Shown here: one piece after another, positions 1 to 64,000 of the stretch | How positions within the stretch are numbered: the first letter of the stretch is position 1 | How the letters are laid out: each line of letters opens with the position of its first letter | NCBI GenBank assembly: GCA_019639075.1 | Contig: JAHBSO010000002.1 | Location: forward strand, 124,001 to 188,000 | DNA length: 64,000 nucleotides | Direction: 5' to 3' | Source of the DNA: Actinomycetota bacterium | GTDB lineage: Bacteria > Actinomycetota > Acidimicrobiia > Acidimicrobiales > Iamiaceae | Made by a program: the position numbers and the translations under genes | The notes under the pieces: model-generated | Told to the model about the DNA's origin: nothing | Databases searched by the model: none | What the model saw: the letters and a program-made list of their open reading frames with translations, nothing else

Positions 1-894
1 CCCCGCACCAACCGCGGGATCTTCGCCATCAACGAGCTGCCCGACCTGGCCGAGCGGATCCAGGTCGGCCTGCTCAACGTGCTCGAGGAGCGCGACGTGC
101 AGATCCGCGGCTTCAAGGTCCGCCTGCCGCTCGACGTCGTGCTGTTCGCCTCCGCGAACCCCGAGGACTACACGAACCGCGGCCGCATGATCACCCCGTT
201 GAAGGACCGCTTCGGCGCCCAGATCCGCACCCACTACCCGCTCGACGTCGAGACCGAGATGGCCATCGTGGAGCAGGAGGTCGTTCCGCTCACGGGCGAC
301 GGCCTCGACGTCGCGGTGCCCGACTTCATGACCGAGATCGTCGCCACGCTGTCGCACCTCGCCCGCTCCAGCCCCAAGGTCAACCAGCGGTCGGGCGTGT
401 CGGTGCGGCTCACGGTCACCAACCAGGAGACGCTCGTGGCCAACGCGGCCCGCCGGGCGCTGCGGGCCGGCGAGGACGAGGTCGTGCCCCGCGTGTCGGA
501 CCTGGCGGCGCTGGCCGCGTCCACCTCGGGCAAGGTCGAGCTCGACACGCTCGACGACGAGGGCGGTGAGGTCATCGAGCGCCTCGTGCTCGCCGCCGTG
601 CTCCAGGTGTTCCGCGACCGCCTCGACCTGGGGGACCTCCGCCCGGTCGTCGAGGCCTTCGAGGACGGCACCGTCGTCCACACCGGCGAGGACGTCGCCT
701 CGGCCGACGAGGTGTCGCTCACCCGAGACATCCCGGCCCTGCGCGATGCGGTGGTCTCGCTCGTGGGCGAGGACGAACGGCCCGGCGTCGTCGCCAGCGC
801 GGTGGAGTTCGTGCTGGAGGGGCTGCACCTGTCCAAGCGCCTCAACAAGGACGCCGACCACCGCGGCACCCGCGCCAGCTACCGCAGCCGGTAG
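1..894 (+). CDS. MoxR/ChlI-type AAA+ ATPase, 3' part (5' end outside the window)
   Basis: The reading frame is open from base 1, so the start lies upstream; 297 residues are visible. The first residues (GIFAINELPDL) look like a Walker B region. They are followed by a sensor-1 segment (SANPEDYTNRGR) and an arginine-finger-like stretch (LKDRFGAQI), the layout of magnesium-chelatase subunit I-like and MoxR ATPases. The rest is the helical lid and an acidic C-terminal part. Such ATPases usually act as chaperones with a VWA-domain partner. No VWA gene follows, since the next gene (nagA) converges from the other strand 21 bp away. True Mg-chelatase function is unlikely because no pigment genes are in view. 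Family confident, exact role unknown. Confidence 0.5.
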   Translation, partial: PRTNRGIFAINELPDLAERIQVGLLNVLEERDVQIRGFKVRLPLDVVLFASANPEDYTNRGRMITPLKDRFGAQIRTHYPLDVETEMAIVEQEVVPLTGDGLDVAVPDFMTEIVATLSHLARSSPKVNQRSGVSVRLTVTNQETLVANAARRALRAGEDEVVPRVSDLAALAASTSGKVELDTLDDEGGEVIERLVLAAVLQVFRDRLDLGDLRPVVEAFEDGTVVHTGEDVASADEVSLTRDIPALRDAVVSLVGEDERPGVVASAVEFVLEGLHLSKRLNKDADHRGTRASYRSR

Positions 895-915
895 CGGCCG
901 CACCGCTCGGCCCGC

Positions 916-2079
916 TCAGGCGACGAGCGTGCCCCCGACGTAGACGTCGCGCACGGTCAGGTCGTCGGCGAGGACCACGAGGTCGGCGTGGCGGCCCTCC
1001 TCGATCGTGCCCCGGGTGCCGTCGAGCCCGAGCACCCTCGCCGGCACCGCCGACGCCATCTCGCTGGCCTCGGCCACCGTGGCACCGAGGGCCACGGCGT
1101 TGCGGAAGGCGACGTCCATCGTGAGGGTGCTCCCGGCGAGCGCGCCGTCCGAGGACAGCCGGGCGATGCCGTCGGCCACCTCGACCCGAGCGCTGCCGAG
1201 GTCGATGACGCCGTCGCCCGCACCGGCGAGGGCGATGGCGTCGGTGATCAGCGCCACCCGGCTGCTGCCCTTCGCTCCCATCGCGATGCGAGCCGTGTCG
1301 TCGTGGACGTGGTGGCCGTCGAGGATCAGCTCGGCCGTCACCCGGTCGTCGGCCAGCGCAGCGCCCACGGTGCCCGGATCGCGGTGGTGGAACGCGCCCA
1401 TGCAGTTGAAGAGGTGGGTCGCCACCGTGGCGCCGGCGTCGAACGCGGCGGCCGCGGTCTCGTGGTCGGCCCGGGTGTGGCCGACGGCGACGACCACGCC
1501 CCACTCGACGAGCCGCTCGACCGCGGCCAGGCCCCCGGACAGCTCGGGGGCCAGCGTGACCATCTGCACCGTGCCCCGTCCGGCCTCGACGAGCGCGTCG
1601 ATCGACCCGGGGTCCGGGTCCTGCATCCACTGCGGGTCCTGGGCACCGCAGGCGTCGGTGCTCAGGAACGGACCCTCCAGGTGCACGCCGGCGAGCGAGC
1701 CCGGGCTGCCGTCCGCGCACCGGTCGGCCTCGACGAGGGTGGCCAGACGCTCGACGGCGCCGACCAGCATGTCGACCGGCGCCGTCACGAGGCTGAGCAG
1801 GCTCGTGGTCGTGCCGTGCCGGCGGTGGAAGGCGACCGCCTCCGCGGCCTCGGCGGGGTCGCCGGTGGTGACGGTGTGCCCGCCGCCGCCGTGGACGTGG
1901 AGGTCGATGAAGCCGGGGACGACGACGCCACCACCGAGGTCGACGACGACATCGTGCACCTCGACGCCGGTGGGTGTGCCGGCGCCGACCTCGGTGATCA
2001 GGCCCTGGTCGATGCGGACGAAGCCGGGGTCGAGCACGCCGGTCGGTGTCACCACCCGGGCACCGGCCAGCACGGTCAT
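916..2079 (-). CDS. nagA: N-acetylglucosamine-6-phosphate deacetylase
   Basis: A 387-residue cytoplasmic amidohydrolase that removes acetate from GlcNAc-6-phosphate, feeding amino sugars toward glucosamine-6-phosphate. Visible family features are the HVHGGGG strand-end motif (about residues 61-67), GVHLEGPFLS with metal-binding Glu135, GHTRAD with His201, THLFNCM with His222, and LITDA with catalytic Asp280. Length is normal for NagA. The ATG at 2079 is chosen because it overlaps the stop of the upstream lactonase-like gene (ATGA), indicating translational coupling. No nagB, PTS or GlcNAc kinase gene is nearby, so the substrate supply is not explained here. Two GH3 enzymes and a GH2 enzyme elsewhere in the window suggest general glycan scavenging. 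Confidence 0.5.
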   Translation of the reverse strand: MTVLAGARVVTPTGVLDPGFVRIDQGLITEVGAGTPTGVEVHDVVVDLGGGVVVPGFIDLHVHGGGGHTVTTGDPAEAAEAVAFHRRHGTTTSLLSLVTAPVDMLVGAVERLATLVEADRCADGSPGSLAGVHLEGPFLSTDACGAQDPQWMQDPDPGSIDALVEAGRGTVQMVTLAPELSGGLAAVERLVEWGVVVAVGHTRADHETAAAAFDAGATVATHLFNCMGAFHHRDPGTVGAALADDRVTAELILDGHHVHDDTARIAMGAKGSSRVALITDAIALAGAGDGVIDLGSARVEVADGIARLSSDGALAGSTLTMDVAFRNAVALGATVAEASEMASAVPARVLGLDGTRGTIEEGRHADLVVLADDLTVRDVYVGGTLVA

Positions 2080-2816
2080 CGGAACGCCAGCACCTCGTCG
2101 TCGGGGACCTGGTCGGCGTCGTGGCCGAACAGGAGCCGGGCGCCGCCCCGTTCGAGGCCGCGGAGCCGGTCGAGGCTGCGGCGCTGCTCGTCGGGATCGA
2201 AGCCGAACGGTGGGAGCTGGGAGGTCTCGTAGGTCTCGCGGAAGTAGCAGGCGTCCGCGGTGAGCACGACCTCGCCGGCGTCGGTGCGCACCCGCAGGGA
2301 CTGGTGGCCCGCGGTGTGGCCCGGCGTCGGGAGGCAGACCACCGAGCCGTCGCCGAACACGTCGTGCTCGCCGTCGAGCAGGCGCACGTCCTGGCCGGTG
2401 TCGACGTCGACCTCCTGATAGCCGGCGGTCGGGTCGCCGCCGTGGGCCGCGTCCCACTCCGCGCGCTGCACGAGGACCGGTACGTCGCCGAGGAGCGCGT
2501 TGCCGCCGCAGTGGTCGAAGTGGAGGTGCGAGCAGACGACCAGGTCGACATCGCCGACGAGCTCGTCCACCCGTTCGTGGACCGCGGTGCCCGCGGGGAG
2601 GTCGGGCTCGAACAGGTCGGCGAGGAATCCCATCCGACCGGCCGGATCGGCGCGCAGGTCGGGGTGGAGCCCCGTGTCGAAGACCAGCCGCCCCTTCGGG
2701 TGCTCGACCAACCCGGTCACCACGGGGATGCGGGTGGTCCCGGCGCCACCGGCGATGAGCCCGGCTCGGTCGGTGGTGAGCCAACCGGTCGTGAACGCCT
2801 GCAGAGAAACGGACAC
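2076..2816 (-). CDS. MBL-fold metallohydrolase, N-acyl homoserine lactonase-like
   Basis: A 246-residue metallo-beta-lactamase-fold protein. The dinuclear metal site is intact: HLHFDH at residues 97-102, His167 in TPGHTAGH, Asp188 in LTADAC and a late His in the FGHDAD segment. The short length, the N-terminal strand followed by GLVEHPKG and the HxHxDH pattern resemble the AiiA/AttM lactonase branch, so quorum-signal or other lactone hydrolysis is possible. The family also contains many enzymes of unknown substrate. It is the first gene of a two-gene unit with nagA (4 bp overlap); why a lactonase-like enzyme would be coupled to NagA is not evident. Confidence 0.5.
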   Translation of the reverse strand: MSVSLQAFTTGWLTTDRAGLIAGGAGTTRIPVVTGLVEHPKGRLVFDTGLHPDLRADPAGRMGFLADLFEPDLPAGTAVHERVDELVGDVDLVVCSHLHFDHCGGNALLGDVPVLVQRAEWDAAHGGDPTAGYQEVDVDTGQDVRLLDGEHDVFGDGSVVCLPTPGHTAGHQSLRVRTDAGEVVLTADACYFRETYETSQLPPFGFDPDEQRRSLDRLRGLERGGARLLFGHDADQVPDDEVLAFR

Positions 2817-2826
2817 GCCCTCAACG

Positions 2827-3615
2827 CTACCGACTCGGGGTGCGCGCCTCGATGTACCGCCGCACCGCGTCCCGGTACTCGTCCTCGGTGAACGACCAGA
2901 GCTGGTGGTCGGCGTCGCCCCACGCGGCCACCATGCCCGGGTTGGTGCGCCCGATGGCCGCGGTCATGGCCCGGGTCATCGCGAGGGGGCCCGGAGGCAT
3001 CGCCAACAGCTCGGCGACGCAGTCGTCGACGGCCGCGTCGAACCCCTCCTCGGTCGCCACGCGGGTGGCGAACCCGGTGCGCAGAAGCTCGTCGGCCCCC
3101 ACGGTCCGGCACGTCATCACCCAGTCCCGCGTGACGGGGAGGCCGACCTCGCGGACGAGGAGGGGGATGCCGGCCCAGGTGAGCGGGATGCCGAGCTCGA
3201 CCTCCGGGATGCGCAGCTTGGTGTCGGCGGACGCGACCCGGATGTCGCAGGCCACCGAGAGCAGCACGGCACCGCCGACCACGTGGCCGTGCAGGGCGGC
3301 GACGGTGGCCTGCGGGATCGTGCCGAGCTGGTCGAGCAGGCGCTGCCACGTGCCGGTGCGGTGGCGGCGGGTCACCCAGTCGCCCTCGATCGGCGGGTAC
3401 CCGGTGCGCCGCAGGTCGGCGCCGGCGGAGAAGGCCCGGCCCTCCCCGGCGAGCAGCAGCACCGACACGTCGGGCCGCTCCTCCAGCTCGTCGAGCGCGG
3501 CCTTGATCGCGAGGCGGACCTCGTCGTCGAGCGGGTTCAGCTTCTCCGGGCGACGCAGCGCCAGCCGGGCCACCCGGCCCTCGATCTCGAACGAAACGGG
3601 ACGGTCAGCAGCCAT
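2827..3615 (-). CDS. Enoyl-CoA hydratase/isomerase family protein
   Basis: A 262-residue crotonase-fold protein. The CoA-binding/oxyanion segments are present: GRAFSAGADL (about residues 59-68) and HGHVVGGAVLL (about 109-119). Of the two glutamates used by true hydratases, the second is present (Glu138 in IPEVELG). The first position, in GGGCEL of the rat enzyme, is Leu118 here. Loss of that residue with retention of the other is typical of delta3-delta2 enoyl-CoA isomerases and other non-hydratase members, so an isomerase or other activity is at least as likely. The ATG at 3615 gives the usual N-terminus. The downstream lactonase-like gene starts only 10 bp after its stop, so the two may be co-transcribed. 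Confidence 0.5.
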   Translation of the reverse strand: MAADRPVSFEIEGRVARLALRRPEKLNPLDDEVRLAIKAALDELEERPDVSVLLLAGEGRAFSAGADLRRTGYPPIEGDWVTRRHRTGTWQRLLDQLGTIPQATVAALHGHVVGGAVLLSVACDIRVASADTKLRIPEVELGIPLTWAGIPLLVREVGLPVTRDWVMTCRTVGADELLRTGFATRVATEEGFDAAVDDCVAELLAMPPGPLAMTRAMTAAIGRTNPGMVAAWGDADHQLWSFTEDEYRDAVRRYIEARTPSR

Positions 3616-3633
3616 CCCGGCATCGTCGCACAG

Positions 3634-3716
3634 CCCTTCGACTCGCTCCGCTCGCTCGAGGAGCAGCTGTGTTGGTTGAGCGGAGTGGAGCGCCAGCGGA
3701 ACGGAGTCGAAACCCG
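3634..3716. repeat. TTCGACTCGCTCC-type repeat, single inverted copy
   Basis: One copy of the dispersed family running from the TTCGACTCGCTCCGCTCGCT half to a complementary half ending in GAGTCGAAA. It fills the gap between the start of the enoyl-CoA hydratase gene and the stop of the beta-galactosidase gene (both minus strand). It abuts the 3' end of the latter and can fold as a hairpin. Confidence 0.5.
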
Positions 3717-3721
3717 CGTGG

Positions 3722-6511
3722 TCAGCGGACGCGGTAGGTCCAGGTGTAGGTGCCGGGACCGACCCGGTGCTCGGGGCGGACGTCGGGGCCGACGGCGGCC
3801 GAGCCCACACCCCGGTGCCGGGCGTCGATCCAGACGAAGGCGTGGTCGCGGTCCGGGAGGTCCTCCAGGTGCGCCGCGGCGGCCACCTCCTCGTCGGTCC
3901 AGCGGGAGACGGTGACGTCGAGGTCGTCCATCTCGTCGATCGTGAGCACGGGCTCGTCGGCGGCGTCGAGGAACGTGAGGCTGCGGACGCCGGTTCGGTT
4001 GCCGCTGGCCTGGGGGTGGACGTAGGGCACCGGCCACTCGTCGACCGGGGTGCGCCAGCGCCCGAACCGGGCCGAGGAGCGACGGTCCGTGTAGTTCTCG
4101 TGGGGCCCGCGGCCGAGCCACTCGACGGCGACGACCTCGGGCGGCAGCTCCAGCCGGACGCCGACCCGGGGGATGTCGTCGAGGTCGTCGGGCACGGTGA
4201 CGGAGTGGGTGACCCGGTCGCCGTCGACGTCGGTGTCCAGGTCGATGCGCTCGTGCGCCGTGGCCAGCTCCTGGAGCTTCCAGCGGCCGGCGTGGCCGGG
4301 ACCGAAGGTCTCGTTGTCGATCGGGGCCCGCCAGAGCGACAGCCGGGCGGGGAGGTCAGGGCCGGTGGGGCCCGGGGAGCTGCGCTCCGACGACCGGGCC
4401 AGCTCGAACTGGGCGCGGCCGGCGTCACCGACCCGGACGAGCAGGTGCGCGATCTGCCAACCTCGGAGCGACAACTCGGGGAGCGGAACGGAGATGTCGG
4501 TCGAATCGCCCGGCGCGAGGGCCAGCGGGCCGAGGTCGCCGGCGGCCACCTGCTCGCCGTCGATCGTGACCTCCCAGGTGAGCGGGGCGACGTCCGCGAG
4601 GTCGGTCACCTCGTGCTCGTTCGTGACGCGCAGCGTCGTCCCGTCCCAGGCGAACCGGACGGGGGCGAGCACGGCGGCCAGCTCCAGCAGCGACGGGTGG
4701 GGCTCGCGCTCGGCGCTGACCAGCCCGTTGAGGCAGAAGGGCCCGTCGTTCGGCTCGTCACCGAAGTCGCCGCCGTAGGCCAGGTGCTCGCCGGCGTCGG
4801 TCCGCCGGTACAGCGCCTGGTCGACCCAGTCCCACACGAACCCGCCCTGGAGCCCGGGCAGCGTGCGGATCAGGTCCCAGTAGCGGTCGAGGTCGCCGCA
4901 CGAGTTGTTCATCGCGTGCGCGTACTCGCACATGATCAGCGGTCGGGTCGGCGGCTCGCCGGTGGCGTACTGCTCCAGCAGCTCGAACCCCGGGTACATC
5001 GGCGCGACGAGGTCGGTGTCGGTGCGGGCTCGGCGCCAGGCCGCCACCAGGTCGAAGCCGGTGACGATGGCCTCCTCGAAGTGACCGCTCTCGTACTGCA
5101 CGGGCCGGGTGGGGTCGAAGGAGCGGAGCCAGGTGGCGGCGGCGTCGAGTGTCGGCGACGCGCCGGACTCGTTGCCGAGCGACCACACGACGACCGACGG
5201 GTGGTTGCGGTCCCGCCGGGCCGTCCGGGTGATGCGGTCGATGATCGCCGGCGCCCACACCGGGTCCTTCGTGAGCGACCGGAGGTGGGCGTGGGTCTCG
5301 AGGTTCGCCTCGTCGACGACGTAGAGGCCGAGCTCGTCGCACACGTCGTAGAGGTACGGGTCGTTCGGGTAGTGCGACGTGCGGACCGCGTTGAGGTGGT
5401 GGGCCTTCATCAGCTCGAGGTCGCGTCGGATCGACGCCCGGGTCACGGCCTTGCCCCGGTGGGGGTCGTGGTCGTGGCGGTTCACCCCCTTGATCAGCAC
5501 CCGCCGTCCGTTCACCAGCAGGTCGGGGCCGACGATCTCGACCCGCCGGAACCCGGTCCGCACCGACCGCTCGTCGATCGGCGGGGCGTCGGGGTCGGCG
5601 TCGCCGGCGAGCAGTCGGACCGTCACGTCGTGCAGCTCGGGACGCTCGGCCGACCACGGACCGACGTCGGGCACCTCGGCCGTCACGCGGGCCGTCACCC
5701 CGTCGTGGCCGTAGGCGGCGGCGAAGGTCTCGGTCGGAGCGGGGACGGCCGGCGCCGACCCGACGACCGAGCCGTCGAGCAGGACCTCGACCGAGGCACC
5801 GTCGGGCAGGTCGCCGTCGACGTCGACCCGCACGTCGAGCGTCGCGTCACCGGTGGCCGGGTCCCGGTCGGCGACCACGGTGAGGTCGGCGATGCGCACG
5901 GCCGGCGTGGCGTACAGCAGGACGGATCGGTGCAGCCCCGCGTGGTGCCAGTGGTCCTGGTCCTCCAGGTAGGTGGCGGCACCCCATCGGACGACGGTGA
6001 GCGCCAGGTCGAACCCCGCCCCCGGCCTGACCCGGTCGGTGAGGTCGAACTCCTGGGCCAGGCGCGAGTCGGTTCCCATCCCGACCGGCCGGCCGTCGAC
6101 CGTCACGTACAGCACGGTCTCCGCGCCGCCCACGTGCAGCACGATCCGCCGGCCGGTCCAGGCCTCGGGCACCTCGACCCGGCGGTGGTACGTACCGGTC
6201 GGGTTCTCGGCCGGTACCGAGGGCGGCGGCCCGGGGAACGGCATCTGGATGTTGGTGTACTGCGGGCCGTCCCCGACGTCCTGCACCGTCCAGCACCCGG
6301 GCACGTCCACGACCCCTTCGTGGCGCACCGGCCCACCGGGGTGCGACCGGAGGACGAAGCCCCAGTCGCCGTCCAGGTCGAGCACCGAGTCCGAGCCCCG
6401 GTCGGGTTGCAGGGCCGTCATCGGGAGGCGACCGACCGACAGCACCGCCGGATCGGCCCACGTCCTTCCCGGCCCGAACCCGTCGATGTGCTGGTCGTCC
6501 CCCTCGGTCAC
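3722..6511 (-). CDS. lacZ: Beta-galactosidase, glycoside hydrolase family 2
   Basis: A 929-residue LacZ-type enzyme that hydrolyses terminal beta-galactosides. In order: a jelly-roll sugar-binding domain, immunoglobulin-like domain, TIM barrel, second Ig-like domain and C-terminal small-chain domain. The barrel starts at NGRRVLIKGVNRHDHDPHRG. The acid/base Glu is in SLGNESG (near residue 448) and the nucleophile Glu in MCEYAHAMNNS (near 529). It is somewhat shorter than E. coli LacZ (1023). No signal peptide is visible, so it acts in the cytoplasm. GTG at 6511 is preferred over GTG at 6517 because AGGAA then sits 6 bp upstream. It follows the epimerase gene by a few bases and is probably co-transcribed. 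No lac permease or LacI regulator is nearby. Confidence 0.5.
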   Translation of the reverse strand: MTEGDDQHIDGFGPGRTWADPAVLSVGRLPMTALQPDRGSDSVLDLDGDWGFVLRSHPGGPVRHEGVVDVPGCWTVQDVGDGPQYTNIQMPFPGPPPSVPAENPTGTYHRRVEVPEAWTGRRIVLHVGGAETVLYVTVDGRPVGMGTDSRLAQEFDLTDRVRPGAGFDLALTVVRWGAATYLEDQDHWHHAGLHRSVLLYATPAVRIADLTVVADRDPATGDATLDVRVDVDGDLPDGASVEVLLDGSVVGSAPAVPAPTETFAAAYGHDGVTARVTAEVPDVGPWSAERPELHDVTVRLLAGDADPDAPPIDERSVRTGFRRVEIVGPDLLVNGRRVLIKGVNRHDHDPHRGKAVTRASIRRDLELMKAHHLNAVRTSHYPNDPYLYDVCDELGLYVVDEANLETHAHLRSLTKDPVWAPAIIDRITRTARRDRNHPSVVVWSLGNESGASPTLDAAATWLRSFDPTRPVQYESGHFEEAIVTGFDLVAAWRRARTDTDLVAPMYPGFELLEQYATGEPPTRPLIMCEYAHAMNNSCGDLDRYWDLIRTLPGLQGGFVWDWVDQALYRRTDAGEHLAYGGDFGDEPNDGPFCLNGLVSAEREPHPSLLELAAVLAPVRFAWDGTTLRVTNEHEVTDLADVAPLTWEVTIDGEQVAAGDLGPLALAPGDSTDISVPLPELSLRGWQIAHLLVRVGDAGRAQFELARSSERSSPGPTGPDLPARLSLWRAPIDNETFGPGHAGRWKLQELATAHERIDLDTDVDGDRVTHSVTVPDDLDDIPRVGVRLELPPEVVAVEWLGRGPHENYTDRRSSARFGRWRTPVDEWPVPYVHPQASGNRTGVRSLTFLDAADEPVLTIDEMDDLDVTVSRWTDEEVAAAAHLEDLPDRDHAFVWIDARHRGVGSAAVGPDVRPEHRVGPGTYTWTYRVR

Positions 6512-6520
6512 CGCCACTTC

Positions 6521-7435
6521 CTAGTCACCAGCGAGCAGGTCGGCGAGGGCGTCGTCGAACGTCGGGTGCTCGAACGCGAACCCCGCCTCGACGAGGCGGC
6601 GGGGCACGCACCGCCGTCCGGTGAGGGCGAGGGCCGGGTCGGTGCGCATGAAGACGGCGCCGAGGTGGACGAGGGGTTTCGGCGTCGGTGGGGAGGGGGG
6701 TCGGTGCAGGGCCTGACGCAGCGACCGCATCATGTCGACGTTGCGGATCGGTTCGGGGGCGGTGACGTGAACAACCCCATCGAGGTCGTCCCGGCCCCGG
6801 ACCAGGTCGACCGCTCGAAGGAAGTCGTCCACGTGGACCCACGAGACCCACTGGTCGCCCTTGCTGATCCGACCCCCGAGGCCCCACCGAGTGAGGCGGA
6901 TGAGGCGGTCGAGGGCCGGGGTCCCGCGGTCCAGCACCACCCCGGTCCGCATGACGACCAACCGCTCGGCCGCCACGCCCTCCACCGCCTCCTCCCACGG
7001 CCGGGCGACCCCGGCCATCTGGGGTGGGCCGGCGGCGACCGGGTGCGACTCGTCGACCACCTCCTGGCCGGCGTCGCCGTAGATGGCGAGGGTGCTCATC
7101 TGGAGCCAGAGCGCCGGCGGCCGGTCCACCGATGCGGCAGCGGCCACGAGCGCTCGAGTCGGTTCGACCCGGGACCGGCGCAGGAGCTCGATGTTGGAAG
7201 GCGTCGGACGACGGTCGACCAGCTCGCCGGCGAGGTTCACGACGACGGCCCCGTCGAGCTCGGCGGCCCAGGCGCCGACGGTGCGGCCGTCCCACCGCAC
7301 CTGCCGATGCGCGAGCCCGGAGCGGGGCGACCGGGTCAGCACCACGACGTCGTCGCCGCGCTCGGTGAACCGCTCCACCAACCGCCGACCGAGCGAACCA
7401 GTCCCACCGGCGACGACCACCTTCACGCCGTCCAT
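6521..7435 (-). CDS. TIGR01777-type NAD-dependent epimerase/dehydratase
   Basis: About 304 residues of an extended short-chain dehydrogenase fold. The N-terminus VVVAGGTGSLGRRLVERF is the NAD(P)-binding glycine motif, and the late YfcH/SulA-type C-terminal domain (DUF1731) is present. The usual YxxxK is replaced by a Y-containing strand (STLAIYGDAG), as in this branch. Substrate is unknown for most members. The start is placed at ATG 7435 or 7438 rather than 7450 because 7449-7505 forms a long perfect hairpin that would include the most upstream start. The beta-galactosidase gene follows at once, suggesting an operon, but a metabolic link is not obvious. Confidence 0.5.
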   Translation of the reverse strand: MDGVKVVVAGGTGSLGRRLVERFTERGDDVVVLTRSPRSGLAHRQVRWDGRTVGAWAAELDGAVVVNLAGELVDRRPTPSNIELLRRSRVEPTRALVAAAASVDRPPALWLQMSTLAIYGDAGQEVVDESHPVAAGPPQMAGVARPWEEAVEGVAAERLVVMRTGVVLDRGTPALDRLIRLTRWGLGGRISKGDQWVSWVHVDDFLRAVDLVRGRDDLDGVVHVTAPEPIRNVDMMRSLRQALHRPPSPPTPKPLVHLGAVFMRTDPALALTGRRCVPRRLVEAGFAFEHPTFDDALADLLAGD

Positions 7436-7448
7436 CATGGCCGCGTCC

Positions 7449-7505
7449 ATCGGTTCTTCGGGGCTCTCGCCGCGCTCAGCGCGCAGATCCCCCCGAAGAA
7501 CCGAT
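7449..7505. terminator. Strong hairpin, probable terminator of the sigma/beta-propeller unit
   Basis: A perfect 15-bp inverted repeat, ATCGGTTCTTCGGGG at 7449-7463 and its complement at 7491-7505, around a 27-nt loop. It lies between the stop of the beta-propeller gene (7517, minus strand) and the start of the epimerase gene. A minus-strand transcript coming off the propeller gene would form it right after the stop codon. No long T-run follows, as is common for GC-rich actinobacterial terminators. Confidence 0.5.
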
Positions 7506-7516
7506 CAGCGGTCCGG

Positions 7517-9970
7517 TCAGTACATGTACGTGCCCGCGTAGGCGCTGGGGTGGTAGGCGATGCGGGTGGAGGCGAACGACTGCGGGTCGAGCGCCTCGAG
7601 GGTCTGGTCGGTGTAGAGGATCGGTGTGCCGCCGACCACCAGCACCCGGGAGACGACGGGCTGACCGGCCGGGTTGCACATGAAGTACGTCCCGCCGGTG
7701 TCGTCCGGCGCGTACCGGGCGACCGTGCCCTCGTCGACCTTGTAGCACTGCCACCTCGGCCACTCGACGGTCTTCGTCCCGGCGTCACCGCAGTGGAGCA
7801 CCTTGCCGTTGCGCCCGACCATGTCCTGGAGCTCCGGATCGGTGATCGGCACCTCGGGGCACGGGGCCGGCACCTCGTTCGGCTTGTTCGCCACCGGCAC
7901 CGCCACCTCGCTCACCGACCCCTCGGTCCCGACCACCACGGCGTGGTTGGCCGGCGCCTCGCCGCTGCCCTCCCACTGGGTGTCCTGGATCCCCCACATG
8001 GCCAGGTTGCGATCCGGCCAGTAGGTGAAGGCGTGGTGGTCGGACCCCACCTGGTCGGCCGACCACGGCCGCTCCCACGTGCTGACCACCTGCGGAGCGT
8101 CGGGGTCCGACACGTCGAGCAGGTGGGCCTGGACCCACGACCGCGATCGCTTCTCGTCGCCCGAGCCGACCGTGTCCGAGCGCCGGCCCACCAGCAGCGC
8201 CCGGTCGTCGGGCAGCGGGTGGAAGTAGGTGACGTCGCCGGGCAGCGTGACGTTGCCGGCCTTGCGGGGGGCGGTCGGGTCGCTGACGTCGACCACCTGC
8301 ACGACCCGGCCGAACAGCCCCGTCGACACGAGGACCCGGCCCTCGACGTAGCGGACCGCCGCCACCTCTCCCTTGCCGCCGGCCAGATCCTCGACCGTGG
8401 CGGTGGCCGTGAGGTCGCCGTCGCCGTTCGCCGTGAGCAGCGTGAGGTCGACGGCGTTGTTCGACGTGTCCTGCGCCCACGGCGTGCCCGTGGTGGTGAC
8501 GACCGAGAGCGAGTCGCCGACCTCGCCGAAGGCGAACTGCCCGACGGTCGAGCCGTCGACGATCCCGGTGCCGTCGTAGGCGGGGGCCTCGCCATCGACG
8601 AAGGAGAACTCGTGGATCGCGGTCTGCCAGTCGTCGAAGGTGAGGCGGTCCCGGTCGATCGGGTCGACCCAGACCCCCGAGCTGATCGCCACGGTGTCGA
8701 GACCCGCGTACAACGTGTCGCCGGGGGCGAGGATCGACGTGGCGGTCGGGTCGAAGGTGCCGGTGCCGATCGGGAAGGTGACCATCGACGTCATGGCGAC
8801 GCCGGCGAACGTGTCGGGCACGTGGACCCGGTCGCACGGCACGAGCGGCTGCGCGGCCTCGTCGCCCCGCTGCCAGTCGGGGATCCAGTCGGCCGCGGTG
8901 GACAGGGCGACCGAGCGACGGTTCTGCTCCAGCGCCTTGGCCACCGACGTCGGGGTGGTCGGCATGACGAACCCGAGGTCGGCCATGTCGGAGGTCGTGA
9001 CGAGGCGGATCTCGCCGTCGACCAGGCGGGCCGACACCAGCCGGCCCTCGACCCGCACCCGGTCGCTGATGGTCGGTGCCGAGGCGTCGGTGGCGTCGAC
9101 GAACGTGACGGTCAGGTAGCTGGTGGACGACTGGGTCGCCGACGGGTCGCCCTCGACCGGGTCGGAGATCTCGTTCTCGGTGCCGAAGACCGCCACCCGG
9201 TCGCCGTCGACGAGGATCTGGCTCACCGACATCAGGTCGTCGTTCGGCGTCACGTCGAGCGTCGACAGCACCTCGAAGCTCTCCGAGCTCGTGATGCGGA
9301 GGTTCCCCTTCCCGTCCAGGTCATAGATCTTCTTGCCCACGGCCTTCACGTCGTCGAGCTCGTCCACACCGACCACCTGGACGTTGGTCCCCAGGGTGGT
9401 CTCGTCCGCGCCCGTGCCCGATGCCGGCGCGGTCGTCCCTGGACTCGTGGCCATGCTGTCCGCCGCTGAGCGAGCGACGCCGACATCGCCGTCGATGGCG
9501 TAACCCACCTCCTCGAACCGCATGACCGAGTCGTAGCCGCCGAAACCGCGGCTGCCGACGTGCTCGGCGCCGACCCGGCGGAGGTCGCCGATCAGGGCGT
9601 CGCAGTCGGCGAAGGTCGACACGGTGCTGACCAGCTTCACCTTGGTCGGGTCGACGGGCTGGGCGTCGAGCGAGGACAGCAGCGCCTCTGCCGACGCCCG
9701 CTCCTGGGGGCTGGCGTCGGACCCGGCCGGCACGGCGAGCTCAGCCCCGCCGTCGTCACCGCGCTGGGCGACGACCACGCCGGCGAGGGCCACGACGGCG
9801 ACGAGCGCGGCCGCCGCCAGGCCGGTCATCCGCCGGCTGCGGCGCCGGAGCGCGGCCGCCTCGACCGTTGACGGGGCGATGCCGGACATGCGGGCCCGGA
9901 GGCGGGCGCCCGCCGCGGACAGGACCGGATCGTCGTCGTCACGGGGATCGGGGTTCACGGGTTCGTTCAT
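7517..9970 (-). CDS. Membrane-anchored beta-propeller protein (COG4880/PF09826-like)
   Basis: An 817-residue protein with an N-terminal cytoplasmic segment (about residues 1-47) containing RRRSRR, one transmembrane helix (about 49-68) and a long extracytoplasmic part. The latter has repeated strands like VVGVDELDDVKAVGKKIYDL and DGDRVAVFG, matching the actinobacterial and archaeal family of secreted proteins with a C-terminal beta-propeller. The start is ATG 9970, 13 bp after the stop of the ECF sigma gene. The short basic cytoplasmic tail plus a single helix next to an ECF sigma factor makes a sensory or anti-sigma-like role plausible, but I see no recognisable zinc-binding anti-sigma motif. 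Function otherwise unknown. Confidence 0.5.
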   Translation of the reverse strand: MNEPVNPDPRDDDDPVLSAAGARLRARMSGIAPSTVEAAALRRRSRRMTGLAAAALVAVVALAGVVVAQRGDDGGAELAVPAGSDASPQERASAEALLSSLDAQPVDPTKVKLVSTVSTFADCDALIGDLRRVGAEHVGSRGFGGYDSVMRFEEVGYAIDGDVGVARSAADSMATSPGTTAPASGTGADETTLGTNVQVVGVDELDDVKAVGKKIYDLDGKGNLRITSSESFEVLSTLDVTPNDDLMSVSQILVDGDRVAVFGTENEISDPVEGDPSATQSSTSYLTVTFVDATDASAPTISDRVRVEGRLVSARLVDGEIRLVTTSDMADLGFVMPTTPTSVAKALEQNRRSVALSTAADWIPDWQRGDEAAQPLVPCDRVHVPDTFAGVAMTSMVTFPIGTGTFDPTATSILAPGDTLYAGLDTVAISSGVWVDPIDRDRLTFDDWQTAIHEFSFVDGEAPAYDGTGIVDGSTVGQFAFGEVGDSLSVVTTTGTPWAQDTSNNAVDLTLLTANGDGDLTATATVEDLAGGKGEVAAVRYVEGRVLVSTGLFGRVVQVVDVSDPTAPRKAGNVTLPGDVTYFHPLPDDRALLVGRRSDTVGSGDEKRSRSWVQAHLLDVSDPDAPQVVSTWERPWSADQVGSDHHAFTYWPDRNLAMWGIQDTQWEGSGEAPANHAVVVGTEGSVSEVAVPVANKPNEVPAPCPEVPITDPELQDMVGRNGKVLHCGDAGTKTVEWPRWQCYKVDEGTVARYAPDDTGGTYFMCNPAGQPVVSRVLVVGGTPILYTDQTLEALDPQSFASTRIAYHPSAYAGTYMY

Positions 9971-9983
9971 CGTCGGCCTGCCT

Positions 9984-10478
9984 TCACTCGGCGTAGGACT
10001 GCATCTCGGCCGAGCCGCGGAGCGCGGTCCGGCCACGGTGGAGGAGGGACTTGGCCGCCGGGATCGTGAGGCCCATGGTCTCGGCGATCTCGTCGACGGA
10101 CAGATCGGCGCCGTAGCGCAGCGCGATGACGGCGGCCTGCTCGGAGGGCAGCCGGCGGACGGCGCCCCACACCCCCTCGTCGTCGAGGGCGGCGAGCGGG
10201 TCGGGGGCCGCGGGTCGGGCCGTGAGCGAGTCCAGGCGTCGGAGCGCCTGCTGCTCGCTGGCCCGCTTGCGGGTGGTGGAGATCGCTTCGTTGATCGCGA
10301 CCCGACGGGCCCAGGCCCCGGGCTTGTCGAGCCGGGAGACCCGCCGCCACCGGCGGTAGCAGCGCTCGAAGGTCTCCTGGACGATCTCCTCGGACCGGTG
10401 CTCGTCACCGACGATCGCGTATACGGCGGCGACGAGCCCCCGGCTCTCGGTCTCGACCAGCTCCACGAAGTCCACCAC
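9984..10478 (-). CDS. ECF-type RNA polymerase sigma factor
   Basis: A 164-residue sigma-70 family factor with region 2 (about residues 7-70, including GDEHRSEEIVQETFERCYRRW) and region 4 (about 105-155, LPSEQAAVIALRYGADLSVDEIAETMGLTIPAAKSLLHRGRTAL split over its helix-turn-helix). It would direct RNA polymerase to a small regulon. Translation starts at GTG 10478 behind a perfect GGAGG seven bases upstream. It is directly upstream of, and probably co-transcribed with, the membrane beta-propeller gene, the arrangement expected for a sigma factor and its membrane partner. I could not identify its target promoter by eye. Confidence 0.5.
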   Translation of the reverse strand: MVDFVELVETESRGLVAAVYAIVGDEHRSEEIVQETFERCYRRWRRVSRLDKPGAWARRVAINEAISTTRKRASEQQALRRLDSLTARPAAPDPLAALDDEGVWGAVRRLPSEQAAVIALRYGADLSVDEIAETMGLTIPAAKSLLHRGRTALRGSAEMQSYAE

Positions 10479-10518
10479 GTGTCATCCTCCGCCACACACA
10501 CGCACGAGGGGGCGGATG

Positions 10519-10534
10519 GGTCGCGCTCGCGACC
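10519..10534. terminator. Short GC hairpin after the aldolase stop
   Basis: GGTCGCG-CT-CGCGACC, a 7-bp perfect stem immediately next to the stop codon of the aldolase gene (minus strand). It may terminate or attenuate transcription between the aldolase and sigma genes. The loop is very short and there is no U-tract, so confidence is low. Confidence 0.5.
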
Positions 10535-11590
10535 TCAGAGGTGCCGCGCGACCACGGCTGCAACACCCGCGACGAAGCGGTCGACGTCCTCGGCCGTGGT
10601 GCTGAAGCTCGTCATCCACCGGACCAGGTCGACCGTGAGGTCCCACGGCCAGAAGAACGACCACTCCTGGAGCGGTGCGATCGCGGCGGTGGGCAGCGTT
10701 GCGAACACCGAGTTCACGTCGGGGTCGTGCTCGACCACCACGCCGGGCACCTCACGCACCCTCTCGACGAGCGTTGTCGCTCGGACGTTGGCGTCGCGGG
10801 CGTTGCGCAGCCACAGGTCGCCCTCCATGAGGGCCAGCACCTGGGCGGCCACGAACCGGGCCTTGGACGGGAGCTGCCCGGCCTGCTTGCGCACGAACCG
10901 GGCGTGGGCGGCCAGCTCGGGCCGGAGGTACACGACGGTCTCGCCGTACATGGCGCCGTCCTTGGTCAGGCCGAGCGTCATCACGTCGACGCCGGTGTCG
11001 CGCACCATGGTCGGCAGGTCGGTGCCGGTGGCGACCAGGGCGTTGGCGATGCGGGCGCCGTCGAGGTGCACGAGCAGGCCGGCGGCGTGCGCGGCGTCGG
11101 CCAGCGCACCGATCTGATCGGGCGTGTAGACCGCGCCGTACTCGGTGGCCTGGGTGATGGAGACGACCTTTGGCTGGGGGTGGTGCTCGGTCCCGAGCCA
11201 GTGCAGGAACGGTTCGAGGACGGCCGGGTCGATGCGTCCCCGCTCGTGGGGCACCGGCAGCACCGTGACGCCCGCGAAGCGCGACAGCGCCCCGGCCTCG
11301 TCGACGACGAGGTGGGCGACGTCGGCGCAGATCACCGCCTCCCACCCCTGGAGCACGGACGCGATCCCGACGACGTTCGCACCGGTCCCACCCCAGCAGG
11401 CGAACGACTCGACCGGCGCGTCGAACCGCTCGCGCAGCAAGGCCTCGGTGCGCCGGGTCCACGGGTCGTCGCCGTACGCGAGGGCCGGTCCGGCGTTGGC
11501 GGCGGCGAGGGCCTCCATCACCTCGGGCGACACCCCGGCGGCGTTGTCGCTGGCGAAGGACGCATCGGGCGGTGGGGGCAGCTCGGTCAT
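10535..11590 (-). CDS. ltaE: Low-specificity L-threonine aldolase (beta-eliminating lyase family)
   Basis: A 351-residue PLP enzyme of aspartate aminotransferase fold, splitting L-threonine/allo-threonine to glycine and acetaldehyde. Family signatures: FASDNAAGVSPEVMEAL near the N-terminus, FACWGGTGANV for phosphate binding, a stacking His in ADVAHLVVDEAG, HLDGARIANAL with the pyridine-binding Asp, and the PLP lysine in TLGLTKDGAMYGE. The ATG at 11590 is preferred over 11608 because family members begin just before the SDN segment. The gene is monocistronic or read through to the sigma gene 56 bp downstream. The divergent phosphoesterase gene starts 63 bp upstream, so a two-way promoter lies in 11591-11652. 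Confidence 0.5.
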   Translation of the reverse strand: MTELPPPPDASFASDNAAGVSPEVMEALAAANAGPALAYGDDPWTRRTEALLRERFDAPVESFACWGGTGANVVGIASVLQGWEAVICADVAHLVVDEAGALSRFAGVTVLPVPHERGRIDPAVLEPFLHWLGTEHHPQPKVVSITQATEYGAVYTPDQIGALADAAHAAGLLVHLDGARIANALVATGTDLPTMVRDTGVDVMTLGLTKDGAMYGETVVYLRPELAAHARFVRKQAGQLPSKARFVAAQVLALMEGDLWLRNARDANVRATTLVERVREVPGVVVEHDPDVNSVFATLPTAAIAPLQEWSFFWPWDLTVDLVRWMTSFSTTAEDVDRFVAGVAAVVARHL

Positions 11591-11652
11591 CGCCCGACAG
11601 GTTCGCACCCGACACCGCGGACCGCCGAGTCGTCGCCAGACTGGACGGCGCC

Positions 11653-12318
11653 ATGGCCCGCCTGTTCACCGCCGACCTCCACCTCGGCCACGCCAACGTG
11701 ATCCGCTACTGCGACCGACCCTTCGCCGACGTCGACGAGATGGACCGCGCCCTCGTGGCCGGCTGGAACGCCGTCGTGGCCGACGACGACGAGGTGTGGG
11801 TGCTGGGCGATCTCGCCATGGGCCCGCTCGCCCACTCGCTGGAGGTGGCCGCCGAGCTGCAGGGGCGCAAGCACCTGGTGATCGGCAACCACGACCGCCC
11901 GTTCCACGGCAAGAAGGTCGACGAGTACGAGGCCGCCGGGTTCGAGCTGCACCACGGCACCGTGGAGCTGGTGCTGCCCGGCGGCGTGGTGGTCCACGCC
12001 TGCCACTTCCCCTACGTCGGCGACTCCGGCGACCTCGATCGCCACGTCGAGGACCGCCCGATCGACGACGGCGGCTGGCTGCTCCACGGCCACGTCCACG
12101 AGAAGTGGCGCCAGCGGGGTCGCATGGTCAACGTCGGCGTCGATGCCTGGGGCGGCCGCCCGGTCGAGGACCACGCGCTGGCCACCCTCGTCGCCGCCGG
12201 CGAGCACGACCTCGCCCCCCTCCGATGGTCACGGTCGGGGTCGGATCCCAACCGTGACGACGACGGGGATCACCGGCCCGAGGGCGGACGCACGGTTGGG
12301 ATCCGACCCCGACCGTGA
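11653..12318 (+). CDS. Calcineurin-like metallophosphoesterase
   Basis: A 221-residue phosphoesterase. The metal site is complete: TADLHLGH (residues 6-13), VLGDLAMG with the second Asp, GNHDRP, then HACHFPY and LHGHVHEKW. The size and the DLHLGHANVI start match the bacterial family annotated as phosphohydrolases or phage-type phosphoesterases of unknown substrate. The last roughly 30 residues are odd. The conserved domain ends around HDLAPLRW, and the remaining tail (SRSGSDPNRDDD to VGIRPRP) is translated from both arms of the inverted repeat at 12228-12319. The stop codon lies inside the repeat. The native stop was therefore probably lost to, or supplied by, the repeat. Confidence 0.5.
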   Translation: MARLFTADLHLGHANVIRYCDRPFADVDEMDRALVAGWNAVVADDDEVWVLGDLAMGPLAHSLEVAAELQGRKHLVIGNHDRPFHGKKVDEYEAAGFELHHGTVELVLPGGVVVHACHFPYVGDSGDLDRHVEDRPIDDGGWLLHGHVHEKWRQRGRMVNVGVDAWGGRPVEDHALATLVAAGEHDLAPLRWSRSGSDPNRDDDGDHRPEGGRTVGIRPRP

Positions 12319-12319
12319 C
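12228..12319. repeat. IR-type palindrome, 29-bp perfect arms, convergent junction
   Basis: The arms 12228-12256 and 12291-12319 are exact complements with a 34-bp spacer; the core is GGGGTCGGATCCCAACCGTG. It lies between the convergent phosphoesterase and Baeyer-Villiger monooxygenase genes and ends 11 bp before the stop of the latter. It probably works as a bidirectional terminator and overlaps the 3' coding end of the phosphoesterase gene. Related elements occur at 18471, 22069 and 31621. Confidence 0.5.
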
Positions 12320-12329
12320 GACCGTCGCG

Positions 12330-14102
12330 TCAGGACGACGTGACGGTGAGGCCGGGGAAGTCGCCCTCGTCGCGCCAGCGGTCGAGGTAGCCGACGTAGT
12401 GCATGAGGTTGCCGGGGTGGGCCACGTTGCGGGCCGAGGCCATCGTCCGCTCGGACTCGCTGTTGTGGAAGCTCGGCGTGCAGGCCACCGCGTAGCGACC
12501 GAAGCCCTTGCCGATCGACCACAGCAGGTTGAGCCACTCGTCCTCGGCCTCGACCGTCGCCTCGATGGTGTCGATGCCCTCGGCCTCGACCGTGGCGACG
12601 ATCCAGGTGAGGTGCGCGGTGAGCTCCTGGAGGTAGTGGTGGAAGTTGAGGCCGAAGCCGGCCTGGACGAAGTGGCACACCAGCAGGTTCGGGAAGCTGT
12701 TGGTGTGGATGCCGTGCAGCGTGTGGGCGCCGTCGTGCCACCGCTCGCTGAGCTTCACGCCGCCCTTGCCCACCGGGTCGAACCCGAGGCGGCTGACGAG
12801 GCCGGTGGTGACCTCGAAGCCAGACGCGTAGACGAGCAGGTCGAGCGGGTACTCGACGCCGTCGACGACCGGACCGGCCGCCGACACCTCCTGGACACCC
12901 TTGCCGTTGGTGTCGACGAGGTGGACGTTCGGCTCGTTGAACGACTGGAGGTACTCGTCGTGGTAGCAGAGCCGCTTGCAGTGCTTGCCGTACCAGGGCT
13001 TGAGCTTCTCGGCGGTCTCGGGGTCGGTGACCACCTCGTCGATGCGGTCCCGCAGGCCCTGCATCACGTCGAAGTCGAGGGCGTCGAGCCGGGCCGACTC
13101 CTCGGGGGTCGACGCCTCCTGCTGGGTGTCCTCCCACAGCAGCCGGGTGGCGCCGTCGCCGACGAGGTTCTTCTCGGGCTTGCCGCCGGTGACGCACTCG
13201 GTGAAGTTCAGGATCCGCTCGCGCTGCCAACCGGGCGGCTGGGCCTTGACCCACCCGGGCTCGATCGCCTCGTTGGCCCGGACCCCGACCGGCGACGGCG
13301 TGCGCTGGAAGACGTAGACGTCCTTGGCCGCCTTCGCGAGCTGGGGCACGACCTGGATGGCTGTGGCGCCGGTGCCGACGATGCCGACCCGCTTGTCGGC
13401 GAGCTGGTCCATGGGCTCGGTCGGGCTGCCGCCGGTGAACGAGTAGTCCCAGCGGGCGGTGTGGAAGGCCCGACCAGCGAAGTCCTGGATGCCCTCGATG
13501 GCCGGCAGCTTCGGCTTGTGGAGGATGCCGCCGGCGGTGATCAGGAACTTGCTGGTGAGCTGGTCGCCCCGTGAGGTGGTGATCCGCCACTTCGAGGCGT
13601 CCTCGTCCCAGACCGCGGTGTCCATCTCGGTCTGGAAGAGCGCGTGCGGGTACAGGTCGAAGGTGCGGCCGATGCGCTGGCAGTGCTCGAAGATCTCCGT
13701 CGCCGGGGCGTACCGCATGGTCGGCGTGTAGCCGGTCTCCTCCAGCAGCGGCAGGTAGATGAGCGACTCGACGTCGCACATGCAGCCCGGGTAGCGGTTC
13801 CAGTACCAGGTGCCGCCGAAGTCGCCGGCCAGGTCGACGAGGCGGAACTTCGTCACCCCCTTCTCCAGGAGGCCCTTGGCGATCAACATGCCGGCGAACC
13901 CGGCGCCGACGATCACGGCGGTGAGGTCGTCCTCGACCACCGGCTCGCGGGTGAAGCCCGGCTCGACCCACGGGTCGACGTCGAGACCGTCGAACTCCGA
14001 CAGCTCGTGGTACTGCGACTGCCCGTCGGAGCGCAGCCGCTTGGCCCGCTCCTCCTGGTAGCGCTGCTTCGCCGCCTCGACACGTTCCTGGGACTCAGCC
14101 AC
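12330..14102 (-). CDS. Type I Baeyer-Villiger monooxygenase
   Basis: A 590-residue FAD/NADPH enzyme inserting oxygen next to a ketone to give esters or lactones. The FAD Rossmann motif is GAGFAG (residues 66-71) and the NADPH motif is GTGATA (about 243-248). The diagnostic Baeyer-Villiger fingerprint F-x-G-x3-H-x3-W-D is complete at Phe208-Asp219. Length fits cyclohexanone/steroid-type enzymes with the extra N-terminal helix. The start is GTG 14102, preceded by GAGGTC. A 17-bp near-palindrome 17 bp upstream (14119-14135) suggests control by a TetR-type repressor, which is not adjacent. The divergent neighbour encodes a DinB-type protein. Substrate cannot be read from sequence. Confidence 0.5.
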   Translation of the reverse strand: MAESQERVEAAKQRYQEERAKRLRSDGQSQYHELSEFDGLDVDPWVEPGFTREPVVEDDLTAVIVGAGFAGMLIAKGLLEKGVTKFRLVDLAGDFGGTWYWNRYPGCMCDVESLIYLPLLEETGYTPTMRYAPATEIFEHCQRIGRTFDLYPHALFQTEMDTAVWDEDASKWRITTSRGDQLTSKFLITAGGILHKPKLPAIEGIQDFAGRAFHTARWDYSFTGGSPTEPMDQLADKRVGIVGTGATAIQVVPQLAKAAKDVYVFQRTPSPVGVRANEAIEPGWVKAQPPGWQRERILNFTECVTGGKPEKNLVGDGATRLLWEDTQQEASTPEESARLDALDFDVMQGLRDRIDEVVTDPETAEKLKPWYGKHCKRLCYHDEYLQSFNEPNVHLVDTNGKGVQEVSAAGPVVDGVEYPLDLLVYASGFEVTTGLVSRLGFDPVGKGGVKLSERWHDGAHTLHGIHTNSFPNLLVCHFVQAGFGLNFHHYLQELTAHLTWIVATVEAEGIDTIEATVEAEDEWLNLLWSIGKGFGRYAVACTPSFHNSESERTMASARNVAHPGNLMHYVGYLDRWRDEGDFPGLTVTSS

Positions 14103-14118
14103 GGTGACCTCACAAATA

Positions 14119-14135
14119 TGTGACACGGTGTTACA
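14119..14135. promoter_or_regulatory. Candidate TetR-type operator upstream of the BVMO gene
   Basis: TGTGACACGGTGTTACA is a 17-bp palindrome with one mismatched pair around a central G (TGTnACAC-G-GTGTnACA). It sits just upstream of the monooxygenase start in the 119-bp divergent promoter region. A second short inverted repeat, TCACA-N4-TGTGA, overlaps it at 14110-14123. The form resembles TetR-family operators in actinobacterial lipid and ketone catabolism; no TetR gene is adjacent. Confidence 0.5.
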
Positions 14136-14221
14136 GAACTCCCCCACAGTCTGCCCGAACCACCCGATCCCGCCAAGTCGACAGGCGTCACACCAGGCGT
14201 CGGCCGCTACCGTCGTCGCCC

Positions 14222-14851
14222 ATGGACGCCGCCGCCGAGGTCGCCACCCGCCGACGAGCGATCGCCGACGTGGTCGAGACCCTCGACGCCGACCAGCTCG
14301 ACCACCCGTCGTGGTGCGAGGGCTGGCAGGTGCGCGACGTGATCGGCCACCTCGTGCACCTCGCCGAGGCCACCCAGATCTCGATGCTCCGCGACGTCGC
14401 CCGCAACGGGATCCTCCCCGACAAGGGGCTCGCCGCGGTGGGCAAGGAGATCGGTGCGCGTCCCGCCGACGAGCTGGCCAGCCGCCTGCGGGACGCGGCG
14501 GACGGGACCTACCACGTCCCCGGGACGCCCATGGCGGTGATCGTCGGCGAGGTCCTGGTCCACGCCGCCGACGCGCTCCGCCCACTCGACCTCGAACCTC
14601 CGAGCGATCCCGCCGTCGCCGCCGAGCTGATCCCCACCTACCGCCGCTTCGGACGGGTCGCGTTCCACGCCACACCCACCGCGAAGGTCACCCTGGTCGC
14701 CACCGACACCGATCTACGCATCGGCTCCGGCCCCGAGGTCCGGGGCCGGGCGATCGACCTGCTCCTGCTCTCGGCGAACCGAGCCCAGGTGCTCGACCGG
14801 CTCGACGGGCCGGGCACGGCCGTGATCGCCGACCGGGCCTCGGGGAGCTGA
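14222..14851 (+). CDS. DinB-fold (TIGR03083/maleylpyruvate isomerase N-terminal) protein
   Basis: A 209-residue four-helix-bundle protein. WCEGWQVRDVIGHLVHLAEA (about residues 32-51) carries the first metal histidine, and VLVHAADALRPL carries later ligands, the pattern of DinB_2/MDMPI proteins. Many actinobacterial members are mycothiol-dependent transferases or isomerases, so a thiol-dependent reaction is possible. The start ATG 14222 is divergent from the Baeyer-Villiger monooxygenase with a shared promoter region. The methyltransferase gene follows after 4 bp, so the two are surely co-transcribed. Exact substrate unknown. Confidence 0.5.
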   Translation: MDAAAEVATRRRAIADVVETLDADQLDHPSWCEGWQVRDVIGHLVHLAEATQISMLRDVARNGILPDKGLAAVGKEIGARPADELASRLRDAADGTYHVPGTPMAVIVGEVLVHAADALRPLDLEPPSDPAVAAELIPTYRRFGRVAFHATPTAKVTLVATDTDLRIGSGPEVRGRAIDLLLLSANRAQVLDRLDGPGTAVIADRASGS

Positions 14852-14855
14852 CGCG

Positions 14856-15458
14856 ATGGCTCGACCGACGCGCTGGGTGACCGACACCGACGAGGGCCAC
14901 TCGGCCTGGTACGTCGAGCGGTTCCGCACGATGGCGGCCGAGGGCGCCGATCTGGAGGGCGAGGCCCGCATGGTCGACGCCATGGTGGGGCGCGGCGCCC
15001 GCCTGCTCGACGCCGGCTGCGGACCGGGTCGCACCGCCGGAGCGCTGCACCGGTTCGGCCACGAGGTCGTCGGCGTCGACGCCGACCCGGTGCTGATCGA
15101 GGCCGCGGAGGCCGACCACCCGGGACCCCGGTTCCTCGTCGCCGACCTGTCCGAGCTCGACCTCGCCGCGCACGACGAGCACCCGCCGTTCGACGCGGCG
15201 GTCATGGCCGGCAACGTGCTCGCCTTCGTCGCCCCCGGCACCGAGGCCGACGTGCTCACCCGCGTGGCCGCCCACCTCCATCCCGACGGGTTCCTCGTCG
15301 CCGGCTTCCACGTCGAGAAGCTGCCGGTCGCCACCTACGAGGCGGCGGTCGCCGACACCGACCTGGCCGAGGACCACCGCTTCGCCACGTGGGACCTCCG
15401 CCGCTGGCACGACGAGGCCGACTTCGTGGTGTCGGTCCTGCGCCGCGCCAGCGACTGA
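14856..15458 (+). CDS. Class I SAM-dependent methyltransferase
   Basis: A 200-residue protein with the glycine-rich SAM motif LLDAGCGPGRTAG (about residues 50-62), an acidic end of strand 2 in VVGVDADP and motif II in FDAAVMAGNVLAF. The substrate is not deducible. It has a weak N-terminal helical cap (GHSAWYVERFRTMAAEG). It starts 4 bp after the DinB-type protein and ends at a convergent junction with katG that carries a repeat element. It probably belongs to the same two-gene unit. Confidence 0.5.
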   Translation: MARPTRWVTDTDEGHSAWYVERFRTMAAEGADLEGEARMVDAMVGRGARLLDAGCGPGRTAGALHRFGHEVVGVDADPVLIEAAEADHPGPRFLVADLSELDLAAHDEHPPFDAAVMAGNVLAFVAPGTEADVLTRVAAHLHPDGFLVAGFHVEKLPVATYEAAVADTDLAEDHRFATWDLRRWHDEADFVVSVLRRASD

Positions 15459-15460
15459 CG

Positions 15461-15539
15461 TTTCGACTCCGCTGCGCTCCGCTCAACGAACACGCGATGT
15501 GTTCCTTGAGCGGAGCGAGCGCAGCGAGCGCAGTCGAAA
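15461..15539. repeat. TTTCGACTCCGCTGC-type repeat at the convergent methyltransferase/katG junction
   Basis: Two roughly complementary halves, 15461-15492 (TTTCGACTCCGCTGCGCTCC start) and 15500-15539 (ending GCAGTCGAAA), with TTGAGCGGAGCGAGC inside. It occupies nearly the whole 86-bp gap between two convergent stops and could form a bidirectional terminator hairpin. Confidence 0.5.
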
Positions 15540-15544
15540 GGCCC

Positions 15545-17817
<2,273 letters not shown>

Positions 17818-17822
<5 letters not shown>

Positions 17823-18243
17823 CCGCGCAGTCGGGGCAGCGGCCCCAGTAGACGACCTCGGCCTCGTCGATGGTGAAGCCATGGTCGTCGACGACGTCGA
17901 GGCAGGGCCGTGTGCCCATCGCGCAGTCGACGTCGACGAGACGGCCGCAGGCGCGGCAGATCAGGTGGTGGTGGTTGTCGTCGACCCGGTCCTCGTAGCG
18001 GGCGGGGGACCCCGCCGGCTCGATGCGCCGGAGCACGCCCTTCTCGGTGAGGACGGCGAGCGTGTCGTAGACGGCCTGGCGCGAGATCGCGCCGATCTCG
18101 TCGCGGGCCGCCGCATCGATGGCCTCGGCGGTGCCGTGGGGGTTGGCGGCGACCGCGGCCATGACCGCGAGCCGCTGGGCGGTCACCTGCAGGCCGTGGT
18201 CCCGGAGCACCTGGGCCCGGTCGGTGTGCGTGTCGGGGGGCAC
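17818..18243 (-). CDS. furA: Fur-family repressor, FurA/PerR-like, upstream of katG
   Basis: A 141-residue metalloregulator: winged-helix DNA-binding domain (about residues 10-80, with [19 protein letters not shown] as the recognition helix) and a dimerisation domain with HHH (91-93). There are two CxxC pairs, CRAC (96-99) and CPDC (136-139), forming the structural zinc site. Same-strand position directly upstream of katG fits the actinobacterial FurA that represses its own operon and responds to peroxide. The GTG at 18243 gives a normal N-terminus. A 17-bp perfect inverted repeat about 22 bp upstream (18265-18281) is a candidate autoregulatory operator. Confidence 0.5.
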
Positions 18244-18264
18244 AGGTCCTGTTCTACATCGACT

Positions 18265-18281
18265 TCTGGATCTTGTCCAGA
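18265..18281. promoter_or_regulatory. Candidate Fur-type operator upstream of furA-katG
   Basis: TCTGGA-TCTTG-TCCAGA, a perfect 6-bp inverted repeat with a 5-bp spacer, about 22 bp before the GTG start of furA. Position and symmetry suit an autorepressor site. It is less AT-rich than the mycobacterial FurA box, so this is inference. Confidence 0.5.
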
Positions 18282-18292
18282 GTTCGCGCTGG

Positions 18293-18457
18293 GGTTCGGC
18301 CGCCCGCACCGGCCCGGGCGGCGAGCTCGTCCCGCTGGCCGACCAGGACCGGTCGCGATGGGACCGGGCGCTGATCGACGAGGGCACCGACCTCCTGCTG
18401 CGCACCCTCCCGAAGGGCCGGCTCGGCCCGTACCAGCTCCAGGCGGCCGACGAAGCC
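18293..18457 (+). pseudogene. Relic of a DUF6596-type ECF sigma factor
   Basis: In frame +2 the bases encode [19 protein letters not shown] and then [14 protein letters not shown] and [15 protein letters not shown]. From memory this closely resembles the middle of sigma factors with a C-terminal DUF6596 region (GELVxLADQDRxRWDRALIxEG ... [16 protein letters not shown]). Only about 55 residues are left. The run QAADEA lacks the usual IAAVH-type residues, an apparent 5-codon in-frame deletion, and no start, region 2 or region 4 remains. An inverted repeat begins 14 bp downstream. This is most of what the 355-bp gap 18244-18598 holds; the rest is the furA operator, the repeat and the RBS of the next gene. 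Confidence 0.5.
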
Positions 18458-18470
18458 GGACCTCCACCAC

Positions 18471-18551
18471 AGTTGGGGTCGGATCCCAACCGTGACGTCG
18501 ATCGCGAGTTGGACCCTGCGGGGCGATCACGGTTGGGATCCGACCCCAACT
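18471..18551. repeat. IR-type palindrome, 25-bp arms, in a divergent gap
   Basis: The arms 18471-18495 (AGTTGGGGTCGGATCCCAAC start) and 18527-18551 are perfect complements. It belongs to the same family as 12228, 22069 and 31621. It is the only copy that does not lie at a convergent junction: it follows the sigma relic and precedes the start of a secreted-protein gene. It probably once ended the lost sigma gene. Confidence 0.5.
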
Positions 18552-18598
18552 GTCACGCGTTGGTACGGTCCCGCCGGGACATGACCGGGAGGGGACCC

Positions 18599-21049
18599 AT
18601 GGGGAGGCGTCGCACGACGACGTTCGCGACTGCGGCGGTGCTGGCCGTGCTCGCGGTGGTGCTCGTCGCGCCCGACCCGGGTGGGCGCCCACCCGCGGCC
18701 GCCGCGCCCGGGGCCACCGTCGACGAGCTCACCGACCGGCTCCTCACCGTGCGGCCCGACGTCGGGCCCACCTGGGTGGTGTCGATCGACGGGCTGTCGA
18801 CCGGCCGCCGGGCCCTCCTGCTGAGCCTCCAGGGCATCGTCAACCGCACCCGGGCCCGCCTCTACGTCACCGATGCCTCGGACCAGGGCGCGCAGCGGTG
18901 GCTCGACACGTACCAGGACGAGGGTCTGCTCACCGTGGCCGGCACCACCGACCTGGCCGGTGCCGTCAGCCGGTTCGCGAGCGAGGCCAGCGGGTACGTG
19001 ATCGCCGACCCGGCCGAACCGTGGACGGTGAACGTCGCCATGACCATCGCCGCGGCCAGCGGCGCGGTGGTGGTGACCGTCGACGACGTGCCGCTCCTGG
19101 AGGCCCAGGGGCTGACGCTGGTCGAGGACGTCCGGGGCCGGTGGACCGACGCCGCGACCGCGTACGAGGACCTGGTCGACGACTGGGCCGCACGGCTCCC
19201 CCACGCCGGCGTCGCGGTGCTGCGGCCCGACGACCGGCTCTACGACTTCACCGTCCAGCAGGGCATCCTCACGCTCTTCACCCGCCCGTCGGACCCCGAC
19301 TGGGGACGCATCAGCGCGCTGATCACCGCCCGACCGGCGGGCACCCCCGTGTTCGGGTACCTGTCCGACACCGGTGACGAGGAGGCCGTCGCCGTCGGGA
19401 CCCTGGCCAGCGCCGGCCTCGTCCTCATCCCCACCGACACCACGAGGAACCTGTCCTTCCAGGTGGCCGTGGGCGCCGACCGGCCCCGGGCGACGATCCC
19501 GACCGTCGACCGCTCCTCGGTCGAACCGTGCGAGCCCGACACGCTCAACGTCGTGGTCGGCCTCACCGACGGCGACAACATCAACGTGCCCCTCAACCGG
19601 TTCTCGGGACCGACGCAGTGGGGGTCGTCCCAGCGGGGCACGCTCCCGCTCGGCTGGTCGATGAGCCCGGCGCTGTCGATCCTCGCTCCGGCGGCCTGGG
19701 ACACCTACGTGCGCGAGGCGAGCCCGGCCGACGACCTGGTCGGCATGATCGGATGGGGCTACAGCGCGCCGAGCCTCCTGCCGGACCCGCAGGCGTTCTA
19801 CGAGACGTCGTTCACCCTCATGGACTCGCTCGGCCAACGCGCCTACTGGTCCCTCGGCGGCGGTTTGGAGACCCCCGGGGCCTCGGGCTGGGGCATCCTC
19901 GACGCCGCGGCGGCCACCACCCCGTCGGCGACGCCCGACCTGGTGCTCGTCGGTTACGGCGGCGGCACCGGGACCGGTCGCCTGCTCCACAGCCCCGCCG
20001 GGCGACCGGGCCTGACGTCGGGGTCGGCGTACCTCGACACCCCCGACGACCTGGCCGCCCAGATCGACGACCTCGCGTCGCGGGATCCCGCCGACCGTCC
20101 GCTGGTGTCGTTCCTCTCGGCGACCAACTGGTCGAACGGCGCCGCCGCGCTCATCGACCGCCTCCGCCCCTACCAGGACGACGGCGTCCGCTTCCTCACA
20201 CCCTCGGACGCCGCGGCCTGCCTGCCACCGGCCGAACCTCCCGTCGAACCGGTGGCCGGGCCGGGCGAGTGCCTCCCCTCGGAGGCGCCGACGCCGTTCG
20301 GCCTCGCCCTCATCAGCGACGCGACGGTCGCGGACATGGCCGCGGTACCGACGCCGTCGCTCGTCGACGTGACCGTCGACGGTCCGTCGACCGCTGCGCC
20401 GGGATCGACGCTGACCTACACCGGACGCGTGCGCATCGACCTCCCGGCCGCCGCGGCCTCGATCCTCGCCGACCGCGTGCGACCCATCGTCGAGGCCGGC
20501 TACGGACCCGAGATCGCCGCCACCGCCTGGGTCGAGCTCGACCTGGCCGCGGTCGAGACGACCATCGCGCTCCCACCGGGGACGACCGCGTCGGGCACAC
20601 CGACGGTGACCGCCGGCCCGGGCGCCGCGACGTGGGGACCCGACGGACTCGTGGTGCGCGTGCCCGGACCGCTCTCCGAGGACGTCCGCGCGCCGGGCGA
20701 GCCGGTCGAGGTCGACCTGACCTGGGCCGTGCTCGTCGACGACACCGCCGCCGGCACCGTGGACCTCCCGGCCGCGTCGAGCACCTTCGACCTCGACCTG
20801 ACCATCGGCGTGCTGCTAGGCACCCTCCCCCTCACCGGCGGCGCCTCGGCCCCGTGGGCCTGCACCCCGGCGACCGAAGTCCTCGCCAGCACCACCGTCG
20901 CCGGTGCCCCCACCACCACGACGACCACGATCACCACCACGACGCCGACCACGGCCACGACGGCCACCCCGACGACGGGGACCGGGGCCGGGGCGACCAC
21001 CGCGGCGGCCGCGACGGCACGCAGCGGCGCCCCCGCCTACACCGGCTGA
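18599..21049 (+). CDS. Secreted GxGYxYxYxP-like putative glycoside hydrolase
   Basis: An 816-residue exported protein. The signal peptide is MGRRRTTTFATAAVLAVLAVV with an alanine-rich cleavage region near residue 36. The start is ATG 18599, chosen over 18581 for GGGAGGGG just upstream. SLQGIVNRTRARLYV, VGLTDGDNIN, PLGWSMSPAL and GWGYSAPSLLPD in that order recall the GxGYxYxYxP family (a putative glycoside hydrolase found mainly in Bacteroidetes and Actinobacteria). After about residue 590 comes a beta-rich region, then a threonine-rich low-complexity tail (20905-21000) that may span the wall or be glycosylated. No LPXTG motif is seen. No partner genes are evident; assignment is from memory and moderate. 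Confidence 0.5.
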   Translation: MGRRRTTTFATAAVLAVLAVVLVAPDPGGRPPAAAAPGATVDELTDRLLTVRPDVGPTWVVSIDGLSTGRRALLLSLQGIVNRTRARLYVTDASDQGAQRWLDTYQDEGLLTVAGTTDLAGAVSRFASEASGYVIADPAEPWTVNVAMTIAAASGAVVVTVDDVPLLEAQGLTLVEDVRGRWTDAATAYEDLVDDWAARLPHAGVAVLRPDDRLYDFTVQQGILTLFTRPSDPDWGRISALITARPAGTPVFGYLSDTGDEEAVAVGTLASAGLVLIPTDTTRNLSFQVAVGADRPRATIPTVDRSSVEPCEPDTLNVVVGLTDGDNINVPLNRFSGPTQWGSSQRGTLPLGWSMSPALSILAPAAWDTYVREASPADDLVGMIGWGYSAPSLLPDPQAFYETSFTLMDSLGQRAYWSLGGGLETPGASGWGILDAAAATTPSATPDLVLVGYGGGTGTGRLLHSPAGRPGLTSGSAYLDTPDDLAAQIDDLASRDPADRPLVSFLSATNWSNGAAALIDRLRPYQDDGVRFLTPSDAAACLPPAEPPVEPVAGPGECLPSEAPTPFGLALISDATVADMAAVPTPSLVDVTVDGPSTAAPGSTLTYTGRVRIDLPAAAASILADRVRPIVEAGYGPEIAATAWVELDLAAVETTIALPPGTTASGTPTVTAGPGAATWGPDGLVVRVPGPLSEDVRAPGEPVEVDLTWAVLVDDTAAGTVDLPAASSTFDLDLTIGVLLGTLPLTGGASAPWACTPATEVLASTTVAGAPTTTTTTITTTTPTTATTATPTTGTGAGATTAAAATARSGAPAYTG

Positions 21050-21063
21050 CTACGGTGCGCCGC

Positions 21064-22071
21064 ATGCAACCGAGCGATCCGCAGGCGGTGCTCGCGCCGA
21101 TGACCGCCGCCGCCGTCTTCATGGTCGCCACCATCGACGACGGCGGCGAGGACGCGATCCGCGAGCTCCTCCCCGACCTGGCCGCGCTGTGCCGCACGGT
21201 GGGCAGCCGGAGCCCGGACGGTCGGCTCACGCTCGTCACCGGCATCGGCGCGGAGGCCTGGGACCGGCTGTTCGACGGCCCGCGCCCCGCGCACCTCCAC
21301 CCGTTCGTCGAGCTCCGGGGCGACGTCCACCACGCACCGGCCACCCCCGGCGACCTGCTCTTCCACATCCGGGCCGAGCGCGTCGACCTCTGCTTCGAGC
21401 TCGCCATGCTGATCACGGAACGCCTGGCCGGCGCGGCGACGGTGGTCGACGAGGTCCACGGGTTCCGCTACTTCGACGACCGGGCCATGTTGGCTTTCGT
21501 CGACGGCGTCGAGAACCCGACCGGGCGGGCCGCGGTCGATGCCGTGCTGGTCGCCGACGACGACCCCGACTTCGCCGGGTCGAGCTACGTGATCGTCCAG
21601 AAGTACCTGCACGACATGGACGCCTGGAACGCCATGGCGGTCGAGGCCCAGGAAGTGGTGATCGGTCGGAGGAAGGCCTCCAACCTCGAGCTCTCCGACG
21701 AGGAGAAGGCCCCGGGCAGCCACAACGTCGTCACCAACATCACCGACGACGACGGCAACGAGCTGAAGATCCTCCGGGAGAACATGCCGTTCGGCGCGCC
21801 GGGTCGCGGCGAGTTCGGCACCTACTTCATCGGCTACGCCGCCGACCCGGCCGTCACCGGGCGGATGATCGAGAACATGTTCGTGGGCGACCCGCGCTCG
21901 GGCGCCACCGACCTCATCCTCGACGTGTCGACCGCGGTCACCGGCTCGCTGTTCGCGGTGCCGACCGCGACGTTCCTCGACGATCCCCCGGGCCCACCCG
22001 GGACCCCCGCCGCCGCACCCGAACCCGACCCAGACGACTCCCTCGGCATCGGCAAGCTCGCCGCCGACTGA
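21064..22071 (+). CDS. DyP-type heme peroxidase with encapsulin-targeting C-terminus
   Basis: A 335-residue dye-decolorising peroxidase. The distal Asp is in AFVDGVENPTG (Asp147, the GxxDG motif), the proximal heme ligand is His220 in PGSHNVV, and the distal Arg is near 238 in LRENMPFG. After a Pro/Asp-rich linker (about residues 307-325) the protein ends SLGIGKLAAD (326-335). This matches the short cargo tail by which DyP peroxidases dock inside encapsulin shells (SLxIGSLK type). Encapsulin is normally encoded next door, but here the next gene is a convergent MFS transporter. The start ATG 21064 lies 14 bp after the upstream stop. The stop codon is part of the palindrome at 22069. Confidence 0.5.
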   Translation: MQPSDPQAVLAPMTAAAVFMVATIDDGGEDAIRELLPDLAALCRTVGSRSPDGRLTLVTGIGAEAWDRLFDGPRPAHLHPFVELRGDVHHAPATPGDLLFHIRAERVDLCFELAMLITERLAGAATVVDEVHGFRYFDDRAMLAFVDGVENPTGRAAVDAVLVADDDPDFAGSSYVIVQKYLHDMDAWNAMAVEAQEVVIGRRKASNLELSDEEKAPGSHNVVTNITDDDGNELKILRENMPFGAPGRGEFGTYFIGYAADPAVTGRMIENMFVGDPRSGATDLILDVSTAVTGSLFAVPTATFLDDPPGPPGTPAAAPEPDPDDSLGIGKLAAD

Positions 22072-22167
22072 CGCGCGATCGGGGTCGGATCCCGACCGTG
22101 ACGATCGAGGCGGGTTCGAACCCGCGGATGGAGATCACGGTCGGGATCCGACCCCGATCGTGCGTCA
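22069..22167. repeat. IR-type palindrome, 33-bp arms containing both stop codons
   Basis: The arms 22069-22101 and 22135-22167 are complementary with one mismatched position; the core is GGGGTCGGATCCCGACCGTG. The first three bases of the left arm are the DyP stop (TGA) and the last three of the right arm are the complement of the MFS stop. The element is thus exactly fitted between the two convergent reading frames and is a likely bidirectional terminator. Confidence 0.5.
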
Positions 22168-23478
22168 CGTGGCGAGGCGGGCGAGGGCCTCGGCGCGGGC
22201 CCGGTCGACGTCGGGAACAAGGAAGCGGCGGGCCGAGGCGAGGATGAGCCCGGCGGCGATCGCCACCGGCACCATCACCAGCGTGCTGGCCTGGAGCCCG
22301 TAGCGGTCCGACACCGCGCCCATCACCGGGAGGACGATGAGGAGCCCGGGCACCGCGAACACCGCGATCGTCGAGAAGCCGGCGGCCCGCACCCGGGGCG
22401 GGATGACGAACGACAGGATCGAGAAGAACGCCGGGGCCAGCACCCCGATCGACGCCGCCAGCAGCGCGTGGACCGCGATCGCGGTGGCCAGGTTCGGGGC
22501 GTTGGCGAGGAGCACGAGCAGCAGCGCGTCGACCACCCCGATCACACCGACGAACCGCAGCAGGTAGCCCGGATCGTCGCCGCTGCGCCGCGACAGCCAG
22601 GGCATCACCGTGAGCACGCCCACGATCTGCAGCGGCTCGACCCCGGCGGCCACCAGGCCGCGCTGCAGGCTGTTCAGCCCGTAGATGTCCTCGTAGACGA
22701 GCGACAGCACGTTGGGCACGCCGAACAGCGCCACTGCCAGCAGCGGGATCGCCCACCACACCCGGCGGATCGTGCCGACCCGGCCGAGGGTGCGGAACGT
22801 CCCCCACACCCCTTCGGGCTCCTCCTCCACGGCCGCCGCGGCGTCGTCGGCCCCGGCGGCTCGTCGCTCGTGGGCACCCCGCACCGGTTCGTGCAGCCGG
22901 AGGGCGGCCAGCACGACGATCGCGGTGGGCACGGCGAAGAAGATGAACGGCGTCCGCCACCCGAACGCCCACGCCAACCCGCCGGCGAGGAGCGGCCCGG
23001 CGATCTGGCCGACCGAGTTGCCCAGGCGGTGGACCGAGAACACCTTCACCCGGGTCTCCGGCGGGTACCAGTCCGACAGGAGCGAGTTGTGGGTGGGCTC
23101 GTTGACCGCCCGTCCGGTCCCGGCACCGATCCGGGCCACGACGAGGGTGAAGGCGTTGACCGCGAGCCCGGTGCCGACCGAGAACAGCGCCCACACCGAC
23201 GCGCCGATCGTGGCGATGCGCACCCGGTTGGCCCGGTCGCACCAGAACGACAGCGGCACCGAGATCAGGATCACCGCGACGTTGGAGACGGCGACGATCG
23301 CCAGCGCGCCGGCGTCGCCGAGGCCGAAGTGGTCCCGGATGTCGGGCAGCAGGACCGAGAACCCGACGCGATCGAGCTCGTCGACCGCGTTGAGCCCGAA
23401 CAGGACCAACAGCGGGTAGACGGCCCCTCCCCCGGTGACGTCGGAGGCCCACGCCCTCACGCGCCCGACGGGTCGCAC
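22165..23478 (-). CDS. MFS transporter
   Basis: About 437 residues with 12 predicted membrane helices. The motif-A loop after helix 2 reads SFWCDRANRVRIA, and a long acidic/alanine cytoplasmic loop (HERRAAGADDAAAAVEEEPEG) separates the halves. The general form is that of the sugar/organic-anion or spinster-like group; the substrate is unknown. The start is uncertain: GTG 23478 behind GGGATCTGGG is chosen because the first hydrophobic segment (VYPLLVLFGLNAV) follows about 20 residues later. It is convergent with the DyP gene. The upstream CSLREA lipoprotein gene ends 77 bp away on the same strand. Confidence 0.5.
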   Translation of the reverse strand: MRPVGRVRAWASDVTGGGAVYPLLVLFGLNAVDELDRVGFSVLLPDIRDHFGLGDAGALAIVAVSNVAVILISVPLSFWCDRANRVRIATIGASVWALFSVGTGLAVNAFTLVVARIGAGTGRAVNEPTHNSLLSDWYPPETRVKVFSVHRLGNSVGQIAGPLLAGGLAWAFGWRTPFIFFAVPTAIVVLAALRLHEPVRGAHERRAAGADDAAAAVEEEPEGVWGTFRTLGRVGTIRRVWWAIPLLAVALFGVPNVLSLVYEDIYGLNSLQRGLVAAGVEPLQIVGVLTVMPWLSRRSGDDPGYLLRFVGVIGVVDALLLVLLANAPNLATAIAVHALLAASIGVLAPAFFSILSFVIPPRVRAAGFSTIAVFAVPGLLIVLPVMGAVSDRYGLQASTLVMVPVAIAAGLILASARRFLVPDVDRARAEALARLAT

Positions 23479-23555
23479 CCCAGATCCCGTTCCGATCAGG
23501 GCACCGTAGTGGTCAGCAGTCGTCGACCGGGGAGACGTCGGGCGCCCCTCCTGGG

Positions 23556-24554
23556 TCAGGGCACCTCTTCGGCCCCGACGTCGCAGGCGCCGGTGCCGGC
23601 ATCGGGACGGGCCCGACCGAACGCATCGATGTCGAACGACCCACCGCAACCGAACGTGCCCGCCGGGATCCTGGCCTGCCAGGTGGTGGCGTTCGTCTCG
23701 ACGTCGTCGGTGCCACCGAGGGCGCACGTCGTGTTGATGACGTGGTTCCACCCTGCTGACGTCGGCGTCGTTCCGGTGCACACCGGGCTGCCCGTGGCGA
23801 GGTAGCTGACGCCCTTGTAGACGAAGTAGCGGTTGATCCGCGTCGCCCCGACGTCGGTCGACGCGCCGGTCGCGCCGTCGATGGCGACGCCGTCGACACC
23901 CGTGATCGTGGAGTAGGCAGCGACGACCTCACCGGCGTTGCTCACCGCGGGGGCGCCGACCCCGGCGACGTAGGACGACGTGATGCGGGCCGTGCCGCCG
24001 GCCCGCACGTCGATGCCCGGAGTGGCCGTACCTCCGCCGACCAGCGATCGGTCGAGGACGAGGGTGCCGTCGACGCGTATGCCCGAGGGCCAGCTGAGGT
24101 TGACCTCGATGTCGAGGTACTCGGCCTCGAACCGTGCCGAAGCCGCGACGTCGAACGCCCGGGAGGTCCTCGTGCTGATCTCGAGGCCGTTGTGGTCGCC
24201 GAAGTAGGTGCCGCCGTCGAACGGGTCGCCGGTGAACAGCACGTCCCCGGTGATGTCGATGTCGGCATCGCCGTCGCTGTCCGCGGCCGGGGTGAGATCG
24301 AGGACGTACCACCCCACCGGAGCGACCACCTCACCGCGGGGCGCGGCGTTGGCCTCGGCGAACGCCGCGCGCAGCGAGCAGTCGCCGGCGCCGACGGTCA
24401 TCTCGCAGACCCCGTCGCCCGGGACCGCGTCGACTCCGTCGTCCTCGGTCGTCACCGTGAACACGGTTCGAGGTGGCAACGGATCGCAGGCCGGGAGCAC
24501 CACCGCCGCACCCGCTGCCGCCAGAACGCCCAGAACTCGCCAGTGTCCGTGCAT
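23556..24554 (-). CDS. CSLREA-domain lipoprotein (copy 1)
   Basis: A 332-residue exported lipoprotein. The signal peptide ends at the lipobox VVLPAC with Cys23. Immediately after comes the CSLREA domain: FTVTTEDDGVDAVPGDGVCE and GDCSLRAAFAEANAA. The rest looks like a right-handed beta-helix with repeated short strands (ITSSYVAG, VAAYSTITG) and ends with a Cys-containing module (TSAGWNHVINTTC and GCGGSFDIDAFGRARP). Function unknown; surface adhesion or carbohydrate contact is guesswork. It is a clear paralogue of the gene at 25881-26861, and the two flank a lipase gene on the same strand. AGGGGAG lies upstream of the ATG. Confidence 0.5.
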   Translation of the reverse strand: MHGHWRVLGVLAAAGAAVVLPACDPLPPRTVFTVTTEDDGVDAVPGDGVCEMTVGAGDCSLRAAFAEANAAPRGEVVAPVGWYVLDLTPAADSDGDADIDITGDVLFTGDPFDGGTYFGDHNGLEISTRTSRAFDVAASARFEAEYLDIEVNLSWPSGIRVDGTLVLDRSLVGGGTATPGIDVRAGGTARITSSYVAGVGAPAVSNAGEVVAAYSTITGVDGVAIDGATGASTDVGATRINRYFVYKGVSYLATGSPVCTGTTPTSAGWNHVINTTCALGGTDDVETNATTWQARIPAGTFGCGGSFDIDAFGRARPDAGTGACDVGAEEVP

Positions 24555-24623
24555 GACCACGCTCCCCTGCCTTCTCTGTGGCGTCGAGGATAGTCGAGGC
24601 TCCATGAAACGCGCGCAAAAGGT

Positions 24624-24643
24624 GTGCCCGTCGTCACGGGCAC
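24624..24643. terminator. Perfect hairpin after the lipase gene
   Basis: GTGCCCGT-CGTC-ACGGGCAC, an 8-bp GC-rich stem with a 4-nt loop, 4 bp beyond the stop of the minus-strand lipase gene and followed on that strand by CCTTTTG. It is a plausible intrinsic terminator separating the lipase from CSLREA copy 1, which would then need its own promoter in 24555-24623. Confidence 0.5.
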
Positions 24644-24646
24644 GGA

Positions 24647-25864
24647 TCAGCAGTCGTCGACGGCGGGGGCGTCGGCGAACCGGTCGGCGACCCACGCGGA
24701 CACCGCGTCGCTCGCCTGGTCGACGACGGTGTCGTGGTCGGCGTCGGCGATGTCGAGGCGCTCGGTCACCTGGCCCAGTCCGCACAGTCGGGCGAAGAGT
24801 GCGTCGGTGCGGGCCGGCACCACGAGGATGTCCTTGTCGCCCTGGACGAGGAGGATCGGCGAGTCCGACACGACCTGCCCGGGATCGTTCTCGGCGACCC
24901 ACGCCTCGCCCATCGGCGACGTCCGCGGATCGACCGTGAAGTAGTCCGGCGACGCCGCGACCGACGGCATCGTGGCGATGACGTCGCCGATGCAGCCGGT
25001 CTCGATCACCGACGACGCCTCGAGCGCGTCGGGTGACAGGTAGTCGGCGGGATCGACGCTCGGGTCCTCGGCCGCGTGGCCGTAGAGCACCAACGTCGTG
25101 ATCACCCGGATCTGGATGTCATCGCCGTAGTCCCGGCCGAGCTCCGCGCCCGGCGCCAGCGCGACCGTGCCGAGCAGCTCGGCATCGGGGAGCCGTTCGG
25201 CCGCCAGCTCACCGGTCACGAGCGCCGCGTGGCCGCCCTGCGACACGCCGACGACGACCCAACGGTCACCGGCGCCGACCTCGGGCAGGGAACGGACGGC
25301 CGCCACGCTGTCGACGACCGAATTCGCCTCGCCGACCCTCGACAGGTACGGGTGCAGCTCGCCGACCGGGCCGAGACCCACGTAGTCGGTGGCGACCCGG
25401 ATGCCCTCGACCCCGAACCCCGGCGACCCGGCGGGGCCGCGGCTCGGTGCGCACCCGGCGGCGAGTCCGGTCGTGCCGTGGGCCCAGGCCACGATCGGCC
25501 ACCCGCCGTCGGGCGCCTCGCCGGTCGGGTAGTAGACGACGCCGGTGACCGCTCGCGCGTCGCCGTCGGCGTCGGTCGAGTGGTACATCAGCCGCAGGCC
25601 GGCCTCGCCGTCGGGAGCGTCGATCTCCATGGTGCGGATCACGTCGCCGGGCTCGCCCGGCGGCAGCGGATCGGGCACCTCGTAGAACTCGTCGACGGTC
25701 CCCGTGAACGCCTCGGCGGCCGGCGCCACCGCGTCGGGGGTCGACGTGGTCACCGTCGCGATCGTGGTACCGGCGTCGTCGTCGCTCCCCGAACAGCCGG
25801 CGAGGACCAGGACGAGCAGGAACGCGCTCGCCACGACGCGGATGGAGGGACGCACGTGATGCAC
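24647..25864 (-). CDS. Secreted alpha/beta-hydrolase lipoprotein, secretory lipase (LIP) type
   Basis: A 405-residue lipoprotein whose signal peptide ends at VLVLAGC (Cys24), then a Thr/Ala-rich spacer. The hydrolase domain shows an oxyanion segment AWAHGTTG, the nucleophile elbow GVSQGG (about residues 207-212), an Asp in LLVQGDKDILV and a His in DADHDTVV, completing a Ser-Asp-His triad. The arrangement fits secretory lipases that cleave acylglycerols or other lipids outside the cell. It begins 17 bp after the stop of CSLREA copy 2, so the pair is co-transcribed, and a hairpin follows its stop. It may be surface-tethered together with its CSLREA neighbours. Confidence 0.5.
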   Translation of the reverse strand: MHHVRPSIRVVASAFLLVLVLAGCSGSDDDAGTTIATVTTSTPDAVAPAAEAFTGTVDEFYEVPDPLPPGEPGDVIRTMEIDAPDGEAGLRLMYHSTDADGDARAVTGVVYYPTGEAPDGGWPIVAWAHGTTGLAAGCAPSRGPAGSPGFGVEGIRVATDYVGLGPVGELHPYLSRVGEANSVVDSVAAVRSLPEVGAGDRWVVVGVSQGGHAALVTGELAAERLPDAELLGTVALAPGAELGRDYGDDIQIRVITTLVLYGHAAEDPSVDPADYLSPDALEASSVIETGCIGDVIATMPSVAASPDYFTVDPRTSPMGEAWVAENDPGQVVSDSPILLVQGDKDILVVPARTDALFARLCGLGQVTERLDIADADHDTVVDQASDAVSAWVADRFADAPAVDDC

Positions 25865-25880
25865 CTCGTAGCGCTCGGGA

Positions 25881-26861
25881 TCAGTACTCGTAGGGCCCGG
25901 CGTGGCAGCTCGTCGAGCCGGCGGTCGGGCGCGGCCGACCGTAGAGATCGGTGCTGAACCCGTCGCCGCACCCGGCGACGCCGACCGGGATCGGTGTGGC
26001 GGGCGAGTCGTCGGCCTGGACGTCGGTCGGACCGGTCAGCGAACACGACGGGTTGGGGACGTGGTTGTAGCCGGCCGAGGTCGGCAGCACCCCCGTGCAC
26101 ATCACGCCCGTCGGGTCACGGAGGAGGTGGATGAACCACGTGTAGCGGTCCAGGATCGTGGTGGCCATCGCGGTGGTGCTCCCGGCCTCGCCGTGGATCG
26201 CCGCCGCATCCGTCCCGGCCAACGAGGAGTAGCCCACCACGACCTCTCCGGCGTTCCGGATCGCGGAGCCGTCGCTCGAGAAGACCGAGGAGGTCGTCAC
26301 GCGAGCGACGCCCCCGGGCAGGACGTCCACCCCCGGCGTCTGGTTGGTCATGATCGACGAGTGGTCGAGCACCAGCCGCCCGGCCACCTCGATGCCCGAC
26401 CCCTTCACCGTCGGCAAAGGGAGCTCCACGCTCCGCAGCTCGAGACGAGCTCCCGCCGCGACCACGAAGCTCGGCCCAGCAGCACCCGGCGCCGTCGTCG
26501 AGACGACGATGTCCGTCAGCAGCCCGCTCTCGACGAAGGCACCCCGCACGAGCACGTCGCCGGTGACGTCGAGATCGACGTCACCGTCAGCTGCCTCCGC
26601 GACCCGCAGCGAGTAGTTCCCGGCCGGCACGACGACCTCCGCGCTGGCCACCGCGTTGGCCTCGGCGATGGCGGCGCGCAACGAGCAGTCCCCGGCGCCG
26701 ACGGTCACCTCGCACACGCCGTCACCGGGCGCCGCGTCGACGCCGTCGGTCGTGGTCGTCACCGTGAACACCTTCCTCGGTGGGAGCGGATCGCAACCCG
26801 GCAGCACGACCGCGGCGGCCGCGGCCGCCAGGATCCCCATGGCTCGCCATCGTCGCACCAC
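25881..26861 (-). CDS. CSLREA-domain lipoprotein (copy 2)
   Basis: A 326-residue paralogue of the gene at 23556. It has the same signal peptide pattern (LAAAAAAVVLPGC, Cys23) and the same CSLREA core (FTVTTTTDGVDAAPGDGVCE, GDCSLRAAIAEANAV). A beta-helix-like middle follows, then a similar Cys-bearing end (TSAGYNHVPNPSC and GCGDGFSTDLYGRPRP). GTG 26861 is preferred over 26858 because AGGGG then lies 8 bp upstream and the lipobox cysteine falls at residue 23 exactly as in copy 1. It is first of the unit with the lipase gene. It is divergent from the GH3 gene, with a 76-bp shared promoter gap. Confidence 0.5.
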   Translation of the reverse strand: MVRRWRAMGILAAAAAAVVLPGCDPLPPRKVFTVTTTTDGVDAAPGDGVCEVTVGAGDCSLRAAIAEANAVASAEVVVPAGNYSLRVAEAADGDVDLDVTGDVLVRGAFVESGLLTDIVVSTTAPGAAGPSFVVAAGARLELRSVELPLPTVKGSGIEVAGRLVLDHSSIMTNQTPGVDVLPGGVARVTTSSVFSSDGSAIRNAGEVVVGYSSLAGTDAAAIHGEAGSTTAMATTILDRYTWFIHLLRDPTGVMCTGVLPTSAGYNHVPNPSCSLTGPTDVQADDSPATPIPVGVAGCGDGFSTDLYGRPRPTAGSTSCHAGPYEY

Positions 26862-26937
26862 TGTCCCGTCCCCTTCGGTCGGTGTCGCTCGCAGACTAAC
26901 GATCGCCGCACGGTGCGTCTCGGGCCATGATCGGGGC

Positions 26938-29121
26938 ATGGCGATCACCACCTTCGACGATGCCCGCGCCGCCGTGCGGGCCGGTACCTCCATCGACGAC
27001 GCGGCGGCCGGGCTCGTGGCCTCGATGACCCCGGAGGAGCGCCTCTGGTGCCTCGACGGCGACCAACCCACGTGGGCCGGTCTCGGGTCGCTCGGCAGCG
27101 GTGGCTACCACCGCTCCCCCTTCCCGGCCGCCCAGGTCGAGCGGATCGGGCTCGACGGGGTCGCCTTCGCCGACGGTCCCCGCGGCTGCGTGATCGGCAA
27201 CGCCACGGCGTTCCCGGTGTCGATGGCCCGGGGAGCCACCTGGGACCCGGACCTCGAGGAGCGGATCGGCGACGCGATCGGCCGCGAGCTGCGCGCCGCG
27301 GGGGCGAACCTCACCGGCGCGGTGTGCATCAACGTCCTGCGCCACCCGGCGTGGGGGCGGGCCCAGGAGACCTACGGCGAGGACCCGTTCCTCGTCGGGG
27401 AGCTGGGCGCTGCGCTCACCCGGGGCCTCCAGGGCCACGTGCTCGCCTGTGTGAAGCACTTCGCCTGCAACTCGATGGAGAACGCCCGCTTCACCGTCGA
27501 CGTCACCGTCGACGAGGTGGCGCTGCACGAGGTGTACCTGCCCCACTTCAAGCGGATCGTCGACGAGGGCGTCGCGTCGGTGATGTCGGCCTACAACTCG
27601 GTCAACGGCGAGTGGGCCGGGCAGAGCCGGGCGCTGCTGACCGACGTGCTCCGCGACGAGTGGGGCTTCGAGGGCTTCGTCATCAGCGACTGGATCTTCG
27701 GCATGCGCGACGCCGCCACCTCGGTCACCGCCGGCCTCGACGTCGAGATGCCCTACCGGATGGTGCGGGCCCAACACCTGCCCGACGCGCTGGAGCGCGG
27801 CGACGCCTCGTGGGACGACGTGGACCGGTCCGTCCGCCGGATCGTGGCCACGCTGCTCCGGTTCGACGAGGTCCTCTCCGCACCGGCATCGCCCCGCTCG
27901 ATCCTGGGTGCGCCCGAGCACCGGGCGCTGGCGCGGGAGGCCGCGGCCCGCTCGGTGGTGCTGCTCCGCAACGAGTCCGTCGACGGCACCCCGGTCCTGC
28001 CCCTCGACCCCTCGGCGTCGGTCGCCGTCGTGGGACGGCTCGCCGATCGGGTCAACCTCGGCGACGGCGGGTCGAGCGACGTCTGGGACCTCGACTGCCA
28101 CACCGTGCTCGACGGGCTCCGGGACGCGGTGGGCACGGTGACCCACGACGACGGGAGCGACCCCGACCGGGCCGCGTCGGTCGCGGCCGGCGCCGACGTC
28201 GCGCTCGTGGTCGTGGGCTACACGTTCCTCGACGAGGGCGAGTACATCGGCTCCACCGACCCGGCCCTGACGAAGCTGTTCCCCCCGGCCGACGACCCCG
28301 AGCTCGTCGCCCGCTTCGAGGCCGCCAACGCCGCGCTCGCGCCGACCGAGCAGCCCGAGCGCATCGGCGAACGGCCCGGTGGGTTCAGCGTCGGCGGCGA
28401 CCGCACCTCGCTGCGCCTGCTGGACGAGGACGTCGCCCTGATCCGGGCGGTCGCCGCCGCGAACCCGCGGACCGTGGTGGCGATCCAGGCCGGCAGCGCC
28501 GTCGTGATGTCCGAATGGGCGGAGCTCGTGCCCGGCATCGTCCAGCCCTGGTACGGCGGATGCCAGGCCGGGCCCGGCCTGGCCGACGTGCTCGTCGGCG
28601 ACGTGGTGCCGTCGGCCCGCCTGCCCTTCTCGGTGCCCGCCGACGAGTCCGACCTTCCCCCCTTCGACCGCGACGCCACCTCGTTCACCTACGACCGCTG
28701 GCACGGGTGGTGGCACCTCCGCCGAACCGGCACCGCGCCGGCGTACCCGTTCGGGTTCGGGCTCTCCTACACCACCTTCGAGGTCCCGGGCGACGACGTC
28801 GCGGTCGAGGTGGCGTCGGACGGGCCGGTCGTCGTGACCGGCACCGTGCGCAACACCGGGGACCGGGACGGGGCCGACGTCGTGCAGGTCTACGGCCGCC
28901 TGCCCGACACCGAAGCGCCCGAGCGACTCCTGGGGTTCGCCCGCGTCGAGGTCCCCGCCGGCGGTTCGGTCCCGTTCCGCGTCGAGGTCCCGGTCGACCG
29001 GCTCGCCACCCGCGACCCCGCTGCCCACGCCTGGGCCGCACCGAAGGGGACCTACGTGATCACCGTCGCCCGCCACGCCGCCGACCCCGCCGCCACCGAG
29101 CGTCGGATCGACCTCGTCTGA
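26938..29121 (+). CDS. Glycoside hydrolase family 3 enzyme (beta-glucosidase type)
   Basis: A 727-residue GH3 protein without a signal peptide. The (beta/alpha)8 domain carries GPRGCVIGNATAFP, a CVKHFACNSMEN substrate-binding segment and the nucleophile Asp251 in GFVISDWIFG. The alpha/beta sandwich domain follows (VVLLRNES, ADVALVVVGYTF). A C-terminal fibronectin III-like domain begins after PFGFGLSYTTF. It would release glucose or related sugars from oligosaccharides in the cytoplasm. No transporter or regulator gene is adjacent. It is convergent with an SGNH hydrolase across an amplified repeat. A second, differently arranged GH3 gene lies at 44366. Confidence 0.5.
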   Translation: MAITTFDDARAAVRAGTSIDDAAAGLVASMTPEERLWCLDGDQPTWAGLGSLGSGGYHRSPFPAAQVERIGLDGVAFADGPRGCVIGNATAFPVSMARGATWDPDLEERIGDAIGRELRAAGANLTGAVCINVLRHPAWGRAQETYGEDPFLVGELGAALTRGLQGHVLACVKHFACNSMENARFTVDVTVDEVALHEVYLPHFKRIVDEGVASVMSAYNSVNGEWAGQSRALLTDVLRDEWGFEGFVISDWIFGMRDAATSVTAGLDVEMPYRMVRAQHLPDALERGDASWDDVDRSVRRIVATLLRFDEVLSAPASPRSILGAPEHRALAREAAARSVVLLRNESVDGTPVLPLDPSASVAVVGRLADRVNLGDGGSSDVWDLDCHTVLDGLRDAVGTVTHDDGSDPDRAASVAAGADVALVVVGYTFLDEGEYIGSTDPALTKLFPPADDPELVARFEAANAALAPTEQPERIGERPGGFSVGGDRTSLRLLDEDVALIRAVAAANPRTVVAIQAGSAVVMSEWAELVPGIVQPWYGGCQAGPGLADVLVGDVVPSARLPFSVPADESDLPPFDRDATSFTYDRWHGWWHLRRTGTAPAYPFGFGLSYTTFEVPGDDVAVEVASDGPVVVTGTVRNTGDRDGADVVQVYGRLPDTEAPERLLGFARVEVPAGGSVPFRVEVPVDRLATRDPAAHAWAAPKGTYVITVARHAADPAATERRIDLV

Positions 29122-29130
29122 ACGGACCGC

Positions 29131-29312
29131 CTTTCGACTCGCTCCGCTCGCTCAAGGAACAGAGGGGTGTCGAGCGGAGCGAGCGCCAGTGGTCCCTGAG
29201 CGAGAGCGAGCGCAGCGAGCGAAGTCGAAGGGCGAGCGGAGCGAGCGCCAGTGGTCCCTGAGCGAGAGCGAGCGCAGCGAGCGAAGTCGAAGGGCGAGCG
29301 CAGCCGAAACGC
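29131..29312. repeat. TTTCGACTCGCTCC repeat with 62-bp tandem duplication
   Basis: A left half starts TTTCGACTCGCTCCGCTCGC at 29132. Two near-exact 62-bp units follow (29172-29233 and 29234-29295), each containing GAGCGGAGCGAGCGCC, GGTCCCTGAGCGAGAG and GCGAAGTCGAAGGGC. It fills the 192-bp gap between the convergent GH3 and SGNH genes; no reading frame there looks real. Confidence 0.5.
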
Positions 29313-29313
29313 C

Positions 29314-30468
29314 TCAGGGCGCGAAGGGGCCGCCGGGGGCGAAGGCGTGGGCGGCGAAGCGCTCGCCGATCCGGCGATAGCCGTCGGCATCGGGGTGGAG
29401 GCCGTCGGGGAGCCCGTCGGCGTCGTCGGGTCCGAACAGCTCGAGGCCGTCGAGCAGGTGCAGGTTCGCGTCGCCGTAGGCGCGACGATCCTCCACCACC
29501 TGCGCCAGGAGCTCGCGGATCCGCCGCAGGGTCAGGGCGCCCTCCTCCATCTCGGCGGGCCGCTCGACGACGCCCACGCGACCGCTCCGGAGCGGCACCG
29601 TCGGACCGGGGTGGTCCTCGGCCACCGGGCACACGATGGGGCTCACCAGCAGGATCGGCGTGGTCGGGTGCCCGTCCCGGACGGTGTCGAGGAAGCCGTG
29701 GACGGCCGGGACGAAGGTGCGCTCCCGCATGGTGTCGGCGTTGATCACGTTGATGCCGGCCTTGACGCTGATCAGGTCGACGTCGAGGTCGCGGATCGTG
29801 CGGGCGACCATCTGGTCGAGGTGGCACTGGCCGGCCACCGCGAGGTTCCGCAGCTCGACGTCGGCGGCACGGGCGGCGATCGCCGGCCAGATCCCGGTCG
29901 GTCGATGGGCCTCCAGGCAGTGGCTGATCGAGCTGCCGTAGTGCACCCAGGTCCGTCGTCCCGTCGGCCCCGGCCGGGCGGTCGTCGAGCCGGCCGCCAC
30001 CCGCACCTCGCGCACGGCGACCACGCAACGCTGCGGCAACCAGATCTCGACGCGGCGGAGCGCACCGCCGGTCGAGCCCTGGGCCAACCCCTCGAACCGC
30101 ACCGTGGTCGAGGGCCCCGACTCGATGCCGACCGCGAGGGTGAAGGGGTCGTAGCTGATCGTGGTCCCCACCTCGGTCGACGCCATCGGCCCGACCTCAC
30201 CTTCGACCGCGACGTCGAACACGGCCGGCGCCGCCGGGAAGTCGCCGACCCTGAGGCGGGTGACGTGGACGTCGAGCTCGATCGCGTCGGCGTCGGTGAG
30301 GACCTCCAGGCGCACGCCGGAAGGCATCGACACCATGAGGTCGAGCCGCGGGTCGAGGATCTGGTGGCGGGTCCAGCCGGGGAAGCGCCGGTGCACGACG
30401 CCCTCGGGCGTGCGGTCCTCGTCCAGCGCGCCGACGACGATGAGGTGGTCGGACGGAACGGGTTGCAC
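29314..30468 (-). CDS. SGNH/GDSL-family hydrolase
   Basis: A 384-residue protein with an N-terminal beta-sandwich (about residues 1-165) and a C-terminal SGNH esterase domain. Block I is WVHYGSSISHC (nucleophile Ser in GSS), an Asn-containing block appears in VKAGINVINADT, and block V is DGLHPDADGY with catalytic Asp and His. The two-domain layout recalls carbohydrate esterases, so deacylation of sugars is plausible. There is no signal peptide. The start is GTG 30468 behind a perfect GGAGG five bases upstream. It is divergent from the AI-2E family transporter gene, with a 52-bp gap. Confidence 0.5.
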   Translation of the reverse strand: MQPVPSDHLIVVGALDEDRTPEGVVHRRFPGWTRHQILDPRLDLMVSMPSGVRLEVLTDADAIELDVHVTRLRVGDFPAAPAVFDVAVEGEVGPMASTEVGTTISYDPFTLAVGIESGPSTTVRFEGLAQGSTGGALRRVEIWLPQRCVVAVREVRVAAGSTTARPGPTGRRTWVHYGSSISHCLEAHRPTGIWPAIAARAADVELRNLAVAGQCHLDQMVARTIRDLDVDLISVKAGINVINADTMRERTFVPAVHGFLDTVRDGHPTTPILLVSPIVCPVAEDHPGPTVPLRSGRVGVVERPAEMEEGALTLRRIRELLAQVVEDRRAYGDANLHLLDGLELFGPDDADGLPDGLHPDADGYRRIGERFAAHAFAPGGPFAP

Positions 30469-30520
30469 GGGAACCTCCGGGAGCGGTGCAGCCGCCCGGT
30501 CTAGCGCCTACGTTGCTCGG

Positions 30521-31615
30521 ATGCCCGACGAGGTGACCGAGCGCAGCGCACCGCCACCGCCCCGGGCGCGCATGCGGGCCCACCTCGGCCTGGCCCACGA
30601 CGACCAGCCGCTCGTCCAGCGGATCGGGATCGCCGCGTGGTCGATCATCGGTGTGCTCGTGCTCGCAGCGATCGTGGTGGTCGGGCTGGCCACGATCAGC
30701 TCGGTGGTCCTTCCGCTCCTCTTCGCGTGCGTGCTCGCCGTGCTGTTCCAGCCCCTCGCCCGCCGCATGACCCGACGGGGCGTCCCCAGGGCCATCGCTG
30801 CGGGCATCGTCGTCGTCGGCCTCGTCGCCGTCATGGCCGGTGTCATCGGACTCACGATCTACGGCGTGGTCGACCAGAGCGACCGGATGCTCGACCAGCT
30901 CGACCGGGCGCTCACCGAGCTGGACGTGAGCGAGCAGGACATCGCCAACATCCAGCAGGAGCTCAAGGACCTCGACCCCAGCGTCAGCACCGGCGTCGTC
31001 CGCTCGGTCGCATCCGGCCTCACGACGGCCGCCCAGATCCTGGTCGGGGTGCTGCTCGCCGTGCTGATCATGTACTACCTGATCAAGGACGGCGGCTCAC
31101 TGCGACACGGGATCGTCGCCCGCTCGCCCGACCGCCTCAAGGGTCCGGTCGACGCGTTCATCGGCGACAGCGCGTTCATCCTCCGCCGCTACTGGTTCGG
31201 ACGATCGATCGTGTCGGCGATCGTGGCCGCGGTGGTCGGCATCGGCGCGCTGGTCCTCGACCTGCCGCTGATCCTGACGTTGATCGTCGTCACGTTCGTC
31301 GGCGGCTTCATCCCCTACGTCGGCGCGTTCGTCGGCGGCCTGCTCGCGGTCGTCCTGGCCCTCGGATCCCACGGCATGGTGGCCGCGCTGATCATCCTCG
31401 GGGTCGTCCTGTTCGCCAACCTCGTCGTCGAGAACCTGGTCGAACCGGCGGTGACGGGCGCGACGCTCGAGATCCACCCGCTCGTCGTGCTCCTGGCGAC
31501 CACCGTGGGGGGCATCGTGGGCGGGCTCGCCGGCCTGGTCATGGCCGTGCCCCTCACCGTCATCGCCGGCCGGGCGATCCCGCTCATCTCCGAGGCCATC
31601 GACCCCTCGGACTGA
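30521..31615 (+). CDS. AI-2E family (PF01594) membrane transporter
   Basis: A 364-residue polytopic membrane protein. There are two N-terminal helices (about residues 38-80), a third at about 88-110, an amphipathic coiled region (DRMLDQLDRALTELDVSEQD), then LLAVLIMYYLIKDG and several closely spaced helices including GGFIPYVGAFVGGLLAVVLAL and LVVENLVEPAVTGATLEIHP. The order and motifs fit the AI-2E/YdiK/YhhT family. Members export autoinducer-2-like or other small compounds or exchange sodium and protons; the substrate here is unknown. It ends at a convergent palindrome opposite the SHOCT gene. Confidence 0.5.
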   Translation: MPDEVTERSAPPPPRARMRAHLGLAHDDQPLVQRIGIAAWSIIGVLVLAAIVVVGLATISSVVLPLLFACVLAVLFQPLARRMTRRGVPRAIAAGIVVVGLVAVMAGVIGLTIYGVVDQSDRMLDQLDRALTELDVSEQDIANIQQELKDLDPSVSTGVVRSVASGLTTAAQILVGVLLAVLIMYYLIKDGGSLRHGIVARSPDRLKGPVDAFIGDSAFILRRYWFGRSIVSAIVAAVVGIGALVLDLPLILTLIVVTFVGGFIPYVGAFVGGLLAVVLALGSHGMVAALIILGVVLFANLVVENLVEPAVTGATLEIHPLVVLLATTVGGIVGGLAGLVMAVPLTVIAGRAIPLISEAIDPSD

Positions 31616-31620
31616 CCGCA

Positions 31621-31701
31621 CACCCGGGGTCGGACCCCGACCGTGCACGCGCCGCGATCGGCCACCTCGACCACGTCACGGTCGGGGTCCGACCCCGGGT
31701 G
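31621..31701. repeat. IR-type palindrome, 25-bp perfect arms, convergent junction
   Basis: The arms 31621-31645 (CACCCGGGGTCGGACCCCGA start) and 31677-31701 are exact complements. It lies within the 89-bp gap between the stops of the AI-2E family and SHOCT genes, ending 3 bp before the SHOCT stop. The core is diverged (GGACCCC rather than GGATCCC), with a nested small palindrome in each arm. Confidence 0.5.
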
Positions 31702-31704
31702 GGC

Positions 31705-32076
31705 CTATGACAGGAGCTTGGCCTTGATGGCCCGGAACTCGTCGTCGGAGAGGGAACCGGCCTCGTGGAGGCGGGCGGCCGACTCGAGCTCGGCGGTCAC
31801 GCTCGCGGGCGCTGGTGGAGGCGGCGGCAGCGCCGCCTGCTCCCGGGCCAGGTTGCGGGCGCCGATCCCGTCGCCCCGGCCGACCAGGTAGGCGAGCAGG
31901 CCGAGGAGCGGGAAGAACAGCAGCACGACGGCCCACGCCGCCTTGGCGAACCCCGACAGGTCGTCGCTGCGGATCAGGTCCATCACGACGATGAAGGTGA
32001 CGATCAACAGGTGCACGATCAGGTAGAGGACGAGCAGCGACCAGAGCAGCTCACCGAGCCCGACGTCAGCGATCAT
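31705..32076 (-). CDS. PLDc_N/SHOCT-domain small membrane protein
   Basis: A 123-residue protein. It has two transmembrane helices (about residues 10-33 and 45-68) in the style of phospholipase D N-terminal membrane anchors (LLWSLLVLYLIVHLLIV, WAVVLLFFPLLGLLAYL). A Pro/Ala-rich linker follows, and the C-terminal SHOCT motif is LHEAGSLSDDEFRAIKAKLL. SHOCT segments are short oligomerisation elements; no enzymatic role is expected. The ATG overlaps the end of the upstream Fur-family gene by 11 bp, so the two are translationally coupled. The functional link is unknown. Confidence 0.5.
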   Translation of the reverse strand: MIADVGLGELLWSLLVLYLIVHLLIVTFIVVMDLIRSDDLSGFAKAAWAVVLLFFPLLGLLAYLVGRGDGIGARNLAREQAALPPPPPAPASVTAELESAARLHEAGSLSDDEFRAIKAKLLS

Positions 32077-32563
32077 GGGGTGCCTCCCGAGGTGTTGAGA
32101 CGTGGCCGAGGGCCGTGCAGTCCGTACATGCGCCGACGAGGTCGAGCCGGTGCGACGTCGGGACGAAGCCGTGCCGACGCGCCACCGCCTCCAACGCCGC
32201 CTCGATGGTGCGCTCGACGTCGGCGGTCACCGTGAAGTCCTCGACCCGGCCGCACGACTCGCACATGAGGTGGTGGTGGTGCTCACCGAGGAGGTCCTCG
32301 GCCAGCTCGAACCGGGCGTGCTCGGCCCCGCTGTGCACCCGCGCCACCGCGCCGACCTGTTCCAGCACACCCAGGTTCCGGTAGGCCGAGCTGAGCGCGA
32401 GGTCGGGGTGCACCTCCACCAGTTCGGGGATCGTGGCCGGGCGCCCCTGCTCGACCAGCAGCTCCACCAGCCGCCGCCGACCCGAGGTGTAGACCTGCTC
32501 GACCTCCCGCAGGCGCGCGCCGACCTGCCGGTGCACGTCGTCGAGGTCGGCGGTCGCGGTCAC
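32066..32563 (-). CDS. Fur-family metalloregulator (Zur/Fur-like)
   Basis: A 165-residue repressor. The winged helix covers about residues 20-85 (PATIPELVEVHPDLALSSAY then RNLGVLEQVGAVARV). The metal-binding dimerisation domain contains HHHH (near 102-105) and CESC and CTDC pairs for structural zinc. Unlike the furA at 17818 it has a longer N-terminus and AVARRHGFVPTSHRLDLVG near the end, typical of zinc- or iron-responsive Fur/Zur members. Its regulon is not evident, since the only coupled gene encodes a SHOCT protein. The start is GTG 32563; a repeat array begins about 20 bp upstream, so the promoter must be very close to or within the repeats. Confidence 0.5.
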   Translation of the reverse strand: MTATADLDDVHRQVGARLREVEQVYTSGRRRLVELLVEQGRPATIPELVEVHPDLALSSAYRNLGVLEQVGAVARVHSGAEHARFELAEDLLGEHHHHLMCESCGRVEDFTVTADVERTIEAALEAVARRHGFVPTSHRLDLVGACTDCTALGHVSTPREAPHDR

Positions 32564-32582
32564 GGCGCCACCGTACCGGTGC

Positions 32583-32910
32583 AGCGGTTTCGACTGCGCT
32601 CGCTGGCGCTCGCTCCGCTCAACCAACGGAAGCGGTTTCGACTGCGCTCGCTGGCGCTCGCTCCGCTCAACCAACAGAAGCGGGGTCCTCGATCGAGCGC
32701 AGCCCCTTCTGTTCCTCGAGCGAGCGAAGCGAGTCGAAAGGCGAACGAGAGGTCGAGCGCAGCGAGGCCACTCAACCTGTTCCTTGAGCGAGCGAAGCGA
32801 GTCGAAAGGCGAAAGAGAGGTCGAGCGCAGCGAGGCCGCTCAACCTGTTCCTTGAGCGAGCGAAGCGAGTCGAAAGGCGAAAGAGAGGTCGAGCGCAGCG
32901 AGGCCGCTCA
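32583..32910. repeat. Amplified repeat array: 2 x 48 bp then 3 x 68 bp
   Basis: Two 48-bp units at 32583-32630 and 32631-32678 (each with TTTCGACTGCGCTCGCTGGC) are followed by three 68-bp units at 32709-32776, 32777-32844 and 32845-32910 (each with TTGAGCGAGCGAAGCGAGTC or its one-base variant, and GGTCGAGCGCAGCGAGGCC). The last unit includes the stop codon of the TetR gene. This accounts for the whole 344-bp gap 32564-32907, which otherwise shows no gene. Confidence 0.5.
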
Positions 32911-33498
32911 GGCGACGGGGACCGACGCGCCCTGACCGGCGAGGACGGTGTCGACGACGCGGTCCACGAGGGCGGCCACGGCATCGTCGTCGGCGACGAA
33001 GCCCATGAGCACCGCCTCGGCCACGCCGTGCACCGCGCACCACATGACCGTGCCGACCTCGGTCGGGTCGCCGGGCGCGAGCAGACCCTCGTCGATCGCC
33101 TGCGCCGTCGCCGCGTTGGCCAGCTCGAAGGCTCGGGTCGCCGGCGGGAACGAGTCGGCGTCGGCCAGGGCCGACGGGGGGTAGAGGAAGAGGAGGGAGA
33201 ACAGCGCGGGCGACGATCGGGCGTGGTCGACGTAGGCCCGGCTGTAGCCCCGGATGCGGGCGAGCGGGTCGGTGTCGGCGTCGGTCACCGCCTCGAACCG
33301 CTCGACCAGGCGGCCGAAGTGCTCCTCGGCGACCGCGGCCACGAGGTCCTGCTTGTTCTCGACGTAGAGGTACAGCGCCGGTGCGGTGACCCCGAGCTCG
33401 CGGGCGACCGCCCGCAGCGACAACCGTTCGGCGCCGTCCCGTTCCAGCTGGGCCCGCGCGGTGGCCAGCACCAACTCGCGCGACAGCGGGGCGCTCAC
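32908..33498 (-). CDS. TetR-family regulator
   Basis: A 196-residue repressor with the N-terminal helix-turn-helix LSLRAVARELGVTAPALYLY followed by VENKQDLV, and a C-terminal ligand domain resembling TetR_C_33/WHG types (SRAYVDHARSSPALFSLLFLYPP). The start is GTG 33498, overlapping the stop of the first carotenoid oxygenase gene (GTGA). It is therefore the third gene of an operon with two carotenoid oxygenases and probably senses their substrate or product. A candidate operator is at 36630-36642 before the first gene. Confidence 0.5.
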   Translation of the reverse strand: MSAPLSRELVLATARAQLERDGAERLSLRAVARELGVTAPALYLYVENKQDLVAAVAEEHFGRLVERFEAVTDADTDPLARIRGYSRAYVDHARSSPALFSLLFLYPPSALADADSFPPATRAFELANAATAQAIDEGLLAPGDPTEVGTVMWCAVHGVAEAVLMGFVADDDAVAALVDRVVDTVLAGQGASVPVA

Positions 33499-35189
33499 GT
33501 GAACCGGTCCCCGTACATCTCCTTCGCCACCTTGGCGGTGCGGACCATCGCGACCGCGTGCCGTGGGAGGTCCCGGATCGCGCCCCACACGTCGGCCCCG
33601 AGCGACACCGAGTAGTCCGGCCGGCGGCGACCCGACGACGGAGGCATCCAGCACGAGTGGAGGAGCAGCGCCGGACGGAAGCCCTTGGCGGTCGCCCGGG
33701 CGATCGGCCCACGGGCCAGGTCGGCGGCATCGAACAGCTGCACCTCCTTGTCGCCGTCCCGGTGGACGAGGACGAGGACGTACCCGTCGTCGGGATCGGT
33801 GGCGCCCCGCCGGGGGACGAACTGGGGCGGGCTCGGGAACGCACCGCCGTCGTAGGTCCAGCGGTCGACGATCTCCATGACGTCGAGGTCGAAGCGCACG
33901 AGCGACGCCGGGATCGGCTCGGTCGGAAGATCCTTCGGGTGGATCAGGCAGTTGAGGTCGGCGTCGCCGTAGAGCTTCCACCATGCCTCGGGGACGAGCT
34001 CCGGGTCGAAGCCGACCCCGGCGAACCAGAGCTGTCGGCTGCCGGCGCGGGCCGCGGCCGAGGAGCGGTCCCGGGTGGCGAGCACCGCACCCCAGAAGTC
34101 GTCGTCCCACGCCAGCTTCGACTCGAGGACCTCGCCGGACCCGGCGTCGATGCGGTACCGGCCCACCACACCGGGCTGCACCCCGAGGGCGATCAGGCCC
34201 TCGTACTCGGCCGGGATGGGCGGCGCGTCGCCGTGGGCCGCGGCGCCGGCCTCGAGCTTGATCATGAGGTCGGCGAGCGGGATGTGCTCCAGGTACGCGG
34301 TGATCGTGCCGTCGGCGTCGTCCTCGTCGACCGACAGGTGTCCGGTCGGCATGGGGATCGTCACGCTGGTCACCGGCACCGGCGACCCGGGCGGCGTGGC
34401 CTCCAGGTCGGCCTTGGCCACGATGCTCAGGTGGGTGACGTCGTCGTTCGGCTTCGTGCGCTCGCCGATCCCCACGACCTCGGGACCGACCGCGAACGGC
34501 AGGTCGCTGAAGACGAGGTGCGAGCGGGTGGCCTTGATGTCGTGGATGGACTCGAACGGGGCCAGGCCGGTGAGCGGCCACCGCTGCACCGGACCGTCGA
34601 GACCCCAGCGGGCGACGAACGCCGTCGGCCCCGACGCGCTCGGCACCGGGGTGGAGTTCACGAAGTAGAGGGCCCGCTCCTCGTGGTCGGCGGCCGGGTG
34701 GGCGGCGACCGCGATCATCGGCTCCAGCACGCCGGGCATGGCCTGGAACCACTCGCCGTTGCTGCCGACCGGGGTGATGACGTCGAGGGTGACCGGGTCG
34801 ACCTCGACGGGCCGACCGGCGTCGTAGCCGACGAACAGCCGACCGTCGATGGGCTCGACGTTGGTGTTCGCGAGGTTGGTGACGCCGAACGGTGACAGCT
34901 CGGCGAACGCCAGGTTCCGGAACAGGAACGGCAGCTTCTCCCGGATGCGCAGCACCCGGGTGCGCACCCGCCGCTGGCGCACGGGCACGCGGCCACCGCG
35001 GTCGGGGGTGAGCTCGATGCGGCAGAGGAGGCCCGGCGCGTCGAACCAGTGTCCCTTCGGCTCGCGCTTGTCGGGTCCGACGATGAAGACCGATCCCTCG
35101 ACGTCGTCGGGCCAGGCCCCCTCCACCACCAGCAGGTGCTGGAACCGGTCGCCGCCACCGCGGAAGAGGTTGCCGGTGAGCGTCGCCAT
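33495..35189 (-). CDS. Carotenoid oxygenase family protein (A)
   Basis: A 564-residue member of the RPE65/CCO family of non-heme iron dioxygenases, which cleave carotenoids, apocarotenoids or stilbenes. Likely iron-binding histidines lie in VAAHPAADHE, FESIHDIKAT, an intermediate strand and LLLHSCWMP near the C-terminus. It is longer than its neighbour and divergent from it, closer to lignostilbene/retinal pigment-type members with a long N-terminal part. The ATG at 35189 overlaps the stop of the upstream oxygenase by one base (TGATG). No carotenoid biosynthesis genes are nearby, so an imported or endogenous polyene is acted upon. Confidence 0.5.
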   Translation of the reverse strand: MATLTGNLFRGGGDRFQHLLVVEGAWPDDVEGSVFIVGPDKREPKGHWFDAPGLLCRIELTPDRGGRVPVRQRRVRTRVLRIREKLPFLFRNLAFAELSPFGVTNLANTNVEPIDGRLFVGYDAGRPVEVDPVTLDVITPVGSNGEWFQAMPGVLEPMIAVAAHPAADHEERALYFVNSTPVPSASGPTAFVARWGLDGPVQRWPLTGLAPFESIHDIKATRSHLVFSDLPFAVGPEVVGIGERTKPNDDVTHLSIVAKADLEATPPGSPVPVTSVTIPMPTGHLSVDEDDADGTITAYLEHIPLADLMIKLEAGAAAHGDAPPIPAEYEGLIALGVQPGVVGRYRIDAGSGEVLESKLAWDDDFWGAVLATRDRSSAAARAGSRQLWFAGVGFDPELVPEAWWKLYGDADLNCLIHPKDLPTEPIPASLVRFDLDVMEIVDRWTYDGGAFPSPPQFVPRRGATDPDDGYVLVLVHRDGDKEVQLFDAADLARGPIARATAKGFRPALLLHSCWMPPSSGRRRPDYSVSLGADVWGAIRDLPRHAVAMVRTAKVAKEMYGDRFT

Positions 35190-36598
35190 CAGGCCGGGAG
35201 CCAGTTGCCGTGGAAGCCCGACGGGACCCGTCTCGGCAGGTGGACCCGGGCGACCTCCTCGAGCGCGGCCGCGTCGACCACCACGAGGTCCGAGCGGTCC
35301 TCGACCCGGTTCCACACGAAGTTGAGGAGCCATCCGGCGTCCTCGCCGTCGCGGGTCGGATCGGGCGCGAACGACACCTCGCCGGACACGGCGCCCGGAC
35401 CGTACGAGTAGACCTCCGAGGTCCCGGCGAACAGGTCGTGCTTCACGAACCCGTCGAAGAAGACCTCGTCGTCCTCCCAACGCTCGGCCTTCGCGACGTA
35501 GCCGTAGCGGGCGTCGGCCCCGGCGACGTCGTCGTTGACCCGGGGGAAGTCGCCGGCCCGGTCGTCGAGCTGCTGCTCGGTGACCGCGCCGGTGGCGAGG
35601 TCGATCCGCCAGCGGTGCAGGACCGGGGGCCGGGCCCGCACGGGCTCCTCGTCGCCGAAGGTCGTGTTGAGCCGATCGGTGCGGCACCCGTCGACGACCA
35701 CCGCGCCCCCGTCGTCGAACGCGTTGAGGACGTGGAACATCCAGAACGGCTCCACCTCGAACCACCGCGGCGGGGCGGTGAGGTCGGACCGGTCGAGCAC
35801 GCCGATGCGGGCGCCGTGCTCGGGCTCCCACCGGATGCCCGCGCCGCCCTCGAGCATGGTCTTCACGTCGAACACCGCCGGGAGGTCGAACAGCACGATG
35901 TGGTCGGCCGAGACGGCGAAGTCGTGCATCATCACCGGCCCGGGCAGGTCGACGTCGACGGACTGCACGAGCGTGCCGGCGGCGTCGGCCACGTGCACCC
36001 GCAGGAACGGCGGGAACGGGTTGTACCCGAAGAACACGAGCTCGCCGGTGACGGGATCCACCTTGGGGTGGGCGGTCATGGGACCGACCAGGGCACCGTC
36101 GAAGTCGTACTCGCCGAGCGTGGCCAGCGCGAGGTCGACCTCGGTCGGCCGCGCCGCCTCCATGAGGGCGAAGACCCGACCGGCATGACCCACGACGTGG
36201 GTGTTGGCGGTGTTCTTCATCATCCCGCCCTCGGCCACCAGCTCCGGCGACGGCACCGCGAACTCCGACAGACCGCCGTAGAGCGCCCGACCTTCCCGGC
36301 GCTCGACCCGTAACGCCGCGGACTCCACCCACCGGTTCCGGTAGCGGGCGGCGCCGTCCTCGAAGGCGACCGCGTGCAACATGCCGTCGCCGTCGAACAG
36401 GTGGTAGCGGCCGAGCGGCGCGAACGCCGGATTCGGCCCGTTGCGCAGGTAGCTGCCCGTGAGCGCGTCCGGCAGCTCGCCGGTGACGGGGAGCTCCGCG
36501 ATGTCGAGCTCGTCGGCGACGGGCGCCCACGCACCCGAGAGGTAGGGGTCGGCGGGATCGAACGCCGGAGCGACGGAGGGCTCGTCCATGGTCGTCAT
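35189..36598 (-). CDS. Carotenoid oxygenase family protein (B)
   Basis: A 469-residue carotenoid cleavage dioxygenase. The four iron-binding histidines are visible in order: GPMTAHPKVD, VMMHDFAVS, WMFHVLNAFDD and SGFHGNWLPA at the C-terminus. The N-terminal GSYLRNGPNPAF and GDGMLHAV are hallmark family motifs. It is the first gene of a three-gene operon (oxygenase B, oxygenase A, TetR) with 1-bp and 4-bp overlaps. The start is ATG 36598, with a TetR-like palindrome 32 bp upstream. The divergent gene encodes an acyltransferase-3 protein. Cleavage position and substrate cannot be inferred. Confidence 0.5.
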   Translation of the reverse strand: MTTMDEPSVAPAFDPADPYLSGAWAPVADELDIAELPVTGELPDALTGSYLRNGPNPAFAPLGRYHLFDGDGMLHAVAFEDGAARYRNRWVESAALRVERREGRALYGGLSEFAVPSPELVAEGGMMKNTANTHVVGHAGRVFALMEAARPTEVDLALATLGEYDFDGALVGPMTAHPKVDPVTGELVFFGYNPFPPFLRVHVADAAGTLVQSVDVDLPGPVMMHDFAVSADHIVLFDLPAVFDVKTMLEGGAGIRWEPEHGARIGVLDRSDLTAPPRWFEVEPFWMFHVLNAFDDGGAVVVDGCRTDRLNTTFGDEEPVRARPPVLHRWRIDLATGAVTEQQLDDRAGDFPRVNDDVAGADARYGYVAKAERWEDDEVFFDGFVKHDLFAGTSEVYSYGPGAVSGEVSFAPDPTRDGEDAGWLLNFVWNRVEDRSDLVVVDAAALEEVARVHLPRRVPSGFHGNWLPA

Positions 36599-36629
36599 GG
36601 GCGCACCGTACCTGTTGGCGAGCGATCGG

Positions 36630-36642
36630 TAAACACCGTTCA
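36630..36642. promoter_or_regulatory. Candidate TetR operator before the carotenoid oxygenase operon
   Basis: TAAACACCGTTCA reads as TnAAC-N3-GTTnA with symmetric outer bases, the layout of many TetR sites. It lies 32 bp from the oxygenase B start, within the 89-bp divergent promoter gap, and is a natural site for autoregulation by the operon's own TetR. Confidence 0.5.
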
Positions 36643-36687
36643 GTGACTCTCGCGTCACGGGCTGTCCGATTCGGCCACGATGGTGCC

Positions 36688-38592
36688 GTGACCGCGGAGG
36701 ACCGGGGCCAGCGCATCCCCCACGCACCCGGCCTCGACGGCATCCGGGGGCTCGCCGTCGTCGCCGTGCTCGTGTACCACGCCGGTCCGGCGACCTGGCT
36801 GCCCGGCGGCTTCCTCGGCGTGTCGCTGTTCTTCACCCTGTCCGGGTACCTGATCGGCTCGCTCGTGGTGGCCGAGGTCGAGCGGACCGGCGGCATCGAC
36901 CTGGGACGGTTCTGGGCGCGCCGGGCCCGACGACTCCTGCCGGCGCTCCTCGTCGCGCTGGCCGGCAGCGCGGTCCTGGCCCGGATCATCGAGCTGTCCG
37001 ACCGCACCCAGCGGGAGCTGATCGCCGGCCTGACCTACACGTCCAACTGGATCGAGATCATCGACGGCCGCACCTACGGCGAGCTCTTCGGGGCGCCGTC
37101 ACCGGCCAGCCACCTCTGGTCGCTCGCCGTCGAGGAGCAGTTCTACCTGGTGTTCCCGCTGGCGGTCCTCGGGCTCGTCCGGCTCGTCGGCGATCGCCGG
37201 TTCCGGACCTGGCTGATCGTGGGCAGCGGCGTCGTCTACGTCGGTGGGATCGCGGTGGCCACGGCCATCAGCACGTCCGCCGCGTACTACTCGACGCCGG
37301 CCCGGGCCCCCGAGATCGCCACCGGCGTCGCGCTCGCCGCATGGACCAGGCACCCGGAACGACCGGCGGGCCGGCTCCTCGGCCTCGTGGGGCTCGCCGC
37401 GCTCGCGACGGTCGCGCTCGCCTGCGTGCGGACCCAGCTCACGACACCGTGGGTCGGCAACGGCGGGCTCGCCGTCTTCGGGCTCGTGTCGGCCGTCCTC
37501 ATCGCCGCCGCCGGCCGGCCCGGTCCGCTCGGGCGGGTGCTGTCGCCGCCGCCGCTCACGTTCCTCGGCCGCATCAGCTACGGGCTGTACCTGTACCACT
37601 GGCCGGTCGTCATCGTCCTCGACCGGCCACGGGTCCACATGGAGCCCGTGCCGCTGTTCCTCCTGCGCTCGGCCGTGTCGATCGGGGTCGCCACCGCGTC
37701 GTACCACCTCGTCGAGCAGCCGATCCGGCACGGTCGGTGGGGCGGCTCCCGACGGCCCGCCGTGGTGCTGGCCCGGAGCGGCGCGGCGATCGTCGCCACC
37801 GCGGTGTTCGTCGTCCTGGCGGTGCCGCCGGCGACCCCCACGCCCGAGGCCGCCGACGCGCCCGCGGTGATCGACCCGGGCGAGCAGACGACGGGCTCCA
37901 CCACCGCCGACGGCTCGGAGGCGGCGGGTCCCACCACGGTGGTGATCCTCGGCGACTCGGTCCCGAACTGGATGGTGCGCGACGGTGCCTCGGCGCTCGA
38001 CCCGACGGAGGTCGCCCTGATCGACGGAACCTCCGAGGGGTGCGACGGCGCGGAGGGCTCGCCGACCGGGCGGGCCAACGGCGGCGTCGTGGTGACGCTG
38101 CCCGAGGACTGCACCGGCTGGCACGACCAGTACCCGCCGGTGGTCGAGGCCGGTCCGGTGGACGTCGCGCTCCTGGTGATCGGCAGCGGCGCGGTGCTCG
38201 ACCGCAAGCTCGGCGACGACTTCTACGGGCCGTGCGACGCGACGGCGCGGGACTGGTACCTGGCGGACGTCACGGCCCGCCTCGAGTACCTCTCCGAGCA
38301 CGCCGACAAGGTCGTGCTCGCCCTCCCCGCGTGGGCCGAGGAGTGGTCGGGCTGGGTCAACCCGCCCGACCACCACGAGCGCACCGACTGCGTCCGCGCC
38401 ACGCTGAACGACGCGGTCGCCCGGGCGCGGGAGGCGGGCGCCACCAACATCGAGGTGATCGACCTCGGGGCGCACCTCTGCCCCGACGGCCCCGACGACT
38501 GCGAACCGGTGCGCGAGCGCGACGGGGTCCACATCGACCCGTCCGCCGCGCCCGAGGTGCTGACGTGGCTGATCGCCGAGGCCATCGGCTGA
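36688..38592 (+). CDS. Acyltransferase-3 with C-terminal SGNH domain (OafA-like)
   Basis: A 634-residue membrane O-acyltransferase. The N-terminal acyltransferase-3 domain (about residues 10-370, roughly ten helices) begins with APGLDGIRGLAVVAVLVYH and includes RFWARRARRLLPAL and SLAVEEQFYLVFPL. A linker rich in Thr/Ala leads to an extracytoplasmic SGNH domain with VVILGDS (Ser near 424) and the DGVHIDPSA Asp-His pair. Such two-domain proteins add acetyl groups to cell-surface polysaccharides or peptidoglycan. The start is GTG 36688; GTG 36643 is an alternative. No polysaccharide cluster is next to it. It is convergent with a thioesterase gene across a repeat. Confidence 0.5.
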   Translation: MTAEDRGQRIPHAPGLDGIRGLAVVAVLVYHAGPATWLPGGFLGVSLFFTLSGYLIGSLVVAEVERTGGIDLGRFWARRARRLLPALLVALAGSAVLARIIELSDRTQRELIAGLTYTSNWIEIIDGRTYGELFGAPSPASHLWSLAVEEQFYLVFPLAVLGLVRLVGDRRFRTWLIVGSGVVYVGGIAVATAISTSAAYYSTPARAPEIATGVALAAWTRHPERPAGRLLGLVGLAALATVALACVRTQLTTPWVGNGGLAVFGLVSAVLIAAAGRPGPLGRVLSPPPLTFLGRISYGLYLYHWPVVIVLDRPRVHMEPVPLFLLRSAVSIGVATASYHLVEQPIRHGRWGGSRRPAVVLARSGAAIVATAVFVVLAVPPATPTPEAADAPAVIDPGEQTTGSTTADGSEAAGPTTVVILGDSVPNWMVRDGASALDPTEVALIDGTSEGCDGAEGSPTGRANGGVVVTLPEDCTGWHDQYPPVVEAGPVDVALLVIGSGAVLDRKLGDDFYGPCDATARDWYLADVTARLEYLSEHADKVVLALPAWAEEWSGWVNPPDHHERTDCVRATLNDAVARAREAGATNIEVIDLGAHLCPDGPDDCEPVRERDGVHIDPSAAPEVLTWLIAEAIG

Positions 38593-38593
38593 G

Positions 38594-38641
38594 GCGGCCC
38601 TTCGACCTCGCTCGCTGCGCTCGCTCCCGCTCAGGGAACAG
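38594..38641. repeat. TTCGACCTCGCTCGCTGC-type repeat, short copy
   Basis: A single short member of the dispersed family (CCCTTCGACCTCGCTCGCTG then GCTCAGGGAACAGG) in the 56-bp gap between the convergent acyltransferase and thioesterase genes. Only the left half is well conserved. Confidence 0.5.
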
Positions 38642-38648
38642 GTGGGCG

Positions 38649-39062
38649 TCAGGCGCCTCGGGTCGGGACCCGCATCATCGAGAAGTCGGCCACCGCCACG
38701 AGGTGCTCGTCGTCGTCCACGACCTTGCACTCGACGACGACGATCGAGCTGCCCGCCTTCACCACCTTCGCCCGGCCGATCACCGCGCCGGTGCGGGGCG
38801 TGCCCAGGTAGCGGACGTGCATGTCGACGGTGACCAGCGACTCGACCTCGGGGTCGAACCCCGACGATCGCACGACCGCGAGGGCACACGCGCAGTCGAC
38901 GAGGGTGGCGACGGCCCCACCGTGGAGGTTGGCGGTGAAGCCGAAGGCGTTCGGTGCCACGGGCATCCTGACCGCAGCGTGATCGGCGTCGGCGACGGCC
39001 TCCAGGAACTCGAGGTCGAGGTGCGCGTGCAGCGGGATGGGGTCCGGGGGTGCGTCGGCCAC
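38649..39062 (-). CDS. PaaI-type hotdog thioesterase
   Basis: A 137-residue single hotdog domain. The hallmark NLHGGAVATLVDCACALAV (about residues 45-63) contains the PaaI catalytic and CoA-binding region with a conserved Gly-Gly, and VTVDMHVRYLGT is the central strand. It would hydrolyse acyl- or aryl-CoA thioesters, often as a housekeeping enzyme in aromatic or fatty-acid breakdown. The start is ATG 39062. It is divergent from the NAGGN operon across a 166-bp gap, so no shared pathway is implied. Confidence 0.5.
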   Translation of the reverse strand: MADAPPDPIPLHAHLDLEFLEAVADADHAAVRMPVAPNAFGFTANLHGGAVATLVDCACALAVVRSSGFDPEVESLVTVDMHVRYLGTPRTGAVIGRAKVVKAGSSIVVVECKVVDDDEHLVAVADFSMMRVPTRGA

Positions 39063-39228
39063 GACGGCAACGTATCGCCGTCCGACGGAACGGACGATTC
39101 AGGCGGACCCGGCGGTGGTGCGGGCGATGCCCGCGCACCCCGCGATCCTGCCCCACGACGTTTCGGGACGATGACTTCTCGGCCGAGACATTGCGTGACC
39201 CGGCGCCCGGGGACTACAGCGGATGGGC

Positions 39229-41031
39229 ATGTGTGGCTTCGCCGGCGAGATCGCCCACGACCGAGCGGCGGACGTCGCGGCCGTGGCGACCATGACCGAC
39301 ACGATGGTCCCGAGAGGACCCGACGCCGGCGGCACGTACGCCCAGGACCGGGTGGCGCTGGGTCACCGACGGTTGTCGATCATCGACCTGTCCCCCGCCG
39401 GGTCGCAGCCGATGCACGACCCCGAGCTGGGGCTCACCATCGTGTTCAACGGCTGCATCTACAACTACCCCGAGCTGCGGAAGGAGCTGATCGGCAAGGG
39501 CCACCGCTTCTTCTCCCACAGCGACACCGAGGTGCTCCTGAAGGCGTACCGGGAGTGGGGCGACCGCTTCGTCGACCGCCTCCACGGCATGTTCGCGTTC
39601 GCCATCGTCGAGCGGGACTCGGGTCGGGTCCTGCTCGGTCGCGACCGCCTCGGCATCAAGCCGCTCTACCTCGCCGAGGTCGACGGCGGGCTCCGGTTCG
39701 CATCGACCCTCCCCGCGCTCGTGGCCGCCGGGGGGATCGACACGTCGATCGACCCGGTCGCGTTGCACCACTACCTGACGTTCCACGCCGTCGTGCCCGC
39801 GCCGCACACGATCCTCAACGGCGTCCGCAAGCTGCCCCCGGCCACCACGCTCGCCGTCGAACCGGACGGCACCCGCCGCGAGGTCCGCTACTGGGAGCCG
39901 GTGTTCGAGCGCGATCCGGCCCGGGCCGGCTGGGGCGAGCGGGACTGGGAGGACGCGGTCCTCGAGTCGCTGCGGGTCGCGGTCGAGCGGCGCCTGGTGG
40001 CCGACGTGCCGGTCGGGTGCCTCCTGTCGGGAGGACTCGACTCGAGCCTCATCGTCGGGCTCCTCGCCGAGGCCGGCCAGCACGGGCTGGAGACCTTCTC
40101 GATCGGCTTCGAGGCGGCCGGCGGCGAGGAGGGCGACGAGTTCAAGTGGTCCGACATCGTGGCCGAGCGGTTCGGCACCATCCACCACCAGCTCCGCATC
40201 GGCACCGAGCGCATGCTGCCGGCGCTCGACGGGGCCATCGCCGCCATGAGCGAGCCGATGGTCAGCCACGACGCCGTCGCGTTCTACCTCCTCAGCCAGG
40301 AGGTCTCGAAGCACGTCAAGGTCGTGCAGTCCGGCCAGGGCGCCGACGAGGTGTTCGCCGGCTACCACTGGTACCCGCCGATGGCGAGCGCCGGCGAGGG
40401 CGACGTGGCCGGCGCCGTCGAGCGCTACCGGGCCGCGTTCTTCGACCGCGACCACGCGGCCATGGCCGCGCTGGTCCAGCCCGGCTACCTGGCCGCGGCC
40501 GACGAGTCCGGCCGCTTCGTGACCGACCACTTCGCCGCGCCGGGCGCGGCCGGCGGCGTCGACCGGGCGCTCCGCCTCGACACCACGATCATGCTGGTCG
40601 ACGACCCGGTGAAGCGGGTCGACAACATGACGATGGCGTGGGGCCTCGAGGCCCGGGTGCCCTTCCTCGACCACGACCTGGTGGAGCTGGCCGCCACGTG
40701 CCCGCCCGAGCTCAAGACCGCGCAGGACGGCAAGGGCGTGCTGAAGGAGGCCGCCCGCCGGGTGATCCCGCACGAGGTCATCGACCGGCCCAAGGGGTAC
40801 TTCCCGGTGCCGGCGCTCAAGCACCTCCAGGGGCCGTACCTCGACCTCGTCCGCGACGCCCTGCACGCCCCGGCCGCCCGCGATCGCGGCCTCTTCCGGC
40901 CCGAGGCCGTCGACCAGATGCTGGCCGATCCGAACGGCCGGCTCACCCCGCTCCGGGGCAACCCCCTCTGGCAGATCGCCCTGCTCGAGCTGTGGCTGCA
41001 ACGGCACGGGATCGGCGGGCCGGCGGCGTGA
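39229..41031 (+). CDS. asnO: NAGGN synthesis amidotransferase, asparagine-synthase family
   Basis: A 600-residue enzyme that turns the terminal carboxylate of N-acetylglutaminylglutamine into an amide, giving the osmoprotectant NAGGN. The glutaminase domain needs Cys2 (MCGFAGEI), which fixes the start at ATG 39229 rather than 39223. RRLSIIDLSPAG, VFNGCIYNYPE and the synthetase PP-loop CLLSGGLDSS (near residue 267) are intact, as is GQGADEVFAGY. It heads a tightly coupled three-gene operon with the acetyltransferase/ATP-grasp enzyme and an M42-type peptidase, the trio described as TIGR03104-TIGR03103-TIGR03106. A nearby promoter in 39063-39228 may respond to osmotic stress, but I see no recognisable signal. 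Confidence 0.5.
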   Translation: MCGFAGEIAHDRAADVAAVATMTDTMVPRGPDAGGTYAQDRVALGHRRLSIIDLSPAGSQPMHDPELGLTIVFNGCIYNYPELRKELIGKGHRFFSHSDTEVLLKAYREWGDRFVDRLHGMFAFAIVERDSGRVLLGRDRLGIKPLYLAEVDGGLRFASTLPALVAAGGIDTSIDPVALHHYLTFHAVVPAPHTILNGVRKLPPATTLAVEPDGTRREVRYWEPVFERDPARAGWGERDWEDAVLESLRVAVERRLVADVPVGCLLSGGLDSSLIVGLLAEAGQHGLETFSIGFEAAGGEEGDEFKWSDIVAERFGTIHHQLRIGTERMLPALDGAIAAMSEPMVSHDAVAFYLLSQEVSKHVKVVQSGQGADEVFAGYHWYPPMASAGEGDVAGAVERYRAAFFDRDHAAMAALVQPGYLAAADESGRFVTDHFAAPGAAGGVDRALRLDTTIMLVDDPVKRVDNMTMAWGLEARVPFLDHDLVELAATCPPELKTAQDGKGVLKEAARRVIPHEVIDRPKGYFPVPALKHLQGPYLDLVRDALHAPAARDRGLFRPEAVDQMLADPNGRLTPLRGNPLWQIALLELWLQRHGIGGPAA

Positions 41032-42917
41032 ACGGCCGCGGATCGGGCGGGCGGGACGGCCGGGACGGGAACCCTCGCCGCCGCCCCACCACGCCGAAGG
41101 GCTGGGACCGCGACGACGCCATCTCGACCACGTCGTGGGAGCGGGCGCCGGCGCACCTCACCGCGGAGATGGACGACGACGTCGTCCTGGAGCTGGGCTG
41201 GGGCCGCCTCGTCTTCGGCCAGACCTTCGCCGACCACGAGAAGCTCGGTCAGGTGCTGCGGGGGGAGGCCAGCGGCCGGCGCGACATCTGCCTCTACCTC
41301 CACGACCCGCACGTGCTGGTCGCCACCCACCCCGCCGAGTACTTCATCGACCCGAGCTTCACGTTCCGCATGTGGCTGCACAACTACCGGCCGTCGCGCG
41401 ACCGGGTGCCGGGCGTGCTCGTCCGCCAGATCTCGCGGCGCGACGACTGCGAGGCCATGAACCGCATCTACCTGCGGACCGGCATGGTGCCCGCCGACAT
41501 CGACGTCCTCTGGGACAACCACCGCCGCACCCGTCACGTCACCTACCTCGTGGCCGAGGCGCTCGACGCGTCCGACGAGCCCACCGGCGAGATCCTGGGC
41601 ACGGTGACCGGCGTCGACCACAAGCTGCTCTTCAACGACGCCGACAACGGGTGCAGCCTGTGGTGCCTCGCCGTCAGCCCGACCGCGCAGCAACCCGGCG
41701 TCGGCGAACTGCTCGTCCGCACCCTCCTCGAGCACTTCCAGACACGGGGTCGGGCCTACCTCGACCTCTCGGTGATGCACGACAACGAGCCGGCGATCGC
41801 GCTCTACCGCAAGCTCGGGTTCGAGCGGGTCCCGGTGTTCGGTGTGAAGCGCAAGAACGCCATCAACGAACGGCTCTTCACCCCGCTCCCCAACGACGAC
41901 CTCGACCGCCTCAACCCCTACGCCCGCATCATCGCCGACGAGGCGATCCGCCGGGGCATCCGCGTCGACGTCCTCGACGCTGATGCCGGCTACCTCCGCC
42001 TCGAGCACGGCGGCCGCACGGTCGTCACCCGAGAGTCGTTGTCCGAGTACACCTCCGCGGTGGCGATGAGCCGCTGCGACGACAAGCGCATCACCCGCAA
42101 GGTCGTGGCCGAGGCCGGCGTACGGGTGCCGATCGGCCGCACCGCGTCGTTCACCGAGGAGGACCATCGGTTCATGGCCGGGGCCGGCGCGGTCGTGGTG
42201 AAGCCGGCCCGCGGCGAGCAGGGCGCCGGCATCACGGTCGGGGTCCGCGAGTCCGACGAGCTCGACGTCGCCCTCCAGCGGGCCGGTGGCGTCGACGCCG
42301 ACATCCTGATCGAGGAGATGGCCCCCGGCGACGACCTGCGGATCGTGGTCGTCGACGGCGCCGTCGTCGCCGCGGCGGTCCGGCGTCCGGCCGAGGTGAT
42401 CGGCGACGGCCGCCACTCGATCCGGGAGCTGATCGAGCGGCAGAGCCGCCGGCGCGAGGCGGCCACCCAGGGCGAGTCGACGATCCCGCTCGACGACCTC
42501 ACCGAGGCCACGGTGCACGAGGAGGGCTGGGGCCTCGACGACGTGCTCCCCCAGGGCCTCCCCCTCCGGGTCCGCCGCACCGCCAACCTCCACACCGGCG
42601 GCACGATCCACGACGTCACCGACGAGCTCCACCCGGCGCTCGCCCGCGCCGCCATCACCGCGGCCGAGGCCATCGACATCCCGGTCACCGGCATCGACCT
42701 GTTGGTCCCCGACCCGTCGGGCCCCGACTACGTCTTCATCGAGGCCAACGAGCGGCCCGGCCTCGCCAACCACGAGCCCCGCCCGACCGCGCAGGCGTTC
42801 GTCGACTATCTCTTCCCCAACAGCCAACCGACCCCTTGGGGCTGGCAACCGGACCCGGCACCCGACGTGACCGGCACCGGCCACCACCCCGGACCCGACC
42901 CCGGAGATCCCCGATGA
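41028..42917 (+). CDS. ngg: N-acetylglutaminylglutamine synthetase (GNAT/ATP-grasp fusion)
   Basis: A 629-residue two-domain enzyme of TIGR03103 type. The N-terminal part (about residues 100-290) is a GNAT acetyltransferase (LWCLAVSPTAQQPGVGELLV, ALYRKLGFERVPV). The C-terminal part (about 320-600) is an ATP-grasp ligase (VVVKPARGEQGAGITV, DILIEEMAPGDDLRIVV, VFIEANERPG). It acetylates and joins glutamines to form N-acetylglutaminylglutamine, the substrate of the upstream amidotransferase. The start is GTG 41028, overlapping the asnO stop (GTGA). The first roughly 25 residues are Gly/Arg-rich and may be dispensable. Confidence 0.5.
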   Translation: MNGRGSGGRDGRDGNPRRRPTTPKGWDRDDAISTTSWERAPAHLTAEMDDDVVLELGWGRLVFGQTFADHEKLGQVLRGEASGRRDICLYLHDPHVLVATHPAEYFIDPSFTFRMWLHNYRPSRDRVPGVLVRQISRRDDCEAMNRIYLRTGMVPADIDVLWDNHRRTRHVTYLVAEALDASDEPTGEILGTVTGVDHKLLFNDADNGCSLWCLAVSPTAQQPGVGELLVRTLLEHFQTRGRAYLDLSVMHDNEPAIALYRKLGFERVPVFGVKRKNAINERLFTPLPNDDLDRLNPYARIIADEAIRRGIRVDVLDADAGYLRLEHGGRTVVTRESLSEYTSAVAMSRCDDKRITRKVVAEAGVRVPIGRTASFTEEDHRFMAGAGAVVVKPARGEQGAGITVGVRESDELDVALQRAGGVDADILIEEMAPGDDLRIVVVDGAVVAAAVRRPAEVIGDGRHSIRELIERQSRRREAATQGESTIPLDDLTEATVHEEGWGLDDVLPQGLPLRVRRTANLHTGGTIHDVTDELHPALARAAITAAEAIDIPVTGIDLLVPDPSGPDYVFIEANERPGLANHEPRPTAQAFVDYLFPNSQPTPWGWQPDPAPDVTGTGHHPGPDPGDPR

Positions 42918-44119
42918 CCACCGAGCCCGACACCACCGTCGACGGGTTCGACCTGCTGCCCGATCCGGCCGACGCGCCGATCGACGTCGACTGGATGCTC
43001 GACGTGCTGGTCCGCCTGCTGCGGACGCCGAGCCCGTCGGGCCGGACCGATGCCGTGATGCAGCTCGTCGGCGAACTGGTCGACGACATCGGACTGCCCT
43101 TCCAGCTCACCCGCCGGGGCGCCCTGATCGCCGAGCTGCCCGGGCGGTCCGAGGCCGTGGACCGGGCGTGCATCGTCCACGCCGACACGATCGGGGCCAT
43201 GGTCAGCCGGCTCAAGGACAACGGCCGTCTGGAGGTGATCCCGATCGGCACGTGGTCGGCCCGCTTCGCCGAGGGCTGCCGGGTCACGGTGTTCCCCGAC
43301 GACAACCGGGTGACCTACACCGGCACCGTCCTCCCCCTGAAGGCCAGCGGGCACGCCTTCGGCGACGAGGTCGACACCCAGGGAGTGGGGTGGGACCACG
43401 TCGAGGTCCGCATCGACGAGGACGTGTCCGACGCCGCCGGGCTGGCCGCGCTCGGCATCCAGGTCGGCGACACGGTCGCCCTCGTCGCGCTGCCCGAGAT
43501 CACCGACACCGGCTTCATCGTCTCCCGCCACCTCGACGGCAAGGCCGGCGTCGCCGCCGCGCTCGCCGCGGCGAAGGCGATCGTCGACGGGGGCATCGTG
43601 CCCGAGCACCGGGCGAACCTGATCGTCACGATCGCCGAGGAGGTCGGCCTCGGCGCCACCCACGGTCTCGGCCCCGACGTGGCCGAGATGGTGTCGATCG
43701 ACAACGCGGTGTGCGCGCCCGGCCAGCACTCGATCGAGGACGGGGTGACGATCCCGATGGCCGACCTTTCGGGGCCGTTCGACTACCACCTCACCCGGCG
43801 GCTCTGCCACCTGTGCATCACCCACGACATCCCCCACGTCCGGGACACCTTCCGGTGGTACCGGTCCGACGTCGCCGCCGCGTTGGAGGCCGGGGCCGAG
43901 ACCCGCGCCGCGCTCATCGCATTCGGTCTCGACGCCAGCCACGGCTCCGAACGCAGCACGGTTGCGTCGCTCACCGCGGTCGGCGATCTGCTGACCCGCT
44001 GGCTCCAGACGCCGCTCACCTTCGCCCAGTGGGACCAGACGTCGGCCGGCCCGTTGAAGCTGTTCCCGTCCTCGGCGCAACCGGCACCGCAGGAGACCTG
44101 GGAGCGCCTCCCCGAGTAG
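42914..44119 (+). CDS. NAGGN-system M42-family peptidase
   Basis: A 401-residue dinuclear metallopeptidase of the M42 (endoglucanase M/tetrahedral aminopeptidase) family, TIGR03106 type. Metal ligands and catalytic residues are visible in VHADTIGA, HLDGKAGVAAAL, TIAEEVGLGATHG (general-base Glu), VSIDNAV and DASHGSER. It is the third member of the NAGGN trio and overlaps the synthetase stop (ATGA). The family presumably trims or recycles the dipeptide, but this is not established. The gene ends at a repeat-filled convergent junction with a GH3 gene. Confidence 0.5.
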   Translation: MTTEPDTTVDGFDLLPDPADAPIDVDWMLDVLVRLLRTPSPSGRTDAVMQLVGELVDDIGLPFQLTRRGALIAELPGRSEAVDRACIVHADTIGAMVSRLKDNGRLEVIPIGTWSARFAEGCRVTVFPDDNRVTYTGTVLPLKASGHAFGDEVDTQGVGWDHVEVRIDEDVSDAAGLAALGIQVGDTVALVALPEITDTGFIVSRHLDGKAGVAAALAAAKAIVDGGIVPEHRANLIVTIAEEVGLGATHGLGPDVAEMVSIDNAVCAPGQHSIEDGVTIPMADLSGPFDYHLTRRLCHLCITHDIPHVRDTFRWYRSDVAAALEAGAETRAALIAFGLDASHGSERSTVASLTAVGDLLTRWLQTPLTFAQWDQTSAGPLKLFPSSAQPAPQETWERLPE

Positions 44120-44360
44120 CTCTGTGCTCGTTGAGCGGAACGCAGTCGAAACCCGCCTTTCGACTCGCTCCGCTCGCTCAAGGAGCAGTCGTACGTCGGT
44201 TGAGCGGAGCGGAGCGCCAGCGGAGCGCAGTCGAAACCCGCTCGCTGTGTGCTGGTTGAGCGGAGCGGAGCGCCAGCGGAGCGCAGTCGAAACCCGCTCG
44301 CTCGAGGAACAGTCGTACGTCGGTTGAGCGGAGCGGAGCGCCAGCGGAGCGCAGTCGAAA
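44120..44360. repeat. Repeat array with three identical 39-bp units
   Basis: A left half and an inverted unit at 44120-44190 are followed by three perfect 39-bp copies (44198-44236, 44254-44292 and 44322-44360) beginning GGTTGAGCGGAGCGGAGCGC and ending GCAGTCGAAA, with variable linkers. It fills the 246-bp gap between the convergent M42 and GH3 genes; no gene is seen in it. Confidence 0.5.
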
Positions 44361-44365
44361 ACCGG

Positions 44366-46807
44366 TCAGCTCCGGCGGACCTTGCGCTTCAGGGCGTCGA
44401 CCGCGGTGCGGGCGGCGTCGCCGTGCTCGCCGTTCAGCGACGAGAGGAGCGCGTCGAGGGCCGGGAAGCGGAACATGCCACCGCTCAGGAGGACCAGGCC
44501 CCGCAGCGGGGCCTCCCGGATCGCGGTGCGGATCATCTCCAGGGTGGCGGCGTCGGGGTCGGGGAACTCCTCGGTCGCTCGCTGGAGGGCGATCTTCGCC
44601 ACGCGGTCGCCGAGGATCCGGCCGATCCGCGTGCCCTCCAGGTCCTCCAGCGTCGAGTTGCGGGTGTAGGGCCGCACCGGGGGCAGCGTCGGGATCGGGT
44701 GACCGAGCCGCTCGGCGAACTCGGCGTCGTCCATGACGAAGCCCGCCGCGGCAGCGACCGGGGTGACGTCGTCGTTCGAGTTCACCCGGTGGGCGAACGC
44801 GGCGACCGGCTCGACCGACGAGCGGGCGACGATCACGTCGTAGGTGCCGGCCTCGACCAGCCAGTCGTGGGCGGTCACGTCCCACACCGCGAAGGCCCGC
44901 CGGTCGAGCGTGATCGTCACCGTCTCGCTCGCGCCCGGTTCCAGGTGGACCTTGGCGAAGCCCTTCAGCTCCTTCTCGGGACGGGGCACCGACGAGCCGT
45001 GCGGACGGACGTAGACCTGCACCACGTCGCTGCCGGCGCGGTCGCCGGTGTTGGTGACCCGGACCGACACGGCGACGTCGGCGTCCGGGCCGTCGATCGA
45101 GACCTCGCTCCAGTCGAAGGTCGTGTAGGACAGCCCGAAGCCGAACGGGAAGCGGGCCGGGACCCCGGAGGCGTCGTGGAAGCGGTACCCGATCGAGTGC
45201 GCCTCCCGGTACTCGACCTGCCGGGGCCGGCCGGGGAAGTTGCGGTCGGCCGGGAGCTGGGCGACGTGCTCGGGGATGCTCTCGGCCAGGCGGCCGCCCG
45301 GGTCGGTGTCGCCGAACAGCACGTCGACGATGCCGCCGACCCCGGCCTGCCCGCCCAGCCAGCACTCCAGCAGCGCGTCGACCCGGTCGGCGAAGGGGAG
45401 GTGCACGACGCCGCCGTTGCTGAGCACGACGACGAGCGGCTCGGGCCGCGCCGCCAGCGCCTCGATCAGCGAGACCTGGCCGTCGGGGAGGTCGAGGGTG
45501 TCGCGGTCGAACCCCTCGGACTCCATCGGCGCCGGCAGGCCTCCGCAGAACACGACGACGTCCGCGCCGGCCGCCGCGGCCATCGCCTCCGAGCGGAGCC
45601 CAGCCGTCGTGTCGCCGGTCTCGGGGTCGTAGCCGGCCGCGTAGGTGACCTCGGTGCCGGGTCCCACCCGTGCCTTCAGCAGGTCGAGCACCTCGTCGAG
45701 CCGGGTCGGGCGCACCTGGGAGCTCCCGGCGCCCTGGTACCGCGGCACCTCGGCGAAGGCGCCGATCACCGCGATGCGGGTGGCATCGGCGGCCAGCGGG
45801 AGGACGCCCGCGTTGGTGAGCAGCACCGACCCGGCGGCGGCCGCGGTGCGGGCGAGCGCGTGGTGGGCGTCCGGGTCGCTCGGCTCGCGCTCGCGTCGGG
45901 CCCGCTGGAGCAGCTCGACCACCCGCACCGCGCAGCGGTCGACCGCCTCGTCGGACAGGTCGCCACGGTCCAGCGCGTCGAGCAGGGCCGCGTCCCACGC
46001 GCCCTTGTTGCCGGGCATCTCGAGGTCGAGCCCGGCCTCGATCCCCGCGACGCGGTCGTTGGCCGCGCCCCAGTCGGTCATGACGAGGCCGTCGAAGCCC
46101 CACTCGTCCCGCAGGACCTCCTGGAGCAGCTCGTGGTGCTCCGACGCGTACACCCCGTTGACGAGGTTGTAGGCGCACATCACGGTCCACGGATCCGACT
46201 CCTGCACCGCGATCTCGAAGCCGGTGAGGTACACCTCGCGCAGCGTCCGCTCGTCGACGACCGCGTCGACGATCAACCGGTGCGACTCGTGGTTGTTCAC
46301 CGCGAAGTGCTTGAGGCACGCACCCACGCCGGACGACTGGATGCCCCGCACCTGCGCGGCGGCCAGCTTGCCGCTGAGGAACGGGTCCTCGGACAGGTAC
46401 TCGAAGCAACGACCACCGGCCGGGTGGCGCTTGATGTTGAGCCCCGGCCCGAGCACCACCGCCACCCCCTGCTCGGCCGCCTCGGCCCCGATCGCCTCGC
46501 CGACGCGTTGGACGAGCGCGGTGTCCCAGCTGGACCCGAGGGTGGCTGCGGTCGGGAAACAGGTGGCCGGCGTGGAGCCGCCCACGCCGAGGTGGTCGCC
46601 GTCGGCCCGGGCCTGGTGGCGCAACCCGTGCGGCCCGTCGGCGACGTCGATCCGGTCGAGGCCGTGGTCGGGCAGCCCGCGCACCTCGAACATGTTCGAG
46701 CCGGACAGCAACGAGACCTTCGCCGCCCGGTCGAGCGACGCGACGATCTCCACCGCGGCCGCGTGGTCCCGGGCCGGGGTCGGGGGTTCCTCGTTCGCCA
46801 CGGTCAC
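44366..46807 (-). CDS. Glycoside hydrolase family 3 enzyme (BglB-type, long C-terminus)
   Basis: An 813-residue GH3 beta-glucosidase-like protein with no signal peptide. The catalytic barrel contains DGPHGLRHQ, ACLKHFAVNNHES and the nucleophile Asp245 in GLVMTDWGA. The sandwich domain (VVVFCGGLPAPMESEGFDRD) supplies the acid/base region. A FnIII-like domain starts at PFGFGLSYTTF, and a further helical C-terminal tail (about 120 residues, LEDLEGTRIGRILGDRVAK) is typical of the BglB subgroup. GTG 46807 is preferred for its GGAG 6 bp upstream; ATG 46855 is possible. It is divergent from the DUF389 gene and not closely related to the GH3 enzyme at 26938. Confidence 0.5.
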   Translation of the reverse strand: MTVANEEPPTPARDHAAAVEIVASLDRAAKVSLLSGSNMFEVRGLPDHGLDRIDVADGPHGLRHQARADGDHLGVGGSTPATCFPTAATLGSSWDTALVQRVGEAIGAEAAEQGVAVVLGPGLNIKRHPAGGRCFEYLSEDPFLSGKLAAAQVRGIQSSGVGACLKHFAVNNHESHRLIVDAVVDERTLREVYLTGFEIAVQESDPWTVMCAYNLVNGVYASEHHELLQEVLRDEWGFDGLVMTDWGAANDRVAGIEAGLDLEMPGNKGAWDAALLDALDRGDLSDEAVDRCAVRVVELLQRARREREPSDPDAHHALARTAAAAGSVLLTNAGVLPLAADATRIAVIGAFAEVPRYQGAGSSQVRPTRLDEVLDLLKARVGPGTEVTYAAGYDPETGDTTAGLRSEAMAAAAGADVVVFCGGLPAPMESEGFDRDTLDLPDGQVSLIEALAARPEPLVVVLSNGGVVHLPFADRVDALLECWLGGQAGVGGIVDVLFGDTDPGGRLAESIPEHVAQLPADRNFPGRPRQVEYREAHSIGYRFHDASGVPARFPFGFGLSYTTFDWSEVSIDGPDADVAVSVRVTNTGDRAGSDVVQVYVRPHGSSVPRPEKELKGFAKVHLEPGASETVTITLDRRAFAVWDVTAHDWLVEAGTYDVIVARSSVEPVAAFAHRVNSNDDVTPVAAAAGFVMDDAEFAERLGHPIPTLPPVRPYTRNSTLEDLEGTRIGRILGDRVAKIALQRATEEFPDPDAATLEMIRTAIREAPLRGLVLLSGGMFRFPALDALLSSLNGEHGDAARTAVDALKRKVRRS

Positions 46808-46882
46808 ACTCGTCTCCAGTCCGTTCGGCTCGGGGGCCACGTCCGGCCCTCGCATGGGCCAACATCTAGCGGTTCCGACCGC

Positions 46883-47911
46883 ATGGTGCCGCACCGAGCC
46901 GGCCCTCGTCCCCCGGAGGCCCCGTTGGCCCTCAGCGCGACCGACGTCACCCGCATGCGGGACCAGCTCTTCTTCGAGGGCCCCGAGCAGAACCGCCGGC
47001 TGACCAGGTTCTGGCTGCTCCTCCCTCTGGCCGCGGTGATCGCGACCGCCGGCGTCGTCGGCGATTCCACCGCCACGGTGATCGGGGCGATGATCGTCGC
47101 CCCGCTCATGGTCCCGATCCTGGGCACGGTGCTGGCGGTCGTCCTGGCCGACCGCCCGAACCTCGTCCGCAGCCTCCTGCTGCTCGCGAGCGGGGTGGCG
47201 GTGGTGATCGCGATCGGATGGCTGATCGGTCTCACGGTCGAGTCGCCGATCCTGGCCGACACCAACTCGCAGGTGTCGGCCCGCGTCAGTCCCCGCCTCA
47301 TCGACCTCATCGCCGCGCTGGCCACCGGGGCGGTGGGCGCGATCGCGCTCGCCCGCGAGGACATCTCCGACACCCTCCCGGGCGTCGCCATCTCGATCTC
47401 GTTGGTGCCGCCGCTGGCGGTCGTCGGCCTCACCCTCGAGTCCGGGTCCGGGAAGCAGGCGCTGGGCGCACTCCTGCTCTTCGTCACCAACGTGAGCGCG
47501 ATCCTCGCCATGGGGCTGCTCGTCATGAGCATCTACCGGGTCCGCTCCCTGGCCACGCCACCGGCCGCCGGGGCCAAGCCGGTGAACCGCCGCACCGCCG
47601 GGATCGCGATCGTCGCCGGGCTGCTCGTCATCTCGATCCCGCTGGCGACCACCAGCGCCTCCATCGCATCGAGCCGGTCGACCGAGTCGAGCGTGAACCG
47701 GGTGGCCGACGAGTGGGCCACCCGCACCGGTTGGACGGTCGTCTCGGTGTCCACCGGCCCCCAAGGGGTGCAGATCCGCGCCACCGGTCCGATGCCCGAA
47801 CCCGAGACGAACTCGCTCCGGACCGCCCTGGTCGCCGCCGGCCTCTCGGACGTGAACATCTCGATCCTCCTGGTCCCCAGCAACACCGTCGTCCTCACCA
47901 ACCCCGACTGA
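46883..47911 (+). CDS. DUF389 membrane protein
   Basis: A 342-residue integral membrane protein. The pattern RMRDQLFFEGPEQNRRLTRFW at the N-terminus, then VVGDSTATVIGAMIVAPLMVPILGT split over helices 1-2, and ISISLVPPLAVVGL are the signature of the DUF389 (TIGR00341-like) family. About six helices lie in residues 44-240, followed by a soluble C-terminal domain. The function of the family is unknown. The start is ATG 46883. The FGE gene follows 13 bp downstream, so the two may be co-transcribed, though no link is known. Confidence 0.5.
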   Translation: MVPHRAGPRPPEAPLALSATDVTRMRDQLFFEGPEQNRRLTRFWLLLPLAAVIATAGVVGDSTATVIGAMIVAPLMVPILGTVLAVVLADRPNLVRSLLLLASGVAVVIAIGWLIGLTVESPILADTNSQVSARVSPRLIDLIAALATGAVGAIALAREDISDTLPGVAISISLVPPLAVVGLTLESGSGKQALGALLLFVTNVSAILAMGLLVMSIYRVRSLATPPAAGAKPVNRRTAGIAIVAGLLVISIPLATTSASIASSRSTESSVNRVADEWATRTGWTVVSVSTGPQGVQIRATGPMPEPETNSLRTALVAAGLSDVNISILLVPSNTVVLTNPD

Positions 47912-47924
47912 CCACCACGAGCCG

Positions 47925-48902
47925 ATGACCGACCCCGAGCACCCCCACCCGACCTCGGCCTGCTGCGGTCCATCGCGGGCCGGCGACGGAAACGACCCCG
48001 CCGACGACGGTCGCGGGCCCGCCGATCGACCCGCGACGACCGCCGAACCGAAGGTTCCGCCCATGGTCCGGGTACCGGCCGGGTCGTTCACCATGGGCAC
48101 CGACGACCGGAACGGGTACCCGGCCGACGGGGAGGGGCCACCGCACCGCGTCGAGCTGTCGGCGTACTCGATCGGCGTCCACGCGGTCACCAACGCCGAG
48201 TTCGCCGCCTTCGTCGACGCCACCGGGTACGTCACCACCGCGGAGCGGTTCGGCAACTCGTTCGTGTTCGGCGGGCTCCTGCCCGACGACTTCCCACCGA
48301 CCCGCGGGGTCGCCGCCGCGCCGTGGTGGCGCGAGGTGCTCGGTGCGAGCTGGTGCCACCCGGAGGGACCGCAGAGCGACGTGGCCGATCGCGCCGATCA
48401 CCCCGTGGTCCACGTGTCGTGGCTCGACGCGGAGGCCTACTGCCGGTGGGCCGGCGTGCGTCTGCCGACCGAGGCCGAGTGGGAGTGCGCCGCCCGCGGC
48501 GGGCACGAGGGCCACCACTTCCCCTGGGGCGACGAACGAGAGCCCGGCGGCGTGCACCGGATGAACGTGTTCCAGGGCACCTTCCCCGCCGACGACACCG
48601 CCGCCGACGGGTGGGCCGGTACCTGCCCGGTCGAGACGTTCCCCCCGAACGACCTCGGCCTGTACGAGACCACCGGCAACGTGTGGGAGTGGTGCGCCGA
48701 CTGGTTCGACCCGACGTACTACGCCCGCTCGCCGGCGCTCGACCCGAGCGGCCCCGAGCACGGCACGGCCCGGGTGATGCGGGGCGGCTCCTACCTCTGC
48801 CACGACAGCTACTGCTGGCGCTACCGGGTCGACGCCCGCAGCGCCAACACCCCCGACAGCAGCACCGGCAACCTCGGCTTCCGCATCGCGACGTCCGGCT
48901 GA
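47925..48902 (+). CDS. Formylglycine-generating enzyme (SUMF1/FGE)
   Basis: A 325-residue FGE that oxidises the Cys of a C-x-P-x-R sulfatase motif to formylglycine. The fold-defining FTMGTD, NAEFAAFVDATGY, RLPTEAEWECAARGG and TGNVWEWCADWF are all present. Both copper/substrate cysteines are kept: MRGGSYLCHDSYCWRYR has Cys292 and Cys297, so it is likely an active FGE rather than a EgtB-like relative. The N-terminal 45 residues are a low-complexity Asp/Ala-rich leader. No sulfatase gene is in the window, so its clients must be encoded elsewhere. Confidence 0.5.
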   Translation: MTDPEHPHPTSACCGPSRAGDGNDPADDGRGPADRPATTAEPKVPPMVRVPAGSFTMGTDDRNGYPADGEGPPHRVELSAYSIGVHAVTNAEFAAFVDATGYVTTAERFGNSFVFGGLLPDDFPPTRGVAAAPWWREVLGASWCHPEGPQSDVADRADHPVVHVSWLDAEAYCRWAGVRLPTEAEWECAARGGHEGHHFPWGDEREPGGVHRMNVFQGTFPADDTAADGWAGTCPVETFPPNDLGLYETTGNVWEWCADWFDPTYYARSPALDPSGPEHGTARVMRGGSYLCHDSYCWRYRVDARSANTPDSSTGNLGFRIATSG

Positions 48903-48956
48903 ACGCCCCGGCGTCCGCCGGTACCCTGCGGCCACCCCCTGCAACAAGGAGCCGAC

Positions 48957-49637
48957 ATGCTCGTCCAGGCGATCGGCGACGTCCTCCCCTCCGCCGTCGG
49001 GGTCCTGCTCAGCCCGATCCCGATCATCGCCGTGATCGTCGTGCTCGGCACCCCCGCCGCCCGCCGCAACGGGCCGGCCTTCGCCGCCGGGTGGGTCGTC
49101 GCGCTGGTCGTGGTGTCGACGATCATCGTCCTCGTCGCCGGTGGGGCCGACGAGGCCGACAGCGCCGCGGCCGAGGGCGTCGACTGGTTCAAGGTGGCCC
49201 TCGGCGTGCTGTTCCTGTTCCTCGCGTTCGAGCAGTGGCGCGGTCGCCCCCGGGCCGGCGAGGAGGCCGAGGTCCCACCGCTGATCGCCAAGCTGGACGG
49301 CATGGGCGCCGGCCAGATCTTCGGCCTCGGCATCGCCCTGGCCGCGGTCAACCCGAAGAACCTCGCCCTCACCACGGCCGCGGCCGCCACGATCGCGCAG
49401 TACGGCCTCGACACCGGTGGGACGGCAACGGCGCTGGCGGTGTTCGTCGTGATCGGGTCGCTCAGCGTCGTCGGGCCCGTGGTCGCGATGATCGTCGCCA
49501 CCGACCGGGTCACCGGGCCGTTGGCATCGGTGAAGACCTTCATGATCGAGCACAACGCCGCGATCATGATCGTCCTCTTGCTCGTCCTCGGCACGAAGAT
49601 GCTGGGCCAGGGCCTCGGCGCCGCGGCGTCGAGCTGA
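48957..49637 (+). CDS. GAP-family (Sap, sulfolipid-addressing-type) membrane protein
   Basis: A 226-residue protein with six membrane helices. The conserved features are SAVGVLLSPIPIIAVIVVLG at the start, LGVLFLFLAFEQWRGRPR, and GLGIALAAVNPKNLALTTAA in the middle, the latter being the family's NPKN motif. This is the GAP/Sap family, which includes mycobacterial proteins linked to glycopeptidolipid or sulfolipid surface transport; the cargo here is unknown. ATG 48957 is 54 bp after the FGE stop. The stop codon begins a 14-bp tandem repeat (49634-49673). Confidence 0.5.
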   Translation: MLVQAIGDVLPSAVGVLLSPIPIIAVIVVLGTPAARRNGPAFAAGWVVALVVVSTIIVLVAGGADEADSAAAEGVDWFKVALGVLFLFLAFEQWRGRPRAGEEAEVPPLIAKLDGMGAGQIFGLGIALAAVNPKNLALTTAAAATIAQYGLDTGGTATALAVFVVIGSLSVVGPVVAMIVATDRVTGPLASVKTFMIEHNAAIMIVLLLVLGTKMLGQGLGAAASS

Positions 49638-49673
49638 TCGTCGCGACCTGATCGTCGCGACCTGATCGTCGCG
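49634..49673. repeat. 14-bp tandem repeat (about 2.9 copies) at a convergent junction
   Basis: CTGATCGTCGCGAC is repeated at 49634, 49648 and 49662 (the last copy truncated by a GGG ending). The first copy contains the stop codon of the GAP-family gene. It lies between that gene and the TetR gene, the place where other junctions have palindromic repeats. Confidence 0.5.
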
Positions 49674-49691
49674 GGCGGACCGGCCGGGTCG

Positions 49692-50228
49692 TCAGGTCGG
49701 CCGCGTCTGCCCGGTGAGCAGGTCCAGCAGCGCGTCGGGGGCGTCGGCCGGCATCGTCCACGGCGTGTGCACCCGCGCGACCGCAGCCGACAGCAGCGCC
49801 ACCGCCCGCAGCCGGGCCCCGTCGCGGTCGTGGCCGAGGTCGGCGAACGCCCGCTCGAGGAAGTCGAGCAGGGTGGCGTCGGCAGCCCGCACCGCCGCGG
49901 CCGCGGTCTCGTCGGTGCCGGCCCAGTCGCGCATGGCGACGTCGAGCGACCGCATGTCCCGGTCGTCGGCGAAGGCCACCAGCGCCCGCAGCCGGGCCTC
50001 CGGCGGTTCACCGGCGAGCGCTCCGAGGGCGAGATCGACCTGCTCGGCGCCGTAGTACCGGGCCAGCTCGGCCAGGTAGCCGGCCATGTTGGTGAAGTGG
50101 TGGTAGAAGCTGCCCGTCGACCGACCGGTCCGTCCGGTCAGCGCATCGAGCTTCACCGCCGGGAGACCGCCCTCGCGGAGCAGGTCCTGCCCGGCCAGCA
50201 GCCAGCGGTCCCGGCCCTCGCCGGTCAC
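49692..50228 (-). CDS. TetR-family regulator
   Basis: A 178-residue regulator. The helix-turn-helix is VKLDALTGRTGRSTGSFYHH with FTNMAGYLAEL following, and the C-terminal part is all-helical (ALALLSAAVARVHTPW near the end). It overlaps the upstream acyl-CoA dehydrogenase-like gene by 4 bp (GTGA at 50225-50228), so it is translated from the same message and probably controls it. No TetR-like operator stands out in 51377-51496, upstream of that gene. Confidence 0.5.
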   Translation of the reverse strand: MTGEGRDRWLLAGQDLLREGGLPAVKLDALTGRTGRSTGSFYHHFTNMAGYLAELARYYGAEQVDLALGALAGEPPEARLRALVAFADDRDMRSLDVAMRDWAGTDETAAAAVRAADATLLDFLERAFADLGHDRDGARLRAVALLSAAVARVHTPWTMPADAPDALLDLLTGQTRPT

Positions 50229-51376
50229 GCCATGTCGACCGGGCCGAGCGGCTGGCCGAGGAGCACCCGTCCGGCCAGCTCGGTCGTCCGGTCCCAGTCG
50301 AAGATGACGTGGCCCTTGAGCGTCTCGACGTCGCGCTGCAGCCGTTGGAGCGGATGGCCCGACATGTAGACGCTCGCGCCCGAACCCTCCCCGATGTCGC
50401 CGATGATCCGGCGGGCCGACCGCACCGCGGAGGCGGCGGCGAGCCGGACCCGCACCCGGAGCTGCTCGTCGGGCGGTCCGGCCGCCGCGGTGGTGCGCAG
50501 CTCGTCGATGATCGCCCGCCACCCGGCGAGCGTGGACGCCAGGTCCGAGGTGACCGACGCGAGGCGAGCCTGGGCCATCGGTTGGTCGGCGGCGCGGTCG
50601 CCCAACGTGTAGGCCAGCACCCGCTCGGACACCCGGTCGTGGAAGTGCCCCACCGCTGCCTGCGCGGCCCCGACGGCCGGGGCCGACGCGACGAGCGCCA
50701 GCACCGAGAGCAGCGGCAGGCCGCTGAGGGCGTCGCCCTCGACACCCGAGGCGGTGCCGCGGAGGTCGTCGCCGGGGACGGTCCGCTCGGTCGGCACGAA
50801 CACCCGGTCGGCCCAGACGGTGTTGCTGCCGGTGGCCCGCATGCCCGAGGTGTGCCACACGTCCTCGACGGTGAGGTCGGCGACCGGCAGCACCGCGAAC
50901 CGGGTCCCGAACTCCACCGACTCGTCGAAGCCGTGGACCATGCACCAGTCCGAGTGCTGCACCGCCGTCGCCCACTCCCACCGACCGGTGACCTCGAAGC
51001 CGCCGTCCACGACGGCGAGGCTGCCGGTGGGGGCGAGGGGTGCGGCCGAGGTCGGGACGCGCCCGCCACCGAACAGGTCACCGTGGGCCTCGGCGGGGAA
51101 CCGGGACAGCATCCAGGCGTGGAGCTGGAGGAACGAGATCGTCCACGCCGAGGCCGGACATCCCTGTGCCAGCTCCCGGGTGCCCTCGCAGAGCGCGTCG
51201 AGCCCGAGCCCGTGACCGCCGAGCGCGGTCGGCACGATCACCCGCAGGACGTCGGCCGCCTCGACGGCGGCCATCGCCCCGTCGGCGACCCGCCGCTCCT
51301 GCTCCCCCTCGACCGCGTGCTCGCCCAGCACCCCGGCCAGCTCCCGGCACCGCCCCACGTACGTCTCAGCATCCAT
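50225..51376 (-). CDS. Acyl-CoA dehydrogenase-like flavoprotein (HsaA/HpaB-like branch)
   Basis: A 383-residue member of the acyl-CoA dehydrogenase fold. N-terminal helical part, middle beta domain (GFEVTGRWEWATAVQHSDWC, ATGSNTVWADRVFVPTERTV) and C-terminal four-helix part (GHPLQRLQRDVETLKGHVIF) are complete. The last motif and the lack of a catalytic Glu pattern resemble the flavin-dependent hydroxylase branch (HsaA, Acyl-CoA_dh_2) that needs a separate flavin reductase, rather than a true dehydrogenase. One flavin reductase gene exists at 61258, too far away to prove partnership. ATG 51376 is chosen; 51388 is also possible. Confidence 0.5.
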   Translation of the reverse strand: MDAETYVGRCRELAGVLGEHAVEGEQERRVADGAMAAVEAADVLRVIVPTALGGHGLGLDALCEGTRELAQGCPASAWTISFLQLHAWMLSRFPAEAHGDLFGGGRVPTSAAPLAPTGSLAVVDGGFEVTGRWEWATAVQHSDWCMVHGFDESVEFGTRFAVLPVADLTVEDVWHTSGMRATGSNTVWADRVFVPTERTVPGDDLRGTASGVEGDALSGLPLLSVLALVASAPAVGAAQAAVGHFHDRVSERVLAYTLGDRAADQPMAQARLASVTSDLASTLAGWRAIIDELRTTAAAGPPDEQLRVRVRLAAASAVRSARRIIGDIGEGSGASVYMSGHPLQRLQRDVETLKGHVIFDWDRTTELAGRVLLGQPLGPVDMA

Positions 51377-51429
51377 GACCGCCACCATAACCTAACTTCT
51401 GTTCTGCCGCACCCCCTCGAACCCCCTCG

Positions 51430-51476
51430 AACTTTGTCCGGAAGTGCGCGCATTGCGCCTCCTTCCGGACAAAGTT
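51430..51476. terminator. Long perfect hairpin between the HMG-CoA lyase and acyl-CoA dehydrogenase genes
   Basis: AACTTTGTCCGGAAG at 51430-51444 is exactly complementary to 51462-51476, with a GC-rich loop that can itself pair (GCGC/GCGC). It lies 20 bp after the stop of the HMG-CoA lyase gene (minus strand), so it probably terminates the GntR-HMG-CoA lyase transcript. On the other strand it ends in AAAGTT rather than a T-run. Confidence 0.5.
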
Positions 51477-51496
51477 GCGACGGGCGGGGGTGGGGG

Positions 51497-52399
51497 TCAG
51501 GGGTGGGGGAACCGGGGGCCGGCCTGGCCGACGTGGCTGGCGACCTCGCGGCCGACGGCGCTGCACGCGACCTCGGCCGCGGCGACCAGGCCCTCGACGT
51601 CGACCCCGGTGGTGACCCCTTCGGCCACGAGGACGTGGTCGAGGTCCTCCAGCGCGAGGTTGCCCGAGGCCCCAGGGGCGAAGGGGCAGCCACCGAGCGC
51701 GCCGACGCTGCCATCGACGCGGTCGATCCCGGCCGCGATCGCGGCGAGCGCGTTGGCCACCCCGAGACCCCGGGTGTCGTGCAGGTGCACCCCGAGCCCG
51801 ACGTCCACTCGCTCGCCCACCGCCTCGACCAGCGCGGTGACCTCCGAGGGCACGGCGACGCCGATCGTGTCGGCCAGCCCGATCGACGCCACCCCCGCCT
51901 CGGCGGCGCGCACGGCGACGTCGACGACCCGCTCGACCGGGACGCGACCCTCGTAGGGGCAACCGAAGCTGCACGCGAGCGTCACCTCGACGACCCCGTC
52001 CTCAGCCGCGGCCAGCTCGACCACCGCGGCGAGGTCGTCCATCGCCTCGTCGGTCGAGCGGCCCGCGTTGTGGCGGGAGTGGGTGTCGCTGACCGACACG
52101 ACGAACTGGAGGTGCCGCAGCCCGGCGGCGAGCGCCCGCTCGGCACCACGTCGGTTGAGCACGAGGCCCCAGCGGGTGACCGAGTCGGCGTCGGCCGCGG
52201 TGGCCGCGCACATCGCCTCGGCGTCGGCCATGGCCGGCACCCGGTCGGGGCGGACGAACGACGTCAGCTCCAGATCGCGGATCCCGGCGGCGACCAGCGC
52301 CTCGTAGATGGCGAGCTTGGCCCCGGTGTCGATCGGCGCCTCGTCCTGGAGGCCGTCGCGCAGGGTGACGTCGCGGAGGGTGACGTGGCCGGCGCTCAT
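51497..52399 (-). CDS. Hydroxymethylglutaryl-CoA lyase family protein
   Basis: A 300-residue TIM-barrel lyase of the DRE-TIM family. The metal and catalytic residues are in RDVTLRDGLQDE (residues 9-20), HLHDTRGLG (His205 and His207) and GGCPFAPGASGN with the catalytic-loop Cys238. It cleaves HMG-CoA to acetoacetate and acetyl-CoA, or a related beta-hydroxyacyl-CoA such as citramalyl-CoA. The ATG overlaps the stop of the GntR gene (ATGA). The nearby family III CoA-transferase could supply the CoA thioester, so a two-step activation-cleavage route is likely. Confidence 0.5.
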   Translation of the reverse strand: MSAGHVTLRDVTLRDGLQDEAPIDTGAKLAIYEALVAAGIRDLELTSFVRPDRVPAMADAEAMCAATAADADSVTRWGLVLNRRGAERALAAGLRHLQFVVSVSDTHSRHNAGRSTDEAMDDLAAVVELAAAEDGVVEVTLACSFGCPYEGRVPVERVVDVAVRAAEAGVASIGLADTIGVAVPSEVTALVEAVGERVDVGLGVHLHDTRGLGVANALAAIAAGIDRVDGSVGALGGCPFAPGASGNLALEDLDHVLVAEGVTTGVDVEGLVAAAEVACSAVGREVASHVGQAGPRFPHP

Positions 52400-53091
52400 G
52401 CCCCGACCTCGAACAGCTCGCCGAGGCCACCGACCGCGGAGAGGTGTGCCAGCAGCGCGTCGCGCCCCTGGAGCACGTGCTCGGTCATCAGGCGACCGGC
52501 CCGACCGGCCTCGCCCTCGGCGATCGCGTCGGTGATCAGGTGGTGGAACAGGCACGACCGCCGGAGCTCGTCGGCGTCGAAGCGCTGGAGCGCCTGGAAG
52601 ACGAGCGGTGCGTCGACCGCGGCTGCGACCAGCGTCTGCACCCGTCGGTTGCGGCTCATCGAGAGCACCGCGCCGTGGAAGGCGCCGTTGGCCTCGTCGA
52701 GCCGCCGGACGAGCGCGATGTCGTCGGGTCGACCGATCACCGCGCCGGCCGCCCCGTCGAACGCATCGGCCGCGGCCCGCAGGGCGAGGCGCTCGGCCGG
52801 TTCGGCCCGCACGCTCGCCAGCTCGGCCGCGTACGCCTCGAGCCGGGCCCGGACCTCGTAAAGGTCGGCGATCTCGTCCTCGGTGAGGGGGCGCACGTGC
52901 GCGCCGCGGTTCGGCTCGACCACGATCAGGCCCTCGGACTCCAGCCGACGGACCGCCTCGCGCACCGGGGTCCGCGAGCACTCGAAGCGGGTCGCGAGGC
53001 GTTGCTCGGTGAGCCGGGCCCCCGGGGGCTCCACGCCCTCGACGATGCTGCGGCGCAGCTCGCGGTAGACCCGCTCGGTGTCGTTGGCCAT
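52396..53091 (-). CDS. GntR-family (FCD/FadR subgroup) regulator
   Basis: A 231-residue repressor. The N-terminal wHTH carries GARLTEQRLATRFECSRTPV and REAVRRLESEGLIVVEP. The C-terminal FCD domain (about residues 75-215) has metal-type ligands in DEANGAFHGAV and HHLITDAI. It is the first of the pair with the HMG-CoA lyase gene and starts 5 bp after the stop of the CMD-family gene, so the three minus-strand genes form one unit. It probably regulates the divergent CoA-transferase gene and itself through the palindrome at 53767-53780. Confidence 0.5.
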   Translation of the reverse strand: MANDTERVYRELRRSIVEGVEPPGARLTEQRLATRFECSRTPVREAVRRLESEGLIVVEPNRGAHVRPLTEDEIADLYEVRARLEAYAAELASVRAEPAERLALRAAADAFDGAAGAVIGRPDDIALVRRLDEANGAFHGAVLSMSRNRRVQTLVAAAVDAPLVFQALQRFDADELRRSCLFHHLITDAIAEGEAGRAGRLMTEHVLQGRDALLAHLSAVGGLGELFEVGA

Positions 53092-53096
53092 CGGGC

Positions 53097-53729
53097 CTAC
53101 TCCCGGCTGATGCGCAGGAGCCGGTCCTCGGCACCCTCGACCATCACCTCGGTGACCCGCTCGTCGACGTCGTCCCACTCGGTGCGCAGCGCCTTCGACA
53201 TCACGGCGTGCATCAGGTAGAGCGACGAGATGTAGGTCAGCTCGAGGATCTCGAGGTCGTCGAGCTCGCTCCGCAGCGCCTCGAAGACGGCGTCGGGCAC
53301 CCGTCCGAGGTCGAACACGAGGCAGTCGGTGTAGGCGAGGACGGCCCGCTCGATCGGCGAGAAGAGCTCGCTGACGCCCCACGACGGGATCGCCGCGATC
53401 TTCTCGTCGGACACCTCGAGGCCACGGAGCGACTTGCAGTGCTGGGAGAAGACGAACTGGCTCCCGGCGGCCCAGCCGGCCCGGGCCTGGCCGAGCTCGC
53501 GGAGCACCGGGTCGAGCTTGCGGTCGGTGCTCTGGTAGATGCCGAAGCCCTGCACGCAGTGCTCGAGGATCTGCGGCGAGTTGGCGAACGCACACCACCA
53601 GTCGCCGGGCGTCCCGGTGTCGGTGCCCGGCTCGGCGACCGGGTCCCGGTCGCCGAAGAGGAGGTCGTACATGACCTGGACGATCGGAGCGTCGGTCTCG
53701 GAACGGGAGACCTGGTGGAGACGGGGCAT
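53097..53729 (-). CDS. Carboxymuconolactone decarboxylase (CMD/AhpD-like) family protein
   Basis: A 210-residue alpha-helical protein with a double CMD-like layout. VFSQHCKSLRGLEVSDEKIAA resembles the ExxCxxH/HxxC region of AhpD-like proteins, with only one clear Cys in that segment, and SPIERAVLAYTDCLVFD is the typical second helix. A gamma-carboxymuconolactone decarboxylase or peroxidatic role is possible; the family is functionally mixed. It starts ATG 53729 just beyond the divergent promoter region and leads the GntR/HMG-CoA lyase unit. Confidence 0.5.
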   Translation of the reverse strand: MPRLHQVSRSETDAPIVQVMYDLLFGDRDPVAEPGTDTGTPGDWWCAFANSPQILEHCVQGFGIYQSTDRKLDPVLRELGQARAGWAAGSQFVFSQHCKSLRGLEVSDEKIAAIPSWGVSELFSPIERAVLAYTDCLVFDLGRVPDAVFEALRSELDDLEILELTYISSLYLMHAVMSKALRTEWDDVDERVTEVMVEGAEDRLLRISRE

Positions 53730-53766
53730 CGGTGACCTCCGGGGATCACGGGCGAGCGGATCGCTC

Positions 53767-53780
53767 GATTGTGTGCAATC
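53767..53780. promoter_or_regulatory. Candidate GntR operator in the divergent promoter
   Basis: GATTGTGTGCAATC, 5-bp inverted arms (GATTG/CAATC) around TGTG. It is placed 38 bp from the CMD-family start and 67 bp from the CoA-transferase start. The form matches sites of FCD-type GntR proteins, for which an ATTG-N4-CAAT layout is common, so the cluster's own GntR is the natural binder. Confidence 0.5.
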
Positions 53781-53846
53781 CGATGGGCCGCGGTCAAGCG
53801 ATCGGCCTGTTTGCTGGATGTCGCCATCGTCGGGCACCATCTCTGC

Positions 53847-55004
53847 ATGCAATCCTCGACAGGGCCACTCACCGGGATCCGGGTCGTCGAGCTCGGCAAC
53901 TTCATCGCCGGACCGTTCGCCGGCCAGCTCCTCGGCGACTGGGGGGCCGACGTCGTCAAGGTCGAGTCCCCGGGCGACGGCGACCCCATGCGGCACTGGG
54001 GCGTCACCACCGACGAGGGCGACAGCCTCTGGTGGCCGACCATCGCCCGCAACAAGCGCTCGGTCACCGCCGACATGCGGACCGACGAGGGCCGGGCCTT
54101 CGTGCGGGCGCTGCTCGACTCCGCCGACATCGCCGTCGAGAACTTCCGGCCCGGCCGCATGGACGAGTGGGGCCTCGACTACGAAGCGCTGTCGTCGTCG
54201 AACCCCGGGCTGATCCTCGTGCACGTCTCGGGCTACGGCCAGACCGGGCCGCGGGCCGCCGAGGCCGGCTTCGGGTCGATCGGCGAGGCGATGGGCGGCG
54301 TGCGCTACACCACCGGCGACCCCGACCGACCGCCGGCCCGCTGCGGCATCAGCCTCGGCGACTCGCTCGCCGCCATGCACGCGGTGATGGGCGCGCTCGC
54401 CGCGCTCAACGAGCGCCACGCGAGCGGCCGGGGCCAGGAGGTCGACGTCGCCATCTACGAGGCGGTCGCGTCGCTGATGGAGTCGACGATGGCCGACTTC
54501 ACCGTGGGCGGCGTGATCCGCCAGCGCTCGGGCGGCACGCTGCCCGGGGTCGCGCCGGCCAACGCCTACCCCACCGCCGACGGCTCGGAAATTCTGATCG
54601 CCGGCAACGCCGACGGCGTGTTCCGCCGGCTGTGCGCGGCGATGGGCCGGCCGGACCTCGCCGACGACCCCCGGTACGCCGACCACGGGTCCCGGGGCGC
54701 CAACTCGGTCGAGTTGGACGCGTTGGTGGCCGACTGGACCCGCACCGTCGACGCCGACGATCTCTTGTCGCTGCTGGCCGACAGCGGGGTGCCCGCCGGC
54801 CGCGTCTACACCGCGCCCGACATGGTCGCCGACCCGCACTACCTGGCCCGGGACATGGTGCTGCACCGCACCGCGCGCGTCGGCTTCGACCTCCCAATGA
54901 CGGGCGTCGTCCCCCGCTTCTCGCGCACCCCCGGCGAGGTCCGCGACGTCGGCCCCACCTTGGGCGAGCACGACGACGAGGTCCGGGCCGAGCTCGACGC
55001 CTGA
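53847..55004 (+). CDS. Family III CoA-transferase (CaiB/BaiF)
   Basis: A 385-residue CoA-transferase. The N-terminal GIRVVELGNFIAGPFAGQLL and LGDWGADVVKVESP, the central catalytic Asp172 in ISLGDSLAAMHAVMGAL and the later GRGQEVDVAIYEAV are all hallmarks. It moves CoA from succinyl- or other acyl-CoA to a carboxylic acid. Together with the divergent HMG-CoA lyase-type enzyme this suggests breakdown of an acid such as 3-hydroxy-3-methylglutarate; this is inference. ATG 53847 is chosen over the more upstream 53769, which would run into the promoter region. Confidence 0.5.
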   Translation: MQSSTGPLTGIRVVELGNFIAGPFAGQLLGDWGADVVKVESPGDGDPMRHWGVTTDEGDSLWWPTIARNKRSVTADMRTDEGRAFVRALLDSADIAVENFRPGRMDEWGLDYEALSSSNPGLILVHVSGYGQTGPRAAEAGFGSIGEAMGGVRYTTGDPDRPPARCGISLGDSLAAMHAVMGALAALNERHASGRGQEVDVAIYEAVASLMESTMADFTVGGVIRQRSGGTLPGVAPANAYPTADGSEILIAGNADGVFRRLCAAMGRPDLADDPRYADHGSRGANSVELDALVADWTRTVDADDLLSLLADSGVPAGRVYTAPDMVADPHYLARDMVLHRTARVGFDLPMTGVVPRFSRTPGEVRDVGPTLGEHDDEVRAELDA

Positions 55005-55005
55005 G

Positions 55006-55155
55006 GTTTCGACTCCACTCCGCTGCGCTCCGTTCCGCTCAACCAACACAACAGGAGGTCGAGCGAGCGGAGCGAGTCGAAACGCCTGAACGTCGAGCGA
55101 GCGGAGCGAGTCGAAACGCCTGAACGTCGAGCGAGCGGAGCGAGTCGAAAGGCGA
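55006..55155. repeat. TTTCGACTCC repeat with three 34-bp tandem units
   Basis: A left half (TTTCGACTCCACTCCGCTGC start) is followed by 34-bp units at 55058-55091, 55092-55125 and 55126-55155 (GTCGAGCGAGCGGAGCGAGT). It fills the gap between the convergent CoA-transferase and DUF480-methyltransferase genes. Confidence 0.5.
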
Positions 55156-56400
55156 TCAGGTGGGGCGGCGGGCGAGGACGTAGAGGCGCTCGGTCTCGAC
55201 CTCGGCCCCCGGGATGGGGCTGCGGACGTACCACTCGACGTCGACGACCCCTGCCGCGCCCACCGCGTCGAGGACCTCGGACCGCTCGTGGAGCGTGAAG
55301 GACACGTCGACCTCGTGGTCCCACCACTCGGTGAGCCGCCGCACCTCCGGCCCGAGGTGCATGGCCAGCGCCAGCCAACCACCGGGCCGCAGCGCGGCGA
55401 CGAGCGACGCGATCGCCGGACGCAGCTCCGACCCGGCAAGGTGCACGAGCGAGTACCACGCCGCGATCGCCGACCAGCCGGCCGAGCCGTCGGGCGGCGG
55501 GGGCAGGGCGGTGAGGTCGCCGACCGCGAAGGTCAGCTCGGGGCACCGGCGCCGGGCCTCGGCGACCATGCCCGGCGAGAGGTCGAAGCCGGTGACCTCG
55601 GCGCCGGCAGCCGCGAGGTGGAGGGCGACGTGCCCGGGCCCGCACCCGACGTCGACCACCGCTCCCCCATCGGCGAGCCCGACGAGGCGTTCGAGCAGCC
55701 ACCGGTCGAACGGCTTGGCGTCGAGCTCGTCGGCCAGGTGGTCGGCGTAGGTGGCGGCGACCTCGTCGTAGGCGGCCCGCACCCGTTCGTCGCGCGCCCC
55801 CGGACCCTCGGCCAGCACCGCCTCGGTGACCCCGGCCACCGGGGCCGCGGTCGGGGCCGACCCCGTCGGGGCACCGTCCGGAACCTCGACCGGACCGAGC
55901 AGGTGGATCCAGCGGGGATCGTGCTGGCCGGGCTGACGGGGCAGCTCGCGAGTCAACGGCGGATCGAGCGCGGCCAACCGATCGAGCTCGGACTCCACCG
56001 CGGCCCGGTCGGCGAAGCCGTGGAGGCGTTCGGTGCGGGTCTTCAGCTCACCGGCCGAGCACGGGCCGCGGAGCAGGAGGACCGTGAGCACCGCACGGGC
56101 CTCGTCGGCGAGGTCGAGGCGTTCGTCGAGCACCTGGCGGAACTTGATGCTGCGGGCGCCGTGGCTGGCGTGGACCAACCGGGCGAGCCCGCGGGCCTTG
56201 AGCCGGTCGACCGCGTCGAGGATCGTGGCGTCGTCGAAGTCGACCACGGGCTCCCGGCTGCTGCTCTGGTTGCAGGCGGTGCGGAGCGCGTTGAGCGTCA
56301 TCGGGTAGGACGCGGGGACCGTGCGCTCCTTCTCCAGCAGGCTCCCGATCACCCGCTGCTCCACCGCATCCAGCTCGATGCGGGCCTCGTCGCCGTCCAC
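55156..56400 (-). CDS. DUF480 (YceH-like) fused to a SAM methyltransferase
   Basis: A 414-residue fusion. Residues about 1-165 form the DUF480/YceH winged-helix pair (ELDAVEQRVIGSLLEKERTV, PMTLNALRTACNQSSSREPV, YSL-type end). Residues about 210-410 form a class I methyltransferase with VVDVGCGPGHVALHLAA, FDLSPGMVAEARRR and AIAAWYSLVHL. YceH alone is common in proteobacteria and linked to membrane or flagellar phenotypes; the fused methyltransferase is uncommon. It might couple DNA binding or protein contact to methyl transfer, but no target is known. The start is GTG 56400, immediately after PASYPMTL-type DUF480 sequence begins; no upstream in-frame domain is seen. Repeats lie on both sides. 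Confidence 0.5.
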   Translation of the reverse strand: MDGDEARIELDAVEQRVIGSLLEKERTVPASYPMTLNALRTACNQSSSREPVVDFDDATILDAVDRLKARGLARLVHASHGARSIKFRQVLDERLDLADEARAVLTVLLLRGPCSAGELKTRTERLHGFADRAAVESELDRLAALDPPLTRELPRQPGQHDPRWIHLLGPVEVPDGAPTGSAPTAAPVAGVTEAVLAEGPGARDERVRAAYDEVAATYADHLADELDAKPFDRWLLERLVGLADGGAVVDVGCGPGHVALHLAAAGAEVTGFDLSPGMVAEARRRCPELTFAVGDLTALPPPPDGSAGWSAIAAWYSLVHLAGSELRPAIASLVAALRPGGWLALAMHLGPEVRRLTEWWDHEVDVSFTLHERSEVLDAVGAAGVVDVEWYVRSPIPGAEVETERLYVLARRPT

Positions 56401-56426
56401 GCCGCGCACCCTAGGCAAAGGACGAG

Positions 56427-56526
56427 GCTTCGACTGCACTCCGCCCTTCGACTGCGCTCGCTCGCGCTCGCTCCGCTCGAGGAACACGACGTGCTGTTCC
56501 TTGAGCGAGCGAAGCGAGTCGAAAGG
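56427..56526. repeat. TTCGACTGCACTCC repeat, nested copies
   Basis: Two left halves in succession (CTTCGACTGCACTCCG and CCTTCGACTGCGCTCGCTCG) and one complementary right half ending AAGCGAGTCGAAA. It lies upstream of the DUF480-methyltransferase start and downstream of the MarR stop, both on the minus strand. Confidence 0.5.
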
Positions 56527-56534
56527 CGGGGGCG

Positions 56535-57017
56535 TCAGGAGGGCAGGCCGTCGGGCCAGAGGGCCTTGGCGAGGAGGGTGTGGAGCTGGGTGGTCTCCGC
56601 CGCGCTCAGCGCGTCCCACTGGTGCTCGTGGAAGGCCTGGACCCTCGGCGTGACCCGCTCGAAGATCGCGCGGCCCTCGGCGGTCGGGCGCACCAGCACG
56701 CCTCGGCGGTCCTCGGGGTTGCGCATGCGCTCGACGAGCCCGGCCTTCTCCAGCCGGTCGACGAGGCGGGTGGCGTCCGACGCCCGGTTCAGCAGGCCGT
56801 CGGCGACCGCGCCCACCGGCACCCCCGCGTCGGGGTCCTCGCGGAGGCACAGCGTCCAGAGCACGACGTACTGCGCGTGCGTGATGCCCTCGGCCCGGCA
56901 GAGGTCCTCGAGCGAGTCGAGCGCCCGACCGGCGAGGAGCAGCAGGTTGAGGTGCACGTCCCGGGCCCGGGCGACCCGGCGGGTCTCCCCGGTCGCGGTC
57001 GCGGCGGATGGGGTCAC
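56535..57017 (-). CDS. MarR-family regulator of the aromatic operon
   Basis: A 160-residue regulator. The winged helix includes THAQYVVLWTLCLRE, VGAVADGLLNRASDATRLVD and RLEKAGLVERMRNPEDRRG, with the wing at PEDRRGVLV. It is the last gene of the operon starting at 61131 and overlaps the MBL gene (GTGA). MarR proteins in such positions usually respond to the aromatic substrate and act on the operon's first promoter. The palindrome CTGTTGCAACAG at 61190-61201 is a fitting site. Confidence 0.5.
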   Translation of the reverse strand: MTPSAATATGETRRVARARDVHLNLLLLAGRALDSLEDLCRAEGITHAQYVVLWTLCLREDPDAGVPVGAVADGLLNRASDATRLVDRLEKAGLVERMRNPEDRRGVLVRPTAEGRAIFERVTPRVQAFHEHQWDALSAAETTQLHTLLAKALWPDGLPS

Positions 57018-57877
57018 TGGAGCTCCACGGTGTCGAGGTCGTTCCCGACCGTGAGCCGGCCGGCGAACCCACCCTCGCGCACGTCGGTCGCGAAGCCGTC
57101 GACCTCCTCGGCGGTGGTCGGCGGCGGGATGAGGTGGGTGAGCAGCAGGTGACCCACGCCGGCACCGGCGGCCATGGCCCCGAGTGCGACGGTGTCGGCG
57201 TGGTAGTCGAAGATCTGCTCGAACGGCGTGCCGGCGATCAGCTCCGACATCACGCGGGTGCGGCACGCCTCGTGGACGAGCAGGTCGGCGCCGCGGGCCA
57301 GGTCGCGCACCTCGTCGCACACCCGCGTGTCACCGGAGACGACCACGACGGCGGAGGGTGTGGTGACCCGGTAGCCGACGGCCTCGTGCACCGGTTCGTG
57401 GTGCACGGCGACCGCCTCGACCCGCACCGCGCCGTCGTCGCTGCGCCAGACCTCGATCGGCTCGGCCGGTAGCGGGAACGGGCGGACGTCGACCTCCGGC
57501 GGGCCCGGCTGCACGTGCTCGACCCGCAGCGCGATGTCGTCGGCGTACGGGTCGAACATGGTCTCGGCGAACCGGGTGGCCTGGCCCTCGACGGCCACGA
57601 TCGGCAGCGGGCCGGAGGGGTGGAGCGTGCCCTGGATCCACCGGGTCATGGCCAGGTCGGCGAGTCCGACGACGTGATCGCTGTGGGCGTGGGTGATGAA
57701 CACCGCGTCGAGCTCGTGCACGCCGCAGCCCGCCTCGGCGAGCCGCAGCACGGTGCTGCGCCCGGCGTCGAACTGGAGGGCCACGTCGCCGTGGCGGACC
57801 AGCACCCCGGCCCCGGCCCGACCCGGGCTCGGGTGCGGGACGCCGGTGCCGGTGAGGGTGACGGTGGTGGCGGTCAT
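57014..57877 (-). CDS. MBL-fold hydrolase, RNase Z/arylsulfatase-like
   Basis: A 287-residue metallo-beta-lactamase-fold protein. The metal motif is THAHSDHVVGL (about residues 62-72), with further ligands in SGDTRVCDEV, LVHEACRTR and LLTHLIPP. Sequence style fits the broad MBL group that includes RNase Z and arylsulfatases, not lactonases. In this operon it probably hydrolyses an ester, lactone or thioester intermediate of ring-cleavage products, an inference from neighbours. It lies between the FAH-family gene and the MarR gene, with tight spacing. Confidence 0.5.
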   Translation of the reverse strand: MTATTVTLTGTGVPHPSPGRAGAGVLVRHGDVALQFDAGRSTVLRLAEAGCGVHELDAVFITHAHSDHVVGLADLAMTRWIQGTLHPSGPLPIVAVEGQATRFAETMFDPYADDIALRVEHVQPGPPEVDVRPFPLPAEPIEVWRSDDGAVRVEAVAVHHEPVHEAVGYRVTTPSAVVVVSGDTRVCDEVRDLARGADLLVHEACRTRVMSELIAGTPFEQIFDYHADTVALGAMAAGAGVGHLLLTHLIPPPTTAEEVDGFATDVREGGFAGRLTVGNDLDTVELQ

Positions 57878-57887
57878 GGCCGTCCCC

Positions 57888-58724
57888 TCAGACGCAGCGG
57901 TTGCGGATGGTGCCGATGCCCTCGATCCAGGTCTCGAGCACCTGCCCGGGCGCCAGCGCACGCGGTGGTTGGCGGGCCATGCCGACGCCGGCGGGCGTGC
58001 CGGTGAAGATCACGTCGCCGGGCAGCAGCGGCAGGACCGAGGAGAGCTCGGCCACGAGCTGCGGGATGCCGAAGATCAGGTCGCTGGTGCGGTCGTCCTG
58101 CACCGTCTCGCCGTCGACCGAGCATCCCAGGGCCAGGTCGTCGGGGTCGGGCACCTCGTCGGGCGTCACCAGCCACGGCCCCATCGGGCCGTAGCCCCGG
58201 CGGGACTTGCCGAGGGAGAACTGCATGCCGGCGGCGAACTGGAGGGTCCGGTCGCTGATGTCCTGGCCGACGGTGAGGCCGGCGATGTGGGACCAGCCGT
58301 CGGCCTCGGCGACCCGGTCGGCGGCCCGGCCGACGACGGCGACCAGCTCGACCTCCCAGTCGACGGCGTCGCCGACGATCGGAACGTCGTCGTGGGGGCC
58401 GCCGAGCGACGCCGGGTACTTCGTGAAGGTGGCGGGCACCGACGGGATCGCCATGCCCGACTCCTCGGCATGCTTGCGGTAGTTGAGGCCGATGGCGAAC
58501 ACCTGGCGGGGCCGGGGGGCCGGGTTGGCGAGCGCGGCCTCGTCGAGCGCCACGAAGCCGTCGGCGTCGGCGGGCACCGTGGACGCCCAGGCGACGAGGT
58601 CGTCCCACTGCTCGTAGCAGTCCATGGGGTCGGGGCCGAACCGCCCGTCGGACGCGGTGGCGATGTCGAGCGTGCGGTCGTCGACGACGAGCGCGGCCCG
58701 GCCGGCGAGGTTGGCGAGCTTCAT
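57888..58724 (-). CDS. Fumarylacetoacetate hydrolase (FAH) family enzyme
   Basis: A 278-residue FAH-fold enzyme. FAIGLNYRKHAEESG, the metal-binding WEVELVAVVGR acidic segment, GQDISDRTLQF and DVIFTGTPAGVGMARQPP near the end are characteristic. Family members hydrolyse C-C bonds of ring-cleavage diketo acids or hydrate 2-hydroxypentadienoate; in a meta-cleavage operon either is reasonable. The ATG overlaps the stop of the hydroxylase gene (ATGA). It follows the extradiol dioxygenase and hydroxylase genes. Confidence 0.5.
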   Translation of the reverse strand: MKLANLAGRAALVVDDRTLDIATASDGRFGPDPMDCYEQWDDLVAWASTVPADADGFVALDEAALANPAPRPRQVFAIGLNYRKHAEESGMAIPSVPATFTKYPASLGGPHDDVPIVGDAVDWEVELVAVVGRAADRVAEADGWSHIAGLTVGQDISDRTLQFAAGMQFSLGKSRRGYGPMGPWLVTPDEVPDPDDLALGCSVDGETVQDDRTSDLIFGIPQLVAELSSVLPLLPGDVIFTGTPAGVGMARQPPRALAPGQVLETWIEGIGTIRNRCV

Positions 58725-60244
58725 GCGGGGGCTCCTGAGGGTTCGGGGGCGGCGAGCTGGCCGCGGAGTCGGTCGAGGAGGGCCGACGCCCCGGCGGCGT
58801 CGGTGGCGGTGCCGTAGAGGGCGAAGTCGGGACGCTCCAGCGCCCAGGCGACGTCGTGGAGGACGAACCAGGACACCAGATCGCGGTCGGGCGCGTCGGT
58901 CGGCGCCGCGACCACGAGGCCGCCGATCGACCCGAACCACTCCACGAGGGCGGGATCGAGGTCGACCGGGTCGTCGGTGGTGACCAGTCGCCAGCCGACC
59001 CCGTGCACGTCGTCGAACGGTCGACCCTGGTCGAAGCCCTGAGGGAACAGCGAGCCGTGGTGGGGTGAGTCCTCGGCGACGATGCCGGACTCGATGCCGG
59101 GGAAGGGCGGGACCTCGCTGATGGCGTCGGTGACGTCCGCGGCCATGGCCGCGTCGCGCGCCGCCGCCTCCTCGGGATCGGGCACGCAGATGACCTGGCC
59201 GAGGCCGACCGAGAAGTCGATCGCCTGCTTGGCGCTGGGCAGCCGTTCGGTCGTGTACGTGTCGAGCAGCGCGTCGTCGGCGAGGCCGCCAAGCACGAGG
59301 TCGAGCTTCCACGCGAGGTTCGCGGCGTCACGGATCCCCGAGCACATGCCCTGGCCGGCGAACGGCGGCATCTGGTGGGCGGCGTCGCCGGCGAGGAACA
59401 CCCGGCCGGCCCGCCAGTCCTCGGCGTAGCGGGCCTGGAACGTGTAGACGGCGTGCCGTTCGAGGCGGGCGTTGTCGGGGCGGACGTCCCAGTCCTCGAG
59501 CAGCTCCCAGGCCCGGGCCTCGTCGTCGAAGTCCTCGATGTTCTCCTCGGGCAGGCACATGAACTCCCAGCGCCGCCGACCGGGGCCGCCCGAGACCGCG
59601 GTGGTGGGCCGCACCGGGTCGCAGATCTGGAGGTTGATCGGGTCGAACACGCGCTCCTCGTCGAGGATCACGTCGACGATCAGCCAGTCGTAGAAGAAGC
59701 CGAGGTCGACGACACCGAGGCCGACGAGGTCGCGCACGGTGCTGTTGGCCCCGTCGCACCCGACGACGTAGCGGCCGCCGACCGCCGACCCGTCCTCCAA
59801 CTGCACGTCGACCCCGTCGTCGTGCTGGGTGAGGCCCGACACGGCGACGCCGCGGCGGATCTCCAACCCGTCGAGCGATTCGGCCCGCTCGGCCAGCAGC
59901 GCCTCGAACTCGGGCTGGCAGAACATCGACGACTCGGGCCACCCCGACGAGGCGGCCCCGATGCGCCCGAAGCGAAGGAGGACGAGCCCGTCCGCGTTGC
60001 GCCACTCGTAGATCTCGGCCGGCTCGGAGATGGCTCGCAGGTCGTCGCCCAGACCGCAGGACTGGAGGATCCGACCGACCTCGTGGTCGAAGTGCACGGC
60101 CCGGGGCAACGGGTACGGCTCGGGCCACCGCTCGACGACGACCACCGACCGGCCCCGCTGGGCCAGTTGGATGGCGAGGGTGAGTCCGACCGGACCGCAC
60201 CCGACCACGACGACCTCCGCGTCGACCGCTCCGTCCGCGGTCAT
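58721..60244 (-). CDS. FAD-dependent aromatic hydroxylase, MhpA-like
   Basis: A 507-residue class A flavoprotein monooxygenase. The FAD motif is VVVVGCGPVGLTLA (about residues 11-24), the NAD(P)H/FAD motif is VVGCDGANSTVR, and the ribityl-binding segment GDAAHQMPPFAGQGMCSGIR is nearly identical in style to 3-(3-hydroxyphenyl)propionate hydroxylase MhpA. It adds an ortho hydroxyl to a phenolic acid, giving a catechol for the dioxygenase encoded upstream. It overlaps both neighbours by 4 bp. Such enzymes reduce their own flavin, so the divergent flavin reductase is not strictly needed. Confidence 0.5.
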   Translation of the reverse strand: MTADGAVDAEVVVVGCGPVGLTLAIQLAQRGRSVVVVERWPEPYPLPRAVHFDHEVGRILQSCGLGDDLRAISEPAEIYEWRNADGLVLLRFGRIGAASSGWPESSMFCQPEFEALLAERAESLDGLEIRRGVAVSGLTQHDDGVDVQLEDGSAVGGRYVVGCDGANSTVRDLVGLGVVDLGFFYDWLIVDVILDEERVFDPINLQICDPVRPTTAVSGGPGRRRWEFMCLPEENIEDFDDEARAWELLEDWDVRPDNARLERHAVYTFQARYAEDWRAGRVFLAGDAAHQMPPFAGQGMCSGIRDAANLAWKLDLVLGGLADDALLDTYTTERLPSAKQAIDFSVGLGQVICVPDPEEAAARDAAMAADVTDAISEVPPFPGIESGIVAEDSPHHGSLFPQGFDQGRPFDDVHGVGWRLVTTDDPVDLDPALVEWFGSIGGLVVAAPTDAPDRDLVSWFVLHDVAWALERPDFALYGTATDAAGASALLDRLRGQLAAPEPSGAPA

Positions 60245-61131
60245 GCCTGGCGGAGGGGCTGGTGGCCCCAGGCCGAGATGCGGTCGTAGCGCCGGTCGTC
60301 GTCCCAGTCGTCGGTGACCACGCGGGCGCCGTGGCCGACCTCGACCTGGAAGCCGGCGGGGCTCTCGACGTAGAAGCTGAACATCCCGTCGTTGTCGTGG
60401 CGGCCGAGACCGTTCGGGATGTTCAGGTCGCTGGCCCACGCCCGGTCGAACGCGGCGCCGACGTCGTCGCGCTCGTTCGTCTCGAACATGATGTGGTGCA
60501 GCTTCTGCGGGAGCTCGAAGGGCGCGTGCGCCAGCGCGACCGAGTGGTGGCGCTCGTTGCAGTGGAAGAAGTGCACGACCAGCTCGATGCCCGGCGCCAG
60601 CTCCATCTCCAGCCAGTCGGACCGCACCAGGCCGAGCCCCTCGGACAGGAACCGCACCGACTCGTCGAACGCGGTGGTGGCGATGACCACGTGGCCGAAG
60701 CCGACGCCTTCGGTGAAGAAGCCGCCGGGCACGAGCTCGGACTCGAACGGCGCCACCGCGGCGGCGAGGTCGGTGACGACCTCGACCGGCGTGCCCCACG
60801 GCGCGTCGACCGACGCGAGGCGGGCGACCCGCCGGGCCTCACGGTCGTCGGCCGAGCCGTCGCGGGGCTCGAAGCCCGCCGAACGCAATCGAGCGATCGT
60901 GGCGTCGAACGCTGCGTCGTCGGTGGCCTCGAAGCCGACGGCCGCGACGTCGTTCGCCGCGCCGGGGCTGATGATCACCCGCTGCGCCCGGTCGTCGTCC
61001 CGCCAGGTGAGCGCCCCGCGATCCGCCGGTTCCCCGGAGACGAGGCCGATGACCTCGCCGAAGAACGACGAGAGCGCGGACGGTTCCGGCACCTCGATCT
61101 CGATGTAGCCCACCTGCAACTGCCGCTCCAT
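60241..61131 (-). CDS. Extradiol ring-cleavage dioxygenase (type I, VOC superfamily)
   Basis: A 296-residue two-module VOC enzyme of the BphC/HsaC size class that splits a catechol next to its hydroxyls. The Fe(II) ligands are visible in the C-terminal module: His147 (FGHVVIA), His212/213 (LHHIMFET) and Glu264 (GFQVEVG), plus the usual Tyr254. It is first in the operon; the start is ATG 61131 with a 126-bp promoter region upstream that contains a MarR-like palindrome. The order dioxygenase-hydroxylase-FAH hydrolase-MBL-MarR defines a meta-cleavage route; the ring substrate is unknown. Confidence 0.5.
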   Translation of the reverse strand: MERQLQVGYIEIEVPEPSALSSFFGEVIGLVSGEPADRGALTWRDDDRAQRVIISPGAANDVAAVGFEATDDAAFDATIARLRSAGFEPRDGSADDREARRVARLASVDAPWGTPVEVVTDLAAAVAPFESELVPGGFFTEGVGFGHVVIATTAFDESVRFLSEGLGLVRSDWLEMELAPGIELVVHFFHCNERHHSVALAHAPFELPQKLHHIMFETNERDDVGAAFDRAWASDLNIPNGLGRHDNDGMFSFYVESPAGFQVEVGHGARVVTDDWDDDRRYDRISAWGHQPLRQA

Positions 61132-61189
61132 GGCGATCCCCTCGGTCGTCCGACGCCATCGTCGGTTCGATCGTACGCACGCAAAGTAT

Positions 61190-61201
61190 CTGTTGCAACA
61201 G
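61190..61201. promoter_or_regulatory. Candidate MarR operator
   Basis: CTGTTGCAACAG is a perfect 12-bp palindrome in the 126-bp gap between the divergent extradiol-dioxygenase operon and the flavin reductase gene, 58 bp upstream of the former start. The GTTGCAAC core occurs in known MarR sites. The MarR encoded at the operon's end is the likely ligand. Confidence 0.5.
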
Positions 61202-61257
61202 GTTCTTCGGGAACGAGCCCCGGCGGCGAGACGCCCGCCGGCGCTACCGTCCGCGCC

Positions 61258-61782
61258 GTGACCCCACCTCCGAGGCCGTTCGACCGGATCGTCGCCGCGA
61301 CCGACGCGGCGATGGTCGTCGTCACCGGTCGGCACCGGGGCGAGGCGACCGGTTGCCTCGTCGGCTTCCACTCGCAGGTGAGCATCGAACCCGAACGCTG
61401 GGGGGTGTGGATCTCGCGGGCGAACCACAGCCATCCGATCCTCACCGACGCCGTCGCCCTGGCCATCCACTTCCTGACCGACGACCAGCACGACCTGGCG
61501 CGCCACTTCGGCTCGTTGACCGGCGACGAGGTCGACAAGTTCGCGGGCCAGGTCGTCGAACCCGCGATGCCCGCCGAGGGCCCGTGGGCCGAACACGAGC
61601 GACCTCCGCTCCTGCTCGCCTGTCCCACCCGCATCGTCGGACACCGCCGGGCGGTGCTGGCCGGCGACACCGACCACTCCTGCATCGTGGTCGAACCGGT
61701 CGACGTGCGGGCCGCCGACGGGTTCTCACCGCTGCACTACCGATCGGTCACCGACGTCACCCCCGGGCATCCGGCGCACTGA
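61258..61782 (+). CDS. Flavin reductase family protein
   Basis: A 174-residue split-barrel FMN protein. VVTGRHRGEATGCLVGFHSQVSIEP, AIHFLTDDQHDLARHFGS and the central strand segments fit the HpaC/flavin reductase-like domain, which supplies reduced flavin to two-component hydroxylases. It starts at GTG 61258, divergent from the aromatic operon with a shared promoter and operator. Candidate users are the HsaA-like protein at 50225 or an enzyme outside the window; the MhpA-like hydroxylase should not need it. Confidence 0.5.
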   Translation: MTPPPRPFDRIVAATDAAMVVVTGRHRGEATGCLVGFHSQVSIEPERWGVWISRANHSHPILTDAVALAIHFLTDDQHDLARHFGSLTGDEVDKFAGQVVEPAMPAEGPWAEHERPPLLLACPTRIVGHRRAVLAGDTDHSCIVVEPVDVRAADGFSPLHYRSVTDVTPGHPAH

Positions 61783-61799
61783 ACGGCCAGACTGCGCGC

Positions 61800-63029
61800 A
61801 TGCTCGAACCGATGACCGCTCGCTACGAGCGCCCGGACCTCGTCCGTCGCATCAACGCCATGGCCGGCGCCGTCGGCGGCGGGGCGGCGATGGTGCCACT
61901 GGAGGCCGACGAGCTGCTCGATCGAGCGACGACGTCGCTCGGCCTCGACCGGTTCGACCTCGACGACGGCGACTGGGAGGGACGGTTCCGGCGGCTCGTC
62001 ACCGCGGTGGACGCGTCGCGCCTCCACGTGGTCGGTCGGCTGATGACCCGCGAGGAGCTGCTGCGGGGCCTGCGCACCCGCCTGTTGCTGGCCGCGCACC
62101 GGGAGGCGGAGCCTTCGGTGCGCGACGAGCGGATCGTCGCCCCGATCGTGGTCACCGGCCCCGCCCGCTCCGGCACCACGATCCTCTTCGAGCTGCTGGC
62201 GCTCGACCCCGGGCTGCGATCGCCCATCGCCACCGAGGTCCTCCACCCGGTGCCGCCGGCGGGGACGACCCCGCAGCAACGCACCCTGATGACCGAGTGC
62301 GAGCAGGAGCTGTGGGCCGACGTGCAGCCGGAGTTCGCGTCGATGCACGAGCTGCGCTCCGACCTGCCGGTCGAGTGCATCACCCTGACCCTCCCGTCGT
62401 TCGCCGGCAGCCACTGGGCGATGGTCCTCGACGACTTCGGCGACTGGGCGCCCGAGCCCGGACCGGAGATGGCGTTCCACCGGTCGGTGCTCCAGGCCGC
62501 GCAGTTCGGCCGGCCGACGGCGACGTGGATCCTGAAGACCCCGGGCTACGTGATGATGCTCGACGACCTGCTGGCCGCCTACCCCGACGTGCGGATCGTG
62601 CAGACCCATCGCGACCCGGCGAAGACGATGCCGTCGACGGTGAGCACCGCGGCGATGACCCGGTGGCTGCGATCCGACGACCTCGACCTCGACGGCCTGT
62701 CGCTCGTGGTCGGCGCCGTGTTCTCCGATGCCCTCGCCGCCACCGCCCGACGCCGACGCGACGGGTCGATCGGCGGCACGTTCGGTGACGTGCGGTTCGG
62801 CGACCTCATGACCGACCCGGTCGTCGCGATCGCCGGCGCCTACGAGCAGATCGGCCGGCCCTTCACCGACGACCACGCGACGGCGATCACCGAGTACCTG
62901 CGCGCCAAACCGCGCGGCAAGCACGGGACCCACCACTACACCGCCGCCGACTGGGGTTTCGACGCCGACCAGGTCCGGGTCGACCTGGCCGACTACCTCG
63001 ACTACTTCCAGGTCGCCCTAGAGCCCTGA
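61800..63029 (+). CDS. Sulfotransferase-family protein
   Basis: A 409-residue protein of the actinobacterial Sulfotransfer_3 family. The PAPS 5'-phosphosulfate loop is VTGPARSGTT (about residues 120-129) and the 3'-phosphate site is THRDPAKTMPS (about 272-282). It would transfer sulfate from PAPS to a small-molecule or lipid acceptor. The start is ATG 61800 (or 61812), 17 bp after the flavin reductase stop, so probably co-transcribed. It ends 13 bp before the convergent amidohydrolase gene without a repeat between them. Confidence 0.5.
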   Translation: MLEPMTARYERPDLVRRINAMAGAVGGGAAMVPLEADELLDRATTSLGLDRFDLDDGDWEGRFRRLVTAVDASRLHVVGRLMTREELLRGLRTRLLLAAHREAEPSVRDERIVAPIVVTGPARSGTTILFELLALDPGLRSPIATEVLHPVPPAGTTPQQRTLMTECEQELWADVQPEFASMHELRSDLPVECITLTLPSFAGSHWAMVLDDFGDWAPEPGPEMAFHRSVLQAAQFGRPTATWILKTPGYVMMLDDLLAAYPDVRIVQTHRDPAKTMPSTVSTAAMTRWLRSDDLDLDGLSLVVGAVFSDALAATARRRRDGSIGGTFGDVRFGDLMTDPVVAIAGAYEQIGRPFTDDHATAITEYLRAKPRGKHGTHHYTAADWGFDADQVRVDLADYLDYFQVALEP

Positions 63030-63042
63030 TCCCGACCGAGGG

Positions 63043-64000
63043 CTACGGCGTGGGCCACCGCCCGTGGACGACGTCGCCACCGACGACCGTGGTCAGGATC
63101 TCGGGGGACCGGGCCAGCTCCGACCAGTCGGCGTCGAGGACCACCAGGTCGGCGTCGTCGCCGGGCTCGATCGTGCGGGGCACGGCCGGGTCGTCGGGCG
63201 CTCCCGTCCACGACGCGAGCGCCTCGGTCGCGGTGATCGCCTCGTCGGGCCCGAAGGATCGTCCTCCCGCGGTGCGACGCTCGACCGCGGCGGTGATCGC
63301 CGTCCACGGGTCGGACGGGCCGTAGGGCGCGTCGCTGCTGGCCGCGATCCACAGGCCGGCGCGTCGGAACGACGCCGACCGGTGCAGCGCCGGACGGTCG
63401 GCCGGATCGGTCTCGGCCAGGTACCGGTCCCCGCGGGTGCGGACCAGTGCCGGTTGGAGCACGAGGGTGGGGCCGGCCTCGGCGAGCGGCCGCAGCGCGC
63501 CGGCCGAGACCATCGACGCGTGCTCGATCCGGTCGCCGGGCCCGACGCCGGCGGCGAGGGCGAGCGCGAGCTGGACCTCCGACACGCAGTGCACCGCCAC
63601 GCCCCGGCCGGCGGCCCGAGCGGCCCGAACCCGGTCGACCACGTCGTCGAGGGCGGGGAGGTCGGCGTCGTCGAGGAGGATCTTCACCGGACCGACCGCC
63701 ACACCGTCGACCGGGTCGACGACCGCGTCACGGGTCATCGCGTGGAGCCGGCACGGGAGGCCGGCCGCCGCCAGCGCGAGGAGCGACGCCCGATCGTTGT
63801 CCGCACCTGCGTCCATCACGGCGGTCACGCCGGCCGCGACCAGGAGACGACCGACCTCGTCGAGGTCGAGCGTCGACGACGGCAGCCGGTGACCGAGCCA
63901 GTGATCGAGTCGGCGCAGCACCCCCGTGGGTCGGCCGTCGGCCTGCTCGAGCCCGTCGGGCCAACGCGACGGATCGTCGTCGACGACCGCGGCCAGCGCC
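63043..64000 (-). CDS. Amidohydrolase, YtcJ-like (5' part outside the window)
   Basis: The frame is open to base 64000, so the start and N-terminal metal site are missing; 318 residues are visible. Typical segments are GVTAVMDAGADNDRASL, GRGVAVHCVSEVQL with metal-binding His, DRIEHASMV, ASSDAPYGPSDPWTAI (Asp ligand) and the C-terminal IEPGDDADLVVLDAD strand. These match the amidohydrolase-3/YtcJ family, metal-dependent deacylases or exoenzymes of unknown substrate. It converges with the sulfotransferase gene. Confidence 0.5.
   Translation of the reverse strand, partial: ALAAVVDDDPSRWPDGLEQADGRPTGVLRRLDHWLGHRLPSSTLDLDEVGRLLVAAGVTAVMDAGADNDRASLLALAAAGLPCRLHAMTRDAVVDPVDGVAVGPVKILLDDADLPALDDVVDRVRAARAAGRGVAVHCVSEVQLALALAAGVGPGDRIEHASMVSAGALRPLAEAGPTLVLQPALVRTRGDRYLAETDPADRPALHRSASFRRAGLWIAASSDAPYGPSDPWTAITAAVERRTAGGRSFGPDEAITATEALASWTGAPDDPAVPRTIEPGDDADLVVLDADWSELARSPEILTTVVGGDVVHGRWPTP

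Follow-up and report, generated by a model that had tools for sequence, protein, structure and literature searches.

A dye-decolorizing peroxidase that has probably outlived its encapsulin shell

The 64-kb stretch of DNA analysed here (the window) encodes a P-type dye-decolorizing peroxidase (DyP) with a C-terminal tail of the encapsulin targeting type. Compared with 92 related P-type DyP loci, it is the sole tail without a shell. The explanation we favor, which is probably correct, is that the shell of a DyP-encapsulin pair was lost and that the DyP remains as a free peroxidase whose targeting peptide is decaying. In the open-access literature, no paper on DyP-encapsulin gene loss was found.

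DyP gene and protein

The protein encoded by the DyP gene (Table 1) ends in ...DDPPGPPGTPAAAPEPDPDDSLGIGKLAAD. Both DyP domains were found using Pfam, Dyp_perox_N at 8.9e-36 and Dyp_perox_C at 6.3e-51, with the full length covered, and the protein also matched the DyP superfamily model TIGR01413 (NCBIfam). Its best solved relative was 7bok_A, a 'Dyp-type peroxidase' (2.1e-129), and the alignment runs through the 7bok_A tail, ...DGSLGIGSLK; the nearest relatives in the PDB were P-type DyPs, many with the label encapsulated subgroup. Other DyPs of the congeners, including class A proteins (~30% identity), belong to a different subfamily, are tail-less and were set aside.

The window DyP has the proximal His220 and the distal Asp147, Arg238 and Asn240, each of which occurs in 89 of 89 distinct aligned sequences; with its catalytic residues intact, the gene is not a pseudogene. 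The Ala at the first position of the GxxDG motif (G144A) is unique to the window DyP among the 89 sequences. Of the 91 columns with at least 95% conservation, the protein departs from the conserved residue at 7, the highest count in the alignment, and three of these departures (D141A, G144A and T149V) lie around the distal Asp. In the maximum-likelihood tree its end branch (0.72) is the longest of 89, the median being 0.098. The long branch and the unusual substitutions are compatible with relaxed constraint.

Table 1. Positions of the DyP gene, its motifs and the neighboring features in the window
Feature	Position	Strand	Remarks
Catalase-peroxidase (KatG-like)	15545..17731	-	
Fur-family regulator	17818..18303	-	start uncertain
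GxGYxYP putative glycoside hydrolase	18515..21049	+	start uncertain; ends 14 bp before DyP start
P-type (DypB-like) dye-decolorizing peroxidase gene	21064..22071	+	335 aa plus stop; Pfam, NCBIfam TIGR01413, PDB 7bok
GxxDG motif, here AFVDG (residues 144-148)	21493..21507	+	Asp147 kept, Gly144 replaced by Ala
Pro/Ala/Asp-rich linker, 20 aa	21979..22038	+	17-45 aa in tail-bearing relatives
Targeting-peptide-like tail SLGIGKLAAD	22039..22068	+	alignment, profile score; PMC10960027
Species-specific interspersed hairpin repeat	22074..22162		arms GGGGTCGGATCCCGACCGTGA + complement, loop ~33 nt
MFS transporter	22165..23446	-	convergent with DyP gene after 93-bp gap; start approximate

Genomic setting

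The GxGYxYP protein upstream of the DyP is signal-like at its N-terminus and rich in Thr at its C-terminus; no other DyP locus in the comparison has its gene as a neighbor. On the other side, the MFS gene has orthologues at 67% in two congeners, where the neighbors differ and neither a DyP nor a shell is present. By this test the congeners do not preserve the gene order seen around the DyP, so the ancestral locus is unreadable from them. A window-type DyP was found in none of the 11 congeners and in none of 12 other family members; the ancestral operon is therefore reconstructed from distant relatives.

C-terminal tail

The tail keeps the Leu, Ile and Leu anchors together with the Ser and both Gly residues, and occupies the same position in the alignment as the tails of 68 distinct relatives. 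Given the composition of the window DyP, the chance of SLx[IV]GxL in the last 15 residues is ~3e-5, and among 1271 stop codons in the six frames of the window, only the DyP has this motif at a true C-terminus. The low motif probability, the single true C-terminus and the homologous position together indicate that the tail did not arise by chance.

The match is nevertheless imperfect. The usual ending is ...GSLxIGSLK, whereas the window DyP has ...DSLGIGKLA. At the position before the last Leu, where 63 of 68 relatives have Ser, the window DyP has Lys, which occurs in 0 of the 68; at position 7, after the last Leu, it has Ala where 67 of the 68 distinct relatives have K or R. The profile score of the tail, 17.4 bits, is the lowest of 69 (next lowest, 21.1; median of the 68 others, 32.8). 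In the Klebsiella system, Ala at the equivalent Lys346, the last basic tail position, by itself abolished loading (PMC10960027). The window tail is probably no longer functional for loading. At the position matching the Lys of the window tail, Lys is also found in GGDLGIRK, the native peptide of Thermotoga (PMC7925596), so the basic charge may have shifted position instead of being lost. Retention of SLGIG and the last Leu despite the long branch suggests either that the shell was lost recently or that the tail is still useful; with no constraint at all, a peptide would probably have kept fewer of these residues.

The original prediction had described a DyP at these coordinates with a linker and the tail SLGIGKLAAD, on all of which the ORF, the Pfam domains and the alignment agree. 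Its identification of the tail as a DyP cargo peptide holds for homology (7bok_A and the 68 relatives) but not for the quality of the match, given the lowest score of 69 and the loss of the terminal basic residue.

Linkage of tail and shell among relatives

The 92 related P-type DyP loci comprised 80 from reference genomes and 12 from the same order; plasmid-borne DyP relatives exist and are left out of the tail count. An encapsulin ORF was directly downstream in 72 of 72 tail-bearing loci, while the fetched flanks of tail-less loci contained an encapsulin in 0 of 20. With linkage this tight, finding a tail but no shell is informative. In the maximum-likelihood tree the tail-plus-shell state underwent at least 6 changes on well-supported branches; tail and shell thus come and go together, and loss of the pair appears common. 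The branches nearest the window DyP have weak support.

Among the same-order genomes with a tail-less DyP, 9 of 10 were without any PF04454. The tenth (G369, locus L112) has, in addition to its tail-less DyP, a separate encapsulin and a ferritin-like cargo with an SLGIGDL tail; DyP and shell coexist in this genome, apparently unlinked.

Search for a shell gene

The genome assembly (2.74 Mb, 28 contigs) was judged 79% complete. Searching it with PF04454 (Pfam) gave no match, while the controls (Thermotoga maritima, Sulfolobus and Methanosarcina) gave matches. No encapsulin was found in the assembled genome using a congener shell protein as query (best E 0.06) or a 16-sequence encapsulin profile (best E 0.058). 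Weak encapsulin matches at C11:27418 (E 0.063) and C2:28426 (E 0.058) were short and at noise level, and were rejected. Encapsulated ferritin-like cargo was likewise absent from the assembled 2.74 Mb; a weak match at C12:100546 (E 0.75) covered only a 32-residue, linker-like stretch and was also rejected.

The 64-kb window is free of encapsulin genes, in agreement with the original prediction. The search of the full genome that the prediction had set as its refuting test went against it as far as the sequence reaches: no homologue was present in the assembled 79% by PF04454, the congener shell or the 16-sequence profile. Of the two outcomes that had been offered, a shell probably encoded elsewhere or a relic tail, the relic is preferred, with a shell elsewhere the less likely of the two. 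On its 352-kb contig the DyP gene sits at ~145 kb, so the missing shell is not a contig-end artefact and an adjacent shell is certainly absent. With the assembly 79% complete, absence from the genome is not proven and a shell may sit in the missing fifth.

Encapsulins of the congeners

Family 1 encapsulins with ferritin-like cargo are present in 3 of 11 congeners (G002, G008 and G010), in differing surroundings. In two of these, cargo and encapsulin are separate genes and the cargos have tails, which, where present among the congeners, read GLGIGSLR and GSLGLGSLR. In the other (L108 1693-2856; G008:C108) a single open frame, uninterrupted by a stop, spans the ferritin-like cargo and the encapsulin, and the cargo has no tail; this looks like a natural fusion of ferritin and encapsulin. 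Only the cassette itself is common to the three genomes, with no shared flanking genes, so a lost congener-type shell could not be traced by synteny.

Hairpin repeat downstream of the DyP gene

A hairpin repeat with 21-nt arms takes up almost all of the 93-bp gap between the DyP and MFS genes, the place at which relatives have the start of the shell gene. The repeat occurs at ~20 sites (28 strand hits) on many contigs of its own genome (G000), with 0 hits in the 11 congeners. In addition to the copy listed in Table 1, the window has copies at 12223-12324, 18469-18553 and 31618-31704. The arms are GGGGTCGGATCCCRACCGTGA and its complement, enclosing unrelated loops of ~25-34 nt, and where both arms were matched, a variable arm base (A or G) is paired by its complement in the other arm. 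The repeat is REPIN-like or terminator-like, and 3 of the 4 window copies lie between convergent genes. Its presence at the site of the shell-gene start in relatives makes a recent rearrangement plausible; because two other window copies also lie between convergent genes, this is a lead only.

Proposed history and alternative explanations

In the history that we propose, an ancestral Family 1 operon would have had the DyP gene directly upstream of the encapsulin shell gene, as in all tail-bearing relatives examined, and the C-terminal SLGIGxL peptide would have docked the DyP inside the shell. The shell gene would then have been lost in this lineage, the 93-bp gap with its hairpin repeat now occupying that space. 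The DyP, with its heme-ligand His and distal Asp, Arg and Asn, would probably act as a free cytosolic peroxidase encoded near katG and fur, and its tail would be decaying, with the hydrophobic anchors left and the terminal basic residue gone. We infer all three of the order of events, the loss of loading and the activity as a free enzyme.

It is possible, although we would not expect it, that the DyP is instead a secondary cargo, loaded in trans via its tail into a shell (the displaced original or a ferritin-type one like those of the congeners) encoded in the unassembled fifth. The 79% completeness of the assembly and the ferritin-type Family 1 encapsulins in 3 of 11 congeners leave room for such a shell, but neither a shell nor a ferritin-like cargo was found in the assembled 79%. 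Precedents are secondary cargos that bear targeting peptides and are encoded far from the shell gene, Myxococcus EncC and EncD being known and M. tuberculosis BfrB and FolB proposed (PMC8229669); set against this, the shell was always adjacent in the 72 tail-bearing relatives. The strongest point in its favor is the hydrophobic tail core kept on a long branch; the loss of the basic residue, an assembly with neither shell nor ferritin-like cargo, and the strict tail-shell linkage in relatives weigh most against it. That tail is without the basic residue that Klebsiella loading required (PMC10960027), though the Lys that precedes the last Leu might stand in for the missing charge, as in Thermotoga GGDLGIRK (PMC7925596). 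Should a shell be found, the DyP would be encoded apart from it and carry a divergent peptide, a case useful for defining loading rules.

A narrower and unlikely version has the DyP entering, in trans, a ferritin-type encapsulin from the unassembled part of the genome through a re-tuned SLGIGKLA with its basic residue before the last Leu. If so, a ferritin shell would carry the DyP as secondary cargo, and peroxide removal would be paired with iron storage.

We consider it quite improbable that the tail was kept for another role, such as hexamer stability or some other interaction, or that it binds a non-Family 1 shell. The tail core does survive although the branch is long and no shell was detected, but the free DyPs in the tree are tail-less (20 of 20), so the DyP fold does not need a tail; for Family 2 shells, larger N-terminal cargo domains have been proposed, which the type of cargo peptide seen here does not fit (PMC8346489). 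An assembly or binning artefact, in which the DyP locus came from another organism and the shell was binned elsewhere, is very improbable even though no congener or family genome has a window-type DyP, since the shell would still need to be adjacent, where unbroken DNA contains no shell gene; the hairpin repeat that follows the DyP gene recurs on many further contigs of this genome and is absent from the congeners, and the adjacent MFS gene has its 67% orthologues in two congeners.

A relic tail on a DyP that has lost its shell is ranked above a shell encoded elsewhere because of the lowest tail score, the loss of the terminal basic residue and the lack of any encapsulin in the assembled 79%. 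The window DyP resembles an intermediate step between an encapsulated peroxidase and a free enzyme, and several such changes are suggested by the tree. It also gives a caution, that a tail motif alone is insufficient for calling a cargo.

Comparison with known systems

Like the secondary cargos of M. xanthus (EncC and EncD) and M. tuberculosis (BfrB and FolB), the window DyP has a targeting peptide and no shell gene beside it; unlike the genomes of those organisms, which contain a shell gene, the assembled part of this one yielded none.

With the Family 1 DyP-encapsulin operons of Brevibacterium linens, Mycobacterium and Klebsiella pneumoniae it shares the P-type DyP with catalytic Asp, His, Arg and Asn, the disordered linker and a C-terminal SLxIGxL peptide at the same position. 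It differs from these operons, in which the DyP is followed by a Linocin_M18 shell, in having no shell adjacent or in the assembled genome, in its tail (DSLGIGKLA versus GSLxIGSLK) and in its distal motif (AxxDG versus GxxDG).

The catalytic domain is ~60% identical to those of free, tail-less P-type DyPs (SCO7193, PDB 4gu7, and the same-order loci L095-L097), and, in a comparison made with the loci and not with SCO7193, it resembles free DyPs in having no adjacent shell gene. Unlike these enzymes, the window DyP carries a linker-plus-peptide tail.

Follow-up and report, generated by a model that had tools for sequence, protein, structure and literature searches.

The CCO1, CCO2 and TetR genes described here are probably the central part of a catabolic regulon under TetR repression. 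The window, which is the whole 64-kb stretch of DNA within which all positions are counted, carries two genes for carotenoid-oxygenase family enzymes (CCO1 and CCO2) followed by the gene of a TetR-family regulator. The evidence consists of the operon layout, the conservation and position of the operator, the gene company in relatives and the iron ligands, all of which were read from sequence. The features are listed below.

35189-36598, minus strand: CCO1, 469 aa, PF03055; first gene of the operon
33495-35189, minus strand: CCO2, 564 aa, divergent PF03055 member; second gene
32908-33498, minus strand: TetR-family regulator, 196 aa, GTG start, TetR_N and TetR_C_33; last gene
36630-36642, minus strand: candidate 13-bp operator, TGAACGGTGTTTA on the operon strand, of the form TRAAC-N3-GTTYA
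36628-36633, minus strand: proposed -35 hexamer TTTACC; shares positions with the operator and is separated by 17 nt from the -10 box
36605-36610, minus strand: proposed -10 box TACGGT, with the CCO1 ATG 6 nt downstream

Operon layout and candidate operator

The gene overlaps given in a preliminary description of this DNA were found again, with 1 nt shared by CCO1 and CCO2 (nt 35189) and 4 nt shared by CCO2 and TetR (33495-33498). The TetR gene is the last gene of the operon, as had been described; the interval then assigned (33495-36642) omits the body of this gene, which reaches down to 32908. The claim of co-transcription holds for the overlaps, and from them we infer a single CCO1-CCO2-TetR message.

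The regulator matches PF00440 with 41 bits (cut-off 24) and PF13305 with 47.1 bits (cut-off 26.8). Its helix-turn-helix stretch VTAPALY is present in 14 of 15 aligned TetR sequences, window included, and the remaining one has VSAPALY. This TetR is one candidate to bind the palindrome at 36630, which lies over the promoter of its own operon.

The palindrome TAAACACCGTTCA occupies 36630-36642, with the ATG of CCO1 31 nt downstream. Its class TRAACNNNGTTYA (TRAAC-N3-GTTYA) has one copy in the window, where 0.01 is expected from shuffles. The comparison set consists of 53 non-duplicate loci (650,648 nt) that include the window and were picked by their oxygenases alone. It contains 26 sites of this class across 20 loci, whereas 59 palindromes with permuted arms gave a mean of 0.51 and a maximum of 6 sites, and the same arms at 11 other spacings gave 0-3 sites. 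Ten further loci have a copy with one mismatch no more than 200 nt ahead of a module gene; as the 53 loci contain 31 one-mismatch copies in total, an individual one carries little weight. The remaining 23 of the 53 loci have no exact palindrome and no one-mismatch copy ahead of a module gene.

The same core was counted in 12 genomes with CCO1 or CCO2, 10 of which were already known to carry a site, and 35 core sites were found against 1 for the reversed-pattern control. Of these 35, we assign 24 to promoters of CCO, TetR, substrate-binding protein, Rieske or amidohydrolase genes, and the other 11 adjoin different genes. Seventeen sites had been met previously in the fetched loci, and 7 of the 18 new ones lie in promoters of those same gene types. 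The 15 genomes without a CCO2 match have 4 core sites and 5 controls. No core site was found in two genomes that carry CCO1 or CCO2 (G114 and G258).

The position of the operator is also repeated. Among 10 operator-bearing CCO1 promoters, the only promoters in which the -10 spacing was examined, 8 have the operator 18-19 nt before a -10-like box and this box 6-7 nt before the start codon, and the same spacing has a frequency of 0.00175 at random positions. This spacing suggests that the operator covers the -35 of a leaderless transcript.

A layout that arose by chance, with neither the TetR nor the palindrome connected to the oxygenases, is extremely unlikely. TetR genes are common and one imperfect 13-bp palindrome can arise randomly, but chance does not agree with the enrichment of sites (35 against 1, and 26 against a mean of 0.51), with the absence of an excess in the CCO2-less genomes (4 against 5) or with the promoter geometry seen in 8 of 10 cases. 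A TetR relative also occurs in the same stretch as the CCO genes in 15 of the 53 loci, that is, in 14 of 52 when the window is set aside. The earlier proposal of TAAACACCGTTCA as an operator is therefore supported, since the motif is repeated in relatives at a fixed position over the CCO1 promoter. The comparative support for a candidate TetR-type operator at 36630 is strong.

Two other observations concern the motif. A second operator-like site in the window's own genome (C9:35073, TGAACACGGTTCA) is without the RSY core and was taken as chance; it overlaps the opening codons of a reading frame at a contig end (MNTVQ...), which we take to be HD-domain-like. Further sites in relatives (L124, L129, L130, L132-L136, L138, L141 and L142) have mixed neighbours.

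The two oxygenases

CCO1 matches PF03055 with 457 bits and CCO2 matches it with 144 bits in two pieces (cut-off 27). The two proteins share 26.5% identity in their best aligned stretch (CCO2 residues 20-359) and are thus well diverged, as had been noted before.

By alignment, the iron histidines of CCO1 are H177, H225, H289 and H463, conserved in 26, 27, 27 and 27 of 27 CCO1 sequences. The second-shell glutamates are E147 (26/27) and E407 (27/27), and the middle second-shell acid is D350, in whose column Asp or Glu is present in 26/27. The single odd row in this alignment is a frame-broken gene (L087).

The iron histidines of CCO2 are H164, H216, H284 and H511 by alignment, and all four are kept at every column in 31/31 CCO2 sequences (3 fragments were left out). 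Loss of an iron histidine, which an N-T-N motif had suggested, was ruled out, as Synechocystis ACO has the same Asn and all four ligands are present. The second shell is changed at two positions, D123 and P454 in the window. The first position is Asp in 31/31, which is acidic but not Glu, and the last is Ser in 24/31 and Pro in 7/31; the middle column falls within a gapped stretch of the alignment. The three second-shell acids, which are Glu in BCMO-1, are thus not all found in CCO2. A C-terminal helix is predicted at residues 530-563. The AlphaFold2 model of CCO2 (pLDDT 84.4, pTM 0.89) has a predicted propeller fold, with LsdA, the P. brassicacearum lignostilbene dioxygenase and ACO as best Foldseek matches; among the 50 matches listed, TM is 0.57-0.62 by query length and 0.66-0.72 by target length. 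Judged by sequence against homologs from the same class, CCO2 belongs to an undescribed clade.

The CCO1 and CCO2 genes are found together in one stretch in 15 of the 53 loci, window included, and other arrangements have them split into divergent or convergent genes. CCO2 also occurs without a CCO1 labelled in the fetched stretch (e.g. L044-L049 and L051-L053), where CCO1 may lie elsewhere in the genome.

These data bear on two other readings. In the first, CCO2 would be a pseudoenzyme, or a dimer partner or regulator of CCO1. The replacement of second-shell glutamates by Asp and by Ser or Pro throughout the 31 sequences is in its favour, and so is the company of CCO1 in the 15 loci; an account of C. 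elegans BCMO-1 describes the second-shell glutamates as holding the iron ligands through hydrogen bonds (PMC8866865). Four invariant iron histidines are unlike a decaying site, and CCO2 genes found apart from CCO1 also speak against a partner role. A plant CCD-like group is likewise without one second-shell glutamate, and the text on it assigns no activity to the group (PMC6888377). We regard this reading as quite unlikely.

In the second, which was the preliminary one, CCO1 and CCO2 would cut a carotenoid or apocarotenoid in succession and the TetR would sense an apocarotenoid. The best NCBIfam model of CCO1 is NF052295 (8'-apo-carotenoid 13,14-cleaving), with 346.7 bits over nearly the whole length compared with 252.3 and 220.5 bits for the lignostilbene models, and the solved structures nearest to it in sequence are those of carotenoid 9,10-dioxygenase and 9-cis-epoxycarotenoid dioxygenase. 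However, 346.7 bits is far under the curated cut-off of 675, and the split of the two genes in other arrangements does not imply a fixed two-step order. Sequential carotenoid cleavage is possible but doubtful. The terms "carotenoid" for the substrate and "apocarotenoid-sensing" for the TetR are guesses.

The proposed regulon and its substrates

The operator in relatives also precedes Liv-type ABC transporter genes (substrate-binding protein, permease and ATPase) and a Rieske/amidohydrolase operon. Liv-type permease or substrate-binding protein genes were identified by Pfam names in 8 of the 53 loci, the operator precedes a substrate-binding protein gene in 8 loci, part of which were retrieved through the motif itself, and an acyl-CoA ligase gene lies downstream of CCO1 in 6 loci. 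In one branch of relatives, the proposed regulon also takes in a Rieske oxygenase, an amidohydrolase, an SDR and a P450. The substrate-binding protein of the relatives has no match among solved structures at E 0.001.

In the window's genome (79% complete), no match was found to this substrate-binding protein, an empty result to be read with caution, and no close ortholog of the acyl-CoA ligase (best 40% identity), so import and activation are proposed for the relatives and would be conjectural for the window's organism. SQS_PSY (phytoene synthase) also has no match in this 79% complete genome, while 7 of 14 control genomes are positive. Rhodopsin (PF01036), a possible link to retinal supply, was found neither in this genome nor in any control genome, so this negative carries no weight.

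The preliminary description had proposed a new small regulated pathway. Regulation by the candidate operator is retained, and the limit to three genes is not, as relatives add the Liv importer, the Rieske/amidohydrolase operon and the ligase. A system that takes up an external compound and catabolises it agrees better with this gene order, because the operator precedes the importer and the Rieske/amidohydrolase genes and the ligase lies downstream of CCO1. We read the system as an uptake-and-cleavage catabolic regulon of which the window would keep the three-gene core.

Repression, inducer, substrate and reaction order are those of the model that we infer for this regulon. Without inducer, a TetR dimer would occupy the 13-bp palindrome covering the -35 of the CCO1 promoter. 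The bound TetR would block the leaderless CCO1-CCO2-TetR message and hence would also limit its own gene. An inducer would free the operator from TetR, with the substrate or a product of its cleavage as the likeliest candidates. CCO1 would attack an exogenous polyene or an alkene of similar kind, cleaving a conjugated C=C bond to give carbonyl products, and CCO2, as a separate-clade iron enzyme with a changed second shell, would take either this compound or a product as its substrate. In relatives, the Liv-type importer, the acyl-CoA ligase and, in one branch, the Rieske oxygenase, amidohydrolase, SDR and P450 would together serve the import, activation and degradation of the pieces.

The substrates could instead be aromatics released when plant material or lignin decays, stilbene-like or otherwise phenylpropanoid, which we consider unlikely. 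Aromatic catabolism would agree with Liv-type import, with CoA ligation and with Rieske oxygenases, the best folds for CCO2 include two lignostilbene dioxygenases, and both oxygenases match lignostilbene models, albeit below the NF053778 cut-off of 800 bits (CCO1 252.3, CCO2 37.8). The Rieske protein of the relatives matches the solved structures of benzene and biphenyl dioxygenases. Its second match is carnitine monooxygenase and its best NCBIfam model, below cut-off, is glycine betaine monooxygenase, so the protein is no proof of aromatic chemistry. According to an account of LSD4, Lys-134 binds the phenol of the substrate (PMC8191317); this column is non-Lys in 27/27 CCO1 and 31/31 CCO2 sequences. 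The Tyr-101 column is Trp in 24/27 CCO1 sequences, and the CCO2 alignment is loose there. Non-phenolic aromatics stay compatible with these columns.

Within the catabolic regulon, a wider proposal is put forward tentatively, at somewhat less than even confidence. CCO2 and its sister group would make up an undescribed clade of iron oxygenases that have four His ligands, a second shell that has been rewired and a cleavage unlike that of characterised members. Together with CCO1, the Liv-type importer, the CoA ligase and a dedicated TetR, they would provide Acidimicrobiia-type bacteria with a complete and inducible system for the catabolism of a polyene, or a related natural product, that is scavenged.

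Significance and comparison with known systems

In our literature search, uptake and breakdown of polyenes by these actinobacteria apparently had not been treated. The regulon, if true, would give a concrete handle on uptake and breakdown of polyenes or related compounds in largely uncultured actinobacteria. With the conserved operator, the members of the regulon can be delimited in each genome, so substrates could be searched for through transporter, ligase and oxygenase together. CCO2 would offer a natural case for asking how much change the second shell of this iron site tolerates, and a sensor for the inducer might be built from the TetR.

The window resembles the mycobacterial pair JTY_0672/JTY_0673 (M. 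tuberculosis Rv0654, MtCCO), as far as this pair has been described, in having a TetR gene and an adjacently numbered oxygenase gene. The M. tuberculosis counterpart of JTY_0672 is presumably Rv0653c. The pair has one oxygenase whereas the window has two, and the likeness concerns gene layout and, for the pair, published expression. In the account of M. bovis BCG, which gives a precedent for the proposed control, the carotenoid cleavage oxygenase JTY_0673 is down by log2 -1.18 under overexpression of JTY_0672, and JTY_0672 is reported as a broad regulator that also activates, with a 21-bp logo (PMC11752888). A TetR that adjoins an oxygenase gene thus need not be dedicated to the oxygenase.

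The 8'-apo-carotenoid 13,14-cleaving dioxygenases of NF052295 are likened to CCO1 by its best model, from which it differs by its score below the cut-off. Liv/HAAT-type ABC importers occur with acyl-CoA ligases in bacterial catabolic clusters, and the relatives are similar in having the operator before importer genes and ligase genes downstream of CCO1. Unlike in such clusters generally, the importer of the relatives is coupled to carotenoid-oxygenase family enzymes, and it has no match in the window's genome. The lignostilbene dioxygenases (LsdA, LSD4 and NOV1; NF053778 and NF053780) share the fold and the four iron histidines, and provide the nearest solved folds for CCO2. They differ in Lys-134, which is missing in both CCO1 and CCO2, and in Tyr-101, which is replaced in CCO1. 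Their catabolic role is in common with the role proposed for the CCO system.

Three-gene operon and CCO1 promoter

The operon in the window consists of three genes on the reverse strand, two of which (CCO1 and CCO2) encode carotenoid-oxygenase family proteins:

35189-36598, reverse strand: CCO1, 469 aa, RPE65/PF03055 by Pfam
33495-35189, reverse strand: CCO2, 564 aa, RPE65/PF03055 by Pfam
32908-33498, reverse strand: TetR gene, 196 aa, GTG start, TetR_N and TetR_C_33 by Pfam

The gene coordinates agree with the overlaps of 1 nt (CCO1/CCO2) and 4 nt (CCO2/TetR) in the preliminary description. The oxygenases are well diverged, as also claimed there, with 26.5% identity in the best aligned stretch. 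No other PF03055 gene was found in the window's genome (2.74 Mb, 79% complete).

The palindrome TAAACACCGTTCA at 36630 is a member of the class TRAAC-N3-GTTYA, which occurs once in the window (0.01 expected) and twice in the window's whole genome. The CCO1 promoter exhibits the order TGAACGGTGTTTA, 19 nt, TACGGT, 6 nt, ATG. The hexamer 17 nt upstream of TACGGT is TTTACC, a candidate -35 that overlaps the operator. The spacing was analysed for CCO1 promoters only, in the 10 distinct loci (window included) whose operator is at most 150 nt upstream of CCO1. Eight of these show a TANNNT box that begins 18-19 nt past the operator and is separated from the start codon by 6-7 nt; L076 and L083 lack this spacing. 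At random positions, the combination of box and start at offsets of 15-24 has a frequency of 0.00175. The layout suggests a repressor site on a leaderless CCO1 promoter.

On the far side of this promoter is a divergent acyltransferase gene, whose shared intergenic region with CCO1 contains the operator:

36643-38592, forward strand: Acyl_transf_3 gene, start at GTG 36643 or 36688

Among the relatives' loci, its relative was found in L095 only. At the other end of the operon, three tandem 68-nt copies (32709-32912) lie in the gap between the Fur and TetR genes and reach into the stop codon of the latter, with two 48-nt copies (32583-32678) ahead of them. A 19-nt core (at most 3 mismatches) occurs 10 times in the window against 0.07 expected. 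This is a dispersed repeat family and possibly terminator-like.

Operator and gene company in relatives

The relatives were selected by oxygenase sequence alone. Five duplicate loci (L070, L077, L087, L096, and L098) were left out, and 53 loci including the window remained (650,648 nt). The palindrome exhibits 26 sites in 20 of these loci. In the same loci, 59 permuted-arm palindromes gave a mean of 0.51 sites (maximum 6), and the same arms at 11 other spacings gave 0-3 sites. One-mismatch copies number 31 in total; of the 33 loci that lack an exact site, 10 have such a copy no more than 200 nt ahead of a module gene, and the other 23 have neither an exact palindrome nor such an upstream copy.

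Among 12 genomes that carry CCO1 or CCO2, 10 of which were previously known to hold a site, the core TRAACRSYGTTYA has 35 sites against 1 reversed-pattern control; among 15 genomes in which CCO2 has no match, it has 4 sites against 5 controls. By our count, 24 of the 35 sites fall within the promoter of a CCO, TetR, substrate-binding protein, Rieske or amidohydrolase gene. Seventeen of the 35 were known earlier; among the 18 new ones, 7 are in promoters of these kinds, including one located 238 nt upstream of a more distant oxygenase. The earlier proposal of a regulatory site at 36630 is thus strengthened as a candidate operator by its recurrence in relatives and its fixed position before CCO1. 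Exact palindromes at L129:4734 and L132:1724 lie at the starts of reading frames with a related secreted or lipoprotein-like look (common CEPxYxVK), and are either regulon members or chance.

A TetR relative is present in 15/53 loci, and CCO1 and CCO2 occur together in 15/53 (window included in both), in the same operon, divergent or convergent. Liv-type ABC permease or substrate-binding protein genes were identified in 8/53 loci (L058, L069, L073, L088, L092, L095, L099, and L100); the transporter families are PF13458 (substrate-binding protein), PF02653 (permease), and PF00005 (ATPases). In eight loci (L073, L092, L095, L100, L126, L131, L137, and L139), a set that includes loci retrieved through the motif itself, the operator precedes the substrate-binding protein gene. 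An acyl-CoA ligase, counted if at least 55% identical to the L092 copy, which is itself the family representative, lies downstream of CCO1 in L071, L073, L075, L088, L092, and L095. CCO1 of L092 (12979-14430, equal to L087:6367-7802) spans two frames, either because the gene is broken or through an error of assembly.

A second branch holds Rieske oxygenase, amidohydrolase, SDR, and P450 genes. The operator at L140:5084 is located some 50 nt upstream of the aligned start of such an operon, and no CCO-family gene is labelled within that 10-kb stretch. A CCO2b-TetR-enoyl-CoA hydratase cluster is conserved in L047, L049, L051, and L052, from another family of the class. These four have no exact operator and a one-mismatch copy in L047 only; perhaps their operator has drifted.

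In the window's genome, the relatives' substrate-binding protein has no match and the best ligase relative reaches only 40% identity, so the window holds a core of the module.

CCO2 clade and substrate class

A 69-protein tree places all 31 CCO2 rows in a single group (100/100) at the end of a long branch. Within it, 7 rows are of the window's type and the other 24 of a sister type. CCO1 is not strictly a single group. The four iron His are kept in 31/31 CCO2. In the second shell of these proteins, Asp replaces the first Glu (31/31) and Ser or Pro replaces the last (31/31); CCO1 keeps these Glu in 26/27 and 27/27, respectively. Fragments (three of CCO2, one of CCO1) were left out of the counts, and the middle acidic position of CCO2 is ambiguous, lying in a gap-rich part of the alignment. 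In BCMO-1, such glutamates hydrogen-bond the iron His and hold them (PMC8866865). The AlphaFold2 model of CCO2 (15-sequence alignment; pLDDT 84.4, pTM 0.89) predicts a C-terminal helix. Among solved structures, the nearest in fold are LsdA, a lignostilbene dioxygenase, and ACO, which share 16-20% identity with CCO2.

CCO2 was found at E 1e-20 or better in 18/395 genomes of the class (at most three candidates scored per genome) and in 3/396 of the phylum, all of the same order; both counts include its own genome. A scan of named genomes gave 13 loci: 12 actinobacterial-labelled MAGs (Acidimicrobiales, Acidimicrobiaceae, Ilumatobacteraceae, Microthrixaceae, and unplaced) and one Woeseiaceae-labelled MAG. 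The CCO2 in the latter (L097:8001-9680, 47% identity) is of the window's type, which suggests gene transfer or misbinning.

CCO1 scores higher with the apo-carotenoid model than with the lignostilbene models, but reaches the cut-off of none of them. Lignostilbene dioxygenases bind the phenol through a Lys (PMC8191317). This Lys is found in 0/27 CCO1 and 0/31 CCO2 compared, and the Tyr-101 position is Trp in 24/27 CCO1, which makes a stilbene-like substrate less likely. Given the model preference and the changed phenol-site residues, apocarotenoid-like polyenes rank first among candidate substrates. The phytoene synthase family has no match in the window's genome, which fits an external substrate within the limits of 79% completeness.

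Comparison with known systems

The enzyme and repressor families are known. Their regulon and the CCO2 clade are apparently undescribed, as neither was found among the titles and abstract openings of a capped literature listing, with subscription journals mostly outside it. Lignostilbene dioxygenases are treated in a review of lignin-dimer pathways (PMC12997858) and Rv0654 in another review (PMC5133782). The nearest published case found is in BCG: the TetR JTY_0672 and the oxygenase JTY_0673 (PMC11752888).
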